Shown here: in pieces, positions 1-64,000 of the stretch
How the letters are laid out: each line of letters opens with the position of its first letter
Position numbering within the stretch: the first letter of the stretch is position 1
DNA from: Paraflavitalea soli
GTDB lineage: Bacteria > Bacteroidota > Bacteroidia > Chitinophagales > Chitinophagaceae
NCBI RefSeq assembly: GCF_003555545.1
Contig: NZ_CP032157.1
Location: 3,848,546 to 3,912,545, forward strand
Direction of reading: 5' to 3'
Length of the DNA stretch: 64,000 nucleotides
Program-made: the position numbers and the translations under genes
The notes under the pieces: model-generated
Seen by the model: the letters and a program-made list of their open reading frames with translations, nothing else
Database searches by the model: none
Told to the model about the DNA's origin: nothing

Positions 1-264
1 AACGATCAGTTTGTACTCCCCATCAAAAAGAAGGGCAGAGAAGGTTCCATCCTGTCCGAAGGAAGATCCGATAGGCCCTACTTTTCCAAAACCAAACTGG
101 TAGAGCTCATAGGGTACCTGGTAGTTTTCGACACCTATTGCTACGCCCTGGTATACTATGCGGCCCGTTAGTCTGGAAGAAGGCTCATCATAGTTATCCT
201 TTTTACAAGATACTCCTGCAACACAGATCAGGATGAACGCTATGTATTGAAATATGATTTTCAT
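1..264 (-). CDS. DUF3823 family lipoprotein (3' end missing)
   Basis: The 88 codons seen start at an ATG (complement of 262-264) and run off the left edge. The N-terminus is a lipoprotein signal (hydrophobic stretch, then a VAGVSC lipobox with Cys about residue 20), followed by KKDNYDEPSSRLTGRI and a segment ending GQDGTF. That pattern is typical of DUF3823, a surface lipoprotein family found next to SusC/SusD pairs and thought to help in glycan binding. It is the third gene of the minus-strand series SusC, SusD, DUF3823, 29 bp after the SusD stop. The family match is by recognised motif, not by search. The rest of the locus lies outside the window. Confidence 0.8.
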   Translation of the reverse strand, partial: MKIIFQYIAFILICVAGVSCKKDNYDEPSSRLTGRIVYQGVAIGVENYQVPYELYQFGFGKVGPIGSSFGQDGTFSALLFDGEYKLIV

Positions 265-293
265 AACAGAATGATTATATGGATAAAAGACTA

Positions 294-2195
294 TTACTGG
301 TTGGGTTGTCTTACTATTTTGGGGTTGGCCGCCCTTATATTGTCGTTGATAAAGGAATAATAATTGCCAAACTGAAACCGGTTGGAGGCGGTGACCTTGG
401 AAGGCAATACTTCCCGGAAGATCCATTTACCGTTGTTGGGACCAGCCGGGTTATATACTTTATAAGGCCATAGGCCCCAGGGTTGGGTGCTCTTTTGGGT
501 GGCAACACCAATATTGCTGATCAGGTCGGTCCTGGAGGTAGGTGATCCGTCCCATACCTTATGGGCCAATCTCCAGCGCTTTCTATCGAAGAGGATATGG
601 CCTTCAAATGCCAGTTCCACGCGGCGCTCATGAACAATGCGGTCAAAAGTGATCTGGGCAGGGGTGAGTGGTATGATCAATCCTGCACGGGCGCGTACCT
701 GATTCATATAGCCAGCAGCAATATCCGGTTGTCCCAACTCAAAAGCGGCTTCAGCAGCATTGAGCAGTATTTCAGCAAAGCGATAACGGATGAATGCCAC
801 ATCGCTACGGCGGCCACGGCGGCCCGATCCTGTGGCGGGGTCCAGGTACTTGCGTATATAAAAACCAGATTGTGTTCTGAACTCAAGTCCATTTACCGGT
901 CCATCTTTACCTACAACCTGTACAGGTGTGGTGGTGCCCGGTAAAGGTTTCAACTGACCTGCTTCATCACTACTCAGGATACTGCCATCTGGCAACAGGT
1001 AACCGGCCCATATATCTACCCGTTTCCCTTTGAACAGGCCATTGGGCAACAGTACAGTACCAGCGAGGCGGGCATCTCTGCCGGCAAAAATATCCAAGGG
1101 GTTATCGTAGTATATCGGATTACCGCCGCCATCCGTTGTTGGAATGGGCGCATAAGTACCATCCAGCTTTTCAAATACTTCTACCAGGTTGAGTGATGGG
1201 TTAAGACGGCCGGCATCGCCTCCTTCATCAGAAATAGAGTAAGGCTGGTTGTTGGTGGTATAACTATGTACCTTGTCGGTACCTACTTTAAAATCTTCAA
1301 TGAAAATAGATTCCTGGTTAATAGTCGTTTTGTCCAGGAAGATGGCGGCAAAATTATCAGACAGATCGGGCGATACCTTGTATAACTGGTAAGTGCCCGC
1401 ACCCCCCTCTATAATTTCTTTGGATGCTTTTAATGCGGTAGTATAATAGGCATTGGCTTTGGCAGCGGGGATACCCACTTCTTCGCCGGGCAATGAAACA
1501 GCGGGGGTAGTGGCTCCATATTTTGCGATGGAACCGGCATACAACGCTGCCCTTGATTCCATGGCCAGTGCGGCAGCTTTGGAAGCCCTCGATTTTGTAT
1601 TAACATCCGCGGGTAGCTTATCTTTAATGGCCTCAGCCTCCGCAATGACAAAATCATATATCTCCGATTCTTTTGACCTCGCTGTTTGCAGCGCTGTAAC
1701 ATCACCTTTGGGATCATATGTTTGTGAGGCAGTGATAAGAGGTACGCCACCCATGCGTTTTACCATTTCAAAATAGTAATTGGCGCGCAGGAACCTCGCC
1801 TCGGCTATAAAGCGTGTTTTATCATTATCTGTCAGCGCCGTGGCAGCAGTAGCCCGCTCGATGAACAGGTTCAGTTCACGGATATAGCCATAATCCCAGG
1901 TGCTCCATTCTCCATAACCCCAGCCATTGCGCTGCACAAAATAAGCGGCCCCATTTTCAGAGGGAAAGCTTTCACTGAAATCCGTAAAACTGGCCCAACC
2001 ATTGTCGAGGCTTGAAATATCCAGTTGCCTGTTGTATAGATCTCCCAGGATAGAGAGTACAAGGGCGGGATCAGAGAAAGCTACATCGGTGGGTAATATT
2101 TGTATGGGTGGAATATCGAGGAACTCACTGTCTTTTTTGCAACCTGCCACGCCCAGCAGCAGGGCAACTATGGTTATAGATAATATCTTTTTCAT
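294..2195 (-). CDS. SusD/RagB family outer-membrane lipoprotein
   Basis: This is the substrate-binding lid of a SusCD uptake complex on the cell surface. Starting at the second Met (MKKILS) gives 633 residues and a clean lipoprotein signal with lipobox LGVAGC (Cys19); an ATG nine bases further out (2204) is possible. The SusD-like N-terminal helices contain the ARFLRANYYFEMVKRMGG stretch, a hallmark of the family's TPR-like scaffold, and the C-terminal half has the usual RYAE-type motif (FIRYRFAEILLNAAEA). Length is normal. It lies 17-26 bp after SusC on the same strand, so the two are co-transcribed. The ligand cannot be told from sequence, and no glycoside hydrolase is in view. Confidence 0.95.
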   Translation of the reverse strand: MKKILSITIVALLLGVAGCKKDSEFLDIPPIQILPTDVAFSDPALVLSILGDLYNRQLDISSLDNGWASFTDFSESFPSENGAAYFVQRNGWGYGEWSTWDYGYIRELNLFIERATAATALTDNDKTRFIAEARFLRANYYFEMVKRMGGVPLITASQTYDPKGDVTALQTARSKESEIYDFVIAEAEAIKDKLPADVNTKSRASKAAALAMESRAALYAGSIAKYGATTPAVSLPGEEVGIPAAKANAYYTTALKASKEIIEGGAGTYQLYKVSPDLSDNFAAIFLDKTTINQESIFIEDFKVGTDKVHSYTTNNQPYSISDEGGDAGRLNPSLNLVEVFEKLDGTYAPIPTTDGGGNPIYYDNPLDIFAGRDARLAGTVLLPNGLFKGKRVDIWAGYLLPDGSILSSDEAGQLKPLPGTTTPVQVVGKDGPVNGLEFRTQSGFYIRKYLDPATGSGRRGRRSDVAFIRYRFAEILLNAAEAAFELGQPDIAAGYMNQVRARAGLIIPLTPAQITFDRIVHERRVELAFEGHILFDRKRWRLAHKVWDGSPTSRTDLISNIGVATQKSTQPWGLWPYKVYNPAGPNNGKWIFREVLPSKVTASNRFQFGNYYSFINDNIRAANPKIVRQPNQ

Positions 2196-2221
2196 TGCAA
2201 TCATTTGTGTGAGGATACTAT

Positions 2222-5200
2222 TTATAAAGAGAGATTAATACCTATGTTGACAACCCTGTTCTGGGGAAACTGGATACCATTGTCATCTATCACTTCCGGA
2301 TCAATGTCAAACTCTTTCAAATTATCTATTGAGAACAGGTTATACACGTTGATATAAAAGCGTGCCCTTTGTACTTTTATCCTTTTCAAAAGGTCGGGAG
2401 CCAGGGTATAACCCAGTTCGATGGTCCTGGCGCGGAATTGCTTTACGCTGTGCAGCCAGAAAGAGGAATTGCGTTGTCCGTTCAATTCGTAGTTGCTATG
2501 GGTATACTGTGGATTGTACCTGTTGGCAGGATATTTACCCGGCACCCAGGCGCTATTGAGGTCCAGCGGATCGATCCGGTGCCACCTGTCGGTAAAAATG
2601 CTGGCTAAATTGCCATTGTTCTGGAAAGCCCACCTTAATTCCCATGACTGTGACCAGGTATAACCAGCTGCTCCGGAAAAATCGGCATGGAAGTCAAAAT
2701 TTTTATAGGCTGCGCCCATGGTAAAGCCGAAGTTTAAATTGGGTTGTCTGCCATATCCAAAACCTATAGGGCGTTCGTCGTACTTATCGATCTTATTATC
2801 GCCATTGAGGTCCTTATACTTCAGATCACCCGGTATTAGTGTGCGATTTCCTTTGCCATCGATGTTTACGGGATAATTATTGATCTCTTCAAAAGACTGG
2901 AATTGTCCTTCTACAATATATCCCCAATCAATATTGGCATACCTGTTTTCGGTGGAATTGCGGTATTCGTCCAGGGAATTAAAGAAGCGGGGTTTGTAGG
3001 AATTGAGGGTTTTGGCCCTTGAGTAGCCAATATTTCCGCCGATATTGTAGGTGAGGGCGCCAGCCTTTCCACTATAGGCCAGCGAAATTTCGCCGCCCTG
3101 CTGAGCATCGCTGTTAATGTTTTCAGCAGGCAGGTTATAGCCAATTTCAACGGGCACAATTACGTCGTATTTACTGCCCAGCAATCCCGTACGTTTCCGG
3201 TAGAAATAATCGATGGTACCCGATAATTTTCCATCCAGCAGGCTAAAGTCGAGGCCAATATCCGTGATGGTGCTTTTAAGCCAGGAAATATTGGTAGTAG
3301 GAATGCCTTTTTCCCTTGAAACGGTAACGGCATTGCCATCGAGGACAGCGGTGCCCTGGTTATAATTGTATCCTGCGAGATAGGCATAGGGCGGAACGAT
3401 GGGGTTATTGTTGGGATTATCATCACCCAACTGGCCATAAGAAGCCCGCAGCTTGATATCTGTTATAATACGGGAATCCTTTACCAGGCTTTTGAAAAAG
3501 GGTTCTTCTGTAATTCTCCATCCGGCTGACACGCCTGGAAAATAACCTACTCTTTTATCTGGCGCAAAGAGATAAGATGCATCACGCCTGGCTGAAGCTT
3601 CCAGGAAATAACGGTTAGCATAGCTATAAGTGATCCGGCCGATATAGCCTATGCGGCTTTGTTTATCGTCCGAATCCTGGTATTGGTCCATGGTGGGGAA
3701 ATACAATAAAGGCAGGCTATTGGATATGGGCGAGGTGTGGGTCCAATTGCGAAGACGTCGTGTTTCCAGGCGTTCTGCCACCAGGGTGCCTCCCACGGTA
3801 TGATCACCGAAGGCCCTGTTGTAATTGACCTGTAACTGCGCGGTTGTATTGACCTGTTTTATCTGTTCGCGTTCGCGCCAGGGATTGGTGCTGCCGCCAG
3901 TAACATTGTATTTATCAGTCGCCGGATCATAGGTATAAGCTTTATAGGTGTATTCCTGGTTGTTCAGCAGGAGGTCTGCTATATAATACGAATACACTCC
4001 TTTCAGGGTAAGGCCCTTGATATTAGGTATCTGCCATTCGGCATTGAAATTAGTTTGGAGCACGCGCCAGTCTGAGCGGAATTTACCCGATATCTTTTCA
4101 TTAAGAAATGCATAGTTGGATTCGAGGTGTTCGCCCATATCATTCAGGTAGTCGGGATTATCATTGGCAAAAGGCCGTTCCCGGGGCGTATTCCTTAAAA
4201 CAGCCAGCCTGGCCAGGAAGTAATCATCGCCACCCGGCACGCCAGGGTTACGCCTGGTTTCGATGCGCCCGTTGATGTCCATGCCCACCCTTAAGCCAGA
4301 GGCCAGTTTAGCTGTTACATTGGATTGTATATTGGACCTGTTGAAACTGTATTCTTTACCGAGGTTGGACCTTTGCAGCAGGTTGGTGCCAGACACATAA
4401 TAGGATACTTTGTCGGAGCCCCCACTGATATTGATATTGGCGGAGGTAAGGGGAGCAGGATCTGCCAGTATATAATCGCGCCAGTCAAAACTCCGGTATT
4501 GCGGGCCTGCACTTTCACCTTGTTTATATTTTTCCAGTTCTTCCGGCGTAATACTGGTTGATCCATTGCTGTTCATCTCCGCGTCAGCACGGTAGCGCAT
4601 ATAATCGTATGAATTATTAACTACATGTGGAAAGCGGAACCATGTTTGCCATCCGGTATATGCATTCAGGTTTACATTATTACGGCCCGTAGCGCCTCTT
4701 TTGGTAGTGACCACCACTACTCCATTGGCTGCACGCACACCATAAATAGCAGCGGAAGCATCTTTCAATACGGTGATACTTTCAATATCATTTGGTGCGA
4801 GGTTATTGAATTGGCCTTCATCCTGCTGGATACCATCAATAACATACAATGGTGTACCCATATTCCGGATCTGGATATTGGCCGAGGCGCCGGGGCGGCC
4901 ATCGGGCATACGAAATGTTACCCCGGGTAGTTTGCCCGCCAGTCCTGTACTGACATTGGAGCCCGCATGCACGCGGTCGAAGTCCTTACTGGTGATGGTA
5001 GAAATAGCACCGGTGAGTGACTCTTTCTTTCTGGCGCCATAACCGATCACCACCACTTCTCCCATATCGGTATTGGTGGCCTGAAGGCTTACGGTAATAC
5101 TGGTTTGGGTTCCTATATTCACTTCTTTGGCAGTATACCCTACGGAGCTAAAGACCAGTACAGCCTTATCATTCGCCACCTTGATGGAAAAGAGACCATT

Positions 5201-5428
5201 ATCGGCAGATACTACTACATTCTTTGCACCCTTCTCAGCAATACTAACGCCGGGAATGCCCTTGCCGGCACTGTCGATGACGGTGCCCGATACGCTGATC
5301 TTTTCCTGGGCCCTGGTATACGAAAAGGTAAATAGCAGCAGCAAAAAAGGAAGGAGCTTTACTTTTACAGGCAAGAGAAGCCTGTTGCAGTTATTACCCG
5401 GCATGAGACGCCTGATTGATGATTTCAT
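2222..5428 (-). CDS. SusC/RagA family TonB-dependent transporter
   Basis: An outer-membrane TonB-dependent transporter of 1068 residues that pairs with the following SusD. Visible in order: a long basic N-terminus and signal peptide ending TRA before Gln (about residue 40), a carboxypeptidase-like regulatory domain (about 45-120, VSGTVIDSAGKGIPGVSI), the VVVIGYGARKKESLTGA segment that opens the SusC plug, the plug (to about 250), and a 22-strand-type barrel ending in GINLSL. The first Met leaves about 23 residues before the hydrophobic core, so Met9 (5404) is another possible start. A 249-bp divergent region separates it from the sensor kinase, which probably controls it. No STN domain is seen, so anti-sigma control through this receptor is unlikely. 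Confidence 0.96.
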   Translation of the reverse strand: MKSSIRRLMPGNNCNRLLLPVKVKLLPFLLLLFTFSYTRAQEKISVSGTVIDSAGKGIPGVSIAEKGAKNVVVSADNGLFSIKVANDKAVLVFSSVGYTAKEVNIGTQTSITVSLQATNTDMGEVVVIGYGARKKESLTGAISTITSKDFDRVHAGSNVSTGLAGKLPGVTFRMPDGRPGASANIQIRNMGTPLYVIDGIQQDEGQFNNLAPNDIESITVLKDASAAIYGVRAANGVVVVTTKRGATGRNNVNLNAYTGWQTWFRFPHVVNNSYDYMRYRADAEMNSNGSTSITPEELEKYKQGESAGPQYRSFDWRDYILADPAPLTSANINISGGSDKVSYYVSGTNLLQRSNLGKEYSFNRSNIQSNVTAKLASGLRVGMDINGRIETRRNPGVPGGDDYFLARLAVLRNTPRERPFANDNPDYLNDMGEHLESNYAFLNEKISGKFRSDWRVLQTNFNAEWQIPNIKGLTLKGVYSYYIADLLLNNQEYTYKAYTYDPATDKYNVTGGSTNPWREREQIKQVNTTAQLQVNYNRAFGDHTVGGTLVAERLETRRLRNWTHTSPISNSLPLLYFPTMDQYQDSDDKQSRIGYIGRITYSYANRYFLEASARRDASYLFAPDKRVGYFPGVSAGWRITEEPFFKSLVKDSRIITDIKLRASYGQLGDDNPNNNPIVPPYAYLAGYNYNQGTAVLDGNAVTVSREKGIPTTNISWLKSTITDIGLDFSLLDGKLSGTIDYFYRKRTGLLGSKYDVIVPVEIGYNLPAENINSDAQQGGEISLAYSGKAGALTYNIGGNIGYSRAKTLNSYKPRFFNSLDEYRNSTENRYANIDWGYIVEGQFQSFEEINNYPVNIDGKGNRTLIPGDLKYKDLNGDNKIDKYDERPIGFGYGRQPNLNFGFTMGAAYKNFDFHADFSGAAGYTWSQSWELRWAFQNNGNLASIFTDRWHRIDPLDLNSAWVPGKYPANRYNPQYTHSNYELNGQRNSSFWLHSVKQFRARTIELGYTLAPDLLKRIKVQRARFYINVYNLFSIDNLKEFDIDPEVIDDNGIQFPQNRVVNIGINLSL

Positions 5429-5554
5429 ACAGCAGTAATTGTTAGTTAAAAATCAATGTAAACGATTGCACAGCATAACCTGATCTTCTTAAAATGATCA
5501 TTCGCAAACAATCTGTTTGTAAATGTTGAATTAATCTTTTTAAGAAAGCCATCT

Positions 5555-5588
5555 ATTCGTCTCATTGTTTCGCTCAATCGTCTCAAAG
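5555..5588. promoter_or_regulatory. Candidate AraC-type operator: two direct repeats 21 bp apart
   Basis: ATTCGTCTCATTG (5555-5567) and AATCGTCTCAAAG (5576-5588) match at 10 of 13 positions and are offset by exactly 21 bp, two helical turns. That is the classic geometry for an AraC-family activator, and the response regulator encoded at 8896 ends in an AraC-type HTH domain. The site lies between susC and the kinase gene. The role is inferred; the repeat is directly seen. Confidence 0.45.
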
Positions 5589-5647
5589 AGACAGCAAATA
5601 CCCTCCTGCAGCCTTAAAGCCGGCAGTCGTTATGCAATAGTTCTTAC

Positions 5648-5655
5648 TATATTTG
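5648..5655 (+). promoter_or_regulatory. Bacteroidota -7 promoter element for the sensor kinase
   Basis: TATATTTG matches TAnnTTTG exactly and lies 23 bp before the chosen TTG start, giving a leader of under 20 nt. No clear -33 TTTG is seen at the usual distance. Confidence 0.5.
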
Positions 5656-5677
5656 TGCAAACGACCATACAAACTGC

Positions 5678-8600
5678 TTGAAAAGTAATGTCATTTGCAT
5701 AACGATTGTCCTGTTCATGGCCTGTACCTGTAAATTGTATGGGCAGGGGTATTATTTCAGGCATTACCAGGTAGAACAAGGTCTTTCTCACAATACGGTC
5801 AATTGTATTACGCAGGATAAGGAAGGATTTATGTGGTTTGGTACAAAAGATGGCATCAACCGGTTTGATGGCATTAGTTTCAAAGTCTTCCGTCGCAATC
5901 CTTCGGACAGTACCAGCCTGGGCAATAATTTCGTATACAGTCTCCACGTGGATCGAAAGGGTATTTTATGGGTAGGTACCCGCCAGGGGTTGTACCAGTA
6001 CAATGCCAGCACAGAGTGTTTCCGCTTTATAAAAAGTACCGGCTGGACAGATGTGCGCGACATCACTTCTGATAAGCATGGCAACCTATGGTTTATACTG
6101 GGGTTAAGGTTATACCGGTACAACGAAGCAAAAGACAGCTTGCCGGTACTGGTGGATTATGATCAAAAAGAATTATCTGCTATCACCATTACAGCCGACG
6201 GGCAGTTATGGGTATCCAGCGTTGATGGCCGGCTGCTGCAGTATGACGCCGCCACCGGACGCTTTTCCGGTTATGATCTTTTTAATGAATCAGTTACTCC
6301 TCCTTCTAAATGGATAGGAAAAATTTATGCTACCGGCAAAGGGCATATCCTGGCAGCCACTTCCCATCAGGGTATCAAGCTTTTCGATATAGCCACGCAT
6401 CAATACAAAGACATCCTTACGCAAAACGCTGATCATTCGGTGGTATATGGACGTGATCTCTTCTACTATGGCGGTGATGAGTATTGGATGGCTACGGAGT
6501 CGGGCGTATATATTTACAATATCAAGGACGGTAGTCTGAAGAACCTGCGCAAACATTTCAATGATCCCTACTCCCTGGCCGACAATGCGGTGTATGCGCT
6601 TTGCAGGGATAAGGAAGGCGGTATGTGGGTGGGCACTTTCTTTGGAGGCGTCAATTATTATCCCCGTCAATACACTTCCTTTCAGAAATATTTCCCCGGC
6701 AGTACTTACAACAATATCTGCGGCAATGCGGTGCGGGAAATGTGTGAGGATCAGTACGGTAATCTTTGGATCGGTACAGAGGACGGCGGATTGAATAAGC
6801 TGGAGCAGTCTACAGGAAAGATATCACAATACCTGCCTGGCGGTACCCCTTCTACTATCTCTTACACCAATATCCATGGCCTGGCAGCCATCGGCAACGA
6901 ATTATGGATAGGCACCTTTGAACATGGTGTCAATGTAATGGATATTCCCAGCGGGAAGATCATACGGCATTACTCCAAACGGCGCAGCGCCCCTTCCACT
7001 TCTCCGGCCAGTTTTGTGATCACTTTTTACCAGACAAGGGCCGGTGAGTTACTGGCCGGAACACCTTTGGGGTTGTACCGGTATGACCGGCAAACCGACG
7101 ATTTTGTGGCTATACAGGAAAACATCTTCGTAGCCAGTATCCTGGAAGATCATGCAGGTACTATCTGGTTGTCGACAGGCGGAAAAGGTTTGTTCTACTA
7201 CAACCCCACCACCGGTGAGCACGGCAATCTCCTGCCCGATCCTGGCAACAGCAATAGCCTCCCCAGCGGCCTGATCAATAATGTGTTTGAAGACAGTTAT
7301 CATAATTTATGGGTAGCCACAGAAGATGGCGGGCTTTGCCAGTATAATCATACCACCAAATCGATGAAGCGGTATACCACCAAAAACGGTTTGCCCAGCG
7401 ACTTTGTATTCATGGTACAGGAAGATAGCCATCACAATATATGGATAAGTACTACCCGGGGACTTTGTTGTCTTAATCCGGTTACAGGAAGTGTCCAGGT
7501 ATATACCAAGAGTAATGGATTGCTGAGTGACCAGTTTAATTATCATTCGGCTTATAAGGACAAGAAAGGGCGCATGTATTTCGGCAGTGTGAAAGGGCTC
7601 ATCAGTTTTAACCCCGATGAGTTTACGCAAAACAGTTTTATGCCACCGGTATATATTACGGGCATCCAGGTAAACAACAAGGAGCTTGGTATTAAAGCGC
7701 AGGGATCTTCGCTCGCCAACTCTGTTATACAAACACAACGTATTACGCTACCTTATACGGCATCTACTTTCAGCATTGACTTCGCCGCACTCAGCTATAC
7801 CGCACCGGAAAGTACGGAATACATGTATAAAATGGAAGGACTGGATAAAGACTGGACTATTCTGAAAGCAAACCGGAAGGTATATTTTACCGGACTGGCT
7901 GCCGGGACCTACCGGTTCATTGTAAAAGCAGCGAATAGTACCGGTAAATGGAACAGTGAGCCGGCCCAATTACAGATCCGTATCCTTCCGCCTTTCTGGG
8001 CCAGTAGCTGGGCTTATTCTCTCTACGCTGTCTTGTTGATAGCGATCATCCTGTATATTATCCGCAATTACCACCGTCGAACGGAAGAGAAGAATAAACG
8101 TAAAATGGAATTGCTGGAACATGAAAAAGAAAAAGAATTGTACCAGGCCAAAATAGAATTCTTTACCAATGTGGCGCATGAGATCAAAACACCGCTCACC
8201 CTGATAAAAGGGCCCCTGGAGAAAGTGATCAAAAAATCAGATCAACTGCCGGAATTGCGCAACAGTTTGCAGATCATGGAACGTAATACCGACCGGCTCA
8301 TAGACCTCACCAATCAATTATTGGATTTCAGGCAAACAGAGGCAAAAGGCTTCAGCCTTAACTTTACGCCCATCAATATATCGGAACTACTGGAGGAGAC
8401 ATATGTCAATTTCAAACCACTGGCCGAACAACGTAATTTATTGTTCACCATGGACCTGCCGGCACAGGCATTGCATACTATGGCGGACCAGGATGCATTG
8501 AACAAGATCTTCAGCAATGTATTCAGCAATGCCATCAAGTATGCGGGGAGCCAGGTGCAGGTACAATTATTGCCTGTTGAAGAGGGTGCCTCTTTGTTTA

Positions 8601-8884
8601 CGATTGAAATAGCCAATGATGGCGACCTGATCCCTTATGATATGAAAGAAAAGATATTTGAGCCCTTTTTCCGGTTAAAGCGTATGGAGAAGCAAAAAGG
8701 AACAGGTATTGGTCTTGCCCTGGCCCGCTCACTAACGCATCTGCACAAGGGTGACCTGTATTTAAAGGAAACCCACAATGGCCTGAATACATTTGTGATC
8801 AGTTTGCCATTACCAATGGCCAGTACTGGCGCCAGCACAAGCCGTGAACAAAATGATAATACGATCCAATCGGTAAATCCATAA
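5678..8884 (+). CDS. Reg_prop/Y_Y_Y periplasmic sensor histidine kinase (kinase half of a split HTCS)
   Basis: A membrane sensor kinase of 1068 residues. After a signal peptide (cleavage before Gln in KLYGQG) come two seven-bladed propellers made of reg_prop repeats (for example GFMWFGTKDGINRFDG and GILWVGTRQGLYQYN) to about residue 690, a Y_Y_Y domain (about 695-775), one membrane helix (about 778-797), a HisKA domain with phospho-acceptor His834 (NVAHEIKTPLTL) and an HATPase with the GTGIGLALA G-box. A normal hybrid two-component system continues into receiver and HTH domains in the same chain; here a stop at 8882 ends the protein and those domains form the next gene. The start is TTG, because no in-frame ATG precedes the signal peptide. 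It probably senses an oligosaccharide and controls the divergent susCD. Confidence 0.93.
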   Translation: MKSNVICITIVLFMACTCKLYGQGYYFRHYQVEQGLSHNTVNCITQDKEGFMWFGTKDGINRFDGISFKVFRRNPSDSTSLGNNFVYSLHVDRKGILWVGTRQGLYQYNASTECFRFIKSTGWTDVRDITSDKHGNLWFILGLRLYRYNEAKDSLPVLVDYDQKELSAITITADGQLWVSSVDGRLLQYDAATGRFSGYDLFNESVTPPSKWIGKIYATGKGHILAATSHQGIKLFDIATHQYKDILTQNADHSVVYGRDLFYYGGDEYWMATESGVYIYNIKDGSLKNLRKHFNDPYSLADNAVYALCRDKEGGMWVGTFFGGVNYYPRQYTSFQKYFPGSTYNNICGNAVREMCEDQYGNLWIGTEDGGLNKLEQSTGKISQYLPGGTPSTISYTNIHGLAAIGNELWIGTFEHGVNVMDIPSGKIIRHYSKRRSAPSTSPASFVITFYQTRAGELLAGTPLGLYRYDRQTDDFVAIQENIFVASILEDHAGTIWLSTGGKGLFYYNPTTGEHGNLLPDPGNSNSLPSGLINNVFEDSYHNLWVATEDGGLCQYNHTTKSMKRYTTKNGLPSDFVFMVQEDSHHNIWISTTRGLCCLNPVTGSVQVYTKSNGLLSDQFNYHSAYKDKKGRMYFGSVKGLISFNPDEFTQNSFMPPVYITGIQVNNKELGIKAQGSSLANSVIQTQRITLPYTASTFSIDFAALSYTAPESTEYMYKMEGLDKDWTILKANRKVYFTGLAAGTYRFIVKAANSTGKWNSEPAQLQIRILPPFWASSWAYSLYAVLLIAIILYIIRNYHRRTEEKNKRKMELLEHEKEKELYQAKIEFFTNVAHEIKTPLTLIKGPLEKVIKKSDQLPELRNSLQIMERNTDRLIDLTNQLLDFRQTEAKGFSLNFTPINISELLEETYVNFKPLAEQRNLLFTMDLPAQALHTMADQDALNKIFSNVFSNAIKYAGSQVQVQLLPVEEGASLFTIEIANDGDLIPYDMKEKIFEPFFRLKRMEKQKGTGIGLALARSLTHLHKGDLYLKETHNGLNTFVISLPLPMASTGASTSREQNDNTIQSVNP

Positions 8885-8895
8885 ACCTGCACGCT

Positions 8896-9660
8896 ATGAC
8901 ACCTACTATATTACTGGTTGATGACAATGAAGAGATCATAGAATTCCTGGCGGATGAACTGGGAGGCCAATACAGGGTGTTGAAAGCTGCTGATGGTGAT
9001 GAAGCATTGTCCATATTGGGCAGAGAGGCTGTTCACCTGGTGGTCAGTGATGTGATGATGCCGGTGCTGGATGGCTTTGAATTGTGCCGGCTCATCAAAA
9101 CGAATTTCGAGTTCAGTCATATACCTGTCATCCTGCTTACAGCCAAGAATACCCTTCAATCGAAGATCGAAGGACTTAAGCTGGGCGCTGATGCTTATAT
9201 AGAGAAGCCCTTCTCGCCGGAACACCTGCAGGTACAGATCGCCAACCTGCTCACCAACCGCCATAAAATACGGGAATACTTTGCCAACTCCCCCCTCGTG
9301 CACATTAAGAGTATGGCTTATTCCACAGCCGATGAACAATTCCTGGAAACACTGAATGAAACCATCCGGCAGCACCTGGAAGATACGGAACTGGATGTGG
9401 AAAAGCTGGCCAGGATCATGACGATGAGCCGCCCTACCTTATACCGCAAGATCAAGGCTATCTCCAACCTTACGCCCAATGAACTGATCAACATTACCCG
9501 GCTCAAAAAAGCGGCTGAAATGCTGGCAGCAGGACAATACAAGGTATACGAGGTGGCTGACATGGTAGGCTATAACTCGCAGAATAACTTCGGCCGCAAC
9601 TTCCTCAAGCAATTTGGCATTACTCCTACCGAATACATGAATATGAAAAAGCCCGAATAG
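8896..9660 (+). CDS. Response regulator with AraC-type HTH (output half of the split HTCS)
   Basis: A DNA-binding response regulator of 254 residues. The receiver domain (1-120) has acidic DDNE at 9-12, phospho-acceptor Asp52 (SDVMMP), Thr in LLTAK and Lys in IEKPF. The C-terminal part (about 150-250) is an AraC-type HTH with the second helix region ADMVGYNSQNNFGRNF and a closing FGITPTEYM. It starts 11 bp after the kinase stop in a different reading frame; the frame is closed by a stop at 8857-8859, so it is a true separate start. It is the expected partner of the kinase and the candidate binder of the repeat at 5555-5588. Confidence 0.93.
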   Translation: MTPTILLVDDNEEIIEFLADELGGQYRVLKAADGDEALSILGREAVHLVVSDVMMPVLDGFELCRLIKTNFEFSHIPVILLTAKNTLQSKIEGLKLGADAYIEKPFSPEHLQVQIANLLTNRHKIREYFANSPLVHIKSMAYSTADEQFLETLNETIRQHLEDTELDVEKLARIMTMSRPTLYRKIKAISNLTPNELINITRLKKAAEMLAAGQYKVYEVADMVGYNSQNNFGRNFLKQFGITPTEYMNMKKPE

Positions 9661-9670
9661 CCTAAATAAA

Positions 9671-9701
9671 AAAGCTGTGTACCATTACAGTACACAGCTT
9701 T
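9671..9701. terminator. Hairpin terminator between convergent genes
   Basis: AAGCTGTGTAC (9672-9682) and GTACACAGCTT (9690-9700) form a perfect 11-bp stem, 12 with flanking A-T, around a 7-nt loop. A-rich sequence precedes it and T-rich sequence follows, so it can work for the response regulator gene and for the gene ending at 9729. Confidence 0.8.
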
Positions 9702-9728
9702 GTATTTCCAAACTACGACCTGTTAGCT

Positions 9729-12509
9729 TTACTCTTTAAGTATCCTGATCGTTTGACCGTTCCTTAATTTCAGGGTATACACACCCGCATTGTACTGATC
9801 CATATGGATAGTGGTTACGCTTTGGGTTATTTGTATACGTTGTACTTCCCTGCCTGTACCATCGTACAGGTGAGCGGTGGTATTCAGCAATTCTTTATCC
9901 GTAACATTCAGGACAGCTGCATTCTTAACAGGGTTGGGGTATAAGGTCACCCATCCCTGGCGGTCACTTCTCAGCAACAGCGACTTGCTGTAGGTAGTGC
10001 GTCCGTTGATATCTGTTTGTTTTATGCGGTAGGTGCCTTTTCCTATCAAGGCCTGGGCCTCCTGGAAGCTGTATTCGTTTTCACCATTGCCTTTGGAGAG
10101 GATGTCTGCCACAGCTACAAACGGTTGTCCATCCAACGATTTTTCGATGGTGTAAGACGCTACCTGTTGTTCCTGTACTTTCCAGCTGATATTCGCCTTG
10201 CCTTGTGCATTCAGCGATCCATTCACGTAGAGCCAGGTAACAGGTAACACGGCTGTATATGTTTGTAAGAAGAAGCCACTGAAACCAACTGTAGTAAAGC
10301 TGATCTCCCAACGGCTAAGGGTAGCATTCCACACAACGTCTGCATCCACGGGATCGATCAATGCGGAAGTTCCTGTATACGTGCCTGGCAGGCCGGTAGC
10401 CGGGTTATTGCTGGCTCCTGCAAACTTACTAAAGCGCACGTTGGCCTTGCCTGCAGCATCCCCGGGACCTGTTGGCAGGTTGGAAGTACTGCCCGGCGCC
10501 GCATTAAAGGCAGTAAATTCCGCCTGTGTGAAATACAGGGTTATTTTGGCGGTGGCAGTAGCCGCTCCTGATGCCGGCATCAATTCATAATGCCTTTGAA
10601 CATATGGTTTACCGGTAACAGCCGGATAGACCGGAACACTCGGTTCAAACCATACCCGTGCCGCCAATGTACCTGCTACAGGGTTGCCTGGTGTAGGAAC
10701 CACCGTAGCGATCAGGTTACAGCTGGCGTCATAGATATTGTTGTTGGTAGCAGAAACCACAAATGTCGTATTGGTGGTATTGGCAGATGCCAGTGGGCCA
10801 GCCGGCGTGATCGTATAATTCTTAGTTACGGTATTGCCAATAGCATCTGTTACCGTTACACTGAGGGTAGCGCCGGGGCAAAGACCTGTAGCTGTATTGG
10901 TAGTGCTTGTACTACCAGTCCATACATATGTATATGGCGTAACTCCACCCGATGGTGTAACCGTGGCTGTACCATTACACCCTACCAGACAGGTGGGTGG
11001 TGTTTGCGATTGGGTAGCTGTAAGCGCAGCAGGATCAATATAGCGGGCTAAAAATACATCGGACGCCGTGCTTGCAAGCGGTAAATCAGGTAATGGTGCA
11101 AATGTAATGGTATTGCCATAACTACCGGAGACCCATATACTTCCCGTAGCACCGGCCGCTACAGAAAACCCTACATTGCTGATGGTGTTTCCTGCAATGC
11201 CAGCCCCATGCCCCAGCAACTGGCCATTGCCATCAGCAGCAGCAACACGGGCTAGGAAGATATCATCGGCCGTATTATTATTGGTAATAGTGAATGCAGG
11301 GAGCGTGGTGGGAATGTCTAATACACCCCGAAAAGTGCCTACCACATAAATAGAACCTGCTCCATTGGTGGTGATGTCATAAGCCCGGTCGGCGCCTCCA
11401 GTACTGCCACCCGCTGATTTGGACCAGACAAAGTCGTTAGTAGCAGGATTGTATCGTGCATACCAGGCATCATTATTCCCTTCATTGGTCAGTGCCGGAT
11501 TGCTGCCGAATTGGATGCTGGGGCTGGCAAAATAACCTGCCGCCATAATATCTTGGGTAGAGGGATCATACACAAGCGCCACACCATCATCGAGTCCCGT
11601 ACTGCCTACTCCTATGGCATTGGTAAAAGCACCATTGGCGGCATTAATTTTTAAAAAGCAAATATCCAGGGAGCCTGCATTGTTGATGGTAAAGGAAGAT
11701 ACAGGTGATGTAGTAGCATAGGTAGCGGCGGCGGCATTATAACTACCCACCAGTACTATCTCATTAGTGGCAGCTACATAAGCAATACCGCTGCCCTGGG
11801 GATTATCTGTACTATTCAATGCTCCCCCGGTACTTACCCAGTTAAAGGCGCCTGACGTTGGATTCAACTGGGCTACAAAAAGATCGTTAGACGTGCCTCC
11901 ATTGGCCGTGCGGGCGCCCAATGCGCCAAAAACAGCACCGGTAGGAAAATTTCCCGATGCATATAAATTGCCCGAAGCATCCAGGCAGAGGCCCTGCACA
12001 TTTTCTGTGCCGGTACCATCAATGGTGTTGACCCACAACCCGGCGCCGGTAGCAGCGTTCAATTTGGCAATATAACCGGTAATACCCGTTTTGGTTACAG
12101 TTGGCAAAGGAGCGATCGTTATATCTCCATTAAAAAATCCGCCCACATACACCGAGGTGCCGGCTGCATCAACGGTGATGGAAGCAGCTACATCATTGCC
12201 TGCAGCGGTAGAGGCAAAACCAATCGACCACTGACAAACGCCGGCCGTGTTAAATTTAGCCACAAAGCCTTCGTTGGCGCCGGTAGAAGGCAAAGGGCCT
12301 GTACCAAAATTGATCGATCCTACATAAACGCCGGCCACATACACATTGCCAGCAGCATCGGTGGCGGTAGCCACCCCCCTTTCCTGTCCGGCTGTGGAGG
12401 TTCCCCAACCATTCCGGAAACCCCATTGCTGCGCAAGCAGGGTGCCAGGTAAATTCAGTAGAACAATCATCAGTAATAACGGAAATACATTGAGTATTTT
12501 ACTTCTCAT
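9729..12509 (-). CDS. T9SS-secreted beta-propeller (SBBP-like) protein with SprB-type repeat
   Basis: A 926-residue exported protein. The signal peptide ends LLA before Gln-Gln (about residue 27). Residues about 30-500 hold propeller-like repeats of the SBBP type (DAAGNVYVAGVY, DASGNLYASGNF, NGAGSIYVVGTF), each about 50-70 residues. A SprB-like unit follows (about 515-575: CNGTATVTPSGGVTPYTYVW), then a region ending in a type A T9SS sorting domain (YPNPVKNAAVLNV to GQTIRILKE). It should cross the outer membrane by T9SS and sit on the surface or in the medium. It is the last gene of a tight minus-strand series with the formyltransferase (28 bp away), the PBP-like protein and three tail-collar proteins. 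Its job there is unknown. Confidence 0.88.
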   Translation of the reverse strand: MRSKILNVFPLLLMIVLLNLPGTLLAQQWGFRNGWGTSTAGQERGVATATDAAGNVYVAGVYVGSINFGTGPLPSTGANEGFVAKFNTAGVCQWSIGFASTAAGNDVAASITVDAAGTSVYVGGFFNGDITIAPLPTVTKTGITGYIAKLNAATGAGLWVNTIDGTGTENVQGLCLDASGNLYASGNFPTGAVFGALGARTANGGTSNDLFVAQLNPTSGAFNWVSTGGALNSTDNPQGSGIAYVAATNEIVLVGSYNAAAATYATTSPVSSFTINNAGSLDICFLKINAANGAFTNAIGVGSTGLDDGVALVYDPSTQDIMAAGYFASPSIQFGSNPALTNEGNNDAWYARYNPATNDFVWSKSAGGSTGGADRAYDITTNGAGSIYVVGTFRGVLDIPTTLPAFTITNNNTADDIFLARVAAADGNGQLLGHGAGIAGNTISNVGFSVAAGATGSIWVSGSYGNTITFAPLPDLPLASTASDVFLARYIDPAALTATQSQTPPTCLVGCNGTATVTPSGGVTPYTYVWTGSTSTTNTATGLCPGATLSVTVTDAIGNTVTKNYTITPAGPLASANTTNTTFVVSATNNNIYDASCNLIATVVPTPGNPVAGTLAARVWFEPSVPVYPAVTGKPYVQRHYELMPASGAATATAKITLYFTQAEFTAFNAAPGSTSNLPTGPGDAAGKANVRFSKFAGASNNPATGLPGTYTGTSALIDPVDADVVWNATLSRWEISFTTVGFSGFFLQTYTAVLPVTWLYVNGSLNAQGKANISWKVQEQQVASYTIEKSLDGQPFVAVADILSKGNGENEYSFQEAQALIGKGTYRIKQTDINGRTTYSKSLLLRSDRQGWVTLYPNPVKNAAVLNVTDKELLNTTAHLYDGTGREVQRIQITQSVTTIHMDQYNAGVYTLKLRNGQTIRILKE

Positions 12510-12537
12510 TTGGATAGTTTTACATGTTATCTTTTAT

Positions 12538-13458
12538 TCAGGAAAGGCAATGTCCTTCCTGTAGTCCAAAGGCAGCGAGTTTATGGCCGGGATAAAAGCC
12601 TTCTTCACAATACACCACTTCGGCCCTGATGGCATGGCCATCTTTACAGGCAATGGTCAATCCCTCCCGGTCATTAATGGAAATCACTGTGCCGGGTACT
12701 TTACCATTCCCCCTTTGCTGAAGGACCGTTGCATGGCTGATGCCAAACAACCAGTTGTTCCACCGCGTAGCGGCGCCTTTATTCCAGGGATTACAGGCAT
12801 TGACCAATGCATTGACTTCACCGGCATCCATCACGGCCCAATTGATAAAAAGATCAGCGGGTGATGGCCGCGCATACCACCTCGCCTTTGAATGATCCTG
12901 CTCTTTCTTTTGCAGGGTGCCGGTAAGCAATCCATTCAGCAGCATACCGGTCACGTGTACGCCGGCATAAGCCAGCTGGGTATAGAACAATCCAAAGTTC
13001 ATATCAGGGGCCAGGGGTACTGGCTGTTGCAGCAATACGGGGCCCGCATCATAGGTCTCGTTCATTTCATGTACCGTGACGGCGCCGGCCGTTTCGCGGT
13101 TGCGGATCATCCAGAACAAGGGATTGGCACCTCTCCACTCTGGTAAGGGTGCATAATGAAAATTGATAAAGCCAAACCGTGGCAGGCGTATCACTTCGGC
13201 AGGGATCAGGAAAGGAAATGTTTTGACCAGCACCACATCAGGTTTGTACTGTACTATCCATCGGTGCAACTCCTCTCCGATAGTTTTTTTATGAAACTCC
13301 TGCAGGGATACGTTTACCTGTTTGCAACGGTCTTCAATAAGCGTGCGGATAGCATGATTTCCAAAAGGCACTCCTACGGTAACTACCAGGCCGGTTGCCA
13401 ACAACTGGTCGAGGGCTGGCAATGCAATTCTGTCATTACAAAGTATAGCTATACGCAT
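12538..13458 (-). CDS. Methionyl-tRNA formyltransferase-like formyltransferase
   Basis: A cytoplasmic formyl transferase of 306 residues. The catalytic triad of 10-formyltetrahydrofolate-dependent enzymes is present: Asn99 and His101 in INFHYAPLPEWRG and Asp137 in TYDAGPVLLQ. A C-terminal domain like that of Fmt follows (about 205-300). The N-terminus lacks the usual Fmt start (FMGT/FAVP) and reads ILCNDRIALPALD, so the substrate may differ from Met-tRNA. It is 3 bp after the PBP-like gene and 28 bp before the T9SS protein, inside the tail-collar operon, not beside def as a housekeeping fmt often is. The enzyme class is clear; the acceptor is unknown. Confidence 0.85.
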   Translation of the reverse strand: MRIAILCNDRIALPALDQLLATGLVVTVGVPFGNHAIRTLIEDRCKQVNVSLQEFHKKTIGEELHRWIVQYKPDVVLVKTFPFLIPAEVIRLPRFGFINFHYAPLPEWRGANPLFWMIRNRETAGAVTVHEMNETYDAGPVLLQQPVPLAPDMNFGLFYTQLAYAGVHVTGMLLNGLLTGTLQKKEQDHSKARWYARPSPADLFINWAVMDAGEVNALVNACNPWNKGAATRWNNWLFGISHATVLQQRGNGKVPGTVISINDREGLTIACKDGHAIRAEVVYCEEGFYPGHKLAAFGLQEGHCLS

Positions 13459-13461
13459 AGG

Positions 13462-14583
13462 TCAGATACATAAATAATTATTTTTCCAGCCCGACCCTTG
13501 TTCGGGTTTATCATCCAGTACTGCTTCATGTTCGGATGCCGATACAGGGATCATTTCCAGTATATTCAAGGCGCATTTACCCTGATCCCCGGCAACAATC
13601 ACTCCTTTATACAAAGGCGCGTAGGTTTGGCGGGTTGCAGGATGAATAGTGACCGTGCCCCTTGGGCTATCATAAGAAAAGCCATTCAGGGCGCTTGCAC
13701 CTTCCTTCCCGGCGTGAAGGCTAAGGAGACCTGCTTCCCAGCCCAGCAGGTGGAAAATATTAGCCTGTTTGTTTTTCTCGCGGCGAATGACTTGCATAAA
13801 TACATCCTGTTCCTCTCCCTGCAGGGTCGTACTCCAGGGCACAATAGCATGGAATGTGCCGCCCGGAAAATCACATTGCGCCAGTAATATTTCTTCTGCC
13901 ATAAAGGGAGAACAATAAAAAGGCAATGCAGTAGCTGAGGGATCTCTTTCTTTCAGTGCTTTGATAAACAGGTTGGCCAGGTAGCTACTGAAGCAGGCAG
14001 CCACAGACTGTGCGCCGGAATGCTGCAGCAACTGCATATAGTTATCTATATTGAATTCGGTCTCTTTATAGCCGCTCACATAATTGCCGCATACCGTACC
14101 GCCTGCGGCCGCCAGACCACGGGTATAACCCCAGGGGCCACGATAACCACCATCATAAAACGAAGTAGCCATCAGCACCTTCCGGTTTTGCTCACCAGCC
14201 ATATAACCCGCTATACGGCAGGCATGAATGCCCTGCAGCGAAATATGATAGCAATGGGGAGGTGCGGCTACTTCCGGTAGCTGCATGCCGGGATCCAAAA
14301 AAATAAATGGTTTACCGGCTATACCAGCCAGTTTGTACAGCGGTTCTGCATTGCCAGCATTGCAATAAACGATCATAACATCTACATTTTCCTGCAACAC
14401 CAGCTTTTCGGCCCTGGCATAATTGAGGTCATGATCCTCACCAAACCCAATATTTTCTGTAATGAACCGGGCATTATCCTGCCCGGCCCTTTTGAGACTA
14501 TAACGTAATCCATCCAGGATATCAAAACCCAGGGAAGGGTAATCGGTAGACCGGGGTAATAAAAGTCCTGCTACGAGGGACAT
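13462..14583 (-). CDS. Periplasmic-binding-protein-like protein without signal peptide
   Basis: A 373-residue protein with the two-lobed type 1 PBP pattern seen in Leu/Ile/Val-type binding proteins: VAGLLLPRSTDYPSLG at the start, ENVDVMIVYCNAGN, KPFIFLDPG, and a second lobe after VLMATSFYDGGYRGPWG. It begins directly with the first beta strand (MSLVAGLLLP), with no signal peptide or lipobox, so it should stay in the cytoplasm. No permease or ATPase gene is near. It sits between the tail-collar genes (33 bp) and the formyltransferase (3 bp), so it is likely an intracellular ligand sensor or binding partner in that operon. The fold is inferred from sequence pattern only. Confidence 0.7.
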   Translation of the reverse strand: MSLVAGLLLPRSTDYPSLGFDILDGLRYSLKRAGQDNARFITENIGFGEDHDLNYARAEKLVLQENVDVMIVYCNAGNAEPLYKLAGIAGKPFIFLDPGMQLPEVAAPPHCYHISLQGIHACRIAGYMAGEQNRKVLMATSFYDGGYRGPWGYTRGLAAAGGTVCGNYVSGYKETEFNIDNYMQLLQHSGAQSVAACFSSYLANLFIKALKERDPSATALPFYCSPFMAEEILLAQCDFPGGTFHAIVPWSTTLQGEEQDVFMQVIRREKNKQANIFHLLGWEAGLLSLHAGKEGASALNGFSYDSPRGTVTIHPATRQTYAPLYKGVIVAGDQGKCALNILEMIPVSASEHEAVLDDKPEQGSGWKNNYLCI

Positions 14584-14616
14584 ACAATCGGTTTAAAAAT
14601 GAATAATCAACCCTCC

Positions 14617-15162
14617 TTAATTCCGCGCAGGGAATACACCCTGTAAACAGATCAGGTAATTAAGGGCTAATACAGGATGCAGGGTAGAAAAAGGTATTGG
14701 TCCACCAGCGTTTAAACCCGTTGTCAATGTGCCGGGATAAGGTTTCATGTTAACGGAACCACCAGGGCCAAAGAGTTGTTCGCCGGCAGCCGGTGAAGCA
14801 TATACACCGTTGGCAGGTGTAGTAGCATCTGCCGTAGTATTTGCACCGGGTACAATTTTAATGGTAGCAGTATGCCCGTGTGAAGGCATGGTGGCCACTG
14901 TCATGGTAGTGGTTTCACTTCCGGCCAATTCACCCAGGGAATACTGAGATAAACCCGGCCCCTGGCCAGCACCTACAACAGTCCGGCCACGCAGATCAGG
15001 TAATGCAAAAGTAGTTTGACCATTGCCGCCGTAAGTAGTACCTAACAGGGAAAACAACGCCGTATTTTGAGAAATAGCCATTATCTGACCCTGGCAAAGG
15101 GCCCAGCCCCGGGGGGCAAAATTGCCGGCAAAGGCGGTTACATAAGCAAGAACTCCTTCCAT
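14617..15162 (-). CDS. Phage tail collar domain protein (MdpB-like), copy 3 of 3
   Basis: 181 residues. The N-terminus has the tail-collar signature FAPRGWALCQGQIMAIS and GTTYGGNGQTTFALPDLRGR, then GAGQGPGLSQYSLGELAG, a variable middle with ETTTMTVATMPSHGH, and the shared end NYLICLQGVFPARN. No signal peptide or membrane helix. This family (microcystin-dependent protein type, COG4675) is related to short tail-fibre collars but is common on chromosomes without other phage genes; its function there is not established. It is closest to the PBP-like gene, 33 bp away, and belongs to one transcription unit with its two paralogues. Confidence 0.9.
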   Translation of the reverse strand: MEGVLAYVTAFAGNFAPRGWALCQGQIMAISQNTALFSLLGTTYGGNGQTTFALPDLRGRTVVGAGQGPGLSQYSLGELAGSETTTMTVATMPSHGHTATIKIVPGANTTADATTPANGVYASPAAGEQLFGPGGSVNMKPYPGTLTTGLNAGGPIPFSTLHPVLALNYLICLQGVFPARN

Positions 15163-15208
15163 AATATATGCGTTTAATAATGTGGTAGTTAATAATTGAG
15201 TAGTACGA

Positions 15209-15760
15209 TCAATTGCGGGATGGGAAAATACCTTCCAGGGCTATAATGTAATTCATCGCCAGGAATGGTGAAATAATGGGCGTCGGATTAGTTTGGCCTG
15301 TAGGCGCTGTGGTGGCAGTACAGGTAGCTGTTCCCATCACCGATCCAGATGAAGCGCTATTATAGGCATTAATGGATAAAGCAGCCGGCACCGCATTGGT
15401 AGGATCGGCCACTGTGCCTACAGCGCTATTGGCGGTTGGTTTACCGGTTGCGCTCACAAAAGTATGGGTATGAGACGCCAATTGCGTAGTCAATATGGTT
15501 ACATTTTCTGTACCTGCTGCCTGTCCAATAATATAAGTGGAAAGACCCGGCGCCTGACCGGCATGAACGGCTACGCGGCTGCGCAGATCGGGCAAGGCAA
15601 AAGTAACCTGGCCATCTCCTCCGTAGGTGGTACCTATCAGGGCAAAGAGCGCCGTATATTCTGATATAGACATTAATTGACCCTGGCAAAAAGCCCAACC
15701 CCGTGGGGCAAAATTGCCGGCAAAAATGGTAACATTCGCTAAGTATTGATCCACAAACAT
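15209..15760 (-). CDS. Phage tail collar domain protein (MdpB-like), copy 2 of 3
   Basis: 183 residues, colinear with its neighbours: FAPRGWAFCQGQLMSIS, GTTYGGDGQVTFALPDLRSR, GQAPGLSTYIIGQAAG, and the end NYIIALEGIFPSRN. The middle (about 100-150) is Ala/Ser/Thr-rich and unlike the other copies, and it lacks the Asp-Leu-Arg-Gly pattern (DLRSR instead). No signal peptide. The genes before and after lie 33 and 46 bp away on the same strand. Divergent middles on a constant frame suggest three different tips on one scaffold, but that is inference. Confidence 0.9.
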   Translation of the reverse strand: MFVDQYLANVTIFAGNFAPRGWAFCQGQLMSISEYTALFALIGTTYGGDGQVTFALPDLRSRVAVHAGQAPGLSTYIIGQAAGTENVTILTTQLASHTHTFVSATGKPTANSAVGTVADPTNAVPAALSINAYNSASSGSVMGTATCTATTAPTGQTNPTPIISPFLAMNYIIALEGIFPSRN

Positions 15761-15793
15761 GATAATAAGCTTTAAGGATGATAGATAGAGAGT

Positions 15794-16336
15794 TTAATTA
15801 CGGCTGGGGAAAATGCCCTGCAAACAAATGATATGATTGATAACCAGGTAGGGCATCAATACAGGTATTGGCTGACCGCCACCGGCCGGATTGATCGTAC
15901 CACTATAAGCAGGCTGCAGCATATTCACATTGGCGGTAGGCGCAGGCGCATACGCGTTATCGTAACCGGCCGGAAAATTGTATTCCGCACTACCATCTCC
16001 ACCCGGCAGGTTATCAGCCTGCAAATAAAAATTAGTATTCCCCACATGCTGGTGCGGTGGTACGTTGTTGGCATTGAGTGTAATGGTTTCTGTACCTGTT
16101 TTTTGTCCCAGGGTATAAGGCTGCAGGCCGGGCCCGTTACCCTGACTTACAATAGAACGGCCCCGCAGGTCGGGCAATGCGAAAGTAGTAGTACCATTCC
16201 CACCATAGGTTGTGCCCAACAGGGAGAATAAGGCCTGGTTTTGAGCAATCGCCAATATCTGCCCATTGCAAAGCGCCCAGTATTTGGGTGCAAAGTCGGC
16301 GGCAAAGCAGGTAACAACAGCCATAGTTCCTTGCAT
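15794..16336 (-). CDS. Phage tail collar domain protein (MdpB-like), copy 1 of 3
   Basis: 180 residues and the first gene of the six-gene operon. Signatures: FAPKYWALCNGQILAIA, GTTYGGNGTTTFALPDLRGR, GNGPGLQPYTLGQKTG, ITLNANNVPPHQHVGN and the end NHIICLQGIFPSRN. The PPHQH stretch occupies the place of PSHGH in copy 3, a conserved His pair of the family. No signal peptide. A 636-bp spacer without genes precedes it and probably carries the operon's control region; one exact -7 element on this strand is seen at 16731-16738. Confidence 0.9.
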   Translation of the reverse strand: MQGTMAVVTCFAADFAPKYWALCNGQILAIAQNQALFSLLGTTYGGNGTTTFALPDLRGRSIVSQGNGPGLQPYTLGQKTGTETITLNANNVPPHQHVGNTNFYLQADNLPGGDGSAEYNFPAGYDNAYAPAPTANVNMLQPAYSGTINPAGGGQPIPVLMPYLVINHIICLQGIFPSRN

Positions 16337-16730
16337 AACTGAATGTTTAGGTTTTATATAATGACAATAATGATTTCATGCTAAAAAAGGAATGCTTCTT
16401 TAACAGCAATGCGCAACGTAATCAGTAACATTAACCGGATAATGGTCCGGATAAAGCCAAGTGGGTACAAGCTGTATAACCGTACAGCATAAGAAAATAG
16501 AAAATCGCTTCAGAATGGAGTCAGTGTGCTACCGGGACGGATTAAAACAGTGATGGTGCGGTGTTAGTAGTCGTTATAAAAATAGGCAAATTTGATAATA
16601 TACTGCAAACCGTATCTTTTTTTAAGCATTGCTGCAAAAATCATACGTTCTTAACCGTAAGTTATTATCCATCAATCTATTCAGTGCTAATTAACAGCAG
16701 CTACCGGACCATTTTCTTTTATCATGATAA

Positions 16731-16738
16731 CAAAATTA
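16731..16738 (-). promoter_or_regulatory. Candidate -7 element for the tail-collar operon
   Basis: CAAAATTA on the given strand is TAATTTTG on the minus strand, an exact TAnnTTTG. It would give a leader near 390 nt before the first tail-collar gene, which is long, so a nearer weak promoter is not excluded. Confidence 0.3.
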
Positions 16739-16746
16739 GGTAGTAC

Positions 16747-16754
16747 TACGTTTG
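16747..16754 (+). promoter_or_regulatory. Candidate -7 element pointing to the DUF2130 gene
   Basis: TACGTTTG is an exact TAnnTTTG on the plus strand, 8 bp beyond the opposite-strand element. The leader to 16973 would be about 210 nt. Confidence 0.3.
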
Positions 16755-16972
16755 CGGTCCTGTAGAGATACCCGGATCAGGTCAAAGTATAAGCGTGAGA
16801 GTTAGGATGGAATATGTAGCGTTTTGGACATAGGATGTAAAGTACGGGACACAATTGCCCTAAACTAAAGACACCAACCTGGCACCAGGGATCAAAGACC
16901 ACGCTCCCCTGACACAAAACCCTGTGCTACAACCCACTCCCTTTTTAATTAACTTGCGCCAAAACTACCAGG

Positions 16973-18253
16973 ATGGCAACGGATATAAAGTGTCCCAAAT
17001 GTGGGCATCAGTTTGATATAGAGGACGCTGTATCGGAGGAATACAAGAAGGAGCTGCGCGAACAGATGGTAGCTTACAAGAAGCAGGTAACGGAAGAATC
17101 GGCCAAAAAAGAACGGGAGCAGGCCGAGCTGTTTGCCCGGAAAGAAAAGGAATTCCAGCAACAGGCGCAGATAGCTGCTACAGCATACAACCAGCAATTA
17201 CAGGAAGAAAAGATAAAACTGCAGCAATCGCTGGAGGTAAACCTGCGTAAAAGCATCGGCGCCGACTTTGAAAACCAGCTCAACCTCCTCATACAGAGCA
17301 ATAAAGACAATGAAGAGAAGCTAAAACTGGCCCGGCAGAAGGAACTGGAATTCCTGCAAAAAGAGCAAGCCCTCCAAACCAGGGAGGCCGAACTGGAATT
17401 ATCGGTACAGCGCAAACTGCAGGAAGAGCGGGCCAGGCTATCGGAAGAACTCCGGAAACTGGAAGAAGAGAAAACAGCCACCCGGGAAATAGAGCACCAG
17501 CTGAAACAGAAGGAACTGGAAAAACAATTGGAGGACCAAAAACGGCTGATCGAAGAAATGAAACGCAAAGCTGAACAAGGCTCCATGCAATTGCAGGGAG
17601 AGATCCAGGAGCTGGCGCTGGAAGAAATGCTGCGGACGGCCTTTCCTTTCGACATGATCAGCGAAGTGGGGAAAGGTATCCGGGGAGCCGACTGCATACA
17701 AACCATCCGCAACCAGTTTGGCCAGGAATGCGGCCGTATTATATATGAAAGCAAACGCACCAAGCATTTTGACAGGTCGTGGATAGAAAAGCTGAAAGCC
17801 GACATGCGGAGCACCACGGCCGATGTAGCGGTGATCGTAAGCCAGGCCATGCCGGAACAACTGAGCAAATTTGGCCAGGTAGAAGGTATCTGGGTCTGCT
17901 CTTTTGGCGAAGTGGTGGCCCTTTCCCATGTATTGCGCGATGGGATCATCCGGATAGCCAATGCCACCCGCTCACAGGAAAACCGGGGTGATAAAATGCA
18001 CCTGCTATATGATTACCTCACCAGCAATGAATTTGGAGAACAATGGAAGGCCATACGGGAAGGCTTTCAATCCATGAAGTATTCCATTCAGAAGGAACGC
18101 GACGCCATGGAAAAACTGTGGAAAGCCCGGGAGAAGCAATTGGAAAAGGTATTGCTGAATGCAGCCCATATAAAAGGGTCCATTGAAGGGATTGCCGGCA
18201 ACGATAATATCCAGTTGGACCTGATGGACGAACCGGACTTGCTGGAAGAATAG
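16973..18253 (+). CDS. DUF2130 protein (coiled coil plus restriction-endonuclease-like fold)
   Basis: 426 residues: an N-terminal half zinc ribbon (CPKCGHQF, only two Cys), a long Glu/Lys/Gln-rich coiled coil (about 25-215), then the conserved DUF2130 domain. In it Asp240 (GADC), Glu259 and Lys261 (YESKRTK) give the D...E-x-K signature of a PD-(D/E)xK nuclease fold. The C-terminal part (about 345-410) is another helical coil. This family is widespread but uncharacterised; cleavage of DNA has not been shown to my knowledge. It stands alone, with no methylase or helicase neighbour, so a restriction role is not supported by context. Confidence 0.88.
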   Translation: MATDIKCPKCGHQFDIEDAVSEEYKKELREQMVAYKKQVTEESAKKEREQAELFARKEKEFQQQAQIAATAYNQQLQEEKIKLQQSLEVNLRKSIGADFENQLNLLIQSNKDNEEKLKLARQKELEFLQKEQALQTREAELELSVQRKLQEERARLSEELRKLEEEKTATREIEHQLKQKELEKQLEDQKRLIEEMKRKAEQGSMQLQGEIQELALEEMLRTAFPFDMISEVGKGIRGADCIQTIRNQFGQECGRIIYESKRTKHFDRSWIEKLKADMRSTTADVAVIVSQAMPEQLSKFGQVEGIWVCSFGEVVALSHVLRDGIIRIANATRSQENRGDKMHLLYDYLTSNEFGEQWKAIREGFQSMKYSIQKERDAMEKLWKAREKQLEKVLLNAAHIKGSIEGIAGNDNIQLDLMDEPDLLEE

Positions 18254-18358
18254 CAGTGTTGGGTTTTGCGTTTGAAGTGTCGGGTTGCTGTCGCCCTTTA
18301 AAATGGTTGATTAAATACCATTAATACCGTATACTTGCGCCCATTTTAAGGATTTGAT

Positions 18359-19033
18359 ATGAAATATGTACTGGCTCTCGTACTGGCATTGAACAGTTTA
18401 TTATCTATTGGACAAACTCACCGGTTCGCACCCCGCAATGAAGTAAACCAGGATAGTTCCCTGAAAGTATTTGTGGATACGCTGAAGGCCGTAGTGGCCC
18501 GTAAGGATGCACCGTCGCTACTGAAGCTGTTGAGTCCCACTGTTCAAATTTCTTTTGATGGAAATATGAATACGATCAAAGGGTTTAAAGAAATGTATGC
18601 TCCGGTCTATCCCTCTTCATCCGTGTGGAAAAACCTCCAGACAGTGATCACACTGGGTGGCGTTTGGGGGGATAAGAAAAAGGGGCTGTTTATTTTTCCA
18701 TATGCTTCCCAAATGGATATCAAGGAAGATTATTGTGATGGCTGTGCAAGCTGCCTTACCATTATTGCACCAGATGTCAATGTGAGAGCCAAACCCGACC
18801 GCTTATCGGCCTCTGTAGGTCAGTTGAATTACGATGTAGTAAAGGTGATCGAAGAACCTGTGTCCAAAAACAGGGGAGGCAGCTCAGACAATTGGGTGTA
18901 TATCCAGACTTTTGATAGCAAGATCACCGGCTGGGTTAGAAACGACCTTACCTGGGATATCTGCGATTACAGGCTGCTGCTGGAAAAGAAAAAAGGCAAA
19001 TGGCAGATCACGGCCTTCCTGGCGGGCGATTAG
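18359..19033 (+). CDS. Secreted SH3b-domain protein
   Basis: 224 residues with a signal peptide cleaved before Gln (LLSIGQ). Residues 25-115 resemble a small NTF2-like or DUF-type domain found before SH3b domains (DTLKAVVARKDAPSLLKLL). Residues about 135-200 are a bacterial SH3 domain (APDVNVRAKPD and WVYIQTF). The end, KKGKWQITAFLAGD, is typical of a small periplasmic protein that binds peptidoglycan or peptide. A Cys pair (CDGCASC) sits just before the SH3b domain. A near-match to the -7 element (TATACTTG) lies just upstream. The exact ligand is unknown. Confidence 0.8.
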   Translation: MKYVLALVLALNSLLSIGQTHRFAPRNEVNQDSSLKVFVDTLKAVVARKDAPSLLKLLSPTVQISFDGNMNTIKGFKEMYAPVYPSSSVWKNLQTVITLGGVWGDKKKGLFIFPYASQMDIKEDYCDGCASCLTIIAPDVNVRAKPDRLSASVGQLNYDVVKVIEEPVSKNRGGSSDNWVYIQTFDSKITGWVRNDLTWDICDYRLLLEKKKGKWQITAFLAGD

Positions 19034-19111
19034 GGCTTTGCAAAAGGCACCGCTTTAAAATCTCCCCAACTCATATTATTATATTTATAATACATTTTTG
19101 TAATTTGCCTG

Positions 19112-19642
19112 ATGCTCTATCAGGAATTCCTAATCGATAAGATTACTAATTGTATTGAAGAAAAAGCTACCGGCAGAACCTATGAAACAACACTGTTATT
19201 GGTCACCCAGGAAGAAATAAAAAAGGTGCACAAAAAAGATGGGTGGCTGTTTAACTGGAAAACGGAATACCAGCAAGCCAATCACCAGGTGTACAAATTA
19301 TTGGTAGCAGGTAGCCAACAAATACAAGGTCTGATAAGTCTGGAACCAATAAAGAGTCAGCAGTACATAGAGTTGCACCTGATTGAAACTGCCCCTCATA
19401 ATTTTGGATCGGAAAAGCATTTTTTAGGAGTTCCAGGTAACCTGGTTGCTTTTGCCTGTAAACTTAGTTTTGAATCAGGATTCGATGGCTTTGTGGCATT
19501 TAACGCCAAAACGAAACTTATTGATCACTATATCAAAACACTTGGCGCTCAAATACTTTACGGGAACAACAGGATGGGGATTTTTACGAAAGAAGCGAAA
19601 ATATTAGTAAATTCGTATTACGAAAGTTACTTCGATGACTGA
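19112..19642 (+). CDS. GNAT-like acetyltransferase-fold protein
   Basis: 176 residues. The pattern is that of a divergent GNAT: a central strand (YIELHLIETAPHNFG), a motif A-like loop and helix (FLGVPGNLVAFACKLSFESG), then FDGFVAFNAKTKLIDHYIKTLGA, which fits the family's C-terminal strand-helix with a catalytic-site Tyr nearby. Early residues include KKDGWLFNWKTEY. Its last 8 nt overlap the start of a 54-codon ORF, so the two are probably translationally coupled. Base use is visibly more A/T-rich than in neighbours, a mild sign of transfer. The substrate is unknown; a toxin-like role is possible but not shown. Confidence 0.6.
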   Translation: MLYQEFLIDKITNCIEEKATGRTYETTLLLVTQEEIKKVHKKDGWLFNWKTEYQQANHQVYKLLVAGSQQIQGLISLEPIKSQQYIELHLIETAPHNFGSEKHFLGVPGNLVAFACKLSFESGFDGFVAFNAKTKLIDHYIKTLGAQILYGNNRMGIFTKEAKILVNSYYESYFDD

Positions 19643-19799
19643 CAAAAAGAAATACTATCAATTGGATGATGTTCGGATTATAGGCAATCAGGAAAAGAAA
19701 TCACCTCTTGCTCAAAAAAATCATGAACGAAAAACGGGCGAGATCTTTCGCAAGGCTCGTACCGCCTCCCCTACTCATAAGGTTAAAAAAGCTTCTTAA
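19635..19799 (+). CDS. Small basic protein of 54 residues, coupled to the GNAT-like gene
   Basis: Starts at ATGACTGA, so its ATG overlaps the end of the GNAT-like gene (stop TGA at 19640-19642) in another frame. The 54 residues begin MTDKKKYYQLDDVRIIGNQE and end THKVKKAS. It is very rich in Lys, Arg and polar residues, with no membrane helix and no family I recognise. The overlap and the run of charged residues make it a believable small protein rather than chance. An antitoxin or substrate of the GNAT-like protein is one hypothesis; nothing in the sequence proves it. Confidence 0.5.
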   Translation: MTDKKKYYQLDDVRIIGNQEKKSPLAQKNHERKTGEIFRKARTASPTHKVKKAS

Positions 19800-19811
19800 C
19801 AACAAGTCTAA

Positions 19812-20450
19812 TCAGGTCACCACCCAGGCCAGTCCCAACTGATCAAATAAGCGGGCAGTGACGGTCATGGGTATGACGGCGCCCTTGCGGAACTCAAAAG
19901 GCATGGTGATCCACTCATTGGAACCAGCTTTGATAGCGCCGGAAAGCCGCATATGCTCCTTAAAGTCCATCATGCCCTCTCCATGCCATTTATAGATCGC
20001 TTCTTTGGCGCTCCACAACAGGGTGGTCAGTTCCAGGTGCATCTGTGGCAACGCCTCCCAATCCTCCAGGAAAAGGGCTTCCTCCGGATGCAGGAATTTC
20101 CCGGCAATGTGCCGTAACCGGGGTGTCACCAACTCAATATCCACCCCTACCCGGTAAGTATCACTGACAATAGCAGCGGCAAAATTACCACAATGGGAAA
20201 TAGAGAAATGGTATCGCTCATTTTCCAGGAAAGGCTTGCGTGTATCCGCTACCAGGATCTCCGACAGGGGGAAATCCTCGTACAGGGCAGGCAGCAGGTA
20301 GCGGCCCGCCAGGTGCTGTAATCGCTTGTAAGGATGGGAAACATCCCGCTTAAGCGGCACTTTTTCCAGGAAAAAGGATTCAGGCTCTTCGATGCGCCAG
20401 ATACCCACTTTGGTGTGCTCGTTGATATTATGTTGATAAAACAGCGCCAC
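19812..20450 (-). CDS. 4'-phosphopantetheinyl transferase (Sfp type)
   Basis: Transfers phosphopantetheine from CoA to a Ser of a carrier protein (ACP or PCP). 212 residues with all core motifs: RKPF (71-74), FSISHCGNFAAAIVS around His86, VGVDIE with metal ligands Asp104 and Glu106, and WSAKEAIYKW with Glu150 and Lys154. The size is that of Sfp-type enzymes, not the 120-residue AcpS. No NRPS or PKS is in the window, so the target lies elsewhere. Transcribed from a promoter in the 69-bp gap shared with dcd. Confidence 0.92.
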   Translation of the reverse strand: MALFYQHNINEHTKVGIWRIEEPESFFLEKVPLKRDVSHPYKRLQHLAGRYLLPALYEDFPLSEILVADTRKPFLENERYHFSISHCGNFAAAIVSDTYRVGVDIELVTPRLRHIAGKFLHPEEALFLEDWEALPQMHLELTTLLWSAKEAIYKWHGEGMMDFKEHMRLSGAIKAGSNEWITMPFEFRKGAVIPMTVTARLFDQLGLAWVVT

Positions 20451-20496
20451 TGTATAATTTTAGCATTTACTTTCGCTCCCTGAGCTAATTTCGCCT

Positions 20497-20504
20497 CAAA
20501 TATA
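20497..20504 (-). promoter_or_regulatory. -7 promoter element for the PPTase gene
   Basis: CAAATATA reads TATATTTG on the minus strand, an exact TAnnTTTG, about 47 bp before the ATG at 20450. Confidence 0.5.
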
Positions 20505-20519
20505 AAATAAGCATACCAC

Positions 20520-21056
20520 ATGATCTTGTCGGACAGCCGCATATTGGAAGAAATAGAGAAAGGGACCATTAAGATCGAGCCTTACACAAGAGAATGCCTC
20601 GGCAGTAATTCATACGATGTGCATCTTGGTAAAGTACTGGCCACCTACCGGGAGCATATCCTGGATGCCAAAAAACACAATACCATCGAATCGTTTGAGA
20701 TCCCCGATGATGGATTTGTGCTGTACCCCCACGTTTTTTACCTGGGCGTTACTATGGAATACACAGAAACCCATGCCCATGTGCCCTTCCTGGAAGGAAA
20801 ATCTTCTACAGGCCGGTTGGGTATCGATATACACGCTACAGCAGGCAAAGGAGATGTTGGATTTTGTGGTAACTGGACGCTGGAGATCTCCGTAAAGCAA
20901 CCTGTAAAAGTATATGCGGGGATGCCCATCGGACAATTGATCTACTTCCCGGTGGAAGGCGAGATCAAAGTGAAGTACAACCAGAAGACAAACGCCAAAT
21001 ACAGTGGTCAGCCCAACAGACCCATAGAAAGTATGATGTGGAAGAACAAGTTCTAA
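20520..21056 (+). CDS. dcd: dCTP deaminase
   Basis: Deaminates dCTP to dUTP for dTMP synthesis. 178 residues, the normal length, starting MILSDSRILEEIEKG. The active-site block EGKSSTGRLGIDIHATAG corresponds to the EGRSSxxRxGL motif (Arg and Ser contact the phosphates), and the nearby WTLEI carries the catalytic Glu. The C-terminal GMPIGQLIYF and QNRPIES-like tail fit the family. Its stop overlaps the stop of the convergent DUF3810 gene by a few bases. Confidence 0.95.
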   Translation: MILSDSRILEEIEKGTIKIEPYTRECLGSNSYDVHLGKVLATYREHILDAKKHNTIESFEIPDDGFVLYPHVFYLGVTMEYTETHAHVPFLEGKSSTGRLGIDIHATAGKGDVGFCGNWTLEISVKQPVKVYAGMPIGQLIYFPVEGEIKVKYNQKTNAKYSGQPNRPIESMMWKNKF

Positions 21057-22132
21057 ATAGCTGCTGCCCCATACTTTTTGTAATACGCAATGAGCCAGGC
21101 AATCACCTCATTGTAACTCAGTTTTCCTGAAGGCTGCTGATTGGCCTTCAGGTATTGCCCGTATAATTTATCAATCACCGCTTCTACCGGGTTGCGGTGC
21201 CTGCGCAGGAACTCCTTTAGCTCCACATAATCCTTTTTCACGCCCACCGGTAAAGCAGCCGTAAACTGCCTGGCCAATACCGAATCCTGCCGGTAGAGAT
21301 AATACCAGGAATAAGAATACAGATCAAAATAAACGGAATACCGAAAAGCGGCATCGGAAGACGATTTGGCTGCCAGGTAACCAGCGAAGTTGGCCTCATT
21401 CTCTTTGGCATATCCCAACTGATGGCCTATCTCATGGCAGGTAGTAAAAGGTTGCACAAATAAAGGCATGGTCGTATTGACCTGGGCTTCCCCGGAAAAA
21501 GGATTATAGTATCCTGAAAAACCCAGGTAGTTACCCAGGTAACTATACAAAGAAGGTTTTACCGATTGAAAGGAATAACTGATGCCCCGATGGTGAAGGG
21601 CAAGACTGTCATAGGCATTGATGGCCCCCGCGAATAGTATCCTTTTTTTGTGCAGGGAAGCACGATTGATGCGACCTGTTGAATCAAGGGTATACAACCT
21701 GTCATTAATGGTTTGCATCACCGCCAGCAGATCGTCTTTGGTATAGGGCTGTACCTGCAGGCCCAGATCGGTAGCAATGCCATGCCGGTTATAATTCAGC
21801 CCCCACAGGCCATTGAACGAAATGTATACCCATAGGAAAATGGCGGCAAACAGTCGTGCCCCTCCTATCCAATATTGGCGATTGGTTTGCTTCCTGATGA
21901 GTCTTTTTATCAGGTCAAATAATTTATAGGCCAGGAACAGGATGGCTATCCCATAAAAAAGATCACCGATGCTAAAGGGTATCCAGCCAAAGAGGGCCCG
22001 TTGAACAGAAGAGGTCACCCCATACAAGCCATGCGTATAATACCGTTCTACTGCATCCGGGAAAAGGGAGAATAGTTTGATCAGGATGGCCACCGCTAAC
22101 AATATAACCAGTGTCTTATTTTTCTTCCACAT
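21053..22132 (-). CDS. DUF3810 membrane protein with HExxH motif
   Basis: About 359 residues from MWKKNKTLVIL; a longer form from 22216 would leave only 11 bp to the divergent gene. Three hydrophobic segments near the N-terminus (about 5-25, 50-75 and 93-112) are followed by a large domain with CHEIGHQLGYAKENEANF, the HExxH plus downstream Glu expected of a zinc metallopeptidase of gluzincin type. DUF3810 is a Bacteroidota/Firmicutes family of unknown substrate. Ends in a helical, Lys/Tyr-rich tail. It is convergent with dcd and the two stop codons overlap. Confidence 0.88.
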   Translation of the reverse strand: MWKKNKTLVILLAVAILIKLFSLFPDAVERYYTHGLYGVTSSVQRALFGWIPFSIGDLFYGIAILFLAYKLFDLIKRLIRKQTNRQYWIGGARLFAAIFLWVYISFNGLWGLNYNRHGIATDLGLQVQPYTKDDLLAVMQTINDRLYTLDSTGRINRASLHKKRILFAGAINAYDSLALHHRGISYSFQSVKPSLYSYLGNYLGFSGYYNPFSGEAQVNTTMPLFVQPFTTCHEIGHQLGYAKENEANFAGYLAAKSSSDAAFRYSVYFDLYSYSWYYLYRQDSVLARQFTAALPVGVKKDYVELKEFLRRHRNPVEAVIDKLYGQYLKANQQPSGKLSYNEVIAWLIAYYKKYGAAAI

Positions 22133-22227
22133 ACCCTCTAAAAATAATGAAATCTTTATTGGCCGCTCTACCTGTTGCGTTAAACTTGTATCATTAAAGC
22201 TTATTTTGCGATACAAACGCTTGCATC

Positions 22228-23859
22228 ATGAACCTGGAACATAATAAGAATGAAGATGTGATGAAATTAGCCCTGAGTCAACTGCGCCAGCGGTTTGACC
22301 AGGTGGCATTGGGTGGCGGAAAGAAGGCCATTGAAAAGCAACGGGAAAAGAAAAAACTCACGGCCCGTGAACGGATCGAATACCTGCGGGATGAAAATAC
22401 CCCTTTTACAGAAATAGGCGCTTTTGCCGGCTGGGAAATGTACCAGGAACAGGGGGGCTGCCCTTCCGGCGGCACCGTGGCCGGCATTGGCTATATCAGC
22501 GGACGCCAATGTGTGATCGTGGCCAATGATCAAACCGTAAAGGCCGGAGCCTGGTTTCCCATAACAGGCAAAAAGAACCTGCGTATGCAGGAAATAGCCA
22601 TGGAAAACCACCTGCCAGTGGTATACCTGGTAGATAGTGCAGGCGTTTTCCTGCCCATGCAGGATGAGATATTTCCCGACAAAGAACATTTTGGCCGCAT
22701 ATTCCGCAACAATGCCCGTATGAGCGCTATTGGTATACCCCAGATAGCAGCTGTTATGGGTTCCTGTGTTGCCGGAGGTGCTTACCTGCCCATCATGAGC
22801 GATGAGACCCTCATGGTGGAAGGCAATGGCTCTATCTTCCTCGCAGGTCCTTACCTGGTGAAAGCTGCCATTGGAGAAGATGTTGACAGCGAGACATTGG
22901 GCGGCGCTGTTACCCACACGGCCATCAGTGGCATCGCCGATTATAAGTTCGATACCGAACAGGAATGCCTGGACCAGGTAAAAAGGATCATGGCCAAACT
23001 GGGCCACCAGTCGAAGGTGGCCGGCTTCGACCGCATTACGCCTGCCGAACCAACAAAACCCGCTGCAGAACTATATGGTATCATCCCCGCAGATGCTACC
23101 AGGGCTTATGATATGCTGGATGTTATTGAAAGGCTGGTAGACAAATCTGAATTCGATCAGTTCAAACAGGATTATGGCAAAACCATTATCTGTGGTTATG
23201 CCCGCATCGATGGATGGGCCGTAGGCATTGTAGCCAACCAGCGCAAAATGGTAAAAAGCAAAAAAGGAGAGATGCAGATGGGCGGTGTGATCTACAATGA
23301 CAGTGCAGACAAGGCCGCACGCTTTATCATGAATTGCAACCAGAAAAAGATACCGCTCGTGTTCCTGCAGGATGTGACCGGCTTTATGGTAGGCTCCCGC
23401 AGCGAACAATCCGGTATTATTAAGGATGGCGCCAAGATGGTGAATGCTGTAGCCAACTCAGTGGTTCCCAAGATCACCATTGTAATAGGTAACTCTTATG
23501 GCGCAGGCAACTATGCCATGTGTGGTAAGGCCTACGATCCGCGTTTCATTTATGCCTGGCCAGGGGCCAAAATAGCCGTGATGGGGGGCGAACAGGCCGC
23601 CAAAACACTTCTGCAAATACAGGTAGCAGGCATGAAGGCCAAGGGAAAAGAGGTGACGCCCGAAGAAGAACAGCAGTTGCTCAATGAAATAAAAGGGCGG
23701 TACGAACAGCAAACGAGTCCCTATTATGCTGCCGCACGCTTATGGGTAGATGCCATCATAGACCCCATGCATACGCGTCAGGTGATTTCTGAAGGACTTG
23801 CTGCCGCTAATCATCAACCGCATATGCTTCCATTTAATACTGGTGTCATACAGGTTTAA
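22228..23859 (+). CDS. Acyl-CoA carboxylase beta (carboxyltransferase) subunit
   Basis: Transfers carboxyl from biotin to an acyl-CoA. 543 residues with both crotonase-fold halves: GRIFRNNARMSAIGIPQIA and the GSCVAGGAYLPIMSDE segment in the N half, and GVIYNDSADKAARFI, IVIGNSYGAGNYAMCGKAYDPRF in the C half. These fit methylcrotonyl-CoA carboxylase beta best, though propionyl- and geranyl-CoA forms share them. No biotin carboxylase or BCCP gene is adjacent, so its alpha subunit lies elsewhere. The acyl specificity is inferred. Confidence 0.92.
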   Translation: MNLEHNKNEDVMKLALSQLRQRFDQVALGGGKKAIEKQREKKKLTARERIEYLRDENTPFTEIGAFAGWEMYQEQGGCPSGGTVAGIGYISGRQCVIVANDQTVKAGAWFPITGKKNLRMQEIAMENHLPVVYLVDSAGVFLPMQDEIFPDKEHFGRIFRNNARMSAIGIPQIAAVMGSCVAGGAYLPIMSDETLMVEGNGSIFLAGPYLVKAAIGEDVDSETLGGAVTHTAISGIADYKFDTEQECLDQVKRIMAKLGHQSKVAGFDRITPAEPTKPAAELYGIIPADATRAYDMLDVIERLVDKSEFDQFKQDYGKTIICGYARIDGWAVGIVANQRKMVKSKKGEMQMGGVIYNDSADKAARFIMNCNQKKIPLVFLQDVTGFMVGSRSEQSGIIKDGAKMVNAVANSVVPKITIVIGNSYGAGNYAMCGKAYDPRFIYAWPGAKIAVMGGEQAAKTLLQIQVAGMKAKGKEVTPEEEQQLLNEIKGRYEQQTSPYYAAARLWVDAIIDPMHTRQVISEGLAAANHQPHMLPFNTGVIQV

Positions 23860-24045
23860 AGGCATCCACCACCAATTATACCCAATTGCCATGAGGGTTT
23901 CCCCTGTTTCCTAACCCCTGTAAGTAACCGGTTTTACAGTCTTTATAAATAGGAATAACTATCATAAGGATAGCGCAAGTTGTTTTTGAAATTTTGTTAA
24001 AAAATGATTATTTTCATTTAATCATTTACCAAACTACTGCGCATC

Positions 24046-24873
24046 ATGAGAATATCTACCTTGACCAGGATTACCTTGTCCCTATGTGTCGTTGTTATAG
24101 GTGTAACAGCCTGTAAGAAAGACGATCCGGCTACGCTTATTCCACCACCTATTCCAGATCAATCATTTGTAGAAGAATTTGATACTGTGTCCAACGCTTT
24201 CCACCGCGGTTGGATCCCCGTTAACAACAGCAATCCCAAAGGCACGCATATCTGGATACAAGGCAGCGGCCCGCTGGCTACAGAAAGCGGCGCACCCGTT
24301 CCCATGCCCTTCTTCCCTGCCTGGTCTTCCAAAGGTTCTTATGCAGGTTATATTGTATGTGATGCAGAAGTCACTTCCGGTGGCGCTTCTGTAGCCAGCA
24401 ACTGGCTCATCTCTCCCGCCATCTGGATGAAGAATGGCGATAAGATCATTTTTTATACCCGCTGCGCCCTGTATGGAACACCCGGAACAGCCCAGGATTA
24501 TGGCAATAACCTGGAAGTATGTATCAACCGGAAAAATGATGGTGTTAATGTAGGTACTTCAATCGATCCCCGTGATCCTGCATTTAATTATACTGCCGAC
24601 CGGGGCGATTTTGAATTGATACATTCTATCAACCCACCCGTGTACAACCTGGTGGATGATTGGTTTGACTATGCTAATTCTACAGACGATCCCACTGCAT
24701 TTAACCCCAAGGCCTATCCTGCCAACTGGACCAGGTTTGAAATTACACTGGCCGGATTTACCAAACCAGCCAAGGGAAGATTTGCCTTCCGTTATTATAC
24801 ACTTGATGCAGGCAGCACCGGTAATGGCAGCGCCGTGGGCATTGACAGTGTAGCATTTGTTAGTAAACCATAA
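24046..24873 (+). CDS. Choice-of-anchor J domain lipoprotein, first copy
   Basis: 275 residues. A lipoprotein signal ends VTACKKDDP (Cys about 23). The rest is one jelly-roll of the choice-of-anchor J type: FVEEFDTV with RGWIPVNNS near the start, SNWLISPAIWMKNGDKIIFYTR in the middle, and GRFAFRYYT plus VGIDSVAFVS at the end. These domains occur on surface proteins and are thought to bind polymers or other proteins. It is followed 26 bp later by a paralogue, so the two were likely duplicated and are co-transcribed. Confidence 0.82.
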   Translation: MRISTLTRITLSLCVVVIGVTACKKDDPATLIPPPIPDQSFVEEFDTVSNAFHRGWIPVNNSNPKGTHIWIQGSGPLATESGAPVPMPFFPAWSSKGSYAGYIVCDAEVTSGGASVASNWLISPAIWMKNGDKIIFYTRCALYGTPGTAQDYGNNLEVCINRKNDGVNVGTSIDPRDPAFNYTADRGDFELIHSINPPVYNLVDDWFDYANSTDDPTAFNPKAYPANWTRFEITLAGFTKPAKGRFAFRYYTLDAGSTGNGSAVGIDSVAFVSKP

Positions 24874-24899
24874 TTCCCGCGCCTCAAAAAATTATTCTT

Positions 24900-25607
24900 A
24901 TGAATAAGCAATTATACCTTTCCTTAACTGGCCTCACAGCCCTGGTGCTGTTGATCATCTCCTGCGAGAAGGATTTTAAGGCCGATGAAAAACCGGCTCC
25001 CCCACCGGTAGTATCCAAATCATACAAAGAAGCTTTTGATACCGTAGCCAATGCCTCTAAAAAAGGCTGGGTAATCATCAATAACAGCGATCCGGCTGGC
25101 CCCACGGCCTGGCGCCAGGGCCGCTTTGAATATGGTGGCAAACTGGGTGATGAAGTGGTAGGCTTCCCGGCTTACTCTGCCACCTTCAGCCAGAATGAAT
25201 ATGTAAGTGTGGATATGAACTGCGGACAAGGCGCAGCTGTGCTCAGCGCCTGGCTGATCTCGCCCCCCACAGATATGAAAAATGGAGATCAATTCACTTT
25301 TTATACCCGCACCAAGGGTGATTATGCCGACAGGTTGCAGGTTTGGCTCAATACCCAAACCAGCAATGCTTTTGTAGGCAAGACAGCCATTAGTACAGGT
25401 GATTTCACCACCAAACTACTGGACATTAATCCCGATATGGGCACTGATTACCCAGTTGTATGGACAAAATATACCATCACCCTCGCTGGCATCACCGGCA
25501 ATGTAAAGGGTAGAATAGCCTTCCGCTATTTTATAGAAGATGGCGGCCCCGGCGGCTCCTATGGAGACCAGGTGGGTATAGATGATTTTGAATTTGTAAG
25601 CAAATAG
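24900..25607 (+). CDS. Choice-of-anchor J domain lipoprotein, second copy
   Basis: 235 residues, paralogous to the gene before it: lipobox LIISCEKDF (Cys about 22), YKEAFDTVANASKKGWVIINNSD, AWLISPPTDMKNGDQFTFYTR, GRIAFRYF and a closing VGIDDFEFVSK. It is about 40 residues shorter because a mid-domain insertion seen in copy 1 is absent. A long octamer-built palindrome follows and probably ends the transcript. Confidence 0.82.
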   Translation: MNKQLYLSLTGLTALVLLIISCEKDFKADEKPAPPPVVSKSYKEAFDTVANASKKGWVIINNSDPAGPTAWRQGRFEYGGKLGDEVVGFPAYSATFSQNEYVSVDMNCGQGAAVLSAWLISPPTDMKNGDQFTFYTRTKGDYADRLQVWLNTQTSNAFVGKTAISTGDFTTKLLDINPDMGTDYPVVWTKYTITLAGITGNVKGRIAFRYFIEDGGPGGSYGDQVGIDDFEFVSK

Positions 25608-25611
25608 AATA

Positions 25612-25713
25612 GTCCGAAAGCCGGTAAAGTCAGAAAGTCCGTAAGTATCTTCGATCAGCGTCGAAGCTGCTTACGGACTTTCGGTCTTCCGGACTTACCG
25701 ACTTTCTTTTTTT
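25612..25713 (+). terminator. Octamer-repeat palindrome and terminator after the choice-of-anchor J pair
   Basis: The left arm is made of units such as GTCCGAAA, GTCAGAAA and GTCCGTAA. The right arm is TTACGGAC, TTTCGGTC, TTCCGGAC and TTACCGAC, then a run of T. Left and right arms pair imperfectly over more than 30 bp. The core GTCCGTAAG recurs at 38671 and 40821. Confidence 0.7.
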
Positions 25714-25757
25714 ATTTGTTTATTTTTCCCGATCATTGCCGCCATGTAATCCGCAGT

Positions 25758-26498
25758 ATGCTACATCGACCATTTACCTTGTTGTTTTCCTGCTCCCTGA
25801 TGCTATGGGCCCTCACAGGCTGCAATGGCACGGAACAGGCTGCCGGTAATTCCACCGATGTGGTAGCCCAGGAAATAAAAGAGGTAAAGGCCGAAAATAA
25901 AGCCATGCTCGATGATGCCCGGAAGATCATTCAATCCGGCGACCTGGTACTGCGCACGGGCACTGATTATTCCAGTGAGCAGATCAAAGCCTTATCAAAG
26001 CAGGATGCCACCTACTCACATGGCGGTATTGCCTTTGTTGACAGTGGCGTGGTGTATGTATGCCATGTAGAAACAGATTATTTCCATATCACCAATAAGG
26101 TGAAGAAAGAGCCGCTCGACAGTTTTTGCAATCCTGCCAAAAACCTGGGCTTTGCGGTGGCGCGCTATACGTTGACCGATGAAGAAAAAAAGAAGTTCCT
26201 GGACTACCTCAATCAACGGCAAGCACAACAAGTAGCTTTCGATATCAAGTTTGACCTCGCCACCGACGATAAAATGTATTGCTCCGAAATGATCTACAAA
26301 GGGTTGGCTGCCGCCACCAATAAAAGGATACAGATCGCTACGGACCGCATCACCGACCGCAACAAGTTTAAGCTCATCAAGCGATACTTTAAACTGACCG
26401 AAAAGCAGATCGTAGCCCGGGATATCATTCCTATTGATCATTTATACCTGAATCCCTGGTGCACGGTGTTAAAACGTTACCCTTTCCAAACTCTTTAA
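25758..26498 (+). CDS. YiiX/YebB-like NlpC/P60-related cysteine hydrolase, lipoprotein
   Basis: About 246 residues from MLHRPFTLLF; the lipobox is LTGCNG. An earlier ATG (25716) is possible, but it would put 14 residues before the signal. YiiX-type signatures: GDLVLRTG, YSHGGIAFVDSGVVYVCHVE (catalytic His) and DDKMYCSEMIYKGL (catalytic Cys). These belong to a permuted NlpC/P60 fold thought to act on amide bonds in cell-wall or lipid substrates; the real substrate is not known. It is followed 12 bp later by rnhA on the same strand. Confidence 0.85.
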   Translation: MLHRPFTLLFSCSLMLWALTGCNGTEQAAGNSTDVVAQEIKEVKAENKAMLDDARKIIQSGDLVLRTGTDYSSEQIKALSKQDATYSHGGIAFVDSGVVYVCHVETDYFHITNKVKKEPLDSFCNPAKNLGFAVARYTLTDEEKKKFLDYLNQRQAQQVAFDIKFDLATDDKMYCSEMIYKGLAAATNKRIQIATDRITDRNKFKLIKRYFKLTEKQIVARDIIPIDHLYLNPWCTVLKRYPFQTL

Positions 26499-26510
26499 TC
26501 CATTTCCATT

Positions 26511-26987
26511 TTGACCAGCAACAAAGAACTCGTTATTTATACTGATGGATCTTCCCGTGGCAATCCTGGCCCCGGCGGCTATGGCGCCATTATGATGTAT
26601 GCAGGCAAAAGCAAAGAATTATCAGCGGGTTACCGCCGTACCACCAATAACCGGATGGAACTGCTGGCCGTCATAGCGGCGCTGGAAGCCTTGAACCGGG
26701 ATGGTTTAAAAATTACCATTTATTCCGACAGCCAGTATGTGGTGAAAGCCGTAAAAGAAGGCTGGCTCAAAAAGTGGATCGCCACCAATTTCGCCGGCGG
26801 CAAAAAGAACAAAGACCTGTGGCTGCGTTATCACCAGTTATCCCAAAAACATAATATCAGTTTCGTGTGGGTAAAAGGCCATGCGGAAAATGTCTACAAC
26901 AACCGTTGCGACGTATTGGCTACCACCGCCGCCGATGGCAGGAACCTGCAGGTGGACCATGGTTATGAATCGGGGGAGGCCGGATAG
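26511..26987 (+). CDS. rnhA: Ribonuclease HI
   Basis: Cuts the RNA strand of RNA:DNA hybrids. 158 residues from a TTG start; the family N-terminus ELVIYTDGSSRGNPGPGG follows at once, so no ATG is needed. All catalytic acids are present: Asp12, Glu50 (NNRMELLA), Asp73 (YSDSQYV) and Asp134 (NNRCDVLA), with His124 in WVKGHAEN. The normal length of the bacterial enzyme without an extra hybrid-binding domain. Co-directional with the YiiX-like gene 12 bp before it. Confidence 0.95.
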   Translation: MTSNKELVIYTDGSSRGNPGPGGYGAIMMYAGKSKELSAGYRRTTNNRMELLAVIAALEALNRDGLKITIYSDSQYVVKAVKEGWLKKWIATNFAGGKKNKDLWLRYHQLSQKHNISFVWVKGHAENVYNNRCDVLATTAADGRNLQVDHGYESGEAG

Positions 26988-27367
26988 CCCCTTTACAGCC
27001 TCATCTGGCCCCGATCTCCAACCACCTGCACACAATACTCTCCCAAACACAATAGCGGGGGGAAACGCCCTCTAATGCGTTTTAATGCGATTCCCTCTTT
27101 CCAATGGGTTTATATTGCTACCTGTAGCTTCTGCAATTGGTAGTTATAGGCCCCCGGTAGGCCTGCGCATGGTCTACGCATTGCCTCCGTATTGCCTGAC
27201 CGCTCAATGAAAAGGGGCCATTGTTCTAAGGGGCGTAGGCAATCCGGAGAAAGTATCCAGGCCATGCTCGGGCAGCTTCATCAGCCCCCTGCCGGCAGGA
27301 CTTCCTGCATAAAAAAAGCCCGGTATCCTTGCAGATAACCGGGCCTATACATGTGGTGTGAAATACA
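26988..27367. other. Intergenic spacer with one terminator
   Basis: 380 bp with no believable ORF. Near the right end is the terminator of the DUF6580 gene. An imperfect inverted repeat of about 15 bp (CTACGCATTGCCTCCG against GGCGTAGGCAATCCGG) lies in the middle (about 27175-27255). I see no RNA gene or mobile element. Confidence 0.6.
27311..27344 (-). terminator. Intrinsic terminator of the DUF6580 gene
   Basis: GCCCGGTATC (27318-27327) pairs with GATAACCGGGC (27334-27344) with one bulge; on the minus strand the stem is followed by seven T (A run at 27311-27317). Confidence 0.85.
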
Positions 27368-27946
27368 TTAGGAGGCTGTGGCAGGCACCTGCTGCACTTT
27401 GTGCCTCGCAGACCTGTTTACGAAATAATATACGCCAAAGAAAATAGCGCTGAAAAAGAAGGTGCCTAATACAGAGCCCTTGAAGAAAGGCACGGCTTGT
27501 GTAAAGCACTCAACAAGTCCTGCCCAGGTCCTTGGATACAGGGAGACACCCAAGCCTGCCCATACCATGAAATTGGAAACCAGGAAAAAGTAAACAGGTG
27601 CTATCAGTGAACCCAATACTATGTTCTTAATATTTACCTTATTGAACAGGAAACCTATCAGGGTTACAGAACCCATGATCAGGTAATTGCCCCATTGACC
27701 GTCATAGAATCCCCGGATGGGTGTTAATCCTTTGGTATACAATACCTCATAAATAACGTCAGAAATAAACAGCGAAAAAAGCGGTAAAGCAAAAGCCCAG
27801 GCTTTATTGCGGATGGCCATACCGCCAAAGAGCGCCATGGCAATTTGTGGTGCAAAACCCCACATCCGATTATCAAAAGCACGGTACAGTGAAGCTGCTG
27901 CAATGAGCACCACCAGGTAAATGACAATTGAACGGTTCAGTTTCAT
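27368..27946 (-). CDS. DUF6580 family membrane protein
   Basis: 192 residues with five or six hydrophobic helices and little else. Features such as FAPQIAMALFGG, LFISDVIYEVLY, GQWGNYLIMG and NFMVWAGLG match DUF6580, a family that looks like the substrate-binding S component of ECF-type transporters. No ATPase or T subunit is near, so its partner, if any, is elsewhere. The substrate is unknown. An exact -7 element (TACTTTTG) sits 18 bp before the start. Confidence 0.8.
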   Translation of the reverse strand: MKLNRSIVIYLVVLIAAASLYRAFDNRMWGFAPQIAMALFGGMAIRNKAWAFALPLFSLFISDVIYEVLYTKGLTPIRGFYDGQWGNYLIMGSVTLIGFLFNKVNIKNIVLGSLIAPVYFFLVSNFMVWAGLGVSLYPRTWAGLVECFTQAVPFFKGSVLGTFFFSAIFFGVYYFVNRSARHKVQQVPATAS

Positions 27947-27963
27947 ATCGAAAATTAATAATG

Positions 27964-27971
27964 CAAAAGTA
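27964..27971 (-). promoter_or_regulatory. -7 promoter element for the DUF6580 gene
   Basis: CAAAAGTA reads TACTTTTG on the minus strand, a perfect Bacteroidota -7 element, giving a leader of about 10 nt. Confidence 0.6.
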
Positions 27972-28032
27972 ATTTATTTATTTTTAAAGGGCAGGAATTG
28001 ACAAAATGGCAATTGCCCGGCCTTGTCAGGGC

Positions 28033-29253
28033 TTATGCCGGCACAGTAGCCGTAAAGATCACTGCTTTCTCTCCACTGGTGAATTGTACCTGAGTACCCG
28101 CTTTGGCCAGCAATGCCTCCCCTTTACCGAGTGCGATCTTATCATTACCTGCTGTAGCTTCGGCACTGCCCTCATACACGAAATAAATATCGGCGGTAGT
28201 AGCCGTTACCGTAACTGGTGCGCCAGCAGTAACGTTCAATCTGTGTAATTCAAAATCATTGACCGGCGTAAGGAACACCTCTTCTCCTGCCACCCTTCCG
28301 GGCGTTCCCTTGATCACGGTAGGTACAATGGGCTCAAAACGCACATGCTTCATCAGTTCAGGCACATCAATGTGCTTATTGGTCAGGCCGCCCCGCAATA
28401 CATTGTCCGAATTGGCCATGATCTCCATATTCTGTCCTTCCAGGTAGGCATGCAGGATACCGGCATCCTGGAAGATAGCCTCCCCGGGATGAAGGTTCAC
28501 CACGTTGAACAGGTAGATGGAAAAGATACCCCGGTCTATGCGGCCAGGTTCACAGAAAGTATTGAAGGCACGGGCAGCCCAGAAATCCTCCTGCTCTTTT
28601 TTCAAAGCTCCTTTTTCATACAACAGCAGTATACGGTCCAGCAAAGGCTGCAGGTGATGATTCACCGTCTGCTGGTCCATCTCCATTACGGTCTTATACA
28701 AAGCTGCATAGTCGCCTTCTCCAAATACAGGCAACAGGAACTGCAATTCCGGTGTTTGCTGCAATACTTTCCGGAGTCTGCCGGCAGGCTTAAATCCATG
28801 CAGCAGCCAGAAATCACTCAGCGCCAGCATGAGTTCGGGCTTGTGGTTATCATCTTTATAATTCCTGTTGGGGGCATTCAGTGCTACCCCTTGTTTATTT
28901 TCTGCAGCAAAAGCGGCTACCGCGGCTTGCTTTTCAGGATGCACCTGGATAGACAGCATGTCTTTTACATCCAGCACTTTCAACAGGTAAGGCAACCTGC
29001 CAAAGCGGTCATTGACCGTATTGCCCAATAAAGCAGCAGGGGCCTGTGCCACCCACTCATTCAATGCCTGCTTTTGTCCATTGGCGCCGATCAGGTCGGC
29101 AGGCGCATTGACATGGGCGCCCATCCAGTATTCAGCAAATGGCTTGTTGTCCGGGTTACTTTGTCCCAATAAAGCGGGAATAAATTGTGACCCTCCCCAT
29201 GTATACGGTTGAACCTTTCCCTGTAGCTTGCTTATTTTTGTACTATTGTCCAT
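28033..29253 (-). CDS. manA: Mannose-6-phosphate isomerase, class I
   Basis: Interconverts mannose-6-phosphate and fructose-6-phosphate. About 406 residues from MDNSTKISKL; a longer start at 29271 is less likely. Zinc-site motifs of type I PMIs are present: MLSIQVHPEKQAA (Gln and His) and NHKPELMLAL (Glu), with the His of AGILHAYLEGQ, which corresponds to the family HAYL motif, followed by GLTNKHIDVPEL. The cupin C-terminal part is complete. It feeds GDP-mannose synthesis or mannose use. Divergent from yraN with only 38 bp between them. Confidence 0.95.
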   Translation of the reverse strand: MDNSTKISKLQGKVQPYTWGGSQFIPALLGQSNPDNKPFAEYWMGAHVNAPADLIGANGQKQALNEWVAQAPAALLGNTVNDRFGRLPYLLKVLDVKDMLSIQVHPEKQAAVAAFAAENKQGVALNAPNRNYKDDNHKPELMLALSDFWLLHGFKPAGRLRKVLQQTPELQFLLPVFGEGDYAALYKTVMEMDQQTVNHHLQPLLDRILLLYEKGALKKEQEDFWAARAFNTFCEPGRIDRGIFSIYLFNVVNLHPGEAIFQDAGILHAYLEGQNMEIMANSDNVLRGGLTNKHIDVPELMKHVRFEPIVPTVIKGTPGRVAGEEVFLTPVNDFELHRLNVTAGAPVTVTATTADIYFVYEGSAEATAGNDKIALGKGEALLAKAGTQVQFTSGEKAVIFTATVPA

Positions 29254-29291
29254 AATCCTGTTTAAGGGCACAATAATACAAAAAGCTTGTC

Positions 29292-29648
29292 ATGGCCCGA
29301 CACAATGAGACCGGTAAAAAGGGAGAACTATTGGCTGCCGACTACCTGCAACAGCAGGGATTCACCATCCTGCACAGCAACTGGCGCCACCAGCGATATG
29401 AAATAGATATTATCGCCACACGAGGCGATATCCTTCATTTCATTGAGGTAAAGACGCGCCAATCGCTTTCCTATGGATTGCCGGAAGAAAGTGTTACCCA
29501 CAAAAAAATAAGGAGTATTGTTACGGCTGGCGTTGCTTTCCAGTACCAGTATCCTGCCTGGAAACGGGTGCAATACGATGTGCTCTCCATCGTGATCACC
29601 GGTCAGGAGACGCCCGAGTACCTCTTTATTGAGGACGTATATTTGTAA
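29292..29648 (+). CDS. YraN family (UPF0102) endonuclease-fold protein
   Basis: 118 residues with the family's GKKGELLAADYLQQQGF start, then the PD-(D/E)xK-like core YEIDIIATRGDILHFIEVKTR, with Asp, Glu and Lys of the nuclease fold. The function is not established; related proteins are Holliday-junction-resolvase-like. It is first in a plus-strand series with the YkgJ-like gene and xerD. Confidence 0.92.
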   Translation: MARHNETGKKGELLAADYLQQQGFTILHSNWRHQRYEIDIIATRGDILHFIEVKTRQSLSYGLPEESVTHKKIRSIVTAGVAFQYQYPAWKRVQYDVLSIVITGQETPEYLFIEDVYL

Positions 29649-29654
29649 AACAAA

Positions 29655-29757
29655 GAATACAGAATTTAGCATTCAGTATACAGAAGAGGGGATTTTAGTA
29701 CCATGGGAGCCTTTCGGGCGCCGGCTTCTGCATTCTGGCTCCTGTATTCTGTATTCT
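29655..29757. repeat. Heptamer-repeat palindrome, GAATACA type
   Basis: Left arm: six heptads (GAATACA, GAATTTA, GCATTCA, GTATACA, GAAGAGG, GGATTTT). Right arm 29730-29757: GCATTCT, GGCTCCT, GTATTCT, GTATTCT. The right arm is the reverse complement of the same heptad series, so the RNA can fold. It lies between yraN and the YkgJ-like gene. Confidence 0.7.
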
Positions 29758-29802
29758 CTTTATATTGCACTTATTTCACACATCTAACCCAGGTAATAAC
29801 AG

Positions 29803-30303
29803 ATGGCTTTCAATCTTCGCTCATTCAAAAAGATCATGCTTGCCAATCGCTCGGCATTCAGGCGCTTTCTTACCAAACTGGAAAACAATCCACCGCGGGG
29901 CCTGGATCAACTGGCTGCCCGAACGGATATAGAAGTATGGAAGGAAATGGATTGCCTGGCCTGCGCTAATTGCTGCAAGACGATGAGCCCTACTTTTACG
30001 CAGGTAGACATTAAACGTATTGCCCGTCACCTGGACATGTCGGCCGATGAGTTCCGCAAGAAGTGGCTGTACAAAGACCGCAACGGAGATTGGATCAATA
30101 AACAACAGCCCTGCCAGTTCCTCAACCTGAAGGACAATAAGTGTTCCATCTATGAAGTACGTCCCCGCGACTGCTCCGGCTTTCCGCATCACACCAAACG
30201 GCATATGACCGAATACATGCACGTGTTCAAACAAAATGTGGAATACTGTCCGGCCACCTATAAGTTGGTGGAGAAGATGATCGATAAGGTAAATTCCAAA
30301 TAA
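29803..30303 (+). CDS. YkgJ family cysteine-cluster protein
   Basis: 166 residues. The family's Cys set is visible: CLACANCCKTM near residues 51-58, then CQFLNLKDNKCSIYEVRPRDC at about 106-126 and YCPAT at about 147. It binds a metal or an iron-sulphur cluster; the role is not established. Between yraN and xerD, with palindromic spacers on both sides. Confidence 0.9.
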   Translation: MAFNLRSFKKIMLANRSAFRRFLTKLENNPPRGLDQLAARTDIEVWKEMDCLACANCCKTMSPTFTQVDIKRIARHLDMSADEFRKKWLYKDRNGDWINKQQPCQFLNLKDNKCSIYEVRPRDCSGFPHHTKRHMTEYMHVFKQNVEYCPATYKLVEKMIDKVNSK

Positions 30304-30341
30304 AGCAATTAGTTAGAATCTTTAGCAGTTAGCGGAGCAAA

Positions 30342-30376
30342 GGCGCTAAAAGCTAACTCCTAAAAGCTAATTCCTG
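30342..30376. repeat. Heptamer repeats before xerD, GCTAA type
   Basis: Five heptads: GGCGCTA, AAAGCTA, ACTCCTA, AAAGCTA, ATTCCTG. The preceding 30320-30336 has the inverse words TTTAGCA and GTTAGCG, so a hairpin can form. Confidence 0.6.
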
Positions 30377-30383
30377 TTTTACC

Positions 30384-31283
30384 ATGTGGGAACCATATAA
30401 AAAAGGATTCAGGGCTTTTCTGCAACTGGAGAGATCGCTGTCCGACAACTCTGTGGAAGCCTATGGCCGTGATATTGACAAGCTAACCCAGTTCCTGCAG
30501 CAAGCCGGCATAGAGAAAAACCCGGCCGCCATTGAATTGGACGACCTGCTGAAATTCATCAGGTGGGTAGCAGAGTTGGGTATGACAGCCACCTCCCAGG
30601 CCAGGATCATTTCCGGCATACGGGCTTTTTATAAGTACTGCTCCCTCGAACAGATCGTGACCAATGACCCCACCGTTTTACTGGAAGCGCCCAAACTAAA
30701 ACGCGCATTGCCCGATGTACTGGGTGTAGAAGAGATTGAAAGTATTATTGAACAAATAGACCTTAGCAAGCCAGAAGGCGGACGCAACAAAGCCATCCTC
30801 GAAACCATGTACAGTTGTGGTCTGCGGGTGAGCGAAGTGGTGAATCTAAAAATATCTCAACTATACCTCGATGTAGGTTTTATCCGTGTGGTGGGCAAGG
30901 GCGACAAGGAACGGCTGGTGCCCATTGGGTCATCCGCTTCCAAATACATCACCATCTACCGCAATGACATCCGGGTGCATATGCCCATTAAAAAGGGACA
31001 GGAAGATATTCTATTCCTCAACCGGCGGGGCAGTAAACTTACCCGCGTCATGATCTTCCTGCTATTGAAAGACCTGGTAAAGAAAGCCGGAATTACGAAG
31101 AATATTTCACCTCATACATTCCGGCATTCTTTTGCCACACACCTGGTAGAAGGAGGCGCCGACCTGCGTGCCGTACAGGAAATGCTGGGCCATGAAAGTA
31201 TTACCACCACGGAAATCTATACCCACCTCGACCGGGATTTCCTGCGCGATACGCTGCAGCGCTTTCATCCGGCATTTAAGTAA
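30384..31283 (+). CDS. xerD: Site-specific tyrosine recombinase XerD
   Basis: Resolves chromosome dimers at dif with its partner recombinase. 299 residues, normal length. The catalytic set is complete: Arg148 (CGLRVSEV), Lys172 (VVGKGDKERLVP), His244-x-x-Arg247 (SPHTFRHSFATHL), His270 (LGHESITTT) and Tyr279 (IYTHLD). No att site, integron or phage neighbours, which supports the housekeeping XerC/D role over a mobile integrase. Choosing XerD over XerC rests on resemblance of the N-terminal domain and is less sure. Confidence 0.92.
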   Translation: MWEPYKKGFRAFLQLERSLSDNSVEAYGRDIDKLTQFLQQAGIEKNPAAIELDDLLKFIRWVAELGMTATSQARIISGIRAFYKYCSLEQIVTNDPTVLLEAPKLKRALPDVLGVEEIESIIEQIDLSKPEGGRNKAILETMYSCGLRVSEVVNLKISQLYLDVGFIRVVGKGDKERLVPIGSSASKYITIYRNDIRVHMPIKKGQEDILFLNRRGSKLTRVMIFLLLKDLVKKAGITKNISPHTFRHSFATHLVEGGADLRAVQEMLGHESITTTEIYTHLDRDFLRDTLQRFHPAFK

Positions 31284-31290
31284 GGCGCTA

Positions 31291-31339
31291 GCGGTTAGGA
31301 GTTAGGTATTAGCTGTTAGGCGTTAGCTGTTAGCAGAAA
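31291..31339. repeat. Heptamer repeat array after xerD, GTTAGGC type
   Basis: Seven heptads in register: GCGGTTA, GGAGTTA, GGTATTA, GCTGTTA, GGCGTTA, GCTGTTA, GCAGAAA. It fills the spacer between xerD and the convergent gene ending at 31359. Confidence 0.75.
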
Positions 31340-31358
31340 ATCGTCAAGCTGCGCCTCT

Positions 31359-32417
31359 TTACTGCAATAACACTTTAGCCTGGTATACCTTCTTCTCCCC
31401 CACCTTTGAGAGGCGCAACCAATACACTCCCCTGCTCCAGGTGGATTGCGTAGGCACATTAACTAATTGCGATTTTTGCTCCACCTGCAAGGCCTGTATA
31501 TGTACCAGCCGGCCGGCAGCATCGATCAGCTCCATTTTATATTCGCCGGTTTGATCCAGGTTCAAACTAATGTTAAAAGCACTGCCAGGCGCTACCGGAT
31601 TGGGATAGATGCGTACATCTTTTTTAGTGGGCAGCCATTCGTTGATCTCCCGTTTTACTCTCTCAAGTTTGGTTACGCGGGTAGTGATCCGCAGTCCCCC
31701 AACCCTATCTGTGCGACACACACGTGAATAAGATCTTACTTCTACAGGCTTTAGCGTTTGCGCCTCAGGCTTCACCATGATCTTATACAAGTTGCCGTTA
31801 TTTACAGGTAATTCGTACTCATTGGTCTCATATCCTATAGCGCTAATCACCAATATAACTTTGCCCTTTTTACCCGGCGCCACCAGGTTAAAGCTGCCCG
31901 ATCCATCAGCAGATATCCCGGACTTAGCTCCCTTTACCTTTATGGAAGCAAAACTCACCGGCTGGCCCGTACTGTCATCCAGTATCTCTCCGGAGATCCG
32001 CCTATCCGGGATAATCACAGCAGCAACGCCACCAAAAACGATGTCTTTATCCTTATCCGTATTATTTCCTCCCCGCACAATTTCCTTTGGCGGATCGCTT
32101 TTCCTGGTTTGTGCTACTGCTGCATTGCCAGTCAACAGAAAGGTAGCGACCACCATATTCCAGGCATAGCGGAAAGAGAACGCAGGCCTGACTTTCTTCT
32201 CCGCATAGGTTTTATCCAACTGATCATTATTAAAACGGCCACAGACCGAAGTCGTGGCACGGGAAATATGATCGAGTATTTGCTGGTCACTCATGAGGGT
32301 GAAATCGACTACCGTTTTCTGGCAGGACATACAATGACGGCCTTGTTCATTGGGCGTCATTTGTTGCCAGTTTTCATGACAGGGGTCGGGGATGTTCAGG
32401 TGTACAGGTGTAGCCAT
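31359..32417 (-). CDS. Envelope protein: Cys-motif domain, membrane segment, carboxypeptidase-like domain, T9SS sorting domain
   Basis: 352 residues in four parts. (1) Residues 1-62 have a four-Cys pattern (PCHENW Cys13, HCMSCQ Cys29 and Cys32, SVCGRF Cys59), like a small zinc ribbon. (2) One hydrophobic segment at about 83-102, ending GNAAVA before Gln. (3) A carboxypeptidase-regulatory-like domain (about 138-215, ISGEILDDSTGQPVSFASI). (4) A type A T9SS sorting domain (about 270-352, YPNPVAPGSAF). No N-terminal signal peptide is present. The hydrophobic segment looks like an internal signal with a Gln at +1, so the first part may be cut off or stay inside. Function unknown. Confidence 0.8.
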   Translation of the reverse strand: MATPVHLNIPDPCHENWQQMTPNEQGRHCMSCQKTVVDFTLMSDQQILDHISRATTSVCGRFNNDQLDKTYAEKKVRPAFSFRYAWNMVVATFLLTGNAAVAQTRKSDPPKEIVRGGNNTDKDKDIVFGGVAAVIIPDRRISGEILDDSTGQPVSFASIKVKGAKSGISADGSGSFNLVAPGKKGKVILVISAIGYETNEYELPVNNGNLYKIMVKPEAQTLKPVEVRSYSRVCRTDRVGGLRITTRVTKLERVKREINEWLPTKKDVRIYPNPVAPGSAFNISLNLDQTGEYKMELIDAAGRLVHIQALQVEQKSQLVNVPTQSTWSRGVYWLRLSKVGEKKVYQAKVLLQ

Positions 32418-32479
32418 AAACAGGAGGTTTTATGTATAGATGCGGGGAAGAAGGAAATTGCATAAACGAGGTGAGAGAC

Positions 32480-32542
32480 GTTAGGAATTAGCTATTAGGC
32501 GTTAGGTTTTAGCTAATACCTAACGCCTAATACCTAACACCT
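32480..32542. repeat. Heptamer-repeat palindrome, GTTAGGC type
   Basis: Nine heptads in perfect register: GTTAGGA, ATTAGCT, ATTAGGC, GTTAGGT, TTTAGCT, AATACCT, AACGCCT, AATACCT, AACACCT. The first half is the reverse complement of the second; ATTAGGCGTTAGG (32494-32506) pairs exactly with 32519-32531. It lies after the gene ending at 32553. Confidence 0.8.
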
Positions 32543-32552
32543 TCTTGCTTCT

Positions 32553-33881
32553 CTACTTCGTTTTGATCAGGAATTCTATATCCTTGTCAATAGACAAGAT
32601 CAGTAAACAGGTAGCGGTACAAAAAACAGGACTGGTAATGCAATGGTGACCATTCCAGCTGCCATCGCCATTCTGAATCTGTACCAGGCGGCCACTCATT
32701 TTTTCATACCAGCTCTTCCAATCATTGTTATCTCCAATGATCAATGATTCACCTGTCATGAGGTAGCTCAGGAATTCTTCTCCTCCATTATTACCAAAGC
32801 CTGTCATTACATTATTTTCCTGCGCCTTGGAAGCTGCCGCGCCGCGTATCTTATAGGCCGTAGCGTACTTCTGTGCTTCTGTTTTACTGAGGCCGGCTTT
32901 TTCCAGGTTGGTTTCATTCACTTCTGCTTGCTGATCCAGCGTGCCTTCTTTTTTGGCTTTGTCTATCGTTTCTTTTGCTACCCTTGATTCTTGGGCGCTC
33001 GCCCTGGCAGAACTGCTCACGGAATACAACATTACGCCAGCTGCTTTACCTGTTACTGCTGAATTGGTCTTCACATCATAATTCTGCTTCTGGTAGCTCC
33101 TGGATCTGTCCAATACTTTATCATCTACTTTGGCGCCCATATCTCTGGCTCCTTCCAGTGCATTGTTGGCCAACGCCGATTGAAGTACAGGCGCCCAGCC
33201 ACCATCTTTCCAACCGCCATCGTTATCCTGCGCCTGCTGTATCTTCCCCACACATTTTTGCAGGGCATTGCTTACCTGGTCTTTTAGCGAATTATTCTTA
33301 CCCATGTAGTGAAGCGCATTGCTGAAGAACTGCGCCGTGAGGATCACATCAATATTTTTTCCCAGCTTGGTTTGCGGTTGTGTGTTGGTGAGGGTAGTGA
33401 TGTTCACCATTTGAGCAGGCGTATTATCAACTGCGTTTAACAGGAACGTAACCGCTTTCTTCAACTGCGCCGCATGACTGCCATCAAAGGGCTTTTCATC
33501 GGTACGCAATAAAGCCATGCCCACGAGGGCAGTGGTAGCAGGGTCGGCTTCTACGGCATGTGGATCAAACTCATTCTGCCGCGCATGTGTACCGGCGCCC
33601 CAACCTCCATTTTGTTGTTGCGCCTGCATCAGCCAGCTGAGCCCGCTGCGCAGGGAAGCATCTATCAGTTTACTATTAACCATTACTTGGCTCGTATCGA
33701 AGGGGGCAAGCCCGGTAAGCGTCAGGAACACACAGGCTTTTTCAGGCGTAGCACAGGCTACCACCGGTTTGATTGGCTTGTTATTTTCATAACGGGGAAC
33801 AAAAGCTACGAGAGCAATGCATACGACTACCGTACACAATAACAGGAGCACCATTGGCTTGGATTGTTGTGTCATGGCCAC
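32553..33881 (-). CDS. Membrane-anchored prenyltransferase/squalene-cyclase-like repeat protein
   Basis: 442 residues. One N-terminal membrane helix (about 9-28), then an alpha/alpha-barrel-like repeat region with QW-type motifs: QQQNGGWGAGT, QDNDGGWKDGGW and QNGDGSWNGHH. These repeats occur in terpene cyclases and in protein prenyltransferases, and also in proteins that only keep the fold. I see no DxDD motif or clear zinc site, so a cyclase reaction is not supported. The Ser/Ala-rich insertion (about 275-350, SSSARASAQESR) is unusual. Between two secreted-protein genes on the same strand, none of known pathway. Confidence 0.75.
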   Translation of the reverse strand: MAMTQQSKPMVLLLLCTVVVCIALVAFVPRYENNKPIKPVVACATPEKACVFLTLTGLAPFDTSQVMVNSKLIDASLRSGLSWLMQAQQQNGGWGAGTHARQNEFDPHAVEADPATTALVGMALLRTDEKPFDGSHAAQLKKAVTFLLNAVDNTPAQMVNITTLTNTQPQTKLGKNIDVILTAQFFSNALHYMGKNNSLKDQVSNALQKCVGKIQQAQDNDGGWKDGGWAPVLQSALANNALEGARDMGAKVDDKVLDRSRSYQKQNYDVKTNSAVTGKAAGVMLYSVSSSARASAQESRVAKETIDKAKKEGTLDQQAEVNETNLEKAGLSKTEAQKYATAYKIRGAAASKAQENNVMTGFGNNGGEEFLSYLMTGESLIIGDNNDWKSWYEKMSGRLVQIQNGDGSWNGHHCITSPVFCTATCLLILSIDKDIEFLIKTK

Positions 33882-34054
33882 GATGTATTTGGTGAAGGAA
33901 AAATGTTTTACCGGCGGACATTTCCATGTAGTGGGAACGCCCGCCTGTAAAACCCTGAGATGTGGCCACCTTACTGTTTACACAATTTGCCGTTAATATC
34001 TTTTGTTAAATTTATAAGTACGTAATCTTACTACTCCCCATAACAAGCAGATAA

Positions 34055-35242
34055 TTATTGAAATGGGTTGGAGAATTTAGGGTCTATAAACAGGCTTTGA
34101 TCTGTCAGCGTTTTCAGGAAAGCAATCGCATTGGCCTTATCCGTTTCCGTCAAAGAACCCTTATAACCACCGTTGGGAATCTGGATACCCCTATTGGGAT
34201 GCGCTTTCGCTCCTACCCTGTAATGCTCCATTACTTCTTCCAGCGTTTTAAACCTGCCATCATGCATATAGGGAGCCGTGAGATCGATATTCCTTAACGT
34301 GGGGATCTTGAAAGTGCCCTGGTCTTTGGCAAGGCCCGTCAATTCACCAATGCCTTTATCTGCATAATTTTCATCCAGTGCATTGTTGGAGCCATTGCCT
34401 GTATTTTCCCCTGAATTGTCGGCAATAAAGAAAGTAGGGTTCTGACGCGGAAATACCGTGGAGAGATCGCTATGGCACTCCACACAATTTAATCGCTGCA
34501 ATACTACCAGCCCGGCCTTCTCCTGGGCTGTGAAATTGGCCAGGTTGGTAGCAAGCCCCTGATCATACTTTGAATTGAAAGAAGTGATCGAGCGAAGAAA
34601 TTGCGCCAGCGCTTGGGATATCCTGTCCGAATTGATATCCGTAGTTCCAAAAGCAGCGTTGAACAGCGCAGGATAATAAGTAATGCCTCGTAGTTTGGTC
34701 TCCAGTGCTCCCAAAGAAGGTATGCCCATTTCAATATGGTCTTGTATGGGCATCAATACCTGCGTTTCCAGGTCGGCTGCCCGCAGGTTCCAGAACATTT
34801 TTTTGGCTTTAAAGAACCGGAGGTTCACGACCGGCATCGAGTTTCTCCTGGTGAGGCCACCCGCAAACCCTTTGGAAAAAGCTTCCCCATCCGTAAACGC
34901 TTTGTCCTGGTGATGACAGGAAGCGCAGGAAATAGTATTGTTGGCAGAAAGCGACTTGTCGTAAAAAAGCACCCGCCCCAGCGTAGCGCCATGGTTGGTA
35001 ACCGCATTGCCTGCGGGCATATTGTCTACGCCGGGATGGTTGTCGAGGTAATTCCGGAGGTAAACAGGCATGCCGGCCGTTCCGTTTACATAGTCGTAAG
35101 GCGTAGCAGGCAGGCTGGGACCTTCGCCATTACCTGGCGGGTCGTTTTTTCCCGGGTCATCGATCGGCTTGCTGCACGATTCTACAATAAAGACCATCAG
35201 GGCAATACCAGCCATGATGAATAAAAGAATCCTGGTTTTCAT
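34055..35242 (-). CDS. Cytochrome c peroxidase (MauG/CcpA type), lipoprotein
   Basis: 395 residues. A lipoprotein signal (lipobox VESC, Cys23) anchors it at the outer face of the periplasm. Two haem c sites are present: CASCHH (Cys106, Cys109, His110) and CVECHS (Cys253, Cys256, His257). The arrangement is that of di-haem peroxidases; the distal haem is likely bis-His or His/Met. It reduces H2O2 or oxidises a partner. No partner cytochrome is adjacent. Confidence 0.93.
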   Translation of the reverse strand: MKTRILLFIMAGIALMVFIVESCSKPIDDPGKNDPPGNGEGPSLPATPYDYVNGTAGMPVYLRNYLDNHPGVDNMPAGNAVTNHGATLGRVLFYDKSLSANNTISCASCHHQDKAFTDGEAFSKGFAGGLTRRNSMPVVNLRFFKAKKMFWNLRAADLETQVLMPIQDHIEMGIPSLGALETKLRGITYYPALFNAAFGTTDINSDRISQALAQFLRSITSFNSKYDQGLATNLANFTAQEKAGLVVLQRLNCVECHSDLSTVFPRQNPTFFIADNSGENTGNGSNNALDENYADKGIGELTGLAKDQGTFKIPTLRNIDLTAPYMHDGRFKTLEEVMEHYRVGAKAHPNRGIQIPNGGYKGSLTETDKANAIAFLKTLTDQSLFIDPKFSNPFQ

Positions 35243-35475
35243 TTTTCAAGCGGCTATTATGTTTACAAAATGGTTTGCAGGAGTATAACCTGCTATGTAT
35301 AAACACGCCTTGAACAATATACCCTTATGCCTTGTCAAAAACGGCGTCACCTGCCCCGGTCACCCCCTTCACGCATTGCCCCGGAAAAGACAGTCCTAGC
35401 TCCTGAAACCCAGCATTTTGGGTTCCTGATATTTACACATTCCGTTAAAGTATCTTTTACTAATTTTATCAGCCA

Positions 35476-36075
35476 GTGGCCTTCCTTAAAAACATACACG
35501 ACAATGCCCTGCCAGACAAAGACCTGGTAGACCTATTTAAATCTTCCGGTGATCTGGAAGTGTTGGCCATTCTGTTTCAACGTTATATGGACCTTTTGTA
35601 TGGCGTATGCCTCAAGTACCTGAAAGAGCCGGAGACTGCCAAAGATGCTGTTATGCAGGTATTTGAGGAGCTGGTACAGAAGTTGCCCAAACACCAGGTA
35701 GACAATTTCAAGAGCTGGCTGTACACCCTGGCCAAGAATTACTGCCTGATGCAGCTCAGAACACCCAAAAATCTGAAAACCACTGAATTTAACCCCGACA
35801 GTATGCAATCCGGGGAAGAAACGCATCTGAATGGTGTAATGCTGAAGGAGGAAAATCTCCAGAAAATGGAGCGCTGCCTGGAAACCCTGTCAGCAGAACA
35901 AAAAGTGAGTGTGGAGCTGTTTTACCTGCAAAATAAATGTTACAAAGAAATTGCAGATATAACAGGGTTGGATTGGAATAAAGTGCGCAGTTACATACAA
36001 AATGGACGAAGAAACCTGAAAATTTGTATGGAAAAAACAGAAGAAGTCGATAAGTTGATAAAAATAAAAAGTTAG
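35476..36075 (+). CDS. ECF RNA polymerase sigma factor (sigma-70 family)
   Basis: 199 residues from a GTG start. Region 2 (about 25-90: YMDLLYGVCLKYLKEPETAKDAVMQVFEEL and FKSWLYTLAKNYCLMQLR) and region 4 (about 130-185: LSAEQKVSVELFYLQNKCYKEIADITG) fit ECF sigma factors. The next gene, 10 bp after the stop, carries the matching anti-sigma-type region, so the pair should be regulated together by an envelope signal. Confidence 0.93.
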   Translation: MAFLKNIHDNALPDKDLVDLFKSSGDLEVLAILFQRYMDLLYGVCLKYLKEPETAKDAVMQVFEELVQKLPKHQVDNFKSWLYTLAKNYCLMQLRTPKNLKTTEFNPDSMQSGEETHLNGVMLKEENLQKMERCLETLSAEQKVSVELFYLQNKCYKEIADITGLDWNKVRSYIQNGRRNLKICMEKTEEVDKLIKIKS

Positions 36076-36085
36076 TCGTTCATTC

Positions 36086-37699
36086 ATGCCCGGCACCGAC
36101 CATATAACACAGTATTCAGCAGCAGATATCCAACGATACCTGGATGGCAAGATGTTGCCTGCTGAGATGCATGCCCTGGAACAGGCCGCGCTGGATGACC
36201 CATTCCTGGCTGATGCCATGGAAGGCATGCAGCAAACACTCACGCAACACAGCAGCTCCCTCATAGATACGCATCTGCAGGACCTACGCCAACAACTCGA
36301 TGAAAGGACGCGCAAAGAATCAAAGGCGGCGCCGGTGATCGCTTTCCGCTGGTGGCAGGTAGCCGCAGCGGCAGTAGTGGTGGTGACCGGTAGTTTGTGG
36401 GGGTATAATTATTTCCTACAGGAAAAAAATGTATCTGCAATAGACCACCAGCTGGTCGTAGCCAAGCAGGAATCATACAGGAACACTACCCCGCCTGCAG
36501 CTTCGGCAACAGTACCTGAAACGGCAGCTCCGGCAGCAGCTGATAGCAACATCCTGGCCGACGGCTCGGCTGTGGCACCGGAATCGAATACCAATAATAG
36601 TCTAACGCAGAAGGAAGAAAAAGCGATTCCATCGCCGGACTATAAACTAACAAAGAAGGCGCCCATCGTGGTAAAGAAGCAGTACGCCTTTACACCCGAT
36701 AGTACCAGTTCCTGGAAGGCAAATGCAAGCGCAATGGACAAGGTGACTAGCAACTACAGCTTATCGGAAAGCAAAATAGATAGCACCAGGCTGAATATGG
36801 CGCTTCGTCAGCTAAAAAAGGACAATGCCATTGTTACCAATAATAACAAGCTTTCCGATAACAATGCCAGTAAGGTTTATAACTACAGCAATAGCCTGGA
36901 CAAAGCCATTAAAAATAAGGTGGTTGATTATGAGCAGATCGTCATCGCCAAAACTGCCAGGGATACCACTGGATTGGGATTCTACACCAAGCCGCGTGAG
37001 CAGGAAATGAACCGGTCGCGCAAGGAATTGTCTGAAAGGCAGGCTAAAAAGAACCCCGACGCCTTACTGAGTGGCTTTATCAGTGGCAAGGTAACTGATC
37101 AGGCCAACAACCCGTTGTCCAATGCCCTACTGCGGGTAGACAACAATAACAAGGTTTTCTATACCGATCAGCAAGGGCTATTCAAAATACCTGTCAAAGA
37201 TTCTGTAGTGAATGTGGCCGTTGGCTATACCGGCTATTACTCACAGAACTTACAGTTACAAAATAATACCGATAACAATATTGCGCTTAACCAACTGGGC
37301 GTAAAAGCACCTAATCCGCAGTTAAACGATGCCCTAAAGGGCACGGTACAAGGTATAGCCGTAGAAGGAAAGGATTCAGATGATAGGGCAAAGGCTGTTT
37401 CTCTTAGCCGCGTCGATGTAGATCTGGCTGCGGCTGCTGTACAGCCCCAATATGGCTGGCTGAAATACCAGCAATACCTGGAAAAGAACAAAAGGCTCCC
37501 TGCCGGTACGCCCGAAGCAACAGGCACCGTAGTAGTTTCCTTCCAGGTGACTAAAAAAGGAACCTTGTCTGATTTCAAGATAGAGCAATCCCTGGGCAAA
37601 GTATATGATGAGGAAGCCATCCGCCTTATCAAGGCCGGTCCTTCCTGGAAACTCACCCGGGGCCGCAAGGCAAAAGCTACTGTACAGGTACAATTCTAA
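36086..37699 (+). CDS. Anti-sigma-like membrane protein fused to a TonB C-terminal domain
   Basis: 537 residues in order: an N-terminal region (1-88: YSAADIQRYLDGKMLPAEMHALEQ) like anti-sigma proteins with the zinc Cys lost; one membrane helix (about 91-110); a long low-complexity Ala/Asn/Lys region (about 130-320); a carboxypeptidase-like regulatory domain (about 330-405); and a TonB C-terminal domain (about 455-537, TPEATGTVVVSFQVTKKG, GKVYDEEAIRLIKAGPSWKL). It starts 10 bp after the ECF sigma gene. TonB ends normally contact outer-membrane receptors, so this chain could couple receptor state to the sigma factor. Domain calls are by pattern. Confidence 0.82.
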   Translation: MPGTDHITQYSAADIQRYLDGKMLPAEMHALEQAALDDPFLADAMEGMQQTLTQHSSSLIDTHLQDLRQQLDERTRKESKAAPVIAFRWWQVAAAAVVVVTGSLWGYNYFLQEKNVSAIDHQLVVAKQESYRNTTPPAASATVPETAAPAAADSNILADGSAVAPESNTNNSLTQKEEKAIPSPDYKLTKKAPIVVKKQYAFTPDSTSSWKANASAMDKVTSNYSLSESKIDSTRLNMALRQLKKDNAIVTNNNKLSDNNASKVYNYSNSLDKAIKNKVVDYEQIVIAKTARDTTGLGFYTKPREQEMNRSRKELSERQAKKNPDALLSGFISGKVTDQANNPLSNALLRVDNNNKVFYTDQQGLFKIPVKDSVVNVAVGYTGYYSQNLQLQNNTDNNIALNQLGVKAPNPQLNDALKGTVQGIAVEGKDSDDRAKAVSLSRVDVDLAAAAVQPQYGWLKYQQYLEKNKRLPAGTPEATGTVVVSFQVTKKGTLSDFKIEQSLGKVYDEEAIRLIKAGPSWKLTRGRKAKATVQVQF

Positions 37700-37739
37700 C
37701 CTTTTGTATAACTAAACTTTCTTCACTGGTATTATCGGT

Positions 37740-37747
37740 TACCTTTG
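37740..37747 (+). promoter_or_regulatory. -7 promoter element for the DUF2911 gene
   Basis: TACCTTTG is an exact TAnnTTTG, 15 bp before the ATG at 37763. An apparent in-frame TTG at 37745 is part of this element and not a start codon. Confidence 0.65.
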
Positions 37748-37762
37748 CGAAAATTAATTGCC

Positions 37763-38641
37763 ATGCGCAAAATCATCAACGTATTAGCTATCACGCTCAT
37801 TACAGCGTATGCCGGTCATGCACAGTTAAAAACCCCGGCGCCTTCTCCTACACAAAACATTAAACAAGACTTTGGACTGGCCAACATTGAATTGTCCTAT
37901 TCCCGCCCTGTTATGAAAGGCCGTAAGATCATGGGCGATCTGGTTCCTTATGGAAAGGTATGGCGTACCGGAGCCAACCAGGCTACTACCCTCACCTTTG
38001 GTGATGAGGTAATCATTGGTGGCACCAAAGTACCCGCCGGGAAATATGGTCTCGTAAGCATTCCCGAAGCCGGCAGCTGGACATTTATCATTACCAAACA
38101 ACTGGACATTACTTCTCCCGCAGCTTACAAGCAGGAGAATGATGTAGTAAGGGTAAAAGTAAAGCCCGTTTTGGTAAGTACTGCTGCTGAATCTTTCACC
38201 ATGCAATTTGTGAATGTAAAATCCAGCTCCTGCGAATTGCAGTTGCAATGGGATAAGACAGTGGTAAAGCTGCCGATCAAGACCGACGTCGACACCAGGA
38301 TCATGGCACAGATCGACGAGCAGATCAATGGCTCAGGCGACGAAGCCAAGAAGCCTTACTTCAATGCAGCGCTCTATTACCTGGAAAATGGTAAAGACCT
38401 GAATAAGGCCCTCGAATGGTTTACCAAAGCGGCAGACCAGAACCCTAAAGCTTTCTGGGTATTGCACCAAAAGGCCAATTGCGAGGCTAAGCTGGGCAAA
38501 AAGACCGACGCCATCGCCAGCGCCAAAAAATCCATTGAACTGGCCACAGAGGCTAAGAACGATGATTACGTGGCACTGAACAAGAAGCTGATCGCTAAAT
38601 TGACAGCTCCCGCTCCTCCCAAGGCGCCAGCCAAGGGATAA
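37763..38641 (+). CDS. DUF2911 secreted protein
   Basis: 292 residues from MRKIINVLAI. A signal peptide is cut before Gln (GHAQLKTP). The DUF2911 domain (about 25-185) has ANIELSYSRPVMKGRKIMG and PYGKVWRTGANQATTLTFG. The C-terminal part (about 195-275) holds TPR-like helices (ENGKDLNKALEWFTKAADQN). DUF2911 is a Bacteroidota family of unknown role, thought to be a periplasmic beta-sandwich. The end is a Pro/Ala-rich tail. A perfect hairpin terminator follows at 38668. Confidence 0.9.
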   Translation: MRKIINVLAITLITAYAGHAQLKTPAPSPTQNIKQDFGLANIELSYSRPVMKGRKIMGDLVPYGKVWRTGANQATTLTFGDEVIIGGTKVPAGKYGLVSIPEAGSWTFIITKQLDITSPAAYKQENDVVRVKVKPVLVSTAAESFTMQFVNVKSSSCELQLQWDKTVVKLPIKTDVDTRIMAQIDEQINGSGDEAKKPYFNAALYYLENGKDLNKALEWFTKAADQNPKAFWVLHQKANCEAKLGKKTDAIASAKKSIELATEAKNDDYVALNKKLIAKLTAPAPPKAPAKG

Positions 38642-38667
38642 GAAGTCCGGAAGTCTGGTAAAATACA

Positions 38668-38706
38668 AAGTCCGTAAGTAGATCAACACTTACGGACTTC
38701 TCTTTT
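38668..38706 (+). terminator. Terminator after the DUF2911 gene, GTCCGTAA family
   Basis: AAGTCCGTAAGT (38668-38679) and ACTTACGGACTT (38688-38699) form a perfect 12-bp stem with an 8-nt loop; TCTTTTT follows. Confidence 0.8.
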
Positions 38707-38725
38707 TATATTGAATGAATACTTC

Positions 38726-38746
38726 TTGTTCTGTATTCTGTATTCT
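38726..38746. repeat. Short GAATACA-type heptamer array
   Basis: TTGTTCT, GTATTCT, GTATTCT lead into the end of the agmatine deiminase gene. The words are the reverse complement of the GAATACA heptads near 29.7 and 55.0 kb. Confidence 0.5.
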
Positions 38747-39792
38747 TACTCCGCCGGCTCCTGCTGGCTCAGGCAATGGAAGCTGCCAAGGCCCCAGATG
38801 ATCTCCGTAGAGTCAATCCCCACCACTTTACGGTCAGGAAAACATTCCTGGATGATCTGTAAAGCCTTATCATCCTTATCACATTGGAAAGTAGGCACGA
38901 TCACCGATTTATTCGCAATATAGAAATTGGCATAGGAGGCCGGTAAGCGCTGGTCATCATACACCACCGCATCAGGCATGGGCAACTCCACAATGTTCAG
39001 TTGCTTGCCATTCAACAGGCGCATGCCCTTCAACTGTTTCAGGTTATGCTGCAGCAGGTCGTAGTTCTCATCCTGCTTATTGTCTTCTATTACTGTCAAT
39101 ACAGTGTCTTCATTTACAAACCGAACGGTATCATCAATATGGCCATCCGTATCATCACCAATAATGCCTTCATCTACCCATAGTATTTGTTCAACACCGT
39201 AATAATTGACCAGGTATTCTTCTATCTGCTGCTGGTTCAGGTGTGGATTGCGGTTGGGATTGAGCAGGCAGGCCGTTGAGGTAAGGAGCGTGCCTTTACC
39301 ATTGAATTCTACCGAGCCGCCTTCCATCACAATACCGGGATGATATACCGGCAAGTTAAATGCTTTACCGATCAAGGTAGGGATCACATCATCCAGGTCG
39401 AATGGCGGATACTTATTACCCCAGGCATTATAACCCCAGTCCACAATCACCTTCTTTATATCAGCTTTCGGATTGATCAAAAACGCCGGACCATGGTCCC
39501 TGCACCAGGCATCATTCGTGGGATGGATATAAAACTCCACCTGGCTCAGATCGGCGCCGGCTTCGCGGATGTATTTAAGCGCGAATGCCTGCATCGCTTC
39601 ATCGGCCACATTAATGCGTACCTTTTCACTGAGTGCCAGTTCCCGGATGAATAAGCTGTAATAGGGATAAATAGCATCGATTTTCCCCGGCCAGCTTGCT
39701 TCCTTATGTGGCCAGCTAAGCCAGGTAGCTACATGCGGTGCAAATTCTGCGGGGAAATAATAACCTAAGCTTTTAGGCGTAGTTGATTCCAT
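38746..39792 (-). CDS. aguA: Agmatine deiminase / peptidylarginine deiminase family
   Basis: Hydrolyses agmatine to N-carbamoylputrescine and ammonia. About 348 residues from MESTTPKSLGYYFPAEF; the longer start at 39834 would overlap the gene before it. Family residues: Asp in DAWCRDHGP, His in DGHIDDTVR, and catalytic Cys340 in GLGSFHCLSQQEP. It follows the N-carbamoylputrescine amidase gene by 28 bp, the normal pairing for arginine-to-putrescine synthesis, and that context favours agmatine over protein arginine. Confidence 0.9.
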   Translation of the reverse strand: MESTTPKSLGYYFPAEFAPHVATWLSWPHKEASWPGKIDAIYPYYSLFIRELALSEKVRINVADEAMQAFALKYIREAGADLSQVEFYIHPTNDAWCRDHGPAFLINPKADIKKVIVDWGYNAWGNKYPPFDLDDVIPTLIGKAFNLPVYHPGIVMEGGSVEFNGKGTLLTSTACLLNPNRNPHLNQQQIEEYLVNYYGVEQILWVDEGIIGDDTDGHIDDTVRFVNEDTVLTVIEDNKQDENYDLLQHNLKQLKGMRLLNGKQLNIVELPMPDAVVYDDQRLPASYANFYIANKSVIVPTFQCDKDDKALQIIQECFPDRKVVGIDSTEIIWGLGSFHCLSQQEPAE

Positions 39793-39820
39793 TACAAGTT
39801 TAATATCAGTTCTGAATAGA

Positions 39821-40696
39821 TTAGTCCTCGTCAATAAACCGTTTAGTGATCGACTGGTAAGAGTCGATACGACGGTCGCGCAAGAAAGGCCAGTGCGTGC
39901 GGTAACGATCTGTTTTTGCCAGATCCAGTTCCAGTACGGTTACTTCTTCCTGGTCGTGTGATGCCTTGTACAGCAATGTGCCAAATGGATTGGACACAAA
40001 AGAACCTCCCCAGAATTTCATAGCGCCATTTTGTTCCAGGCCCACCCTGTTCACACTCACTACGTGTACCCCGTTGGCCACCGCATGACTGCGCTGAATG
40101 GTTTGCCAGGCATTGTATTGCTCTGTATTGGTAGCTTCATCCTGCGCCGTGGCCCAGCCAATAGCTGTAGGATAGAACAGTATCTCGGCACCCATCAATG
40201 AAGTAATACGGGCTGCTTCAGGATACCATTGATCCCAACAGATCAGCACCCCAAAAGTGGCAAACTTAGTTTTGAATACTTTGTAACCGAGATCACCGGG
40301 TGTGAAGTAAAACTTCTCGTAATAAGCCGGATCATCGGGAATATGCATCTTGCGGTATTTGCCGAGGTAGCTGCCATCGGCATCCAGCACAGCGGTTGTA
40401 TTGTGGTAAATACCCTGCGTTCTTTTTTCAAATAATGAAGCAATGATCACCACCCCGGCTTCTGCTGCCACTTTACCCAGCGCTTCGGTAGAAGGGCCTG
40501 GAATGGGCTCAGCCAGTTTGAAGTTGTCATAATCTTCCACATCACAGAAATAGAGTGATGTAAACAATTCCTGCAGGCACACGATCTGCGCACCTTTGGC
40601 GGCCGCTTCCTTTACTTTTTCGATCGCCTTTTGCAGGTTCTCTTCCTTGTTTGCGGTGCAACTCATTTGCACCAATCCTACTTTTACTGTTGACAT
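39821..40696 (-). CDS. aguB: N-carbamoylputrescine amidase (nitrilase superfamily)
   Basis: Hydrolyses N-carbamoylputrescine to putrescine, CO2 and ammonia. About 291 residues from MSTVKVGLVQMSC; the earlier start is not needed. The catalytic triad of the superfamily is complete: Glu43 (CLQELF), Lys116 (KYRKMHIPDD) and Cys153 (LICWDQWYPE). With aguA next door, the pathway from agmatine to putrescine is encoded in two genes; arginine decarboxylase must be elsewhere. An exact -7 element lies 25 bp before the start. Confidence 0.93.
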   Translation of the reverse strand: MSTVKVGLVQMSCTANKEENLQKAIEKVKEAAAKGAQIVCLQELFTSLYFCDVEDYDNFKLAEPIPGPSTEALGKVAAEAGVVIIASLFEKRTQGIYHNTTAVLDADGSYLGKYRKMHIPDDPAYYEKFYFTPGDLGYKVFKTKFATFGVLICWDQWYPEAARITSLMGAEILFYPTAIGWATAQDEATNTEQYNAWQTIQRSHAVANGVHVVSVNRVGLEQNGAMKFWGGSFVSNPFGTLLYKASHDQEEVTVLELDLAKTDRYRTHWPFLRDRRIDSYQSITKRFIDED

Positions 40697-40720
40697 GTTA
40701 GCTCCGTTAAAAATGAAGTG

Positions 40721-40728
40721 CAAAAATA
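40721..40728 (-). promoter_or_regulatory. -7 promoter element for aguB-aguA
   Basis: CAAAAATA reads TATTTTTG on the minus strand, an exact TAnnTTTG, with a leader of roughly 18 nt to the start at 40696. Confidence 0.55.
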
Positions 40729-40810
40729 GTTTATTAGCCGGGAACAAGACGTAAAATGAGGGTTAATAGTTGCGCCTGAAAACCTGTACAGGAAACAAGC
40801 TGTTTATAGC

Positions 40811-40848
40811 CCAAAAAAAGGTCCGTAAGTAGTATTTACTTACGGACC
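40811..40848 (-). terminator. Terminator after the desaturase gene, GTCCGTAA family
   Basis: GGTCCGTAAGTA (40820-40831) pairs perfectly with TACTTACGGACC (40837-40848); the A run at 40813-40819 is a seven-T tract on the minus strand. Same stem core as at 25.6 and 38.7 kb. Confidence 0.85.
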
Positions 40849-40876
40849 CCAATATTTTGTCTCCTGTATTCTTCCC

Positions 40877-41947
40877 TTACGCTGCCCTACCCATCTGCTT
40901 CAGGAAAGCCACGTGCGAAGCAACGGCGTACCGTACCCGTGGGTATTCGATGTACACGATGCCATATTCCTGGCATGCCTGCCGGATGATCTTACTGATG
41001 GCAGGGTAATGGATATGTGAAATTTTGGGAAACAGGTGGTGCTCGATCTGGAAATTCAATCCGCCTACCAGCCAGCTTACCAGTTTATTGTTGGTAGCAA
41101 AGTTGGCCGTGGTCTTGATCTGGTGTACAGCCCATTCGTCTTCCATTTTACCGGTTGTCTCATGGGGCATGGGGAAAGCGGTATGCTCTACCGTATGCGC
41201 CAATTGGAACACCAGGCTCAGTACCAGGCCGGCAACGAGCGTGAAGATCAAAAAGCTGATAAGCCAGGAGGTGAAACCTACCATGTAGATAGGCAGACCC
41301 ACAAAAAGGAACAGATGGAACACTTTGAAACCCCAGAACACGAGGTGATCAGACAGTTTCATTTTCTTCAGGGGCATGCTACCGATCTTGCTTTTGAAGT
41401 ACTTCTGGTAATCCAGTACGAATATCCAGAAGATATACAGCAAGGAATAGAGAAACCAGAAATAGATATGCTGATACTTGTGTAAACGATACTTTTTCTG
41501 CGTGGTGCTCATGCGCATCCAGGGTTGGATGTCGATATCATCATCTACACCGTCTACGTTGGTAAACGCGTGGTGGATCACATTGTGCTTTACATTCCAC
41601 ATGAAATTATTACCACCCAGGATATTGAGCGAAAGCGCTGCAAAAGAATTGATCCATTTGTATTTGCTGAAACTGCCGTGCGCACCATCATGCATTACGT
41701 TAAAACCGATGGCAGCTACTACCCCACCCAGCAAAATACTTTCCAGTATTTGCATCACTACACCGGGAGTAAAAAATACCAGGTGCACGTAGATCACCAT
41801 AAAAGTCACCATCAGGATCACCGCCTTCATGAAGATGGGGTAATCGCCGGTGGTGGATTTTCCTACTTCTTCAAAGTAAGAACCGATACGCTTTTTTAAT
41901 TCTGCGTGAAAAGAATGTGGAACGTTTGCAAACTTAGGCACTGACAT
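40877..41947 (-). CDS. Fatty acid desaturase (acyl-CoA/acyl-lipid, front-end type)
   Basis: Introduces a double bond into a fatty acyl chain using a di-iron centre in the membrane. 356 residues with three His boxes: HDGAH (86-90), HNVIHH (121-126) and QIEHH before the C-terminus (FQIEHHLFPKISHIHY), plus four hydrophobic segments. The QIEHH third box is the form seen in delta-5/delta-6 and linoleoyl-CoA desaturases, but no fused cytochrome b5 is present. An exact -7 element precedes it and a strong terminator follows, so it is a single-gene unit. Position of the double bond cannot be told. Confidence 0.92.
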   Translation of the reverse strand: MSVPKFANVPHSFHAELKKRIGSYFEEVGKSTTGDYPIFMKAVILMVTFMVIYVHLVFFTPGVVMQILESILLGGVVAAIGFNVMHDGAHGSFSKYKWINSFAALSLNILGGNNFMWNVKHNVIHHAFTNVDGVDDDIDIQPWMRMSTTQKKYRLHKYQHIYFWFLYSLLYIFWIFVLDYQKYFKSKIGSMPLKKMKLSDHLVFWGFKVFHLFLFVGLPIYMVGFTSWLISFLIFTLVAGLVLSLVFQLAHTVEHTAFPMPHETTGKMEDEWAVHQIKTTANFATNNKLVSWLVGGLNFQIEHHLFPKISHIHYPAISKIIRQACQEYGIVYIEYPRVRYAVASHVAFLKQMGRAA

Positions 41948-41974
41948 GAAAGACTATTTAATATAAAAGGTTGG

Positions 41975-41982
41975 CAAAGTTA
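41975..41982 (-). promoter_or_regulatory. -7 promoter element for the desaturase gene
   Basis: CAAAGTTA reads TAACTTTG on the minus strand, an exact TAnnTTTG, about 28 bp before the start. Confidence 0.55.
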
Positions 41983-42126
41983 CGTTTAACCTACTAATAA
42001 ACGCGTAAAATTGTGCAATTGATGTGCCGAATTTGGGAATTTTAGCGAGACGCTAACTTTGATGACAATTCCCCGACAAATGAACAGTCAGTAGTCTGGA
42101 GTTAAGAGTCTGGACACGAACTCCTT

Positions 42127-42864
42127 CTAAGTTTCCACCTGCACCAGCGCATCCAGGTTGCGGATACCGATCTTCTTTTCGCTGATGAATCCTTCCGCAT
42201 ATTTTACGCCAATACGTTTGCCCAGCATACGCGCCCGTGCGATGACACTGTCTAAGAAATCGGGAGAGGAAATATAGGTTTGTGGCTCTTTATTGTCGGC
42301 CCCGCCAGGGAAGAACTGCGTGGAGTACGCTTCGATCGATTTCATGCGTTGTTCAAACACCTCGCTGATATCGATCAGGATATCCGGTTCATGAAACCAA
42401 TCCTGCATATAATGCAACACATACTTCGGGCGCCAGCGTGCCTGCGGTTCACCCTTCGCGTCCTTTGTTTCAATTTTAATAAGCCCTGAAAGAAAGCAGG
42501 CGTCGGCAATGAGGTGTCCTGCGCGGCCATGATCGGGGTGACGGTCATTGAGGATGTTGGCAATTACGATCTCCGGCTGGTAGGTGCGGAGCGCCTGGAT
42601 CAGTTGTAACTGGTGGGCTTCATCATTGCGAAAAAAACCATCCCTCATTTTAAGGTTTTCCCGCATGTGCACCCCCAATACTTTGGCAGCCACTGCCGCC
42701 TCTGTATACCGGGTTTCGATAGTGCCACGGGTACCCAATTCACCCTGTGTAAGGTCGAGGATACCTACTTTTTTACCCAGCCTGATCTCATTGAGCAGTG
42801 TTCCGGAACAGCCCAGCTCTACATCATCCGGATGTACGCCGATAGCGAGAATGTCTAATTTCAT
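42127..42864 (-). CDS. bshB1: Bacillithiol biosynthesis deacetylase BshB1
   Basis: Deacetylates GlcNAc-malate to glucosaminyl-malate, the second step of bacillithiol synthesis. 245 residues. The LmbE-like zinc motifs are HPDD (11-14, GVHPDDVELGCSGTL) and HPDHGRAGH (109-117), and the family-typical YSTQF and GVKYAEGF blocks follow. The BshB1 form is common in Bacteroidota. bshA and bshC are not in view. A perfect -7 element lies upstream. Confidence 0.92.
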   Translation of the reverse strand: MKLDILAIGVHPDDVELGCSGTLLNEIRLGKKVGILDLTQGELGTRGTIETRYTEAAVAAKVLGVHMRENLKMRDGFFRNDEAHQLQLIQALRTYQPEIVIANILNDRHPDHGRAGHLIADACFLSGLIKIETKDAKGEPQARWRPKYVLHYMQDWFHEPDILIDISEVFEQRMKSIEAYSTQFFPGGADNKEPQTYISSPDFLDSVIARARMLGKRIGVKYAEGFISEKKIGIRNLDALVQVET

Positions 42865-42888
42865 ACCTGATTATTGCAATTAAAGCGA

Positions 42889-42896
42889 CAAAAGTA
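42889..42896 (-). promoter_or_regulatory. -7 promoter element for bshB1
   Basis: CAAAAGTA reads TACTTTTG on the minus strand, a perfect Bacteroidota -7 element, 25 bp before the start. Confidence 0.6.
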
Positions 42897-42913
42897 GTAA
42901 AACGCAAAAGAAG

Positions 42914-44047
42914 CTAAAAGGTTTGCGCCCACTGAATTAAAGCGTTCACTTCTGCCGGGGCGCCATTGATGCGAACGGATGAGCGTTTTTTACCCAGCCG
43001 CACCACCACCAGCTTTTTCTGCGGGATCACGATAATATACTGCCCCAGGATACCGCGGGCATAGAATATATCCGGCTGGTTGGGAACGATCCACCACTGG
43101 TAACCATAATAATCGCAGGGGTGGCCGCTTTCATCATTGATAAGACAAGGTTTTATCGAAGCCTGGTAATAATCCGGGGTTATGATCTCATTGCCTTTCC
43201 AGCGGCCGCTGTCCAGCATCAGCTGTCCCAGCCGGGCAAAATCCCGGGCATTGGAATTAAAGCAGCAATACGCTTTTTCGTGCCCTCCTGTATGATCTGT
43301 GCTCCAGAGTGCCGGGTGCTCCGCCCCCAATGGATGCCACAGTTTTTCAGCAGCATAAGCACTGAGCGATTTGCCCGTGGCCTTTTCTACAACGAGTCCA
43401 AGTAACTGGGTATCACCGGATTTATAGCTGTGGAGCGTGCCGGGCGCATGGACAATATTAACCCCGGTGGCCGTGGCATAAATATCACTGCCATAATAGG
43501 CCTGCGTGGTGACAGAAAGCGGATTGCTATACGATTCATCCCAGTCACTGCCGCTGCTCATCGTGAGTAGGTCGATGATCCTGACAGCCGCTTTGGGTCC
43601 TGTGGCAAACTCAGGCAGGTAGTTGCCTACGGGGTCCTGCACCGAGTGGATCTTCCCTTCTTTGATAGCAGCACCTATCAGCAGGCTGGTAATGCTTTTG
43701 GCCACGGAAAAAGAACCCGACCACGACGAATCATTGTATCCCTCATCATACCGTTCAAACAGCAGGGAATCATTTTTGATCACCAGCACCGCCACCGTCT
43801 TCAGCTCCTGCATCATTTGCCCCAGGCTATCCGGCATATTGATATTGTAAGCCCGGGCGGTATCCCAGGGCTGGTGCACATTGGTGGTTACCGTATTGTT
43901 GGTGAACTTCTTATAATCATCGATATCTGCAAAGTTGTACCACACTGCTTTGAACAGGTAGGTTCTGCCGCTGGCTACAGCATAGATCGAAAAAACAGCA
44001 ACGATCAGCAAAATGGTATATAGAAAATAACGGGCAACCTTTTTCAT
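42914..44047 (-). CDS. Serine hydrolase of the beta-lactamase/PBP family
   Basis: 377 residues with one N-terminal membrane helix (about 8-26). The SxxK motif is at Ser114-Lys117 (GSFSVAKSITSLL), then the Tyr-containing second motif (HSYKSGDTQLLG) and a C-terminal HxG-like region. This is the class C/esterase-type fold. Substrates include beta-lactams, D-amino-acid peptides or simple esters; none can be chosen here. The catalytic domain should face the periplasm. It precedes bshB1 on the same strand by 49 bp, but bshB1 has its own promoter. Confidence 0.9.
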   Translation of the reverse strand: MKKVARYFLYTILLIVAVFSIYAVASGRTYLFKAVWYNFADIDDYKKFTNNTVTTNVHQPWDTARAYNINMPDSLGQMMQELKTVAVLVIKNDSLLFERYDEGYNDSSWSGSFSVAKSITSLLIGAAIKEGKIHSVQDPVGNYLPEFATGPKAAVRIIDLLTMSSGSDWDESYSNPLSVTTQAYYGSDIYATATGVNIVHAPGTLHSYKSGDTQLLGLVVEKATGKSLSAYAAEKLWHPLGAEHPALWSTDHTGGHEKAYCCFNSNARDFARLGQLMLDSGRWKGNEIITPDYYQASIKPCLINDESGHPCDYYGYQWWIVPNQPDIFYARGILGQYIIVIPQKKLVVVRLGKKRSSVRINGAPAEVNALIQWAQTF

Positions 44048-44215
44048 AAAGCGAGGGCTTTGAGAAGAAAGTTACAGAATAAACATCTGAATGCCATCTG
44101 CTGTTATAGAATGTGCTCATTTGGCTTTTTTAGCATTTTCGAGTAGCTTCGCTGGTCTTTTGAGCAATAAAGTGTTCATATTCAGAAATCTGAAATCTAA
44201 AATCGTACATCACAT

Positions 44216-45619
44216 ATGGCATACGACGTAGTAGTTCTCGGTAGCGGCCCCGGTGGATACGTGGCAGCTATCCGTGCCTCGCAGCTGGGTTTTAAGACCG
44301 CAATTATTGAAAAAGAAAGCCTGGGAGGTATCTGTCTTAACTGGGGTTGTATCCCTACCAAAGCCCTCCTCAAGAGTGCCCAGGTTATGGACTATATCAA
44401 CCATTCCAAAGATTTTGGTATTGAGGCCTCAGGTACACCCGACTTTGCAGCTGTTATCAAGCGTAGCCGCGGAGCAGCCGATAAAATGAGCAAGGGCGTT
44501 CAGTTCCTGATGAAGAAAAATAAGATCGATGTAGTGATGGGTTTTGGTAAACTTAAAGCCAAAGGCCAGATAGAAGTAACTGCTGCCGATGGCAGTAAAC
44601 AAGTAGTAGAAGGTAAACACATCATCGTAGCTACCGGTGGCCGCAGTCGCGAACTGCCCAACCTGAAGCAGGATGGTAAAAAAGTAATAGGCTACCGCGA
44701 AGCCATGGTGTTGCCCCAGCAGCCCAAGAGCATGATCGTAGTAGGCAGTGGCGCCATTGGCGTTGAATTTGGTTATTTCTACAGCAGCTTAGGCGCTAAA
44801 GTAACCATCGTGGAATTCATGCCAAGGATCGTTCCTGTTGAAGATGAAGATATCTCCAAAGAACTGGAAAAGAACTTCAAGAAGAAAGGTATCGATGTAC
44901 TGACCAATGCAGAAGTAACCAGCGTTGATACCAGCGGAAGCGGTGTGAAAGCGAAAATAAAAACTGCCAATGGTGAGATCACCCTCGAAGCCGACGTACT
45001 GTTGAGCGCCGTAGGTGTTGCCGCCAATATCGAAGGCATCGGCCTGGAAGAACTCGGTGTGAAAACTGAGAAAGGCAAGATCGCTGTGGACAAATATTAT
45101 CAGACCAATGTACCCGGTATCTATGCCATTGGTGACTGCGCTCCCGGCCAGGCCCTGGCGCACGTAGCCTCCAAAGAAGGTATTATCTGCGTAGAGAACA
45201 TCGGTTACAACGAAAAGAAATACAACCACCAGCCAGAAGGCCTGGATTACAACAACGTACCGGGTTGTACTTATTGCACACCTGAAATTGCTTCAGTTGG
45301 CTTAACAGAAAAGCAAGCCAGGGACGCAGGATATGATGTTAAAGTGGGTAAATTCCCTTTCAGTGCTTCCGGCAAGGCCGTAGGCGCAGGACATACCGAA
45401 GGCTTTACCAAAGTGATCTTCGATGCTAAGTACGGCGAATGGTTAGGTACCCACATGATCGGTTACAACGTAACTGAAGTGATCGTTGAAACAGTAGTGG
45501 CCCGCAAACTGGAAACTACCTACCACGAAGTATTGAACAGCATTCACCCCCACCCGACCATGAGCGAAAGCGTAAAAGACGCTATCGAAGTGGCCTACGG
45601 TGAAGCGATACACCTGTAA
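44216..45619 (+). CDS. lpdA: Dihydrolipoyl dehydrogenase
   Basis: E3 subunit of pyruvate, 2-oxoglutarate and branched-chain dehydrogenase complexes; reoxidises dihydrolipoamide with NAD+. 467 residues: FAD site GSGPGGYVAA (9-18), redox pair Cys40/Cys45 (GGICLNWGCIPTKAL), NAD site VVGSGAIGVEFGYFY and the His-Glu active-site pair in IHPHPTMSE near the end. A single-gene unit closed by a strong terminator. The E1/E2 genes are not next to it. Confidence 0.96.
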   Translation: MAYDVVVLGSGPGGYVAAIRASQLGFKTAIIEKESLGGICLNWGCIPTKALLKSAQVMDYINHSKDFGIEASGTPDFAAVIKRSRGAADKMSKGVQFLMKKNKIDVVMGFGKLKAKGQIEVTAADGSKQVVEGKHIIVATGGRSRELPNLKQDGKKVIGYREAMVLPQQPKSMIVVGSGAIGVEFGYFYSSLGAKVTIVEFMPRIVPVEDEDISKELEKNFKKKGIDVLTNAEVTSVDTSGSGVKAKIKTANGEITLEADVLLSAVGVAANIEGIGLEELGVKTEKGKIAVDKYYQTNVPGIYAIGDCAPGQALAHVASKEGIICVENIGYNEKKYNHQPEGLDYNNVPGCTYCTPEIASVGLTEKQARDAGYDVKVGKFPFSASGKAVGAGHTEGFTKVIFDAKYGEWLGTHMIGYNVTEVIVETVVARKLETTYHEVLNSIHPHPTMSESVKDAIEVAYGEAIHL

Positions 45620-45641
45620 GGAACATACCAGTACAAAATAC

Positions 45642-45674
45642 AAAAGCGATCCCCAACCAGGGATCGCTTTTTTT
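45642..45674 (+). terminator. Intrinsic terminator of lpdA
   Basis: AAAAGCGATCCC (45642-45653) pairs perfectly with GGGATCGCTTTT (45660-45671), 6-nt loop, with T running on to 45674. Confidence 0.93.
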
Positions 45675-45695
45675 GATTATGCACCTTTATTATGA

Positions 45696-47021
45696 TTATT
45701 GAGTTTTTGTTATCATTTGATCTCCTGCCTTTTTCCCGGGCGCTATATGCCAGCCATCTGCGAGCGTCAGTTCCCATTCCGCGGTCTTAATAACTTTACT
45801 ATCCTTATTGGTGTTCGCAGGCATAGCTACATACAACAATCGCCAGTCTTTCATGCGGGCATCTCCCGTTACCACCAGCCGCCCCCAATCATCGGTAAGT
45901 GTCATCGTAGGATATACCGTTCCTTCCTCACCCAGAGGAAAAAGCGTATTGGGATTAAAAGAAAACCGCATGCTTTTACTAAGCTTCAATTCCAGCACCG
46001 GGCCTTGTACCAGTTTGGCCATATACACCGCTTGCTTCGCTATCCGTTGTTGTTCCCGTACTTCTTCTTCCTGTAGAATAGATGGCCTGTATTCCCGCGT
46101 TGCTTTTGTCACAGCCAGCTGCATTGTCTGCTGCGGGTCGCCGGATTGAGCAGCCGACGCCTGCAGCTGGTAGTTTTTGATCAGCAGGTCCGGGAAATTA
46201 TCTTTTGCTGTGATACCCCGTTGCCAATCGGCCTGCTTTTGCGAAAGCAGCATACCATACAAAGGACCCGTCAAATAGGCAAAGGAGCGGGCAAAAGAAG
46301 GGTAACTGGTAGTGGCATTATCTACAATAGCCGACAGGTATCCCGTGTCTTTCCTGGCAATACCACTTACATATACCCCGGTAAATTCCGCAAGCCCTTC
46401 ATTGAACTCCAGGGCCTCTTCCAATGCCTGCGCTGGCGGAAATAAGCGGTAGCGCCATTGGCGGAATAAAATAGCCTGTTGCAGGTGATGCTGACGCTCC
46501 CGGCCCACCGGTTGGCGCAATGCCGCTTTAAGCGCTTCCAGTTCCAGCCTGAAATAAATCCGCCCTTCCTTCGTATTCAGGTGATCGCAAACCGGGCTTT
46601 TCGTCGGCAATCCAAGCTCATCCTGCACACGATGGAACAGTTCATGCGCCATTAGCGTCACAGCCCGGTCTTTATCAGCAGGAAGTGGCAACAACATCAT
46701 CGTCCATTTAACACCTGCCCATGTAGTAGCCGTATTGGCAATACTAACAGTCAGGGGCAGCACACCTGTATAAATACCTCCTGCAGCCCTCAGTATACCT
46801 GTTGTATCGGGTCTGTTGGCATAAGCCTTGCGCGTGGCAGGCTCTACAAACAAAACCGGGCCGTCCAGGTCCTTATTCCACAACTTCGCTTGCGGAGTGG
46901 CACAAACAGTCCGGATAAGTTCAAAATACCCTTGTACCCGTGTCAGCATGCTATCAGGTGGCTGCGCTGCCGCCCGCATACCGGGCACTCCAACAAGCAG
47001 GAACAACAAGCTATACTTCAT
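45696..47021 (-). CDS. Secreted gluzincin-like protein with HExxH, family not recognised
   Basis: About 441 residues from MKYSLLFLLV; a longer start at 47063 is less likely. A signal peptide is cut before Gln (RAAAQPPDS). The zinc motif HELFHRVQDELGL lies near residue 126, and a second acidic site (EFNEGLAEFTGVY) follows about 80 residues later, the spacing of a gluzincin-type metallopeptidase. The C-terminal 150 residues look like beta-structure with no known domain. I do not recognise the family. It could be an active peptidase or an HExxH-bearing relative. Confidence 0.65.
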   Translation of the reverse strand: MKYSLLFLLVGVPGMRAAAQPPDSMLTRVQGYFELIRTVCATPQAKLWNKDLDGPVLFVEPATRKAYANRPDTTGILRAAGGIYTGVLPLTVSIANTATTWAGVKWTMMLLPLPADKDRAVTLMAHELFHRVQDELGLPTKSPVCDHLNTKEGRIYFRLELEALKAALRQPVGRERQHHLQQAILFRQWRYRLFPPAQALEEALEFNEGLAEFTGVYVSGIARKDTGYLSAIVDNATTSYPSFARSFAYLTGPLYGMLLSQKQADWQRGITAKDNFPDLLIKNYQLQASAAQSGDPQQTMQLAVTKATREYRPSILQEEEVREQQRIAKQAVYMAKLVQGPVLELKLSKSMRFSFNPNTLFPLGEEGTVYPTMTLTDDWGRLVVTGDARMKDWRLLYVAMPANTNKDSKVIKTAEWELTLADGWHIAPGKKAGDQMITKTQ

Positions 47022-47188
47022 ACGATTATTTCCTGCAAAGTTTGGTACTACAGCCTTGTCCAAAAAGTTTATTATAGCAAAGCTGTCCTTATTTATATCT
47101 GCTGCAACTGGCAGCAGTTAATCCCGTAAACAGGTCATTACATATAAAAAAACAGCGGCCAATTTGCTTAAAATTGTATTTTACCAGT

Positions 47189-48199
47189 ATGCGTAAAGCA
47201 GTGCTGCAAACAGTATTCTGGATCGTGTTCTTCCTGAGCTGGCAACGGGTGGTGTATTTTTATGTCGACAATGTTACCAACCGCCTCCTCTTTACTGCTT
47301 TTGATGTAGGCCAGGTAATACTGCTCTTTTACCTTACCTATTCTATCATCACCCCCCAATTATTTTCCCGCAGGAATAAGATACTCTTCCTGCCGGTATT
47401 ACTGACTACCGTTTTAGTGGTGGGTGTGCTGTTCGTATACACCATGCAGTATTTCCTGCATTACCGCCTCGTTCCCATTTACTTCAATTTTTCCTGGAAT
47501 TACAGCGACCTGGTGGCCAACCGCTACATCATAGCTTTACTGGGCGCACTGGCCGGTTTTATTGGCAAATTGTCTGTTGAGTGGTTCCAGGCCAGGCGGA
47601 AGATCGAAGAAGCCGAAAAGATCAGGGTAGCTACAGAGTTAATGTACCTGAAAACCCAGGTCAATCCCCATTTTCTGTTCAATGCCATCAATACCGTCTA
47701 TATACAGATTGACGAATCCACAGAGGCGGCCAAACATACCCTGAGCTCCTTCTCCGAAATGCTGCGTTATCAGCTCTATGAATGCAATCAGGAGAAAGTA
47801 CCCATCGAAAAAGAAATAGCCTACCTGCAACATTATGTGGGCCTCCAGCAGATGAGATTGGACGAACGCTACCAGCTAACCTTTACCTATGAAGCCAGCT
47901 TACAAGGGTTTATCATCGCTCCGTTTATACTCATCCCATTGATTGAGAACATGTTTAAACATGCTTCCAACAAAGGCACCCCCACCATCATCAGCGGAGC
48001 ATTGAGTTACAGCAATAATCAGTTAACTTTTCATGGTATTAATACCAGAGACGACGACCGGGTAACGGCAAAAGCCGGGGGCATCGGGCTCACCAATATG
48101 AAACGAAGGCTTGAACTGATCTATCCCGATCGTCATTCATTGACCATTAAAAAAAGCAAAGACCTGTATGAGGTATGGCTGACAGTACAACCAATATGA
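47189..48199 (+). CDS. LytS-type sensor histidine kinase (His_kinase family)
   Basis: About 336 residues from MRKAVLQTVF. Four membrane helices fill the first 130 residues, with no periplasmic sensing domain to speak of. The His_kinase domain has the phospho-acceptor His161 in QVNPHFLFNAIN, followed by an HATPase with PLIENMFKHAS (N box) and GGIGLTNMKRRLE (G box). The stop overlaps the response-regulator start by 4 bp (ATGA). Such pairs sense membrane or small-molecule signals; the cue here is unknown. Confidence 0.93.
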   Translation: MRKAVLQTVFWIVFFLSWQRVVYFYVDNVTNRLLFTAFDVGQVILLFYLTYSIITPQLFSRRNKILFLPVLLTTVLVVGVLFVYTMQYFLHYRLVPIYFNFSWNYSDLVANRYIIALLGALAGFIGKLSVEWFQARRKIEEAEKIRVATELMYLKTQVNPHFLFNAINTVYIQIDESTEAAKHTLSSFSEMLRYQLYECNQEKVPIEKEIAYLQHYVGLQQMRLDERYQLTFTYEASLQGFIIAPFILIPLIENMFKHASNKGTPTIISGALSYSNNQLTFHGINTRDDDRVTAKAGGIGLTNMKRRLELIYPDRHSLTIKKSKDLYEVWLTVQPI

Positions 48200-48903
48200 T
48201 CATCTCCTGTCTTATTGCCGACGATGAGCCTATTGCCAGAATAGGTATGCAAAAGCTGGTACAGCAGGCTCCCTGCCTGCACCTCGTTGGCATGGCCAAA
48301 GATGTGACAGAAGTGAGCAATCACCTTTCCCAAACAAACATACAACTCCTCTTCCTCGATATCCAGATGCCCGGCGTCAATGGCGTTGATTACGTTAAAA
48401 GCCTTGTCCGGCCACCCAAGGTGATCTTTACCACCGCCTATTCTGAATATGCCATCGCCGGCCATGACCTGAATGTATTGGATTACCTGTTAAAGCCTAT
48501 TACATTATCCCGCTTTCTGAAAGCTGTGAACAGGGCAAAGGAATATTTTGCACTGACAATGCAGCAGCCCCCAGACAACAATAATATTATTCCCGCCCAT
48601 TATCTTTTTGTAAAAACAAATCGCCAGTTGCAAAAAGTAGCCTTTGAAGAGATCCTCTTTATTGAAGCCCGGCTAAACTATGTGGTTATCCATACCCTCA
48701 CCCAAAAGATCATTACCTATTCATCCATGAAGCTGATGCAGGACAGTCTGCCCGCCCCCTGGTTCCTGAAGATCCATAAATCCTACATCATCTCTACTGC
48801 CATGATCAAAAGCATCCAGGGTTATGAAGTTACCATCGGTACCTATACCCTGCCCATAAGCAGAACACACAGAGAAGAATTAATGAAGATGATCAGCAAG
48901 TGA
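48196..48903 (+). CDS. LytTR-family response regulator
   Basis: 235 residues from MIISCLIADDEP, whose ATG overlaps the kinase stop as ATGA; an ATG at 48175 lies inside the kinase gene and is less likely. The receiver domain has Asp55 (LFLDIQMPG), Thr in FTTAYSEYA and Lys in LKPI. A LytTR DNA-binding domain follows (about 135-230: FVKTNRQLQKVAFEEILFIEA, KIHKSYIIS). It pairs with the LytS-type kinase. Confidence 0.93.
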   Translation: MIISCLIADDEPIARIGMQKLVQQAPCLHLVGMAKDVTEVSNHLSQTNIQLLFLDIQMPGVNGVDYVKSLVRPPKVIFTTAYSEYAIAGHDLNVLDYLLKPITLSRFLKAVNRAKEYFALTMQQPPDNNNIIPAHYLFVKTNRQLQKVAFEEILFIEARLNYVVIHTLTQKIITYSSMKLMQDSLPAPWFLKIHKSYIISTAMIKSIQGYEVTIGTYTLPISRTHREELMKMISK

Positions 48904-49040
48904 GCCCCAAAATGCAAAAACGGCCCTCTTACGAAAGCCGTCTTGCTGGTTGAAGTTGGAACGAAAAATATAAAATCAGTTATAAGGGCGTTATCGAAGT
49001 AAACGATTGCCGATTCACAGCTTGTCCCGCCACAGCGGGA

Positions 49041-49082
49041 ACTGCCGACTGCCGACTGCCGATTGCCGCTTGCCGCTTGCCG
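49041..49082. repeat. Heptamer repeat array, TGCCGAC type
   Basis: Six heptads in register: ACTGCCG three times, ATTGCCG, CTTGCCG twice. It follows a small CCCGC/GCGGG hairpin and lies just before the stop of the DUF4197 gene. Same unit as at 51.3 and 61.5 kb. Confidence 0.75.
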
Positions 49083-49085
49083 ACC

Positions 49086-49805
49086 TTAACTCCCCTGCGC
49101 TTGCTTACTGCCGAATACTTTCTTTAATATCTCAGTAGTACGTGCAACAGGATCTTTACGGATCTTTTGCTCTTCCAGGCCTACCTGGTAAAAAATACCG
49201 TCCATCGCCTTGCCGGTCACAAAAGCGCTCAGGTCGGGATTGATCTTATTGGCAGCAAAACGGTTGTAGTTCGTAAATACATCCGACCAGTATTTGGTAG
49301 CCCCGACTTTGCTGAGTGATTGTTCGATGATCGGGCGGAATGCCTCCGTCAGTTGCGCCGTTGTTTTTCCTTTAAGGTAATTAGTGGCGGCAAAGTCGCC
49401 TCCTTTCAGAATACCCAATGCATCCTGGATAGTCATTGTCTTCACCGCATTGATGAAAATGGGGGCAGCTGATTTGGCAGCATCTTCTGCTGCACGATTT
49501 ACGGAAAGAATGGCTTTATCTACTAAGCTGCCCAATCCTACATCCCGCAGTGTTTTTTCTACTTTCTGCGCTTCTTCGGGCAATAAGATCTTGATGGCTG
49601 CATTCTTAAAGAAACCATCCAGTGATGACAATTGATTGGCAGACTGCTGCGCACCTACCGATAATGCTTCTTTTAAGCCCGAAACAATATCCGCATTTGT
49701 CAATGCGCCGGTATTTTGTCCGTAATCTTTAATAATTTGCTGGGCTGTTTCACAGCTGTTTAATAAAAAAGTGCAGAGGATTAAAGCGTAGATCGATTTT
49801 TTCAT
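49086..49805 (-). CDS. DUF4197 lipoprotein
   Basis: 239 residues. Lipobox LLNSCETAQ (Cys18). The DUF4197 body begins at ITNADIVSGLKEALSVGA-like text (TNADIVSGLKEALSVGA) and contains AAPIFINAVKTMTIQDALGIL and YWSDVFTNYN. It is a helical family of unknown function found in outer-membrane or periplasmic proteins of Gram-negative bacteria. Ends with a Lys/Gln-rich tail. An exact -7 element sits 56 bp before the start. Confidence 0.92.
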   Translation of the reverse strand: MKKSIYALILCTFLLNSCETAQQIIKDYGQNTGALTNADIVSGLKEALSVGAQQSANQLSSLDGFFKNAAIKILLPEEAQKVEKTLRDVGLGSLVDKAILSVNRAAEDAAKSAAPIFINAVKTMTIQDALGILKGGDFAATNYLKGKTTAQLTEAFRPIIEQSLSKVGATKYWSDVFTNYNRFAANKINPDLSAFVTGKAMDGIFYQVGLEEQKIRKDPVARTTEILKKVFGSKQAQGS

Positions 49806-49860
49806 CAGGAATAATTTGAGGGCGTACAGATTACCGATTAATTTTGTTTTATGTCAAGCA

Positions 49861-49868
49861 CAAACGTA
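49861..49868 (-). promoter_or_regulatory. -7 promoter element for the DUF4197 gene
   Basis: CAAACGTA reads TACGTTTG on the minus strand, an exact TAnnTTTG; leader about 48 nt. Confidence 0.5.
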
Positions 49869-50037
49869 CAATATTCTGGTTGCTTTTTCCGTATCTGTGT
49901 GGGCAAATTAATGAGCAGTTCCGAAGCTCGGTTTTTACCAGGATCGTTTGACGTTGTAGTGCCTGCCAATGTGTTGTTAGTCCTGCCTGCGGTTAATAAT
50001 TCCAAATTTAGTACCAGTATTCTATAAAAATCCCGTT

Positions 50038-51171
50038 ATGCAGATCTCCATTTGGGAAAAAGAGAGTTTTTACGCACCTAAAGATATTATCATTGTTGGC
50101 AGTGGCCTGGTAGGATTGTGGAGCGCTTATTATATTAAAAAACAAAATCCTAAGTGTTCTGTTGCCATCGTTGACCGGGGTATTATTCCCACCGGCGCCA
50201 GCACCCGCAATGCCGGCTTTGCCTGTTTTGGCAGCGTGACCGAATTACAGGAAGACTTCAACAAGATGGGAGAAGACAAAACCCTCGAGTTGGTTAGCAT
50301 GCGATACCAGGGACTGCAACGTATACGCAAGGTACTGGACGAAAAACAAATAGATTTTGAATTGTGTGGCGGCTACGAGCTCATTGCCGCTCAAAGCGAC
50401 CCCGGCATGGAGGCCCTGGAAGAAATGGTAGCGGGCGTGAATAAGAAATTGAAGCGGGCTGTTAAAACCAGCCAGACCTTCAAAGTATCAGATAGTAAGA
50501 TCAGTGAATTCGGCTTTCAGCATATTGCTCACCTGTTGGAAAACAAACTCGAAGGATATTTACATTCCGGTAAGCTATGCCAGGCCTTACTGCAACTGGT
50601 ACAATCCATGGGCGTTATTGTATTCAATGGCGTAGAGATCACCCGTTTCGAAAAGATACTCGACAAGATCGTATTGTACACCAATCACCAACTACGTTTT
50701 ACAGCCTCCCAGATACTCATCTGCACCAATGCTTTTGCCAAAGAGCTGTTGCCCAAACTGGATATTGTGCCCGCCCGCGGCCAGGTGTTGGTTACCTCCA
50801 CCATTCACGGTTTAAAACTCAATGGCACCTTTCATTACGATGAAGGGTACTATTATTTCCGCAATATTGGCAACCGTGTATTACTCGGCGGCGCCCGCAA
50901 CAAGGCCTTCGAGGAAGAACGGACCACAGCAATGGACACCACGGCCACCATCCAGAAAGAACTGGAGCACTTCCTGGCTCATTATATATTACCGGGGAAA
51001 GAATATGCCATTACCGACCGCTGGAGCGGTATCATGAGCATGGGATCCGAGAAGATGCCCATCGTACAGGAACTATCGCCTAATATTTTCTGTGCCGTAA
51101 GAATGAGCGGCATGGGCGTAGCCCTGGCTCCCATTGTGGGAGAGAAAGTCGCTAATATGATGAAGGGATAA
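50038..51171 (+). CDS. FAD-dependent oxidoreductase of the DAO (D-amino-acid oxidase) family
   Basis: 377 residues. The FAD-binding GxGxxG is at IIIVGSGLVGLWSAYYI (about 18-34), followed by STRNAGFACFGS, a glycine-oxidase/sarcosine-oxidase-like motif. The second FAD contact is near the end (RMSGMGVALAPIVGEKVANMM), with YYFRNIGNRVLLGGARN before it. It likely oxidises an amine or amino acid. The substrate is not indicated by neighbours. A 20-bp repeat array begins at its stop codon. Confidence 0.9.
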   Translation: MQISIWEKESFYAPKDIIIVGSGLVGLWSAYYIKKQNPKCSVAIVDRGIIPTGASTRNAGFACFGSVTELQEDFNKMGEDKTLELVSMRYQGLQRIRKVLDEKQIDFELCGGYELIAAQSDPGMEALEEMVAGVNKKLKRAVKTSQTFKVSDSKISEFGFQHIAHLLENKLEGYLHSGKLCQALLQLVQSMGVIVFNGVEITRFEKILDKIVLYTNHQLRFTASQILICTNAFAKELLPKLDIVPARGQVLVTSTIHGLKLNGTFHYDEGYYYFRNIGNRVLLGGARNKAFEEERTTAMDTTATIQKELEHFLAHYILPGKEYAITDRWSGIMSMGSEKMPIVQELSPNIFCAVRMSGMGVALAPIVGEKVANMMKG

Positions 51172-51250
51172 TTGTCATCTCGGCCGCATAACTGTCATCT
51201 CAACCTCATAACTGTCATCTCAACCGCATAACTGTCATCTCGACCGCAGG
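51171..51250. repeat. Four tandem copies of a 20-bp unit
   Basis: Units at 51171, 51191, 51211 and 51231, each (A)CTGTCATCTC followed by a variable AACCGCATA part. Perfect 20-bp period. The last copy runs into a dispersed-repeat-like GACCGCAGGGAGAGATCC segment. Confidence 0.85.
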
Positions 51251-51288
51251 GAGAGATCCGCTATCGAAGCAATCAATTCGAAGCAAAG

Positions 51289-51337
51289 ATTGCCGACTGC
51301 CGACTGCCGATTGCCGACTGCCGACTGCCGACTGCGA
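51289..51337. repeat. Heptamer repeat array, TGCCGAC type
   Basis: Seven heptads in register: ATTGCCG, ACTGCCG, ACTGCCG, ATTGCCG, ACTGCCG, ACTGCCG, ACTGCGA. It is next to the stop of the M43 protease gene. Confidence 0.85.
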
Positions 51338-51342
51338 TTTTC

Positions 51343-52602
51343 TTACTTCGTCTTCAACACCTTGATCGTTTGGGAAGATCCTTCTACCCGGAGGAAATAC
51401 ATGCCATCCCGTAAATGCCCGATATTGACCGGCATATTACCTTTAGTGACCTTAACCTGCATAACCAATTGCCCCAGGTGATTGCGTATTGAGACTATTT
51501 TACCTGTCAGCTCCCCGGCAGTTCCGCCATCGATCGTAATAAAGGTAGTAGCCGGATTGGGGTATACTTTGATGGAGATCTCTGCAATAGCAGCAGGTTC
51601 TTCTATTGGTCTGGTGGTGGGTGGCGTTGTTACAGGCGTGCCTGTAAGCGCCTTGGAAGACAAGAGCGAATAACGCGCAGCACCGGGTTCAAACAGGCTT
51701 CTCATCTTGTTGCGTTGCCCCAGGGTAAACAGGTTGAGGCAGGCATCATCCGTAAAATCCATATAATTACTGTACATGTTGCCATAAGGATTGTTTTCGC
51801 AGGTCACCACCACCCCCGTAGGACAATTGCGTGTGGCGCCACGTTGGGGCGGCGTATCATCTATATGATCATCCCCGCAGGCAGCATCACCCCATATATG
51901 CCGCAGGCCCAGCCAGTGACCAATTTCATGCGTAGTCGTACGCCCTTTATTGTAAGGAGCGCCTACAGGACCTACTGTTCCAAAGGCGCCTGGCGTAATA
52001 GCTACCCCATCTACTGCTTTGTCGCAACCAAGCACACTGGCATAGCCCAGCAGTCCTCCTGCAAGGCTGCCTACCCATATATTCAGGTAATTGTCAGTAT
52101 CCCAGGCATCCGCTCCTCCTTTACTGGAAAACTTAATACGGTCATCAAGGCCATACATCAATATCGAGGTACTCTTCCTGGTAATGCCCGTAGTGGCTTT
52201 GCCGAAAGGATCGATCTTAGCCAGTTCAAATTCTATCAGGCAATCTGCCGCCAGATGTTTAAATACAGCCGGAACATTGATCGTATCACTGTTCAGTTTC
52301 CGGAAATCTTTATTCAATACATCTATTTGCGATTTGATCTGCGCGTCGCTGATGTTTTGAGAGGGCGTATTGTACAACACATGAACAACTACCGGTATTT
52401 TGATCACCGCAGGCATCGGCGAGCCCGTGCCATTGAGCATGATATCACTTTTGCTATAAGCATCCAGCGCTGCCATCTTTTGTGCTAATAATGGATCAGC
52501 CTGTAATTGTTGTTGCTGGTATTCGTAAGAAGCGCAGTTGCGCTGCGCGGTAACCGCCAGGCAGGTCAACAGCATTAAGTAAGCAAGTACAAAATGTTTC
52601 AT
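51343..52602 (-). CDS. M43 (pappalysin-like) zinc metalloprotease with T9SS sorting domain
   Basis: 419 residues. A signal peptide is cut before Gln (AVTAQRNC). The catalytic site HEIGHWLGLRHIWG has the HExxHxxGxxH form of metzincins, followed by the Cys-containing DAACGDDHIDDTPPQ and the Met-turn region NYMDFTDDACLN, which fits family M43. A type A T9SS sorting domain closes the chain (about 340-419, YPNPATTFITIDGG to SQTIKVLKTK). It is secreted to the surface or medium and cuts proteins there. No pro-domain inhibitor is obvious beyond residues 20-75. Confidence 0.95.
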   Translation of the reverse strand: MKHFVLAYLMLLTCLAVTAQRNCASYEYQQQQLQADPLLAQKMAALDAYSKSDIMLNGTGSPMPAVIKIPVVVHVLYNTPSQNISDAQIKSQIDVLNKDFRKLNSDTINVPAVFKHLAADCLIEFELAKIDPFGKATTGITRKSTSILMYGLDDRIKFSSKGGADAWDTDNYLNIWVGSLAGGLLGYASVLGCDKAVDGVAITPGAFGTVGPVGAPYNKGRTTTHEIGHWLGLRHIWGDAACGDDHIDDTPPQRGATRNCPTGVVVTCENNPYGNMYSNYMDFTDDACLNLFTLGQRNKMRSLFEPGAARYSLLSSKALTGTPVTTPPTTRPIEEPAAIAEISIKVYPNPATTFITIDGGTAGELTGKIVSIRNHLGQLVMQVKVTKGNMPVNIGHLRDGMYFLRVEGSSQTIKVLKTK

Positions 52603-53051
52603 GGTAACGACGTTCTTTCTTTGTGGCCGTTACATAGGAGGTGGAAGTCGTCTTCATAAGGACTTGCTTGCTAACAAGAGGGCGGTATTGTTCCGATAGG
52701 AAGATTGGAGGATATAAAACAGGTATAAAGCACATGCCATGAGATCGCATCCGTATGTAATGACCATGCACCGGTCAATTACAATACATCAAACGATATT
52801 GGAACACAACAGTAAATCGAAATAAAGGATAAAAAAGACTAACTGGTCCACAGAGTTACCTATTCATTGAGCCACTCCGGATGTGTAGAAATAGGAAAGG
52901 AGGTACGTAGTGAGTGGTATTCAGACGATAAGCTACTGTAAAGTAAGCAAAGGTTTTCTGTAAATCAAAGCACTTTACCAAAATTTTCAACCGCAGATGC
53001 CCCTTCGTGTAGCCTCAAATTGTATTTTTGGGGCTTTCACGACAGTCTTTT
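52603..53051. other. Divergent intergenic region
   Basis: 449 bp between the M43 protease and the glutaminyl cyclase. No ORF with a recognisable product. The right end carries the cyclase promoter element (53023-53030). A minus-strand promoter for the protease should be here, but no exact -7 element is seen. Confidence 0.5.
53023..53030 (+). promoter_or_regulatory. -7 promoter element for the glutaminyl cyclase gene
   Basis: TATTTTTG is an exact TAnnTTTG, 22 bp before the ATG at 53052. An apparent TTG start at 53028 is part of the element. Confidence 0.6.
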
Positions 53052-53873
53052 ATGAAGAAAATCACCTACATAGCGTTTGCGATCACCATTATAGCCTCAG
53101 CTTGTGGTAATAACGACACTCCCTCTCCGGATGTTCCCAATACTGGAAACGAGGCCCCGCCGCCCGTTATTCCTTTTAGTGTGGTTAACAAGCTTCCCCA
53201 CGATACCACCTATTTCACCGAAGGGCTCGAGTTTCACAACGGCCAGTTGCTGGAAAGTTCAGGCGGTAATGACGATGGTAGTCCCTACCCTTCAGAATTT
53301 GGTGTGGTAAACAGGGAAACGGGAAAAGTGGTGACCAAAGCAAAGCTCGACAAGTCCAAACATTTTGGAGAAGGCATTACCGTATTTAAGGATAAGCTCT
53401 ATCAGTTAACCTGGCAGAGCGGAGCAGGGTTTGTATATGATGTTAATACATTCAAACTCATCAAAGAATTCAAATTGCCTACCCGCGAAGGTTGGGGATT
53501 GACACACGACAGTGCTTCCCTCATCATGAGCGATGGCACCAGTAACCTATACTTCCTGGACCCCGATTCCCTGCGCGTGAAATACACCGTCAATGTAATT
53601 CACAACGGCAGTCCGGTTGGCAACATCAATGAACTGGAGTATGTAAATGGTGTGATCTATGCCAACAAATGGGGCGATACCAACATTCTTAAGATCGACC
53701 CCGTATCCGGAAAGATATTGGGCCAATTGGACCTTTCCAACCTCGACAAGGAAGCAAAAGCCGTATATCCCGGTGCAGCAGAATTAAATGGCATTGCCTA
53801 TGACAGCACCACCGGCAAACTCTATGTTACCGGCAAGAAATGGCCTTTCCTGTATGAGATCAAAATACAATAG
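53052..53873 (+). CDS. Glutaminyl-peptide cyclotransferase (plant-type, beta-propeller), lipoprotein
   Basis: Turns N-terminal Gln into pyroglutamate. 273 residues from MKKITYIAFA. A lipobox (IIASACGNN, Cys19) anchors it in the envelope. The family text is clear: HDTTYFTEGLEFHNGQLLESSG, LTWQSGAGFVYD, EGWGLTHDSASLIMSDGTS, NINELEYVNGVIYANKW and ELNGIAYDSTTGKLYVTGK, the five-bladed propeller of the plant/bacterial enzyme type. It is the expected modifier of exported proteins whose signal peptides end before Gln, of which this window holds many. Confidence 0.94.
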   Translation: MKKITYIAFAITIIASACGNNDTPSPDVPNTGNEAPPPVIPFSVVNKLPHDTTYFTEGLEFHNGQLLESSGGNDDGSPYPSEFGVVNRETGKVVTKAKLDKSKHFGEGITVFKDKLYQLTWQSGAGFVYDVNTFKLIKEFKLPTREGWGLTHDSASLIMSDGTSNLYFLDPDSLRVKYTVNVIHNGSPVGNINELEYVNGVIYANKWGDTNILKIDPVSGKILGQLDLSNLDKEAKAVYPGAAELNGIAYDSTTGKLYVTGKKWPFLYEIKIQ

Positions 53874-53890
53874 CCTCTGTCAGGCTGAGC

Positions 53891-53987
53891 AATGTCACCC
53901 TGGAGCCTGTCGAAGGGCTGTCGAAGCCTGTCTTTCTTCCCAACTCTAAAGGGACTTGTCGAAACCTTTAACCGCGAAGCGGTTAAA
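53891..53987. repeat. Dispersed-repeat-like spacer with a 9-bp hairpin
   Basis: TGTCACCCTGGAGCCTGTCG and a second CTGTCGAAG word resemble the TGTCACCCTGAGC...GTCGAAGG elements common in Bacteroidota. At 53967-53987 TTTAACCGC and GCGGTTAAA form a perfect 9-bp stem with a GAA loop. Confidence 0.55.
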
Positions 53988-54039
53988 TTCTGTGCAAATC
54001 GGAGAAATCTGTGAGCTGTCTTTACTTAACCCAAGGCGT

Positions 54040-54942
54040 TTATTTCCCGATCACATAGATCAGCGAGCTGCATTTTTCCCGCTGGCTCCAGGCTTTGGAG
54101 TTGGAGATCAATCCGCGCAGGAAACCTTTCACCATGCTCGACTTACCCGTTTTATATTGCTCACTCAGCAGGCTTACGTAGAAGCTATCAAACCACATAG
54201 GTATCGTAGACTTTACTGTGAGGCCATGGGGAGAAAGCAGCGTACGCATCGAAGCCGGAGAAAAATGATAGAGGTGTCTGGGCACATCATAAGCTGCCCA
54301 GTATTCTCCATAAAAAGCAGCGTCGTGCGAAGTGTAATTGGGTACTGCAATGAACAATACCCCGCCAGGTTTTAATAATACTTTCAGTTGATCGAGGTAT
54401 TCGTGAAGTTGATGCACATGTTCCAATACATGCCACATCGTAATAGCATCAAAATGGCCGGGAGGCAACTTAAACAGGTCACTCGTATCCTGCAAAGCGA
54501 TCCGGTTTTGTTCAAGCGCCCGTTTGCGGGTCTCCCCATCCGGTTCCAATCCCGTTACCTGCCAGCCGGCCGCACGCATAAAGCCGGCAAAAGCCCCCAC
54601 ACCAGCGCCTACATCCAGCAGGTTGCCCGTTGTGCGTTTGGAGACAGACTGCACCAGTTTTTTCTTACTGTTCAGTGTATAATTCCGTACGATATGATAA
54701 AGCCTGTTGACAAGCCCTTTGCTCGTATTGGTATGCGAGATGTAATTTTCTGACTGATAATATTTACCGATCGCAGCTTCGGCCGGGATATCCTGCGTAA
54801 ACCGCAGGGAGCAGGCATCACAATGCCATACCTCAAAAAGCTCCTTGGATACTGTATAATCTTTTACAGCCAGTACTTTATGTATGGCAGAGGCTTTACA
54901 GGCCGGGCATTGCGTATAGTGAACCGTTTCCATTTTTTCCAC
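54040..54942 (-). CDS. Class I SAM-dependent methyltransferase with N-terminal zinc ribbon
   Basis: 300 residues (Met4 at 54933 is an alternative start). Residues 10-50 have two CxxC pairs (QCPACKAS and WHCDACSLRF), a zinc ribbon. The Rossmann methyltransferase core follows: LLDVGAGVGAFAGFMRAAGW (motif I), TGLEPDGET (post-I) and DAITMWHVLEHV (motif II/III). Such two-part enzymes often methylate sugars or lipids in envelope synthesis, but the acceptor here is unknown. Confidence 0.9.
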   Translation of the reverse strand: MEKMETVHYTQCPACKASAIHKVLAVKDYTVSKELFEVWHCDACSLRFTQDIPAEAAIGKYYQSENYISHTNTSKGLVNRLYHIVRNYTLNSKKKLVQSVSKRTTGNLLDVGAGVGAFAGFMRAAGWQVTGLEPDGETRKRALEQNRIALQDTSDLFKLPPGHFDAITMWHVLEHVHQLHEYLDQLKVLLKPGGVLFIAVPNYTSHDAAFYGEYWAAYDVPRHLYHFSPASMRTLLSPHGLTVKSTIPMWFDSFYVSLLSEQYKTGKSSMVKGFLRGLISNSKAWSQREKCSSLIYVIGK

Positions 54943-54968
54943 GGTTGCAAAGAAAGCAAAAGAATGTG

Positions 54969-55061
54969 GAATACAGAATAGAGAATACAGAATTAGCGAT
55001 CAGGTGCCGGATGCCAGGTTTTACGGCCTTTTCAACCTGTCAACTTTTCAACTGATCAGCG
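54969..55061. repeat. GAATACA heptads and TCAACTTT octads in one spacer
   Basis: 54969-54996: GAATACA, GAATAGA, GAATACA, GAATTAG. 55030-55061: TTTCAACC, TGTCAACT, TTTCAACT, GATCAGCG. The heptad unit also occurs near 29.7 and 38.7 kb, the octad at 55.8 kb. Confidence 0.7.
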
Positions 55062-55688
55062 TGCAACATCTATATGTTGCTGATTCCCCGTATTCGAAGG
55101 AGAAAAGCCATTATTATAGAAGTGAAAGAAGATCACACTCAAGGCTATGGCGGCAATAATGAGGGCATAGATCCACCAGGTGTTCTTTTCAACGGCCTCT
55201 TCTTCGGGCCAGGCATTGGCTGTTTCTTCCGTATTGATCTCCCGGATTACTTCCCGGTCGCCCACCAGCATCGTATGCTGCGTATTGCTGTGGATCACCC
55301 GCGTTGCCGGCGCTGGCTGTTGCGCCGAAGGAATGGCCCCTGAAGCTTCAAAAACAATATCTCCCGAAACATCCTTTTTCAGCGCTCCTACCCCTTTCCA
55401 TTCCACCACCTCATCTGTACGCAGCCGGTTACGCAGGTCGTACGCCCACTCATTGTACCATTTGATCGCCTCATAATCTGCTATATCCTTTTGCTGCGCC
55501 AGGTAGGTAAAGAACTCTTTATCAGGAGCATCAAAGTACTTATCAAACCGGAAATGGTACGAAGGCGGCAGTATCTGCTTATTGATAAAATCCGTTTGCG
55601 CCGGGATCCGTTCAATATAAACAGTCCCCAGGCCCGGGATACTTATACTTTTATGTTGTAGCAAATAACTGGTCAGCGCTTCTGTCAT
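55056..55688 (-). CDS. CCDC81-type HU-domain membrane protein
   Basis: 210 residues. The N-terminal part (about 5-65: SYLLQHKSISIPGLGTVYIER) fits the Bacteroidota HU-CCDC81 domain; a second HU-like part is at about 70-115 (WKGVGALKKDVSGDIVF). One membrane helix is at about 171-190, with a short periplasmic tail. Most relatives carry a C-terminal SPOR domain that binds peptidoglycan; here none is seen. It may link the nucleoid or another cytoplasmic partner to the inner membrane. It follows the barrel and TPR genes on the same strand. Confidence 0.82.
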   Translation of the reverse strand: MTEALTSYLLQHKSISIPGLGTVYIERIPAQTDFINKQILPPSYHFRFDKYFDAPDKEFFTYLAQQKDIADYEAIKWYNEWAYDLRNRLRTDEVVEWKGVGALKKDVSGDIVFEASGAIPSAQQPAPATRVIHSNTQHTMLVGDREVIREINTEETANAWPEEEAVEKNTWWIYALIIAAIALSVIFFHFYNNGFSPSNTGNQQHIDVAR

Positions 55689-55831
55689 ATTCCGCAGGTT
55701 TTAGCGTTGCGAAGCAACAGTTTTTCCATGGGAAAAACAAAGAAAAATTACTATCCGCCGGGTCCTTTACCCCCTTTCCAGGTCTCCCTTCCCAACCGGT
55801 CAGATCTACTCACCCTTCCAACCTTGTTAGC

Positions 55832-55872
55832 CTTTCAACTTTTCAACCCTCCCAACCTATCAACTCGTCAAC
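55832..55872. repeat. Octamer repeat array, TCAAC type
   Basis: CTTTCAAC, TTTTCAAC, CCTCCCAAC, CTATCAAC, TCGTCAAC, one word per 8-9 nt, ending at the stop of the barrel gene (55873). Confidence 0.75.
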
Positions 55873-57537
55873 CTACTTCTGATTAAAGGAATACGTGATC
55901 CCGCCCAGGATATTGAATCCGAATACCTGGTATTGGTTCCAGCGTTCGTATTTATTATTGAGGATATTGTTCATCTGCAGCCACAGGTTGAAGTTTTTCG
56001 TAATGCGAAACTCAGCCCCTGCATTCAGGTCAAAACCAGCGCTGCTTTTATAGGCATCGCCGTTTTTAGCACGGTACCTTGGCCCGTCCCAGGCCCAGAT
56101 ATCCGTATGGAACCACAGGTCTTTCATCATTTGCCAGCGCAGGCCCGCATTTAATTCAATCGGTATCAATCCCCAGGCTTTTAATTCCTGCTCCACTTTC
56201 GTAAACCAGTTGAAGTTAACAGCCGCAGAAGCATTGAATTTCTCTCCTATATTATAGCCCACTTCCGTATGCAGGTTCACCGCATTGATCTGTGGTTCGA
56301 AGATCGTATTGAAGGTTTTGCCATCTACCGTATCATTCACGAATAAGGCCATGTCCGTAAACTTCTGCAGCCCCACTTTCGCTGAATAAGTAAAATGTCC
56401 CGCTATCGATCCTTTAAAACCAGCGTAGCGCTCTTCCACCCGTGTATTCATTAAAGAATCGGGCTGCGCCAGCCAGGGATTCATAGAAGCAAGCCGCTGG
56501 TAGGAACCTTTGAGGTAATAACCGATCCACCCCAGTTGCAACGTCAGTTGCTTGTCGTTGGTAGTGATATCAGCCATCAGGTTGGGCAGCAGGTTGAACC
56601 GCTTATTTTGCCAGCTGGGCATCGCACCGCCATGGATGTACAGGTTGGGCGTTTTGTACAGCACGGCTGCTGCCACCTGGTACAGGTTATTATTGTCTGT
56701 GAATTTGCCGCCGCTTTTATCTACCGTGTAATTCGTAAGGTCTGCCGTAACACCCAGCTTGAAAGCAAACTCATCTCCAAATGATTTTTCCAGCGGCAGG
56801 TTGAGCACCGTATTAGCCTCACGCCCCTTGATATTGTGGTTGTCACCAAACACACTCACCCGCAAACTGGGATGATAACTCAGACCGAATTCAGTTGGCT
56901 CCAGGTTACGGAAATGTACCTTGCCTTCAATGGTCTGAAAACGCTGGCGCAGGTCACTCTTCGTAAATACCAGCGTTTCCGGCTGGTAGCCATAGAGGTA
57001 ATAATCATTGCTGCTAAAACCCAGCGTACCATTCCATTCCAGGTTGCTGGATGTTTTATAAGTACCTGCCACACCTACGCTGGCCAGGCTGTTCTTTTGA
57101 AATTCCTTATCCCCTTTCGAATTGTAATAATTGGCAAATACATTGAAGAAGCTGCTTTTGCCATCTCCAAAACTGAAACCTGCCTTTACATAAGGTTGGT
57201 GCACATTGCCAATGCCTACTTTGATATAGTTACTGTACTGCCAGTTGTTGAGCGAATCCATTTGCAGCGCTACCGGTTTAAGTTCCGCAGGCTGGTATTG
57301 GAAGTATAAGTTTTGTACAGGAATATTATAAGTAAGCGCGGGCCTTGTCGTATCTACCAAAGGAGGCGCCGCATTGAAGTTGATCTTGGCAGCTTCCCTT
57401 AATACAGGCTTAAAGGTGGATGTAATATCAATCGTTTTACGTTTGGTAGTATCCTGCGCCAGGGCTGTGATCCCCACTCCCAGGCAACAAGCACTGATCG
57501 CTACTACTTTAAAAACCGATGTATGATTCATCTGCAA
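55873..57537 (-). CDS. Outer-membrane beta-barrel protein (TonB-dependent-receptor-like, no plug)
   Basis: 554 residues. A signal peptide is cut before Gln (TALAQDTTK). After a short linker (RKTIDITSTFKPVLREAAK) the rest is alternating strand and turn typical of a 16- to 22-strand barrel, ending NILGGITYSFNQK with an aromatic near the C-terminus. No plug or TonB box is present, so it is a barrel relative of TonB receptors, not a working one. It lies between the TPR gene (128 bp) and the HU-domain gene (184 bp), same strand. Confidence 0.82.
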   Translation of the reverse strand: MQMNHTSVFKVVAISACCLGVGITALAQDTTKRKTIDITSTFKPVLREAAKINFNAAPPLVDTTRPALTYNIPVQNLYFQYQPAELKPVALQMDSLNNWQYSNYIKVGIGNVHQPYVKAGFSFGDGKSSFFNVFANYYNSKGDKEFQKNSLASVGVAGTYKTSSNLEWNGTLGFSSNDYYLYGYQPETLVFTKSDLRQRFQTIEGKVHFRNLEPTEFGLSYHPSLRVSVFGDNHNIKGREANTVLNLPLEKSFGDEFAFKLGVTADLTNYTVDKSGGKFTDNNNLYQVAAAVLYKTPNLYIHGGAMPSWQNKRFNLLPNLMADITTNDKQLTLQLGWIGYYLKGSYQRLASMNPWLAQPDSLMNTRVEERYAGFKGSIAGHFTYSAKVGLQKFTDMALFVNDTVDGKTFNTIFEPQINAVNLHTEVGYNIGEKFNASAAVNFNWFTKVEQELKAWGLIPIELNAGLRWQMMKDLWFHTDIWAWDGPRYRAKNGDAYKSSAGFDLNAGAEFRITKNFNLWLQMNNILNNKYERWNQYQVFGFNILGGITYSFNQK

Positions 57538-57573
57538 ATTGATTCTGTGTTGTTAAGTTTGATACCCTGATCT

Positions 57574-57660
57574 TGTCATTTCGAGTCCTGCCATACGTCG
57601 CTGTACCTCCAACCATTCCACAGGACGAGAAATCTGCTATCGAGGCAAACGGCTCGAAGC
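57574..57660. repeat. Dispersed GTCATTTCGA...GAGAAATCTGCTATCGA element
   Basis: TTGTCATTTCGAGTCC begins the spacer and GAGAAATCTGCTATCGAGGC closes it. A related, shorter form is at 51235-51290 (GTCATCTCGACC, GAGAGATCCGCTATCGAAGC). The two ends look like the arms of a REP-type element. Confidence 0.6.
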
Positions 57661-57665
57661 TTCCC

Positions 57666-60600
57666 CTACTCCACTTTACTCCCCTTCTTCTCCGCATCAG
57701 CTGTTTCTTTCAGCTTTCTCTCTGCTTCCTGCCGCAGCTCTTCTATTTTGGCATTGTCCACCACACTCTGGTAAGTGGCTTTCGCATTGAAATAATCCTG
57801 CTCTTTGAAATACACATCACCCAGTAAGATATAGGCTTTCGTTACCCAGTTTTCATAAGAACCCGCCTTGTTGATCACTTCAAAAGCCGCCTTCTCAGCA
57901 TCCTTCAGACGGTTCTGTGCCAAAAAGCTGTTGGCGATCTCATACCGCGCTTCTGCACCATAGGCCGATTTACTGAGCGATACCACCGAACGATAAGCCG
58001 TAATAGCCTGTTCGTATTCTTTGGCATTCTGGTGCGATTTGGCAATCGCCAGGTTGGCCAGCACTTTATCGTCCGTACCAATACCCTTCTGGTTGAGCAG
58101 GTCACGCGCATTGGCTACCGCTTCATTCCACTTTTGTAACTGATACTGACTACGCAGCAAACCACGCATCGCTTCCAGCTTGTTTTCCTGCGAAGAAGCA
58201 AAATCCTTCAGCTTGCTGAAATACTTTTCAGCCTTCACATAATCTTTCAGATCGAAGAAATTGAGGCGCGCAGCATTGACCAGTGATTTCTCACCAAATT
58301 TATGCGGCACCCTGTCAGCCAGTATTTCATACCCGGCAGCAGCCTTGGCCCAGTCTTTTTGATTGAAATAGATCTCACTCTTATAATAAAGCGCCTCCAG
58401 CGAGTTTTTACCTTCAGGGAACTTGGCCAGGTATTCTTCAAACTTCTTCGCAGCAGCCGGGAAATTCCCATTGTTGAACTGCACTTCAGCCTCCTGGTAA
58501 GCCAGCTCATCTTCCTGCGTACCCGTGATCTCCTTACCCATCGTACGCGCAAAATTCACGTACTCACTCGTTTTCCCCTGCTCGATGTAAATGATCCGCG
58601 CATTCTCCAGCGCAGCATCCGCTTCCGGAGCATTGGGAAACTGCTTCAGGATAGCAGTATATTGATTCAAAGCCTCTGTATTATTATCGAGGTTGTAATA
58701 GGCGATACCCATTTTCAAATGCGCCTTGGGCTTAAGCGAGGAATTGGGATCACTCACCACATTTTTCAGGTAAGGGATCGCTTCCCGGAACTGCTCATTG
58801 GCCAGCAGCGTTACCGCCACCTCCATATTGGCATCCGCTACCAGGCCTGAGGTAGGATACTTCCGGCTGATCGTAGACAATAGGTTGATCTTTTCTTTAC
58901 CATTCGATACACCCGCGATCATCGCTTTCTGGAACGTAGCATAATCACTGGCCGGCCAGGAATAGTCCAGTACCTTATTATACATCGTTTCCGCTTTCTT
59001 GTAATCGCGGCTCATATAATAACAATCTGCGATCCGTACAAAAGCATCCTGCTCAATAGCCGGTGCATTGATCTTCGGCGAGGCAGATGCTACCTGCTCA
59101 AAGAATCCCTGCGCCTGCTTGTAATTCTCTTTTTTCAGGAAACTATAACCCAGGTTGTATTTCGCATTGACCGGGTTCACCTCTCCGTTTACCACCGGTG
59201 TCTTCAGGTATTCAAAATAATATTTGATCGCATCATCCAGTTTATTCAACCGGTAGGAGATCTCTCCTTTCCAAAACAGCACAAAAGGCAGTACAGCCGT
59301 ATTGTTGGGATCAATTTCTGCCCGGGTAAGCAACTCCATGGCCGTTACCAGCATGCCATCATTGGCCAACTCCGTAGCACGGCCATACAATATTTTAGGA
59401 TACAACCGCCGGGCATTGGGCGAAGGCGATTTTACACTTTCCAGCAAGGCCAGCGCATCTTTATAATTGTTCGTATTCGCCAGCACACTCACCATCAGTT
59501 CCCGCGCTTCATTGTTGTACTCAGATTGCGGGTAAGCCTGAGTGAATTTCTGCAGCTCCGTCAAAGCCACATCCTGGTAGCCAAGTTCATAAGAAAGCTT
59601 GGCATAATTGTACATCGAAATTTCCTTCTGCTTGGCATTACTGTTGTTCGAAGCCCCGATCAGGAAGGCATTACGCGCATTGGCCTTTTGCCCCGTCTTA
59701 AGATAGGCGTCCCCCAGAAGGTACATGGCGTTCTGGGCCAGCGAATCTTCCTTACCACTCACCTGCTTAAAACCATCAATTGCCTTTGTCCAGTTGGCAG
59801 CCTTATAATAACAATAGGACAGTTCATATACATCTTCCCGGCGCACCTTGTCCGACCTGGTTACATAGGTTTCCAGGTAGGGCAATGCTTTGGCATATTC
59901 CTTCTTTTCAAAATAGGCATGCCCTACGATCTGGCGCATTTCCAGGTCATAGTGCAGGTTGCCCCTTTTCAGTTTATTTTCTGCGTATTCCAGCGCCTTG
60001 TCCTTCTGTCCCAGCGAATAATAGATATTGGCCACATAATAAGGCACCACCTTACCATAATTGGGATGGTCTTCTACTACCGCAAAAGCATCCAGCGCAT
60101 CCCGGTACTTTTTATCGTAGAAGGATAAGAAACCATAGTAATAGTTAGCATCTATATAGTTGGGATCATCCTTCATTTGACGGATCGCGTCAAACATCGG
60201 CTTGGCCTTGTCAAACTGCTTATTGGTGAAATAACCATAGCCCAAGTGGAATTTCATGTCCGCTATTTCGCGGTTGGTGAGGTTGGCAATATCTGCCTGC
60301 TCGTATAAAGGGATCGCTTCCCCGTAGTTTTGCTGGCGGAAATAATACTCTGCCAGGTGAAAGCCCATCATTTGCGTACGCACCTCATTATCCTCCAGGT
60401 CTATAAAGTTCTTTGCTTTTTCCACCGCACTCTTTTCATTTTGTTTGAGCGCGCAAACGATTGTATAATACTTTATCTCCTGGTAAGGAATGGCCTGGTT
60501 GGTAATGTCCGGCTCCCGCTGTTTCAACTCCAGGTCTTTGAGCAAAGGATAAGCCAGGCTGTATTGTTCCCGCTGAAAATACTCTTTCGCCTGCTTATAA

Positions 60601-60692
60601 GAAGCCTGGGGGTCGTTGATGAAACGCGTTTGCTGGGCAATAGAAAAATGGGAAAGACCAAGAAGAGCAATAATAGCTGTCGATTTTTTCAT
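57666..60692 (-). CDS. Large tetratricopeptide repeat protein
   Basis: About 1008 residues from MKKSTAIIALLGLSHFSIA; cleavage before Gln (SIAQQTRF). Nearly the whole chain is TPR and TPR-like helices, for example QNYGEAIPLYEQADIANL, KEYAKALPYLETYVTR and NLGYSFLKKENYKQAQGFFEQ, more than twenty units. It should be in the periplasm or at the inner face of the outer membrane and act as a scaffold. It is first in a minus-strand series with the barrel and HU-domain genes, suggesting one envelope complex. Confidence 0.85.
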   Translation of the reverse strand: MKKSTAIIALLGLSHFSIAQQTRFINDPQASYKQAKEYFQREQYSLAYPLLKDLELKQREPDITNQAIPYQEIKYYTIVCALKQNEKSAVEKAKNFIDLEDNEVRTQMMGFHLAEYYFRQQNYGEAIPLYEQADIANLTNREIADMKFHLGYGYFTNKQFDKAKPMFDAIRQMKDDPNYIDANYYYGFLSFYDKKYRDALDAFAVVEDHPNYGKVVPYYVANIYYSLGQKDKALEYAENKLKRGNLHYDLEMRQIVGHAYFEKKEYAKALPYLETYVTRSDKVRREDVYELSYCYYKAANWTKAIDGFKQVSGKEDSLAQNAMYLLGDAYLKTGQKANARNAFLIGASNNSNAKQKEISMYNYAKLSYELGYQDVALTELQKFTQAYPQSEYNNEARELMVSVLANTNNYKDALALLESVKSPSPNARRLYPKILYGRATELANDGMLVTAMELLTRAEIDPNNTAVLPFVLFWKGEISYRLNKLDDAIKYYFEYLKTPVVNGEVNPVNAKYNLGYSFLKKENYKQAQGFFEQVASASPKINAPAIEQDAFVRIADCYYMSRDYKKAETMYNKVLDYSWPASDYATFQKAMIAGVSNGKEKINLLSTISRKYPTSGLVADANMEVAVTLLANEQFREAIPYLKNVVSDPNSSLKPKAHLKMGIAYYNLDNNTEALNQYTAILKQFPNAPEADAALENARIIYIEQGKTSEYVNFARTMGKEITGTQEDELAYQEAEVQFNNGNFPAAAKKFEEYLAKFPEGKNSLEALYYKSEIYFNQKDWAKAAAGYEILADRVPHKFGEKSLVNAARLNFFDLKDYVKAEKYFSKLKDFASSQENKLEAMRGLLRSQYQLQKWNEAVANARDLLNQKGIGTDDKVLANLAIAKSHQNAKEYEQAITAYRSVVSLSKSAYGAEARYEIANSFLAQNRLKDAEKAAFEVINKAGSYENWVTKAYILLGDVYFKEQDYFNAKATYQSVVDNAKIEELRQEAERKLKETADAEKKGSKVE

Positions 60693-60942
60693 TCCCTGCA
60701 TTTTAATTCAATTCTATTTTGTTGGGGGGAGCAAAAAAAATTACGAATAACGAATCGGATTTGTGGTGCTGATCTTATTTCCCGTTCGACATTCGTAGTA
60801 CTTCTGTTGGCTCTCCTGCTGGGTTTTTAACGTGGTAAAGTTTCTAATTATTTTATGTTCAACCAAAGATCGTTCCTAACACTGTGGATAAGTGCAAGGA
60901 TTAACAATTCTTTTTGATTATGCATAGCAAAAACAAATCCAT

Positions 60943-60950
60943 TATTTTTG
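60943..60950 (+). promoter_or_regulatory. -7 promoter element for the DoxX gene
   Basis: TATTTTTG is an exact TAnnTTTG, 18 bp before the ATG at 60968. Confidence 0.6.
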
Positions 60951-60967
60951 AAAAAACATCCAACTGT

Positions 60968-61375
60968 ATGAGTAAACTATTATCCACCAATTACACCAGC
61001 GGTGCCTTTAATTTCGGCGCGCTGATACTACGCCTCGCTATGGGAGGCCTGTTATTACCACACGGATACGATAAGCTGATCCATTTTGCCCAGTACAAAA
61101 CTCAATTCATCAATTTCATGGGAATTGGTGTTACCCTGTCACTGGCACTTACAGTATTTGCAGAATTCTTTTGCTCACTGTTTGTAGTCCTTGGCCTTGC
61201 TTCCCGCCTGGCAGCAATACCACCCGCCATTGCCATGTTTGTAGCCTTGTGGAAAGGACACAACCTCGATATTTTTGGCAAAGGAGAACATGCAGCTTTA
61301 TTCATGTTTGGCTTCCTCGTCATAGTGATCATCGGACCTGGCAAAGCCAGCGTTGACGGAGCAATGGGCAAATAA
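60968..61375 (+). CDS. DoxX family membrane protein
   Basis: 135 residues from MSKLLSTNYTSG; the longer start at 60914 lies before the promoter. Four membrane helices and the family text LRLAMGGLLLPHGYDKL, FAEFFCSLFVVLGLASRLAA and GHNLDIFGKGEHAALFMFG. DoxX proteins are small membrane partners of oxidoreductases; the exact role is unclear. Confidence 0.92.
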   Translation: MSKLLSTNYTSGAFNFGALILRLAMGGLLLPHGYDKLIHFAQYKTQFINFMGIGVTLSLALTVFAEFFCSLFVVLGLASRLAAIPPAIAMFVALWKGHNLDIFGKGEHAALFMFGFLVIVIIGPGKASVDGAMGK

Positions 61376-61386
61376 CCCAGGCCGGT

Positions 61387-61420
61387 AAGTTGTTAAGCTT
61401 TGAACAAAGCTTAACAACTT
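61387..61420. terminator. 16-bp perfect palindrome after the DoxX gene
   Basis: AAGTTGTTAAGCTTTG (61387-61402) is the exact reverse complement of 61405-61420, with two bases between. It could terminate the DoxX transcript, but no T run follows. Confidence 0.5.
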
Positions 61421-61460
61421 ATCGCACTCCCCTTCGAAGCAAAAGATTCAAAGCAAACGA

Positions 61461-61523
61461 ATTGCCGATTGCCCCTCGAAGCAAACGCATTGCCGACTGC
61501 CGATTGCCGACTGCCGATTGCCG
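61461..61523. repeat. Heptamer repeat array, TGCCGAC type
   Basis: ATTGCCG at 61461, ATTGCCC at 61468, then after TCGAAGCAAACGC five heptads at 61489-61523: ATTGCCG, ACTGCCG, ATTGCCG, ACTGCCG, ATTGCCG. It lies directly before the thioesterase start. Confidence 0.8.
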
Positions 61524-61560
61524 GATTCCCAAAACAAACATTCACAACCCACAACGCCCC

Positions 61561-61971
61561 ATGTTTATCGCCGAGACCAACATACGTGTACGTTATGCAG
61601 AAACAGACCAGATGGACGTTGTCTACCACGGCAATTACGCCCAGTATTTTGAGGTAGGCCGCGTAGAAGCTATCCGTCAATTGGGTCTTAGCTATAAGGA
61701 CATGGAAGCAAATGGCGTCATGATGCCGATCGTAGAACTCCAAAGCAAGTTTCTGCGACCAGCCCATTATGATGACCTGCTTACTATAAAAACCATGCTA
61801 AGGGAGTTGCCGGCCGATCACCGCATCGAATTTCACCAGGAGGTGTATAATGAGCAGGGAAAACTGCTGACCGTAGGCCGTGTTGTATTGTATTTTCTGG
61901 ATATTAAAACAAGGGCCAAAACCACCATGCCCGTTGCCCTGCGGGAAAGCCTCACCCCCTTCTTTGCTTGA
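61561..61971 (+). CDS. Acyl-CoA thioesterase (YbgC/4HBT family)
   Basis: 136 residues from ATG at 61561; any longer reading frame runs through the repeat array and is not coding. Hot-dog fold signatures: RVRYAETDQMDVVYHGNYAQYFEVGR with the catalytic Asp, and HRIEFHQEVYNEQGKLL. It hydrolyses acyl-CoA esters and may belong to the Tol-Pal-linked YbgC group, though tol genes are not near. Confidence 0.92.
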   Translation: MFIAETNIRVRYAETDQMDVVYHGNYAQYFEVGRVEAIRQLGLSYKDMEANGVMMPIVELQSKFLRPAHYDDLLTIKTMLRELPADHRIEFHQEVYNEQGKLLTVGRVVLYFLDIKTRAKTTMPVALRESLTPFFA

Positions 61972-62296
61972 AACCCGCCCTACCGCCCAGGCCGCCCCAC
62001 TACGTGCTGCCTTGCTCTTCTTCCCGACTTCCAGACTTTCGGAATTCCCGGCTTTTCCTTAATAATTCCTTAACCACTAAAGTTTAGCAGAAGCCGCTTA
62101 AAGCTATTTCTTTGTGCTCCAATCCAGAAAAACCAATAGATCCAGATATCAATGTAAAACCAAACAGATCCTGATCGCTGAAAAACCAACCAGTCCAAAG
62201 TCCAAAGAAAAACCAGGTCCAACATCCATTCCCACCGCCAATTCCCACCCGGGAACCAATGCGGAAAGAAAAATCACTTCCGTCCACAAGTCCTTT

Positions 62297-62329
62297 GAAA
62301 AACATCCACAGCGGATGTTTTTCTTTTTT
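62297..62329 (+). terminator. Strong intrinsic terminator without a preceding gene
   Basis: GAAAAACATCC (62297-62307) pairs perfectly with GGATGTTTTTC (62313-62323), 5-nt loop, then TTTTTTC. The nearest upstream gene ends 325 bp earlier. Confidence 0.85.
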
Positions 62330-62427
62330 CATGTCGTATCTTTAAGTACACCATAGTTCTTTCAATCCCTTGGCGCATTTACACCTTTTCGGGTCAATCC
62401 CGAATTTCAGCGTTAGTCGGCGCCTCA

Positions 62428-62526
62428 TTCCAGCGGCTTTACAACGCCCTCATAGTGAGGTCATAGCACCCTTCCAGCGACATTACAGCGACCTTTTAGC
62501 GACGTTATAGCGACCTTATAGCGATA
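62428..62526. repeat. Nine degenerate 11-bp tandem units
   Basis: Units such as TTCCAGCGACA, TTACAGCGACC, TTTTAGCGACG, TTATAGCGACC and TTATAGCGATA, exactly 11 bp apart through 62428-62526; three inner units are more diverged (TTACAACGCCC, TCATAGTGAGG, TCATAGCACCC). The conserved core is AGCGAC. Confidence 0.8.
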
Positions 62527-62674
62527 TACCTTCGCTGATGCTTCATATACAAGCCGTTGTACAGCCGTGTATCAGCCTACACCGCCCCGTCCTTCCCTCA
62601 CCCCCGGAAAAACCAATGATCACCCTTCCCAAGCCCAGGCAATCTTTTAAGTTAATGATTATCAGTATTCCAGG

Positions 62675-63625
62675 TTATTTCAATATAAAATCGGAAATGC
62701 TTTTTCCCAATTCCGGCGCAATGGGTAAGACCGGATCACTATAGGTTTTTAAATTGGCCTCCCGGTTCCCCTCCACCACTTTGAAGACATGATTCATATT
62801 GTCAATGATTACCAACTTTGCCCCCGGATTAGCGGCTGCCAGCCTCCGCGCATCCTCCACACCAACCTGGATATCACTCGTCCCCTGTACGATCAGCACA
62901 GGAATTGACAGCGCCCTTATCTCCGCTTGCGGATCATACCTGAACCAGGAGATCATATAAGGCTGTACCGATGGCCTGAACAGCGAAAAAAGCATCGGGT
63001 GCACATTTTTCACCAGCTGCCCGGCAGCCAGGCTATCCAATATGGGAAATGCCAGATCCTGTACCTGCCTGGGCTGCGCCATCAATTGCTCATGTATTGT
63101 CTTATCCGCAGACTGCCCCGCGCCTGCTATCGAAACAAATTGATCGGCCCCTTTCGCGGCGATCATCCCGATCAGCGATCCCTCACTGTGCCCGATCACC
63201 ACTACCTTCGAAAAACGTTTGTCCTTTCTCAGCAACTCGATCCACCCTTTTGCATCATTTACATAATCATCAAATCGCAGGTCAGCTTCTGATTTACCAG
63301 CTGCCGCGCTTGCTGCAATACCTCTTTTGTCATACCGCAACGTGGCAATACCCCGCACGAGCAAAGCAGCTGCAAGCATTTTCAAAGAATTTCTCTTCAT
63401 CACCGGATCATTACCATCCCTGTCTGTAGCGCCCGACCCCGCAATGATCAACGCCACCGGCATACCTTTGCCCTTAACAGGCACACTCAATACCCCCTCT
63501 ATATTACCTGATTTCGTTTCCAATGTCACCTTAGTATCAACAAAAGAAGTATCCTGCGCTGCTAATACCTGCGCCCTCGTGCCAAGCCATAACAATACCA
63601 GGCACACATGGATGTACTGTTTCAT
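62675..63625 (-). CDS. Alpha/beta hydrolase (S33/dienelactone-hydrolase-like), secreted
   Basis: 316 residues. A signal peptide is cut before Gln (LAAQDTSF). The catalytic nucleophile is in VVIGHSEGSLIG, the acid is expected in the PVLIVQGTSDIQVG region and the His in DNMNHVFKV, the complete Ser-Asp-His arrangement. It likely hydrolyses an ester or peptide in the envelope. It precedes nothing in view on this strand; the SdpI gene lies 30 bp before it and may be co-transcribed. Confidence 0.9.
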   Translation of the reverse strand: MKQYIHVCLVLLWLGTRAQVLAAQDTSFVDTKVTLETKSGNIEGVLSVPVKGKGMPVALIIAGSGATDRDGNDPVMKRNSLKMLAAALLVRGIATLRYDKRGIAASAAAGKSEADLRFDDYVNDAKGWIELLRKDKRFSKVVVIGHSEGSLIGMIAAKGADQFVSIAGAGQSADKTIHEQLMAQPRQVQDLAFPILDSLAAGQLVKNVHPMLFSLFRPSVQPYMISWFRYDPQAEIRALSIPVLIVQGTSDIQVGVEDARRLAAANPGAKLVIIDNMNHVFKVVEGNREANLKTYSDPVLPIAPELGKSISDFILK

Positions 63626-63655
63626 AAACCTGTATTTTGATGTGAAGGAAAATAA

Positions 63656-64000
63656 TTACTGCGCCGATGATTCCTTCCTGAATGCAATGAAGGAGAAGCC
63701 AACAGGCACTACTACCAGTATGAATAAAATAGAGCCCGCCACTATCAGCAATGGCATATGATTCCGGATGATAAAAGAAAGTATAATGATCAGCACACCC
63801 CCTGCCATCCAAAGCCGCCCGCCAAGCCAATGCGTTTTCTTCCACACGTCCTCACTCTCCAGCGTCCAGGGCGTCCGGATGCCTACAAAATAATTGGGCC
63901 GCAATGCCTGGAAATAATTACCCATCATGGCCAGCATCAATCCAATGAATGCGATCAACCATTGCGGATTCTCCATACCACCTTGTTTGCTGATGTACAG
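63656..64000 (-). CDS. SdpI family membrane protein (5' end outside the window)
   Basis: At least 114 codons; the frame is open to the right edge, and a Met at 63976 is probably internal. The SdpI motif is clear: MGNYFQALRPNYFVGIRTPWTLESEDVW with KTHWLGGRLW, followed by three hydrophobic helices. Full-length relatives have about 200 residues with a DUF1648 domain in front. SdpI gives immunity to the SdpC toxin in Bacillus; in Bacteroidota the role is unknown. Confidence 0.88.
   Translation of the reverse strand: MYISKQGGMENPQWLIAFIGLMLAMMGNYFQALRPNYFVGIRTPWTLESEDVWKKTHWLGGRLWMAGGVLIIILSFIIRNHMPLLIVAGSILFILVVVPVGFSFIAFRKESSAQ

What the first reader, a model, noticed from the sequence alone, without database searches (positions are those of the whole stretch)
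9729..16336. Six-gene operon joining three tail-collar proteins, a cytoplasmic PBP-like protein, a formyltransferase and a T9SS-secreted propeller
All six genes share one strand with spacers of 33, 46, 33, 3 and 28 bp, so they should be one transcript. The three collar proteins share ends but have different middles and no signal peptides. The formyltransferase keeps its catalytic triad (Asn99, His101, Asp137). The last gene is exported by T9SS. Tail-collar (MdpB-like) proteins occur in many chromosomes with no known role. A formyl-modifying enzyme, a ligand-binding fold and a secreted protein beside them suggest that they form a modified surface or extracellular fibre, or a sensing device. I do not know a described system with this content.
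Basis: partly seen in the sequence, partly recalled or inferred. Interest (0 to 1): 0.75.

Follow-up and report, generated by a model that had tools for sequence, protein, structure and literature searches.

The report
Non-phage tail-fibre triplet gene module
Many unrelated bacteria carry the same small gene set: three different tail-fibre-tip proteins that probably assemble into one tip, an enzyme that probably caps an amino group on them, often a binding protein, and a large surface protein; its function has never been tested.

Summary
The six-gene run is real and not a chance neighbourhood. In 147 relatives, PBP-like homologues (25 of 25 genomes) and close formyltransferase homologues (23 of 23) lie near collar genes. 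Versions of the module recur across Bacteroidota and in Chloroflexota, Deinococcota, Pseudomonadota and Bacillota. In many loci a GNAT acetyltransferase, related to protein N-terminal acetyltransferases, replaces the formyltransferase; none of 112 loci has both. Collars at the same place in the triplet are orthologous, as in a virophage collar heterotrimer shown biochemically (PMC12724248). Collars of GNAT loci mostly begin Met-Ala/Ser, those of formyltransferase loci Met-Asp/Glu (14 of 16 in later GNAT loci). My reading: a chromosomal, non-virion, heterotrimeric fibre tip, N-acylated and displayed with a large secreted protein. Tested here: anatomy, linkage, replacement. Inferred: trimer, N-terminal target, display. 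Export route and ligand are unknown, and the N-terminal correlation is not significant after phylogenetic correction (6 for, 1 against, 4 ties).

The parts
15794..16336 (-). collar protein 1 (180 aa), starts Met-Gln
   Evidence: PF07484 E 3.8e-26; best hits in other loci are position-1 collars
15209..15760 (-). collar protein 2 (183 aa), starts Met-Phe
   Evidence: PF07484 E 1.1e-27; best hits are position-2 collars
14617..15162 (-). collar protein 3 (181 aa), starts Met-Glu; HxH motif at His95, His97
   Evidence: PF07484 E 3.1e-28; HxH invariant in the 38 sequences of A4; matches T4 gp12 (1ocy, E 7.5e-05)
13462..14583 (-). PBP-like protein (373 aa) without signal peptide, conserved C-terminal GWxNxYLC tail
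   Evidence: PF13458 E 2.9e-25; AF2 model pLDDT 93.4, tail low; W366, N368, Y370, C372 invariant in the 26 sequences of A3
12538..13458 (-). formyltransferase (306 aa), Fmt/ArnA-like, catalytic N99, H101, D137
   Evidence: PF00551 and PF02911; nearest NCBIfam fmt, below its cut-off; triad invariant in 45 of 45
9729..12509 (-). T9SS-secreted repeat protein (926 aa), SprB repeat, Por_Secre_tail
   Evidence: PF13573 E 1.7e-07, PF18962 E 5.7e-08, over cut-off; T9SS-type proteins are enriched at this place: 23 of 65 genes near against 10 of 484 elsewhere
9671..9701 (-). terminator-like hairpin behind the last gene
   Evidence: 14-pair stem with T-rich tail; consensus match only

Best explanation
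A chromosomal, non-virion module builds a fibre tip of the phage short-tail-fibre (collar) type. The three collar chains are made together and most likely assemble 1:1:1 as one intertwined heterotrimer. A dedicated acyltransferase caps an amine of the collar chains in the cytoplasm, most likely the N-terminal alpha-amine: the Fmt-like enzyme would put a formyl group on the retained Met of Met-Glu/Asp/Gln/Phe starts, and a RimI-like GNAT, in other loci, an acetyl group on Ala/Ser exposed by Met removal. The PBP-like protein binds a conserved ligand or partner, perhaps as an assembly or export companion. The fibre is then displayed or released with the large secreted repeat protein and probably binds glycans or other cells. 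Shown here: gene content, linkage, replacement of one acyltransferase by the other, orthology by position. Inferred: trimer, acylated site, role of the PBP, display, binding.
For: Linkage: PBP-like homologues in 25 of 147 genomes, all 25 within 8 kb of a collar (23 within 3 kb); the 23 best formyltransferase matches (E up to 8.7e-35) all within 4 kb; of the 12 next rows that I compared, one is a fragment beside a collar and 11 are not near any. In the genome-contig scan with the PBP alignment all 39 loci hold a collar. Position orthology: 43 changes on the tree against mean 100.8, minimum 88, when places are shuffled within 68 triplets. Precedent: three consecutive PF07484 proteins of virophage DSLV2 co-purify as a heterotrimer and group by position (PMC12724248: abstract and sections 20 and 28 read). 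Replacement: COLx3-PBP-GNAT in Deinococcus and in L173 against COLx3-PBP-FT here; 0 of 112 loci have both; triplet loci 25 FT, 7 GNAT, 7 neither of 39, single or paired loci 7, 2, 30 of 39 (Fisher p 2.8e-7). Substrate: the enzymes' nearest named relatives act on N-terminal alpha-amines: fmt, rimI, N-terminal acetyltransferases and RimI among the best PDB hits. Second residue: GNAT loci 30 of 37 small (A, S, G, T), FT loci 10 of 126; prediction noted before fetching held in 14 of 16 collars of GNAT loci against 2 of 9 of loci with neither. Large protein downstream enriched: 21 of 65 against 38 of 484 genes (family), 19 of 64 against 20 of 431 (phylum).
Against: No experiment. After phylogenetic correction the N-terminal correlation is inconclusive: one supported independent pair; 11 pairs on all branches, 6 for, 1 against, 4 ties, p 0.125. 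Collars with neither enzyme and no PBP also start Met-Asp/Glu (18 of 23), so that start may simply be the default; 10 of 126 FT-locus collars start Met-Ser/Thr. Loci with PBP but neither acyltransferase exist, so acylation is not obligatory. Collars lack signal peptides and the export route is unknown. A downstream protein of 700 aa or more was found in only 21 of 40 and 18 of 39 loci. The single-chain collar model is poor (pLDDT 69), and no trimer was modelled. Collar presence is weakly associated with a contractile-system marker. An ArnA-like sugar formyltransferase is an equally close relative of the enzyme.
Confidence: 0.5

Rival explanations
1. The acyltransferase modifies an amino sugar or other small amine that decorates the fibre or the secreted protein, not the collar N-terminus; sugar N-formyl- and N-acetyltransferases are known to replace each other on amino sugars (recalled).
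For: The formyltransferase is as close to ArnA (2bln, E 9e-22) as to Fmt.
Against: No glycosyltransferase or sugar-nucleotide gene recurred among the gene clusters that I identified (not all neighbours were scanned); the GNAT is nearest to protein N-terminal acetyltransferases; it does not explain the second-residue pattern.
Confidence: 0.2
2. The collars are tail fibres of a contractile injection system or tailocin coded elsewhere in the genome.
For: The own genome has a gp25 homologue at C1:1971723 and a weak sheath match below the cut-off nearby; collars and gp25 co-occur in 26 of 147 genomes, size-stratified p 0.016.
Against: 9 of 25 genomes with the collar-PBP pair have no gp25 match; the own collars are about 1.9 Mb away from it; no sheath, tube or baseplate gene was recognised next to the collars in the maps, though those neighbours were not scanned one by one.
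Confidence: 0.1
3. A prophage remnant with no present function.
For: The Collar domain is a phage domain; col3 has remote matches in 358 phage records, all under 60% identity.
Against: The PBP-like protein has no match in 50,697 phage records; the same gene order is kept over phyla with intact frames and an invariant catalytic triad; triplets group by position.
Confidence: 0.03
4. A ligand-sensing or regulatory device (AmiC-like binding protein) that acts inside the cell.
For: The PBP-like protein is without signal peptide and resembles AmiC among others (1pea, TM 0.69, rank 12).
Against: The closest folds are ordinary substrate-binding proteins (4eyg, 4evq); the PBPs of two Chloroflexota loci, a Deinococcus and L173 carry Tat-like signals, hence act outside; no conserved regulator in the operon.
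Confidence: 0.12

Closest known systems
T4 gp12 short tail fibre / gp37 tip (phage collar receptor-binding tips)
   Same: Collar domain; HxH pair (invariant in the 38 sequences of A4); sequence match to 1ocy. That HxH binds metal in an intertwined trimer is recalled.
   Different: Not beside virion genes; three paralogues instead of one homotrimer gene; linked to acyltransferase, PBP and a large secreted protein.
Tripartite tail of virophage DSLV2 (PMC12724248)
   Same: Three consecutive PF07484 genes, grouping by position; there shown to form a 1:1:1 heterotrimer that binds Synechococcus LPS.
   Different: A virophage tail; the sections read mention no acyltransferase, PBP or secreted adhesin.
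Fmt (methionyl-tRNA formyltransferase) and ArnA formyltransferase domain
   Same: Two-domain fold and Asn-His-Asp triad.
   Different: 120.1 bits against the fmt cut-off of 201.5; linked to collars in all 23 close family matches.
RimI and other protein N-terminal acetyltransferases (GNAT)
   Same: Nearest NCBIfam and several of the best PDB hits of the collar-linked GNAT; Met-Ala/Ser starts of neighbouring collars.
   Different: 41 bits against the rimI cut-off of 86.4; linked to collars instead of ribosome-modification genes.
SprB/SprF-type T9SS type B adhesins (PMC9143113, abstract read)
   Same: One related locus pairs COLx3-PBP with a CHU_C giant protein and PorP_SprF.
   Different: The window protein has a type A tail (Por_Secre_tail) and no PorP_SprF gene beside it.

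Membership tests
Phage tail fibre (collar) tip | Collar domain PF07484 | tested here: met
   all three above cut-off
Phage tail fibre (collar) tip | HxH metal-site motif | tested here: met
   invariant in the 38 sequences of A4, window collars included; metal binding not tested
Phage tail fibre (collar) tip | part of a virion or prophage gene set | tested here: not met
   neighbours are chromosomal; PBP absent from 50,697 phage records
Tripartite collar heterotrimer (DSLV2 type) | three consecutive collar genes whose members group by position | tested here: met
   43 changes against 88 or more in 300 shuffles
Tripartite collar heterotrimer (DSLV2 type) | 1:1:1 heterotrimer | not testable with these tools
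   no complex prediction on hand; single-chain model pLDDT 69
Contractile injection system fibre | occurs with contractile genes | tested here: not met
   9 of 25 collar-PBP genomes lack gp25; weak association remains, p 0.016
Methionyl-tRNA formyltransferase (fmt equivalog) | score over the curated cut-off | tested here: not met
   120.1 against 201.5 bits
Formyltransferase superfamily | Asn-His-Asp catalytic triad | tested here: met
   45 of 45
ABC-transporter substrate-binding protein | Peripla_BP_6 fold | tested here: met
   PF13458; 4eyg TM 0.78
ABC-transporter substrate-binding protein | export signal | tested here: not met
   none in the window protein (read by eye); Tat-like in L116, L117, L125, L173
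ABC-transporter substrate-binding protein | permease and ATPase genes beside it | tested here: inconclusive
   none among the six genes; not searched for in all loci
T9SS cargo (last gene) | signal peptide and sorting tail | tested here: met
   PF18962 and TIGR04183 over cut-off; Sec-like start read by eye

The most novel reading that the evidence does not exclude
Bacteria have a protein-directed N-terminal formyltransferase, evolved from the Fmt/ArnA family, that puts the formyl group back on the retained Met of each collar chain; in other lineages a RimI-like GNAT does the equivalent on Ala/Ser, and the second residue of the collars has co-evolved with the enzyme. The PBP-like protein, related to amide binders, recognises the acylated ends and carries the folded trimer, by Tat hitchhiking where it has a Tat signal, to be displayed with a giant adhesin. 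In some loci hydroxylation and sulfation of the tip are added.
Probability: 0.22. Interest if true: 0.9.

Novelty: categorically new. Interest (0 to 1): 0.72.

Why it matters
Collar ('microcystin-dependent', MdpB-like) proteins sit in a great many chromosomes with no role, and are expressed in soils (COG4675 assigned to Pedobacter, Ramlibacter and Acidithrix in a soil metaproteome, PMC5579227, passages seen). The work here turns them into a defined module with a testable chemistry: a heterotrimer encoded by three genes, capped by one of two unrelated acyltransferases, beside a binding protein and a large secreted protein. If right, it would be a widespread domesticated fibre tip outside phages and contractile systems, and the first protein-directed N-formyltransferase that I know of (recalled, not searched exhaustively). 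'Categorically new' refers to the module as a whole; its folds are known. The literature searches listed in the report found no description of it, and the library lacks most subscription papers and all bioRxiv preprints.

Tried and rejected
Phage or tailocin fibre, prophage remnant: see rivals. PADLOC: no hit for the six proteins, so no known defence family. PHROGs: tail-protein hits for the collars and one formyltransferase family for FT; none for PBP or the last protein.

The alignment A1 was too diverse for a collection scan; I used the narrower A2, which biases that set towards close PBPs. The treekit independent-pairs test found only one supported pair, so I wrote a greedy one on all branches; leaving out L078, whose GNAT lies 5 kb away, would have made it look better, but that is after the fact and I did not do it. 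The collar AF2 model was poor and was not searched. The Tat-signal enrichment near collars (16 of 376 against 9 of 888 genes, p 0.0005) rests on a loose pattern and is offered as a lead only. Literature searches.

Rows dropped before counts: 11 loci that repeat the same genomes or lack a clean PBP call (among them L099), L052 and L171 (no collar recognised by my profile), L070 (collar over 300 aa), the seven hydroxylase loci L118-L124, and collars without a readable start; one start in L183 annotated too short, one collar each in L181 and L180 without a readable start, and one short fragment in L186. Collar-selected loci were fetched for 38 of 49 family genomes (own included) and 38 of 80 phylum genomes; plasmid stretches for 18 of 71 matching records. 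My simple ORF caller missed collars on some GC-rich plasmids (L129, part of L128).
Full report
WHAT IS THERE. The six genes are as described. The window lies in a single-contig 8.44 Mb genome; its same-genus relative G085 has a contig of the same length as Paraflavitalea sp. CAU 1676, so the organism is probably a Paraflavitalea-like Chitinophagaceae (inference). The genome has no other Collar hit.

IT IS A UNIT. In 147 genomes of the family, PBP-like homologues occur in 25, all 25 within 8 kb of a collar and 23 within 3 kb; collars occur in 49; the 23 closest formyltransferase matches (E up to 8.7e-35) all lie within 4 kb of a collar, while of the 12 next rows that I compared 11 do not and one is a fragment at a collar locus. 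The genome-level association holds within genome-size strata. Gene maps of 40 fetched family places show COLx3-PBP-FT-secreted protein again and again, and variants: single COL-PBP-giant protein-PorP/SprF-like, PBP-FT-COLx3, and six triplets in a row followed by FT in one genome (L077). A scan of 84,980 species' genomes with a PBP alignment gave 39 loci, all with a collar; 37 are Bacteroidota and two are Chloroflexota.

OUTSIDE THE FAMILY. In a phylum-wide sample 80 of 296 genomes have collars; 40 places from 38 of these were mapped. Of 71 plasmid records with a match to collar 3 I read 18: a GNAT is at the collars in 12 (nine annotated, three recognised by profile), FT in one (Spirosoma), neither in five. 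In three Deinococcus records the order is large protein-COLx3-PBP-GNAT (in the last-named but one a collar is annotated as a short fragment), and in L173 ASPH-ZINC-COLx3-PBP-GNAT: the GNAT stands exactly where FT stands here. G346 has both kinds at two separate triplets (L154, L155).

REPLACEMENT. None of 112 loci has both FT and this GNAT. In the collar-selected part (own, family, phylum) triplet loci are 25 FT, 7 GNAT, 7 neither of 39; single or paired loci 7, 2, 30 of 39 (Fisher p 2.8e-7). The enzyme thus goes with triplets. The GNAT's nearest named families are rimI (below its cut-off) and, in the PDB, N-terminal acetyltransferases and RimI among others; FT's are fmt (below its cut-off) and ArnA.

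THE TRIPLET. Collars of one locus are about 46% identical to each other, yet for 160 of 204 the best match elsewhere holds the same place; the tree needs 43 changes of place against a mean of 100.8 (minimum 88) with places shuffled within triplets. This is what PMC12724248 reports for the virophage DSLV2 trio, whose heterotrimer was purified (abstract, sections 20 and 28 read). HxH is invariant in 38 aligned collars, and 247 of 263 collars end in [FY]P plus two or three residues.

THE N-TERMINAL PATTERN. FT loci: 126 readable collars, second residue D, E, N or Q in 101, large hydrophobic in 15, small in 10. GNAT loci: 37, small in 30, D in 7. PBP but neither enzyme: 53, small in 27 (11 of them Pro, a residue not seen at that place in the 163 collars of FT and GNAT loci), D, E, N or Q in 24. 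None of the three: 23, small in 2, D, E, N or Q in 18. By the methionine-aminopeptidase rule (recalled) small residues expose a new N-terminus and the others keep Met. I noted the prediction before fetching further plasmid loci: GNAT loci 14 of 16 small, loci with neither enzyme 2 of 9. Against it: relatedness. Only one supported independent pair exists; on all branches 6 pairs go the predicted way, 1 the other, 4 tie (p 0.125). The Met-Asp/Glu start is also the default of collars without any enzyme. So the alpha-amine is my best guess for the target, not a result.

THE PBP-LIKE PROTEIN. A confident fold (pLDDT 93.4) of the branched-chain/aromatic-acid binding-protein class (4eyg TM 0.78; AmiC 1pea 0.69). 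Its C-terminal WxNxYxC residues are invariant in 26 aligned sequences but the tail is of low model confidence, which suggests a docking peptide. It has no signal in the loci with FT; in L116, L117, L125 and L173 it has a Tat-like signal. An export companion is therefore possible but unproven.

OTHER MODIFYING ENZYMES. Related loci hold an Asp/Asn hydroxylase (17 of 112), a sulfotransferase-like gene (12), a HEAGH-containing protein (12) and a PKHD-type oxygenase (6), with hydroxylase-sulfotransferase and hydroxylase-HEAGH fusions. By genome, PF05118 is in 22 of 147, 20 of these with collars, and in 9 of the 22 within about 7 kb of a collar; of 15 genomes matching the sulfotransferase, the 13 strong ones all have collars, one weak one has and one broken one has not. 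Size-stratified permutation: 0 of 20,000 for the hydroxylase and p 0.00035 for the sulfotransferase. The own genome has hydroxylase, APS kinase and sulfotransferase together about 2.6 Mb away (L118 8548-10767). Whether these act on collars is unknown.

LARGE PROTEIN. Proteins of 700 aa or more are enriched within four genes downstream (21 of 65 against 38 of 484 genes in the family, 19 of 64 against 20 of 431 in the phylum), but only 21 of 40 and 18 of 39 loci have one by this count.

PRIOR WORK. Searches listed no paper that describes this module. COG4675 proteins were detected in a soil metaproteome (PMC5579227, passages).

ODDS. Module real: near certain. Heterotrimer: about 0.8. Acylation of the collars: about 0.6; of their N-termini: about 0.45. 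Surface display with the large protein: about 0.55. Together about 0.5 for the statement in its main lines.

Noticed in passing
L118:8548-10767 (own genome, C1 about 6.4775-6.4798 Mb): Asp/Asn hydroxylase, APS kinase and sulfotransferase genes together, a possible hydroxylation and sulfation set; the two outer genes go with collar genomes in the family sample. L119, L120 and L122 also have a gene of similar size at hand, not scanned.
   Followed up: partly
L077 (G136:C4:484000-503900): Eighteen collar genes in a row, spaced as six triplets, ending with one formyltransferase gene.
   Followed up: no
L177:6732-9323 and L078:8784-9200: Lasso-peptide B2-like genes (in L177 also PqqD and an HprK-related-kinase-like gene) beside collar triplets, hinting at another modification branch.
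   Followed up: partly
cluster c6, e.g. L107:6312-7118 (-): A Tat-signal protein resembling 5'-nucleotidases, next to the collars and mostly divergent; RR motif in 16 of 16 members.
   Followed up: partly
L042:7517-8047, L062:10440-10919, L064:12788-13309, L045:7148-7645: A family of about 160-176 aa with an HEAGH motif and no Pfam match (L042 and L064 members scanned), in 12 of 112 collar loci, fused to the hydroxylase in L081.
   Followed up: partly
window 5678-9660: Large two-component sensor and a response regulator with DNA-binding part, convergent with the operon; similar genes lie at the same place in the same-genus locus L039. Possible regulators.
   Followed up: no
G000:C1:1966819-1971992 (L188): gp25 homologue and a weak sheath match: a contractile system far from the collars.
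   Followed up: partly
window 13462-13500 (PBP C-terminus): Conserved C-terminal WxNxYxC tail of low model confidence, a candidate docking peptide.
   Followed up: partly
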